Source: JBFMHD01 sp040752395 [NCBI: Candidatus Hydrogenedentota bacterium] (GTDB taxonomy: Bacteria > JBFMHD01). From it: a DNA stretch of 5,704 bases. Made by a program: the position numbers and the translations under genes. The notes under the pieces are model-generated. The model ran no database searches, was not told the DNA's origin, and was given only the letters and a program-made list of their open reading frames with translations. Shown here piece after piece: positions 1 to 5,704 of the stretch; the stretch's first letter is position 1, and the number at the start of each line of letters is the position of its first letter. Location: contig JBFMHD010000180.1 in the NCBI GenBank assembly GCA_040752395.1, positions 1-5,704 on the forward strand, in the 5' to 3' direction.

Positions 1-3000
1 ATAAGGATGCTATCATTTACGAACTTCACGTGAAATCGTTTTTTGATAGTGTAGATGACGGCATCGGTGATTTTCGCGGGCTTATACAAAAACTCGATTA
101 TCTTGAGGGATTAGGGATAAACTGTATTTGGCTCCTACCATTTTATCCTTCCCCACTTAAAGATGACGGGTATGACATAAGTGATTATTTTAACATTCAT
201 TCCTCTTATGGCGCACTCCGTGATTTTCGCCTGTTTTTAAAACAAGCACACCGTCGTAACATGCGAGTTATTACTGAACTTGTATTAAACCATACTTCAG
301 ACCAGCATTTATGGTTTCAGCGTGCACGGTCTGCTCCCCCAGGCTCTATTTACAGAGATTATTATGTATGGAGCGATACCCCGGATAAATATAAGGATGC
401 AAGGATAATCTTCAAGGATTTTGAAAACTCTAACTGGAGCTGGGACCCTGTAGCAAAATCATACTACTGGCATCGGTTTTATTCGCATCAGCCAGATTTG
501 AATTTTGACAACCGTGATGTACAGAGGGAGATATTTAATATTATAGATTTCTGGTTTAAAACCGGGGTTGACGGACTTCGATTAGACGCTGTACCATATC
601 TTTTCGAAGAGGAAGGGACGAACTGCGAGAATTTACCAAAAACGCATTTGTTTTTAAAAAACTTGCGAAAACATATTGATAAAAAATTTAAAAATAGAAT
701 GCTTCTCGCCGAAGCAAACCAGTGGCCTGAAGATTCAGCAAAATATTTCGGTTCGGGTGACGAATGCCATATGGCGTTTCATTTCCCGATTATGCCGCGT
801 ATGTTTATGGCTGTTCAAATGGAAGACAGTTTCCCTATTATAGATATTTTTGAACAAACTCCCCAAATACCTGAAAATTCTCAATGGGCTCTTTTCCTGC
901 GTAACCACGATGAACTGACGCTCGAAATGGTGACAGAGGAAGAAAGGGATTATATGTATCGGGCTTATGCACAAGACTCACGAGCAAAAATTAATCTTGG
1001 TATCAGAAGACGGCTTGCACCTTTACTGAATAATAACCGAAAAAAAATAGAACTTCTTAACATATTACTCTTTTCTCTCCCCGGCACACCGGTTATTTAC
1101 TATGGTGATGAAATCGGTATGGGTGATAATTATCATCTTGGTGACCGTAATGGCGTTCGCACGCCGATGCAATGGAGCCCGGATAGAAATGCTGGCTTCT
1201 CCCGGGCTAACCCTCAAAATCTATATCTCCCTCTAATCATTGACCCTGAATACCATTATGAAGCAATTAATGTTGAAAATCAGGAAAAAAATCTATCATC
1301 ACTTCTCTGGTGGATGAAACGGGTTATTGCTATGAGAAAAAAATTTAAAGCTTTCAGTAGAGGAGATATTTCTTTCGTCTCCACTAATAATCCTAAAATT
1401 CTCGCATTTAGCCGTAAATTTCAGGACGAGATTATATTAATAGTCATAAACCTATCGAGGTTTTCTCAGGTCGTAGACTTAGGCCTCTCTCAATTCGCAG
1501 GTTTTGTCCCAGAAGAAGTGTTTAGCCAGAACAAGTTCCCACCTATTAGAAATTCACCCTATACTTTAATTCTTGGTTCTTACAATACTCACTGGCTATT
1601 ATTGACTGCTGTTAACGAAAAAATAGAATTACATAGAGAAGCTATTTTAAAAAAGTTAGTTCCTGAAATTACTATAAAACGACACCAGCTAAATTTTCAA
1701 GATAGGGAATTTAAAAATATTATACAGAAGATTATCCCTGATTATTTAAAAAAAGTTCAATGGTTCACAAACCGTTTTAAGACTATCTATAAAATCAGGA
1801 TTGTTGACCAGATAAACATTGTTAAAAATACCTGTATTTTTATCTTCGAAATCGGTTTCACTGAAGGCCCCCCTGAACTGTATCTCATCCCTGTCTCTAT
1901 TGTTTCAAAAAGCGATGGCCTTAAGCTTCAGGAAGAAGACCAGAACAGCATCATTGCAAAACTTCTGCCCGGTAAAAGAGAATACTTTTTATGCGATGCT
2001 TTTTACGATGAAAAGTTCCGCAAGTCTCTTTTATCAATTATCTTAAAAGAAAAGAAAATAAAAGGTGAAAAAGGAGAAATTATACCACACCTTAAAAAAA
2101 ATAATAAAAACTTCATCACTGATAACTCATTACTATTATCCTCAACAATTTTAAAAAGCAAACAGCATAATGCTTTAATAACTTACGGTACTGAACTGCT
2201 CCTGAAATCTTTCCGTCGCCTCGATTATGGGCTTAATCCTGAACTTGAAATTGAAAGAATTTTGAAATTTTCAAATATACCACAATATGCAGGAAGTATT
2301 GAATACAACCAGGGAAAAGAATTAAATATTACGCTATGTGTGTTATCAAAACTTATCCCGCACCAGGGTGATGTATGGTCATATACCTTAGACGCAGTAA
2401 GCAGGTTTTATAGTCATACGCTCTCAAAAAAACAGGAGATTAAGATAATCCCAAAAATATCAGGTGTATTTTCAAGGGTAGACTCTATTCCACAAAACAT
2501 AGAGGAGCTAATCAGAACGACTTTCCTTGGTATGATAAAGTTATTAGGGATACGCACTGCGGAATTACATTTAGCACTTACTTCTGTTTCAGATAATCCT
2601 GATTTTGTGCCTGAACATTTTTCAATGCTCTACCAGCGCTCGGTTTATCAATCAATGCGAAACCAGACCCGTAGAGCGTTCAGTTTACTCTTAAAAAATA
2701 TAAATGATCTGCCGCGGGATATACAGGATGACGCACAGTTTGTATTAAAATCAGAAAAAAATATCATCAACTATTTCCAAAAAATATATCAGAATAAATT
2801 ATCAGTATTAAAAATGCGAATACACGGGAACTATCATCTTGAGCAGATTCTTTTTACAGGTAAGGATTTTATCATTGCGGATTTTGAAGGAGATACAACA
2901 CGACCGATTAGTGAGCGCCGATTGAAACGTTCCCCACTCCGTGATATCGCGGGTATAATCCGTTCGTTTCATTATGTTGCACTTAAGGTTCTTTATCAGC

Positions 3001-3275
3001 ATCCATCTATCAGGAAGGAAGATATGGACTATCTTGAAGATTGGGCTAACATCTGGTGGTATTATGTAAGCAACGCTTTCCTTAAATCATATATAGATAC
3101 CATAAAGGATAAACCGATTGTTCCAGAACAGAAAGATGAGTTCGACCTTTTGCTTAATCTCTTTATTTTGAATAAAGCAATCTACGAACTCGAATACGAA
3201 CTCATCAACCGTTCCAGCTGGGTAATTATCCCGATTAAAGGCATCAAGCATTTTATAGAAAACTATTTAACCTGA
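1..3275 (+). CDS. treS: Trehalose synthase / maltokinase fusion (TreS-Mak), 5' end outside window
   Basis: This is a bifunctional cytoplasmic enzyme of trehalose/alpha-glucan metabolism. The GH13 part isomerises maltose and trehalose; the kinase-like part would phosphorylate maltose with ATP, feeding GlgE. About 1,090 codons are visible, numbered here from the first whole codon at base 3. The frame is open to base 1 and reads KDAIIYELHVKSFFDS, the usual TreS N-terminus, so the GTG at base 30 is internal and a short N-terminal piece is missing. GH13 motifs are intact: TELVLNHTS (His97), GLRLDAVPYL (nucleophile Asp195), LLAEANQWPED (acid/base Glu237), FLRNHDELTLEM (His302-Asp303), then GDRNGVRTPMQWSPDRNAGF. 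A beta C-domain and linker follow to about residue 640. The kinase region has LLLKSFRRLDYGLNPELEIE (ATP-site Lys735), HGNYHLEQ (941-948), DFEG (Asp960) and SERRLKRSPLRDIAG. Oddity: the family's HGD catalytic Asp is Asn943, so kinase activity is uncertain. The TGA stop is at 3273-3275. No promoter is visible. The TreS call is near certain; maltokinase activity is inferred. Confidence 0.96.
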   Translation, partial: KDAIIYELHVKSFFDSVDDGIGDFRGLIQKLDYLEGLGINCIWLLPFYPSPLKDDGYDISDYFNIHSSYGALRDFRLFLKQAHRRNMRVITELVLNHTSDQHLWFQRARSAPPGSIYRDYYVWSDTPDKYKDARIIFKDFENSNWSWDPVAKSYYWHRFYSHQPDLNFDNRDVQREIFNIIDFWFKTGVDGLRLDAVPYLFEEEGTNCENLPKTHLFLKNLRKHIDKKFKNRMLLAEANQWPEDSAKYFGSGDECHMAFHFPIMPRMFMAVQMEDSFPIIDIFEQTPQIPENSQWALFLRNHDELTLEMVTEEERDYMYRAYAQDSRAKINLGIRRRLAPLLNNNRKKIELLNILLFSLPGTPVIYYGDEIGMGDNYHLGDRNGVRTPMQWSPDRNAGFSRANPQNLYLPLIIDPEYHYEAINVENQEKNLSSLLWWMKRVIAMRKKFKAFSRGDISFVSTNNPKILAFSRKFQDEIILIVINLSRFSQVVDLGLSQFAGFVPEEVFSQNKFPPIRNSPYTLILGSYNTHWLLLTAVNEKIELHREAILKKLVPEITIKRHQLNFQDREFKNIIQKIIPDYLKKVQWFTNRFKTIYKIRIVDQINIVKNTCIFIFEIGFTEGPPELYLIPVSIVSKSDGLKLQEEDQNSIIAKLLPGKREYFLCDAFYDEKFRKSLLSIILKEKKIKGEKGEIIPHLKKNNKNFITDNSLLLSSTILKSKQHNALITYGTELLLKSFRRLDYGLNPELEIERILKFSNIPQYAGSIEYNQGKELNITLCVLSKLIPHQGDVWSYTLDAVSRFYSHTLSKKQEIKIIPKISGVFSRVDSIPQNIEELIRTTFLGMIKLLGIRTAELHLALTSVSDNPDFVPEHFSMLYQRSVYQSMRNQTRRAFSLLLKNINDLPRDIQDDAQFVLKSEKNIINYFQKIYQNKLSVLKMRIHGNYHLEQILFTGKDFIIADFEGDTTRPISERRLKRSPLRDIAGIIRSFHYVALKVLYQHPSIRKEDMDYLEDWANIWWYYVSNAFLKSYIDTIKDKPIVPEQKDEFDLLLNLFILNKAIYELEYELINRSSWVIIPIKGIKHFIENYLT

Positions 3276-3514
3276 CCGCTATGTAGGTAGTCAAGTCTAA
3301 TGTTGTTTCATATCACGAAATGCATTCTCTAAACTCTAGCGACCTGATATTCGGGTTAACACATCTTCAATGGATAGATTTATATCAGTGCAGAAGAAAC
3401 AAGTAATCCCTTTCTTGTTCGGATATTTTACAATGAATACTCGTATTATCGAACCAGCTGGTTTCCAATATGCTGTAAATGTCTGCAACGAAATAGTAAC
3501 TTTTTTACGAATGA
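3276..3514. other. Spacer downstream of treS without a recognisable gene
   Basis: Nothing here is recognisable as a gene, and no clear stem-plus-U-tract terminator follows the treS stop. The longest forward frame is 3370-3528 (ATG, 52 codons, no Shine-Dalgarno, no family I recognise). It overlaps the start of the transposase remnant in another frame. The stretch may be the more decayed upstream part of that transposase or its insertion flank, but I could not match its translations to IS91 motifs, so that is inference only. Confidence 0.4.
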
Positions 3515-3794
3515 ACCGAAATATTTGACCCCTTAGATTTTCTTGCAGCCGTAACTCAGCATATCCCCAACAAGGGCGACCACCTCATCAATTACTATGG
3601 GTGGTATTCAAATAAGTCTCGAGGAATGAGACGCAAACAGTCTGCTGTCTATATACCGCTGCAACTTCAAAATCAGGATGAGCAGGATATTTCAACCAAA
3701 CAAGCAAAAATGTCCTGGGCAGCACGCAGTCCACCATTGCCTGAAGAATAGGAGAGAAAATTATCTTGTTCCAGTTGTAGGAAGTGGAATGTAG
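3515..3794 (+). pseudogene. IS91-family (Y2) transposase, C-terminal remnant with stops and frameshift
   Basis: This is a decayed piece of an IS91-type rolling-circle transposase. The frame beginning at 3515, directly after a TGA at 3512-3514, reads EIFDPLDFLAAVTQHIPNKG followed by a YYGWYSNKSRGMRRK segment. Those are the family's conserved block between the catalytic region and the C-terminal zinc finger. Then comes STKQAKMSWAA, matching the usual ...MxWAxLI... segment. The frame is broken by TAG at 3749-3751. It continues in the same frame to CSSC (3767-3778), equivalent to the family's CPKCG finger. A shift to the next frame gives GSGM, TAG (3792-3794) and RII, matching the usual G..MRII end. 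The catalytic Tyr/His region is absent, so the fragment cannot be active. No IS91 terminal sequences were recognised. The family call rests on motif memory, not a search. Confidence 0.72.
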
Positions 3795-3905
3795 AGGATT
3801 ATCCCAAAAGCTCAAACTGAGCAACAGAAATGGGCAAAAGAACTTATATTAAAACTCGCTTTTAAAGAAAATGAGTGGGTTGCCATCAAGAAAAACTTTA
3901 TGTAA
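3795..3905 (+). other. Short open stretch with no start codon, possible gene remnant
   Basis: After the TAG at 3792-3794 the same frame stays open for 36 codons to TAA at 3903-3905. It reads as a lysine/glutamate-rich, helix-like peptide (AQTEQQKWAKELILKLAFK and onward). There is no initiation codon or ribosome binding site at its head. The first residues RII may be the end of the IS91 zinc-finger block; the rest does not resemble the normal IS91 C-terminus. It could be a fragment of another gene that was joined to the transposase, or chance. It ends eight bases before the -35 box of the next gene. Confidence 0.25.
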
Positions 3906-3912
3906 AATCAAC

Positions 3913-3941
3913 TTGACAAAAAGTAATATTATTTGTATAAT
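3913..3941 (+). promoter_or_regulatory. Consensus sigma-70-type promoter for the DUF4143 ATPase gene
   Basis: There is an exact TTGACA at 3913-3918, a 17-base spacer, and an exact TATAAT at 3936-3941, which is the textbook vegetative promoter with optimal spacing. A second TATAAT overlaps at 3941-3946, but its 22-base spacing is poor. Transcription would be expected to start about seven bases after the -10 box, at or next to base 3948, which is the A of the ATG. No Shine-Dalgarno sequence lies between, so the mRNA is predicted to be leaderless. No operator-like palindrome overlaps the promoter. Confidence 0.85.
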
Positions 3942-3947
3942 ATAATT

Positions 3948-5117
3948 ATGATTAAACCCAGATTAATCTTAGGGAAGATTAAACCCTATCTTCTTTTACC
4001 TGAAGCAATTATTATTACCGGAATGAGACAAACAGGTAAAACTACACTCTTAAATTATATCTATGACCAGATTAATTCTCGTAATAAAATTTTCTTAGAC
4101 CTTGAAAACCCTTTAAATAGGAGGTATTTTGAAGAGACAAACTATGAAAGGATAAAAAAAACCTTAGAGGTTTTGGGTATAGATTTTACTAAACAAGCCT
4201 TTATATTTTGTGATGAGATTCACTTTGTAAGGAATCTACCTTCTGTAGTTAAATATTTTATTGACCACTATAAAGTAAAGTTTTTCCTCACTGGTTCAGC
4301 CAGTTTCTACTTAAAGAACCTTTTTACCGAGTCTCTTTCTGGGAGAAAATACATCTTTGAGCTTTTTCCGCTTACCTTTGGTGAATTTCTTCTGTTTAAG
4401 GATGTAACTTTAAAGATACCACAAGAAGCAAAAGATATTACCCCTTCAATCTTTGAGACTATCTCCTGCTGGTATGAAGAATATATTTTATTTGGTGGAT
4501 TTCCTGGTGTAGTTTTAAAAACAAATCCTTCTGAAAAGAAGAAGATGCTTGAGGAAATTTTTACCTCCTTCTATCAATTAGAAGTAAGACAAATAGGAGA
4601 TTTTCGCAAGAATGAAATAATCAGGGATTTAATCTTACTTTTGATGCAACGCGTTGGCTTTAAATTAGATATTCAAAGGCTTTCCAAAGAATTAAGGATT
4701 TCTCGCCTCACCCTGAATGAATATATCTCTTTTCTTGAAGGGACTTATTTTATAAAAAGGGTCCGGCCTTTTAGTCAAGGTAAAGATACAGAGATCAGGA
4801 AGATGCCCAAGGTTTATCTTTGTGATAGTGGTCTTTGTAATCATTTTGCCAGATTAGATATGGGTGTTATTTTTGAAAATAGTGTTTTCCAAAATTTAAG
4901 GACAAAAGGCGAGATTAATTATTACCAGAGAAAAAGCGGGACAGAAATTGATTTTATCCTGAATAAAAAAGAGGCATATGAGGTAAAATTAACGCCGCAA
5001 GCCCCTGATTTAAGAAAACTAAAGGAGGTAGGAGACAAACTAAAATTAGAAAGCTCTAACATCATCTGCAAAAACTACTCTGAACTAAGTGATATTATCT
5101 ATGCCTTTATGTTATAA
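3948..5117 (+). CDS. AAA+ ATPase with C-terminal DUF4143 domain
   Basis: The predicted protein is 389 residues and cytoplasmic; its biological role is not established. The N-terminal AAA_14-type domain has Walker A GMRQTGKT (residues 25-32), Walker B IFCDE (Asp89-Glu90) and a sensor-like strand FFLTGSAS (112-119). The family segment SGRKYIFELFPLTFGEFL (131-148) follows. The DUF4143 part begins around residue 205 and has a winged-helix-like stretch (about 240-265). It ends in a PD-(D/E)XK-like arrangement, EIDF (Asp335) ... EVK (Glu345, Lys347), as is common in this family; nuclease activity is not demonstrated. Length is normal and the frame is unbroken. ATG at 3948 is preferred over the in-frame TTG at 3933, because the TTG lies between the promoter boxes and would add only five residues. 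The gene stands alone with its own promoter. Arg codons are 17 AGA/AGG of 22, unlike treS, which suggests separate origin. Confidence is high for family, low for function. Confidence 0.93.
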   Translation: MIKPRLILGKIKPYLLLPEAIIITGMRQTGKTTLLNYIYDQINSRNKIFLDLENPLNRRYFEETNYERIKKTLEVLGIDFTKQAFIFCDEIHFVRNLPSVVKYFIDHYKVKFFLTGSASFYLKNLFTESLSGRKYIFELFPLTFGEFLLFKDVTLKIPQEAKDITPSIFETISCWYEEYILFGGFPGVVLKTNPSEKKKMLEEIFTSFYQLEVRQIGDFRKNEIIRDLILLLMQRVGFKLDIQRLSKELRISRLTLNEYISFLEGTYFIKRVRPFSQGKDTEIRKMPKVYLCDSGLCNHFARLDMGVIFENSVFQNLRTKGEINYYQRKSGTEIDFILNKKEAYEVKLTPQAPDLRKLKEVGDKLKLESSNIICKNYSELSDIIYAFML

Positions 5118-5332
5118 TTTTGCCATTATGCTATAGCCGAAATGGTGAGAAAAAGCAGTTTGGGGACTTTACGATATCTTTGTTAGAGCAAAACTACCTA
5201 AAGAATTGATGACTTTCACCCCACCTTATGATATACTTATTACAATGTCGAAAGGGATGAGAGAGAGCTTTATATACTGCTCCCCTGAAACGTGAGACAC
5301 TTTAAAGGGGGAGGAAAAGAGGCACAAAGGCA

Positions 5333-5375
5333 CAAAGTGACACAGACACAAAGTTTTTTCTTGTGTGTGTCTTTG
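5333..5375. repeat. Imperfect hairpin repeat of CACAAA/TTGTGT units
   Basis: Two tandem GGCACAAA units (5321-5328, 5329-5336) lead into an arm that pairs with TTGTGTGTGTCTTTG (5361-5375). The paired segments are 5346-5351 with 5361-5366, 5339-5343 with 5367-5371, and 5333-5336 with 5372-5375, 15 pairs in all. They are separated by 2-base bulges and closed by a loop containing six T. Outside it, a G/A-rich block (about 5301-5315) is loosely complementary to a C/T-rich block (about 5421-5434), so the hairpin may be the core of a longer decayed inverted repeat. The U-run lies in the loop, not after the stem, so it is not a normal terminator. Confidence 0.5.
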
Positions 5376-5408
5376 CCTGCCTGCCGCACCGAGCGCGGCG
5401 CAGGCAGA
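5376..5408. repeat. 33-bp G+C-rich palindrome flanked by 8-bp direct repeats
   Basis: The element forms an 11-bp stem: CTGCCT (5377-5382) with AGGCAG (5402-5407), and GCCGC (5383-5387) with GCGGC (5395-5399). It has a 7-base loop (5388-5394) and a GC bulge at 5400-5401. It is strikingly G+C-rich within AT-rich surroundings. The octamer TGTCTTTG occurs exactly on both sides (5368-5375 and 5409-5416), like a target-site duplication. It resembles the CCTGCC/GGCAGG small palindromes dispersed in some uncultivated bacterial genomes (from memory, not searched). It codes for nothing. Confidence 0.6.
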
Positions 5409-5507
5409 TGTCTTTGATACCTCCTCCCTAAATTTTTTGTAAAATATAATATATCTTTTTCTCCTTTTATTATAAACACAATTTTTGGGTCTTTCGTAAT
5501 TAAGTTG

Positions 5508-5527
5508 CAATTTAAATTAATAAATTG
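5508..5527. repeat. Perfect 7-bp AT-rich inverted repeat, possible operator
   Basis: CAATTTA (5508-5514) and TAAATTG (5521-5527) are exact inverted copies around a six-base centre. The size and spacing suit a dimeric repressor site, but base composition makes chance palindromes frequent here, and no promoter overlaps it convincingly. Confidence 0.25.
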
Positions 5528-5561
5528 TATGGGAGGCGGCCGGTGGACAGCGGTTTTTGGG

Positions 5562-5584
5562 AAGGTTTTAGGAAACCTTTTCTT
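5562..5584 (+). terminator. Weak intrinsic-terminator-like hairpin
   Basis: AAGGTTT (5562-5568) pairs with AAACCTT (5573-5579) around a TAGG loop, followed by TTCTT. The stem has only two G-C pairs and the T-run is short and interrupted. It lies more than 440 bases after the nearest gene, so a role in ending ATPase transcription is doubtful. Confidence 0.22.
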
Positions 5585-5588
5585 GAGT

Positions 5589-5617
5589 TTGACAGTTTAC
5601 GGAGTGGCAGATATCAA
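5589..5617 (+). promoter_or_regulatory. Possible promoter reading out of the window
   Basis: An exact TTGACA (5589-5594) is followed after 17 bases by TATCAA (5612-5617). The -35 and spacing match the promoter of the ATPase gene, but the -10 lacks the conserved final T. It would drive a gene starting near or beyond the right edge. It is a candidate only. Confidence 0.25.
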
Positions 5618-5704
5618 AAAAGTCAATTAAACCCCAATAAATGCACTTTATAGGCAAAAAAGATTTTAAAATTCTAAAAGCGTAGTGAAAACTATTTTAT
5701 TAAA

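What the first reader, a model, noticed from the sequence alone, without database searches (positions are those of the whole stretch)
2823..2846. Maltokinase domain of the TreS fusion has HGN instead of the catalytic HGD
The Mak/Pep2 kinase loop is normally HGDYHLGQ; here it reads HGNYHLEQ, with AAC at 2829-2831 and GAG at 2841-2843. The Asp is the expected catalytic base by homology to aminoglycoside-phosphotransferase-type kinases. Both changes fit single G-to-A transitions. The metal-site Gln948, DFEG Asp960, ATP-site Lys735 and the SERRLKRSPLRD segment are kept, and the frame is intact. The fold may therefore be retained without, or with reduced, phosphoryl transfer: a pseudokinase-like partner for TreS, or an early step of decay.
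Basis: partly seen in the sequence, partly recalled or inferred. Interest (0 to 1): 0.62.

Follow-up and report, generated by a model that had tools for sequence, protein, structure and literature searches.

The report
TreS fusion with silenced maltokinase domain
A bacterial two-part sugar enzyme keeps a well-folded kinase half whose phosphate-transfer residues are gone; related bacteria have lost such residues repeatedly, mostly where the enzyme that uses the kinase's product is missing.

Summary
A trehalose synthase-maltokinase (TreS-Mak) fusion reads HGNYHLEQ at 2823-2846, with Asn at the putative catalytic base. The frame is open, the TreS catalytic residues are kept, and the Mak domain models confidently as a maltokinase fold.

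It is not unique. Of 108 aligned domains, 7 lack the Asp (6 Asn, 1 Ala); 6 of these also have a changed P-loop, against 3 of 101 with Asp. A single origin is rejected. In one lineage two species share the loss and the domain is under purifying selection. Active-site changes occur in 16 of 28 copies from genomes without GlgE, the user of maltose 1-phosphate, and 2 of 74 with it (tree-aware p about 0.001).

Best reading: a silenced kinase domain kept as part of TreS, probably after loss of GlgE. GlgE cannot be checked in the window's genome; no activity was measured.

The parts
3..3275 (+). TreS-Mak fusion gene (5' end cut off by the window edge; stop codon 3273-3275)
   Evidence: Open frame of 1090 codons; TIGR02456 and TIGR02457 above cut-off
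3..1604 (+). TreS (maltose alpha-D-glucosyltransferase) domain, aa 1-534; GH13 catalytic residues D195, E237, D303 present
   Evidence: TIGR02456 872.4 bits; the three residues are invariant in 43 of 43 aligned rows (their roles are recalled GH13 knowledge)
1680..3254 (+). Maltokinase-like domain, aa 560-1084
   Evidence: TIGR02457 423.4 bits; AlphaFold model mean pLDDT 89.9, best match M. smegmatis maltokinase 5jy7 Z 35.1, rmsd 2.8 over 430 residues
2160..2171 (+). P-loop KQHN (aa 720-723) where active Mak has EQSN: E134K and S136H
   Evidence: Ser136-equivalent to Ala in mycobacterial Mak costs 97% of activity (PMC4306142)
2205..2207 (+). K735, phosphate-binding Lys (K149), kept
   Evidence: K in 108 of 108 rows
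2823..2846 (+). Catalytic loop HGNYHLEQ (HGDYHLGQ in active Mak fusions)
2829..2831 (+). N943 in place of the putative catalytic base Asp305
   Evidence: Asp305 as putative base: PMC4306142
2841..2843 (+). E947 in place of Gly309
   Evidence: G in 87 of 90 rows
2844..2846 (+). Q948 (Mg-site Gln310), kept
   Evidence: role from PMC4306142
2880..2891 (+). DFEG with Mg-binding D960 (Asp322), kept
   Evidence: D in 108 of 108 rows; D339N in M. tuberculosis Mak abolishes activity
3174..3197 (+). Maltose-pocket residues K1058, Y1061, Y1065 (Lys413, Tyr416, Tyr420), kept
   Evidence: mutants nearly inactive in M. vanbaalenii Mak

Best explanation
The gene encodes a TreS-Mak fusion whose TreS half is probably active and whose maltokinase half is folded but catalytically silenced. 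It lacks the putative general base (Asp to Asn) and the Ser that contacts the gamma-phosphate (Ser to His), so maltose may still bind but would be phosphorylated little or not at all. The protein would act as a plain trehalose-maltose isomerase, with the old kinase domain kept as a structural or ligand-binding part. The likely cause, inferred from relatives, is loss of GlgE: without it maltose 1-phosphate is wasted ATP and may be toxic, so changes that silence the kinase while keeping the fold are tolerated or favoured. Shown here: the sequence changes, the predicted fold and retained TreS residues, recurrence in separate lineages, the GlgE association among relatives, and purifying selection in one lineage. 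Inferred: lack of activity, the order of events, and absence of GlgE in the window's organism.
For: Lesions at two separated active-site elements, one of which costs 97% activity when mutated to Ala (PMC4306142). Co-occurrence: P-loop changed in 6 of 7 Asp-less domains against 3 of 101 with Asp. Asp-less copies in G001, G051 (same phylum), G002, G003, G412 and G1139, the last on one 3,416,895-base contig that makes up practically the whole assembly, with a single TreS-Mak and no GlgE. GlgE in 1 of 6 genomes with an Asp-less copy against 72 of 94 others, Fisher p 0.005; the one exception, G412, has a second TreS-Mak with HGD and EQSN on the contig that holds its GlgE (domain matches 3.3 kb apart) and its HGN copy on another contig. 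Any change at ten active-site positions: 16 of 28 copies without GlgE in the genome, 2 of 74 with; 7 of 9 origins lie on GlgE-less branches making up 24% of tree length, p about 0.001. Dehalococcoidia series: L038 full GlgE, intact Mak; L063 only the C-terminal part of GlgE, intact Mak; its nearest sampled relative L074 no GlgE in the locus or genome, HGN..H. MalQ, another consumer of maltose, lies in the loci of L096/L100, L098, L099 and L127. dN/dS of the Asp-less domain 0.06 in its C-terminal part and 0.17 in its N-terminal part. A TreS-Mak plasmid gave no E. coli colonies without inducer, which the authors presume is due to toxic maltose 1-phosphate (PMC7935935).
Against: No activity data. 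Asp305 is only a putative base in the structural paper, and the ATP analogue's gamma-phosphate points away from it, so Asn might leave some activity. K149, N137, Q310, D322 and the maltose pocket are kept in the window. 12 of 28 GlgE-less copies have no change at the ten positions, so loss of GlgE does not force it. Strict independent pairs are too few: 6 pairs, median p 0.125 for any change; 3 pairs, median p 0.5 to 1, for loss of the Asp alone. GlgE and the upstream neighbours cannot be seen for the window. In the TreS tree the window groups with eight rows (seven of the phylum of G005, by L018's title Omnitrophota, and one Elusimicrobiota), all with intact loops, and 16 of 17 newly searched genomes of that phylum have GlgE, so by kinship alone GlgE would be expected. 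Frame-broken DNA lies directly downstream. Most genomes are MAGs, so a missing GlgE may be incompleteness; G002 is only 1.2 Mb.
Confidence: 0.66

Rival explanations
1. The Mak half is a weak but real maltokinase: Asn943 orients the substrate hydroxyl and another group takes the proton, so activity is reduced, not lost.
For: Lys, metal-site Gln and Asp, and the maltose pocket are kept in the window. In L127 D305N is the only change at the ten positions. The role of Asp305 is only putative.
Against: The window also carries S136H and E134K; S136A alone costs 97%. Asp-less copies in four lineages (the G001/G051 phylum, G002, G003, G1139) come from genomes without GlgE.
Confidence: 0.17
2. The kinase half has a new or regulatory job, such as a nucleotide or maltose sensor acting on TreS, or a different chemistry; the repeated Asn with His at the metal Gln would then be adaptive.
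For: Q310H accompanies D305N or D305A in three lineages (L053/L096, L074, L072). The ATP Lys and metal Asp are kept in 108 of 108 rows. Purifying selection in one lineage.
Against: The window keeps Gln310. L053, L096 and L072 also have changed maltose pockets, which suits a structural role better.
Confidence: 0.08
3. Early decay of the whole gene in the window's organism, with no retained role for the Mak half.
For: Frame-broken coding DNA lies just downstream; more than one active-site change is present.
Against: 1090 codons without a stop; Mak/TreS end-branch ratio 2.28, rank 32 of 43, inside the range of unaltered rows; TreS residues intact.
Confidence: 0.07
4. Assembly or sequencing error at 2829 and 2841.
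For: A single record without reads; no genome is held for it.
Against: Further in-frame changes lie about 660 bases away in the P-loop; the same Asn occurs in other species, one on a contig of practically a whole genome.
Confidence: 0.02

Closest known systems
TreS-Mak (TreS-Pep2) fusion enzymes, e.g. Estrella lausannensis and Pseudomonas aeruginosa
   Same: Domain order, TIGR02456 plus TIGR02457 in the window, TreS residues, metal and maltose-pocket residues
   Different: Those two have been shown to phosphorylate maltose (PMC7935935, passages; PMC11046441, passages); here the catalytic Asp and the P-loop Glu and Ser are replaced. Their sequences were not aligned here
Mycobacterial maltokinase Mak/Pep2 (PDB 4u94, 5jy7, 4o7o)
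   Same: Predicted fold (Z 30 to 35); K149, N137, Q310, D322, K413, Y416, Y420 equivalents
   Different: HGN for HGD, KQHN for EQSN; fused to TreS
Pseudokinases of the protein-kinase-like fold (general concept, recalled)
   Same: Kinase fold kept, catalytic residues lost; in one lineage of this group the domain is kept under selection
   Different: A small-molecule kinase relative fused to its upstream enzyme; no paper in the library holds both 'maltokinase' and 'pseudokinase'

Membership tests
TreS-Mak fusion family (TIGR02456 + TIGR02457) | Both models above curated cut-off in one frame | tested here: met
   872.4 against 678.35 and 423.4 against 375.05 bits
Active maltokinase (Mak/Pep2) | HGD catalytic Asp (Asp305) | tested here: not met
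   Asn943; Asp in 101 of 108 rows
Active maltokinase (Mak/Pep2) | P-loop with the gamma-phosphate Ser (AEQSNTSV) | tested here: not met
   SKQHNAL; position 136 is S, N or T in 104 of 108 rows
Active maltokinase (Mak/Pep2) | Metal-binding Gln310 and Asp322 | tested here: met
   Q948 and D960
Active maltokinase (Mak/Pep2) | Maltose-pocket Lys413, Tyr416, Tyr420 | tested here: met
   K1058, Y1061, Y1065
Active maltokinase (Mak/Pep2) | Maltokinase fold (predicted model) | tested here: met
   Model pLDDT 89.9; 5jy7 Z 35.1 over 430 residues; glucosamine kinases score 29.5 to 31.8, so fold alone does not single out Mak
GlgE pathway component | GlgE in the same genome | not testable with these tools
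   No genome held for the window; the record begins inside TreS, and the only other gene called downstream is an AAA_14/DUF4143 ATPase
Pseudokinase | No measurable phosphoryl transfer | not testable with these tools
   Needs an assay
Pseudokinase | Domain kept under purifying selection despite lost catalytic residue | tested here: inconclusive
   Met in the G001/G051 pair; no relative close enough was found to test the window itself

The most novel reading that the evidence does not exclude
TreS-Mak fusions have repeatedly become 'TreS plus pseudo-maltokinase' enzymes: once GlgE is lost, making maltose 1-phosphate is harmful, so selection disables the kinase chemistry (often by Asp to Asn, several times with Gln to His at the metal site) while the domain is kept as an obligate part or ligand sensor of TreS.
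Probability: 0.5. Interest if true: 0.72.

Novelty: new variant of a known kind. Interest (0 to 1): 0.6.

Why it matters
TIGR02457 members are named putative maltokinases, and TreS-Mak genes are readily taken as evidence for maltose 1-phosphate and the GlgE route. If some are pseudokinases, such pathway predictions fail in those bacteria. The pattern also gives a testable case of a pathway with a toxic intermediate losing its last enzyme and then having its upstream kinase switched off several times while the protein domain is kept, which asks what a kinase domain does for TreS besides catalysis.

Tried and rejected
Sequencing error as the explanation: rejected because further in-frame changes exist and the same Asn occurs in other species. 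A single origin of the Asp-less domains: rejected by an AU test on 43 rows, five of them Asp-less (p 1.3e-63); the same test on 89 rows with six did not finish. How many origins well-supported branches force varies with the tree: 4 for seven altered rows, 3 (Mak alone) or 4 (TreS alone) for five Asp-less rows, 3 for six Asp-less rows. Faster evolution of the altered Mak domains relative to TreS: not seen (ranks 2, 12, 21, 27, 31, 32, 39 of 43, two of the seven, L001 and L007, still having the Asp). The pattern scan of 392 genomes of the phylum of G006 gave one hit (L123), which is chance: a 38-codon frame without Mak similarity. The first genome-contig scan, with the window alone, found no relative. 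A phage-labelled record matched (L006); it carries a stand-alone maltokinase with HGD and was left out of the counts. Independent-pair tests lack power. Inverted repeats downstream: two short overlapping palindromes, nothing of note.

Choices to know: the ten positions and tolerated residues (E/D; S/N/T) were set after seeing the table. Rows exclude L006 and two duplicates (L104 = L097, L114 = L018). In one search two of five control pairs (L035-L047, L008-L023) were too diverged for a usable dS. The tree-aware test is my own script (parsimony states, origins dropped at random by branch length); the window is not in it.

Full report
What is there. The window (5704 bases, G+C 36%) opens inside a TreS-Mak fusion gene that runs to 3275. 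Both halves score above the curated cut-offs of their models. The loop at 2823-2846 reads HGNYHLEQ exactly as reported, and alignment to three solved mycobacterial maltokinases puts Asn943 on the catalytic-loop Asp. From passages of PMC4306142: in M. vanbaalenii Mak, Asp305 of HGD is the putative base, Gln310 and Asp322 bind Mg, and the P-loop is AEQSNTSV; alanine at the P-loop Ser reduces activity by 97%, mutation of the neighbouring Asn (N145 in M. tuberculosis) or of the Mg-site Asp (D339N) abolishes it, and Lys413, Tyr416 and Tyr420 mutants are practically inactive. By these criteria the window has lost Asp305 and Ser136 (to His), has Glu134 replaced by Lys, and keeps Asn137, Lys149, Gln310, Asp322, Lys413, Tyr416 and Tyr420. 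The TreS half keeps the three GH13 catalytic positions, invariant in 43 of 43 rows (roles recalled).

Fold. AlphaFold on 47 aligned Mak domains with the window first gave mean pLDDT 89.9. The best solved matches are maltokinases: 5jy7 Z 35.1, rmsd 2.8 over 430 residues; 4u94 Z 33.2; 4o7o Z 30.3; glucosamine kinases score 29.5 to 31.8. The fold is kept; this says nothing about activity.

Recurrence. The genome scan returned 80 loci, the best of 587. With five plasmid records and one phage-labelled record, 3 of 86 lack the Asp: L053 and L074 (HGNYHLGH) and L072 (HGAYHLGH); L001 (Spirosoma plasmid) has HGDLQLDK and L007 HGDYRLPQ. A second genome of the same phylum as L053 (G051; only four genomes held) shares HGNYHLGH. 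A pattern scan for HGN of 400 genomes of the phylum of G002 gave G002 itself and G412; of 392 in the phylum of G006 one chance hit; of 297 in the phylum of G022 one true case, G1139. A protein search of 237 genomes of the phylum of G005 (Omnitrophota by L018's title) found 18 with a Mak domain, and all 18 keep the Asp. In 108 aligned rows the position is D 101, N 6, A 1; a P-loop departing from [ED]Q[SNT]N is found in 6 of 7 Asp-less rows and 3 of 101 others. The exception is L127 (G1139), with D305N and an intact P-loop. So the two lesions tend to travel together, which a chance error would not do.

Independent origins. On the full-length tree of 78 rows the altered rows are scattered (7 changes for 7 rows, at least 4 forced by well-supported branches; in the 89-row tree 6 changes for 6 Asp-less rows, at least 3 forced). 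Holding the five Asp-less rows of a 43-row set together is rejected. In the TreS tree the window lies in a supported set of nine rows, seven of the phylum of G005 and one Elusimicrobiota besides itself, all eight with intact loops. Its loss looks like a separate event on its own branch; the exact host is not known.

Selection. Between G001 and G051 the Asp-less Mak domain has dN 0.023, dS 0.358 (C-terminal 376 codons) and dN 0.057, dS 0.332 (N-terminal 198 codons, linker included); TreS 0.010, 0.315. Control pairs with the Asp give, for Mak, 0.016/0.394 (L014-L019), 0.048/0.202 (L061-L076) and 0.032/0.521 (L057-L077); the other two of five control pairs were too diverged for a usable dS. Mak/TreS end-branch ratios of altered rows lie inside the range of the rest. 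The silenced domain is being kept in that lineage. No such test was possible for the window.

Link with GlgE. GlgE (PF11896) was sought in 102 genomes (50, 34, 17, 1); two of these (G052, G053) have no TreS-Mak. Of the other 100, GlgE is present in 1 of 6 with an Asp-less copy and 72 of 94 without (Fisher p 0.005). The exception, G412, carries a second TreS-Mak with HGD and EQSN on the same contig as GlgE, the domain matches 3.3 kb apart, while its HGN copy lies on another contig beside an alpha-glucan phosphorylase gene. G002 also has a second copy with HGD, but no GlgE. Widening the view to ten active-site positions, 16 of 28 copies from GlgE-less genomes are changed against 2 of 74 from genomes with GlgE (p 1.8e-9 without regard to kinship). 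Nine of the 16 belong to one Geobacter-like clade with Tyr416 to His in the maltose pocket, so the count must be read on the tree: 7 of 9 origins fall on GlgE-less branches that hold 24% of tree length (p about 0.001). Strict independent pairs lean the same way (3.8 with, 0.1 against, 2.1 undecided of 6) but cannot reach significance. Against a simple rule, 12 of 28 GlgE-less copies show no change at these positions.

A suggestive series lies in Dehalococcoidia. L038: GlgP, GlgE, TreS-Mak (HGD), MalQ, GlgB, TreZ. L063, on a 2.3-Mb chromosome record: only about 250 C-terminal residues of GlgE remain (GLGE_C domain; no PF11896 in the genome), TreS-Mak still HGD, MalQ, GlgB, TreZ. L074, the nearest sampled relative of L063 with SH-aLRT 100: no GlgE, TreS-Mak HGN..H, MalQ, GlgB, GH57. 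This fits GlgE loss first, kinase loss second. MalQ also lies in the loci of L096/L100, L098 and L127, offering another fate for maltose.

Why silence it? In PMC7935935 (passages) a TreS-Mak plasmid gave no E. coli colonies without inducer, which the authors presume is due to toxic maltose 1-phosphate; [quoted passage not shown] TreS and maltokinase form a complex in mycobacteria, the kinase docking on the TreS beta-sandwich domains (PMC6509496, passages). A cell without GlgE could thus gain by disabling the kinase and still need the domain. This last step is inference.

Literature. Searches for 'maltokinase' with 'pseudokinase' (0 papers), for 'trehalose synthase', 'maltokinase', 'inactive', 'fusion' (1 review), and three related ones (9 of 9, 6 of 102 and 8 of 12 papers listed) showed no title or abstract start about inactive TreS-Mak domains. 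Only open-access papers are held, and I read passages of four papers, none whole.

Verdict. It is best read as a new, apparently recurrent variant of a known enzyme: TreS fused to a silenced maltokinase. Activity, GlgE status and read support for this very gene remain open.

Noticed in passing
window 3500-3780: Frame-broken coding remnant just downstream of TreS-Mak (peptide stretch around AVTQHIPNKGDHLINYYGWYSNKSRGMRRKQ); from recall it resembles the end of an IS91-type transposase (translated, not searched).
   Followed up: partly
window 3933-5117: Intact gene for an AAA_14 plus DUF4143 ATPase.
   Followed up: no
window 5290-5410: Repeat-like stretch with several CACAAAG/GACAC motifs next to a G+C-rich patch, in otherwise A+T-rich DNA.
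   Followed up: no
L040, L042, L043, L050, L057, L058, L067, L073, L077: Geobacter-like TreS-Mak copies, none with GlgE in the genome, keep HGD but have Tyr416 to His (seven of nine also Tyr420 changed) in the maltose pocket: possibly a kinase with another substrate.
   Followed up: partly
L001 3001-4554: Spirosoma oryzicola plasmid TreS-Mak has a heavily eroded Mak site (P-loop NRGY, HGDLQLDK, DFGG) and lies beside a trehalase gene treF.
   Followed up: partly
L063 3218-4201: Truncated GlgE gene (C-terminal part only) upstream of an intact TreS-Mak on a chromosome-size record.
   Followed up: yes
L006 1828-3417: An unverified record labelled phage carries a stand-alone maltokinase gene with HGD; it may be mislabelled bacterial DNA.
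   Followed up: no
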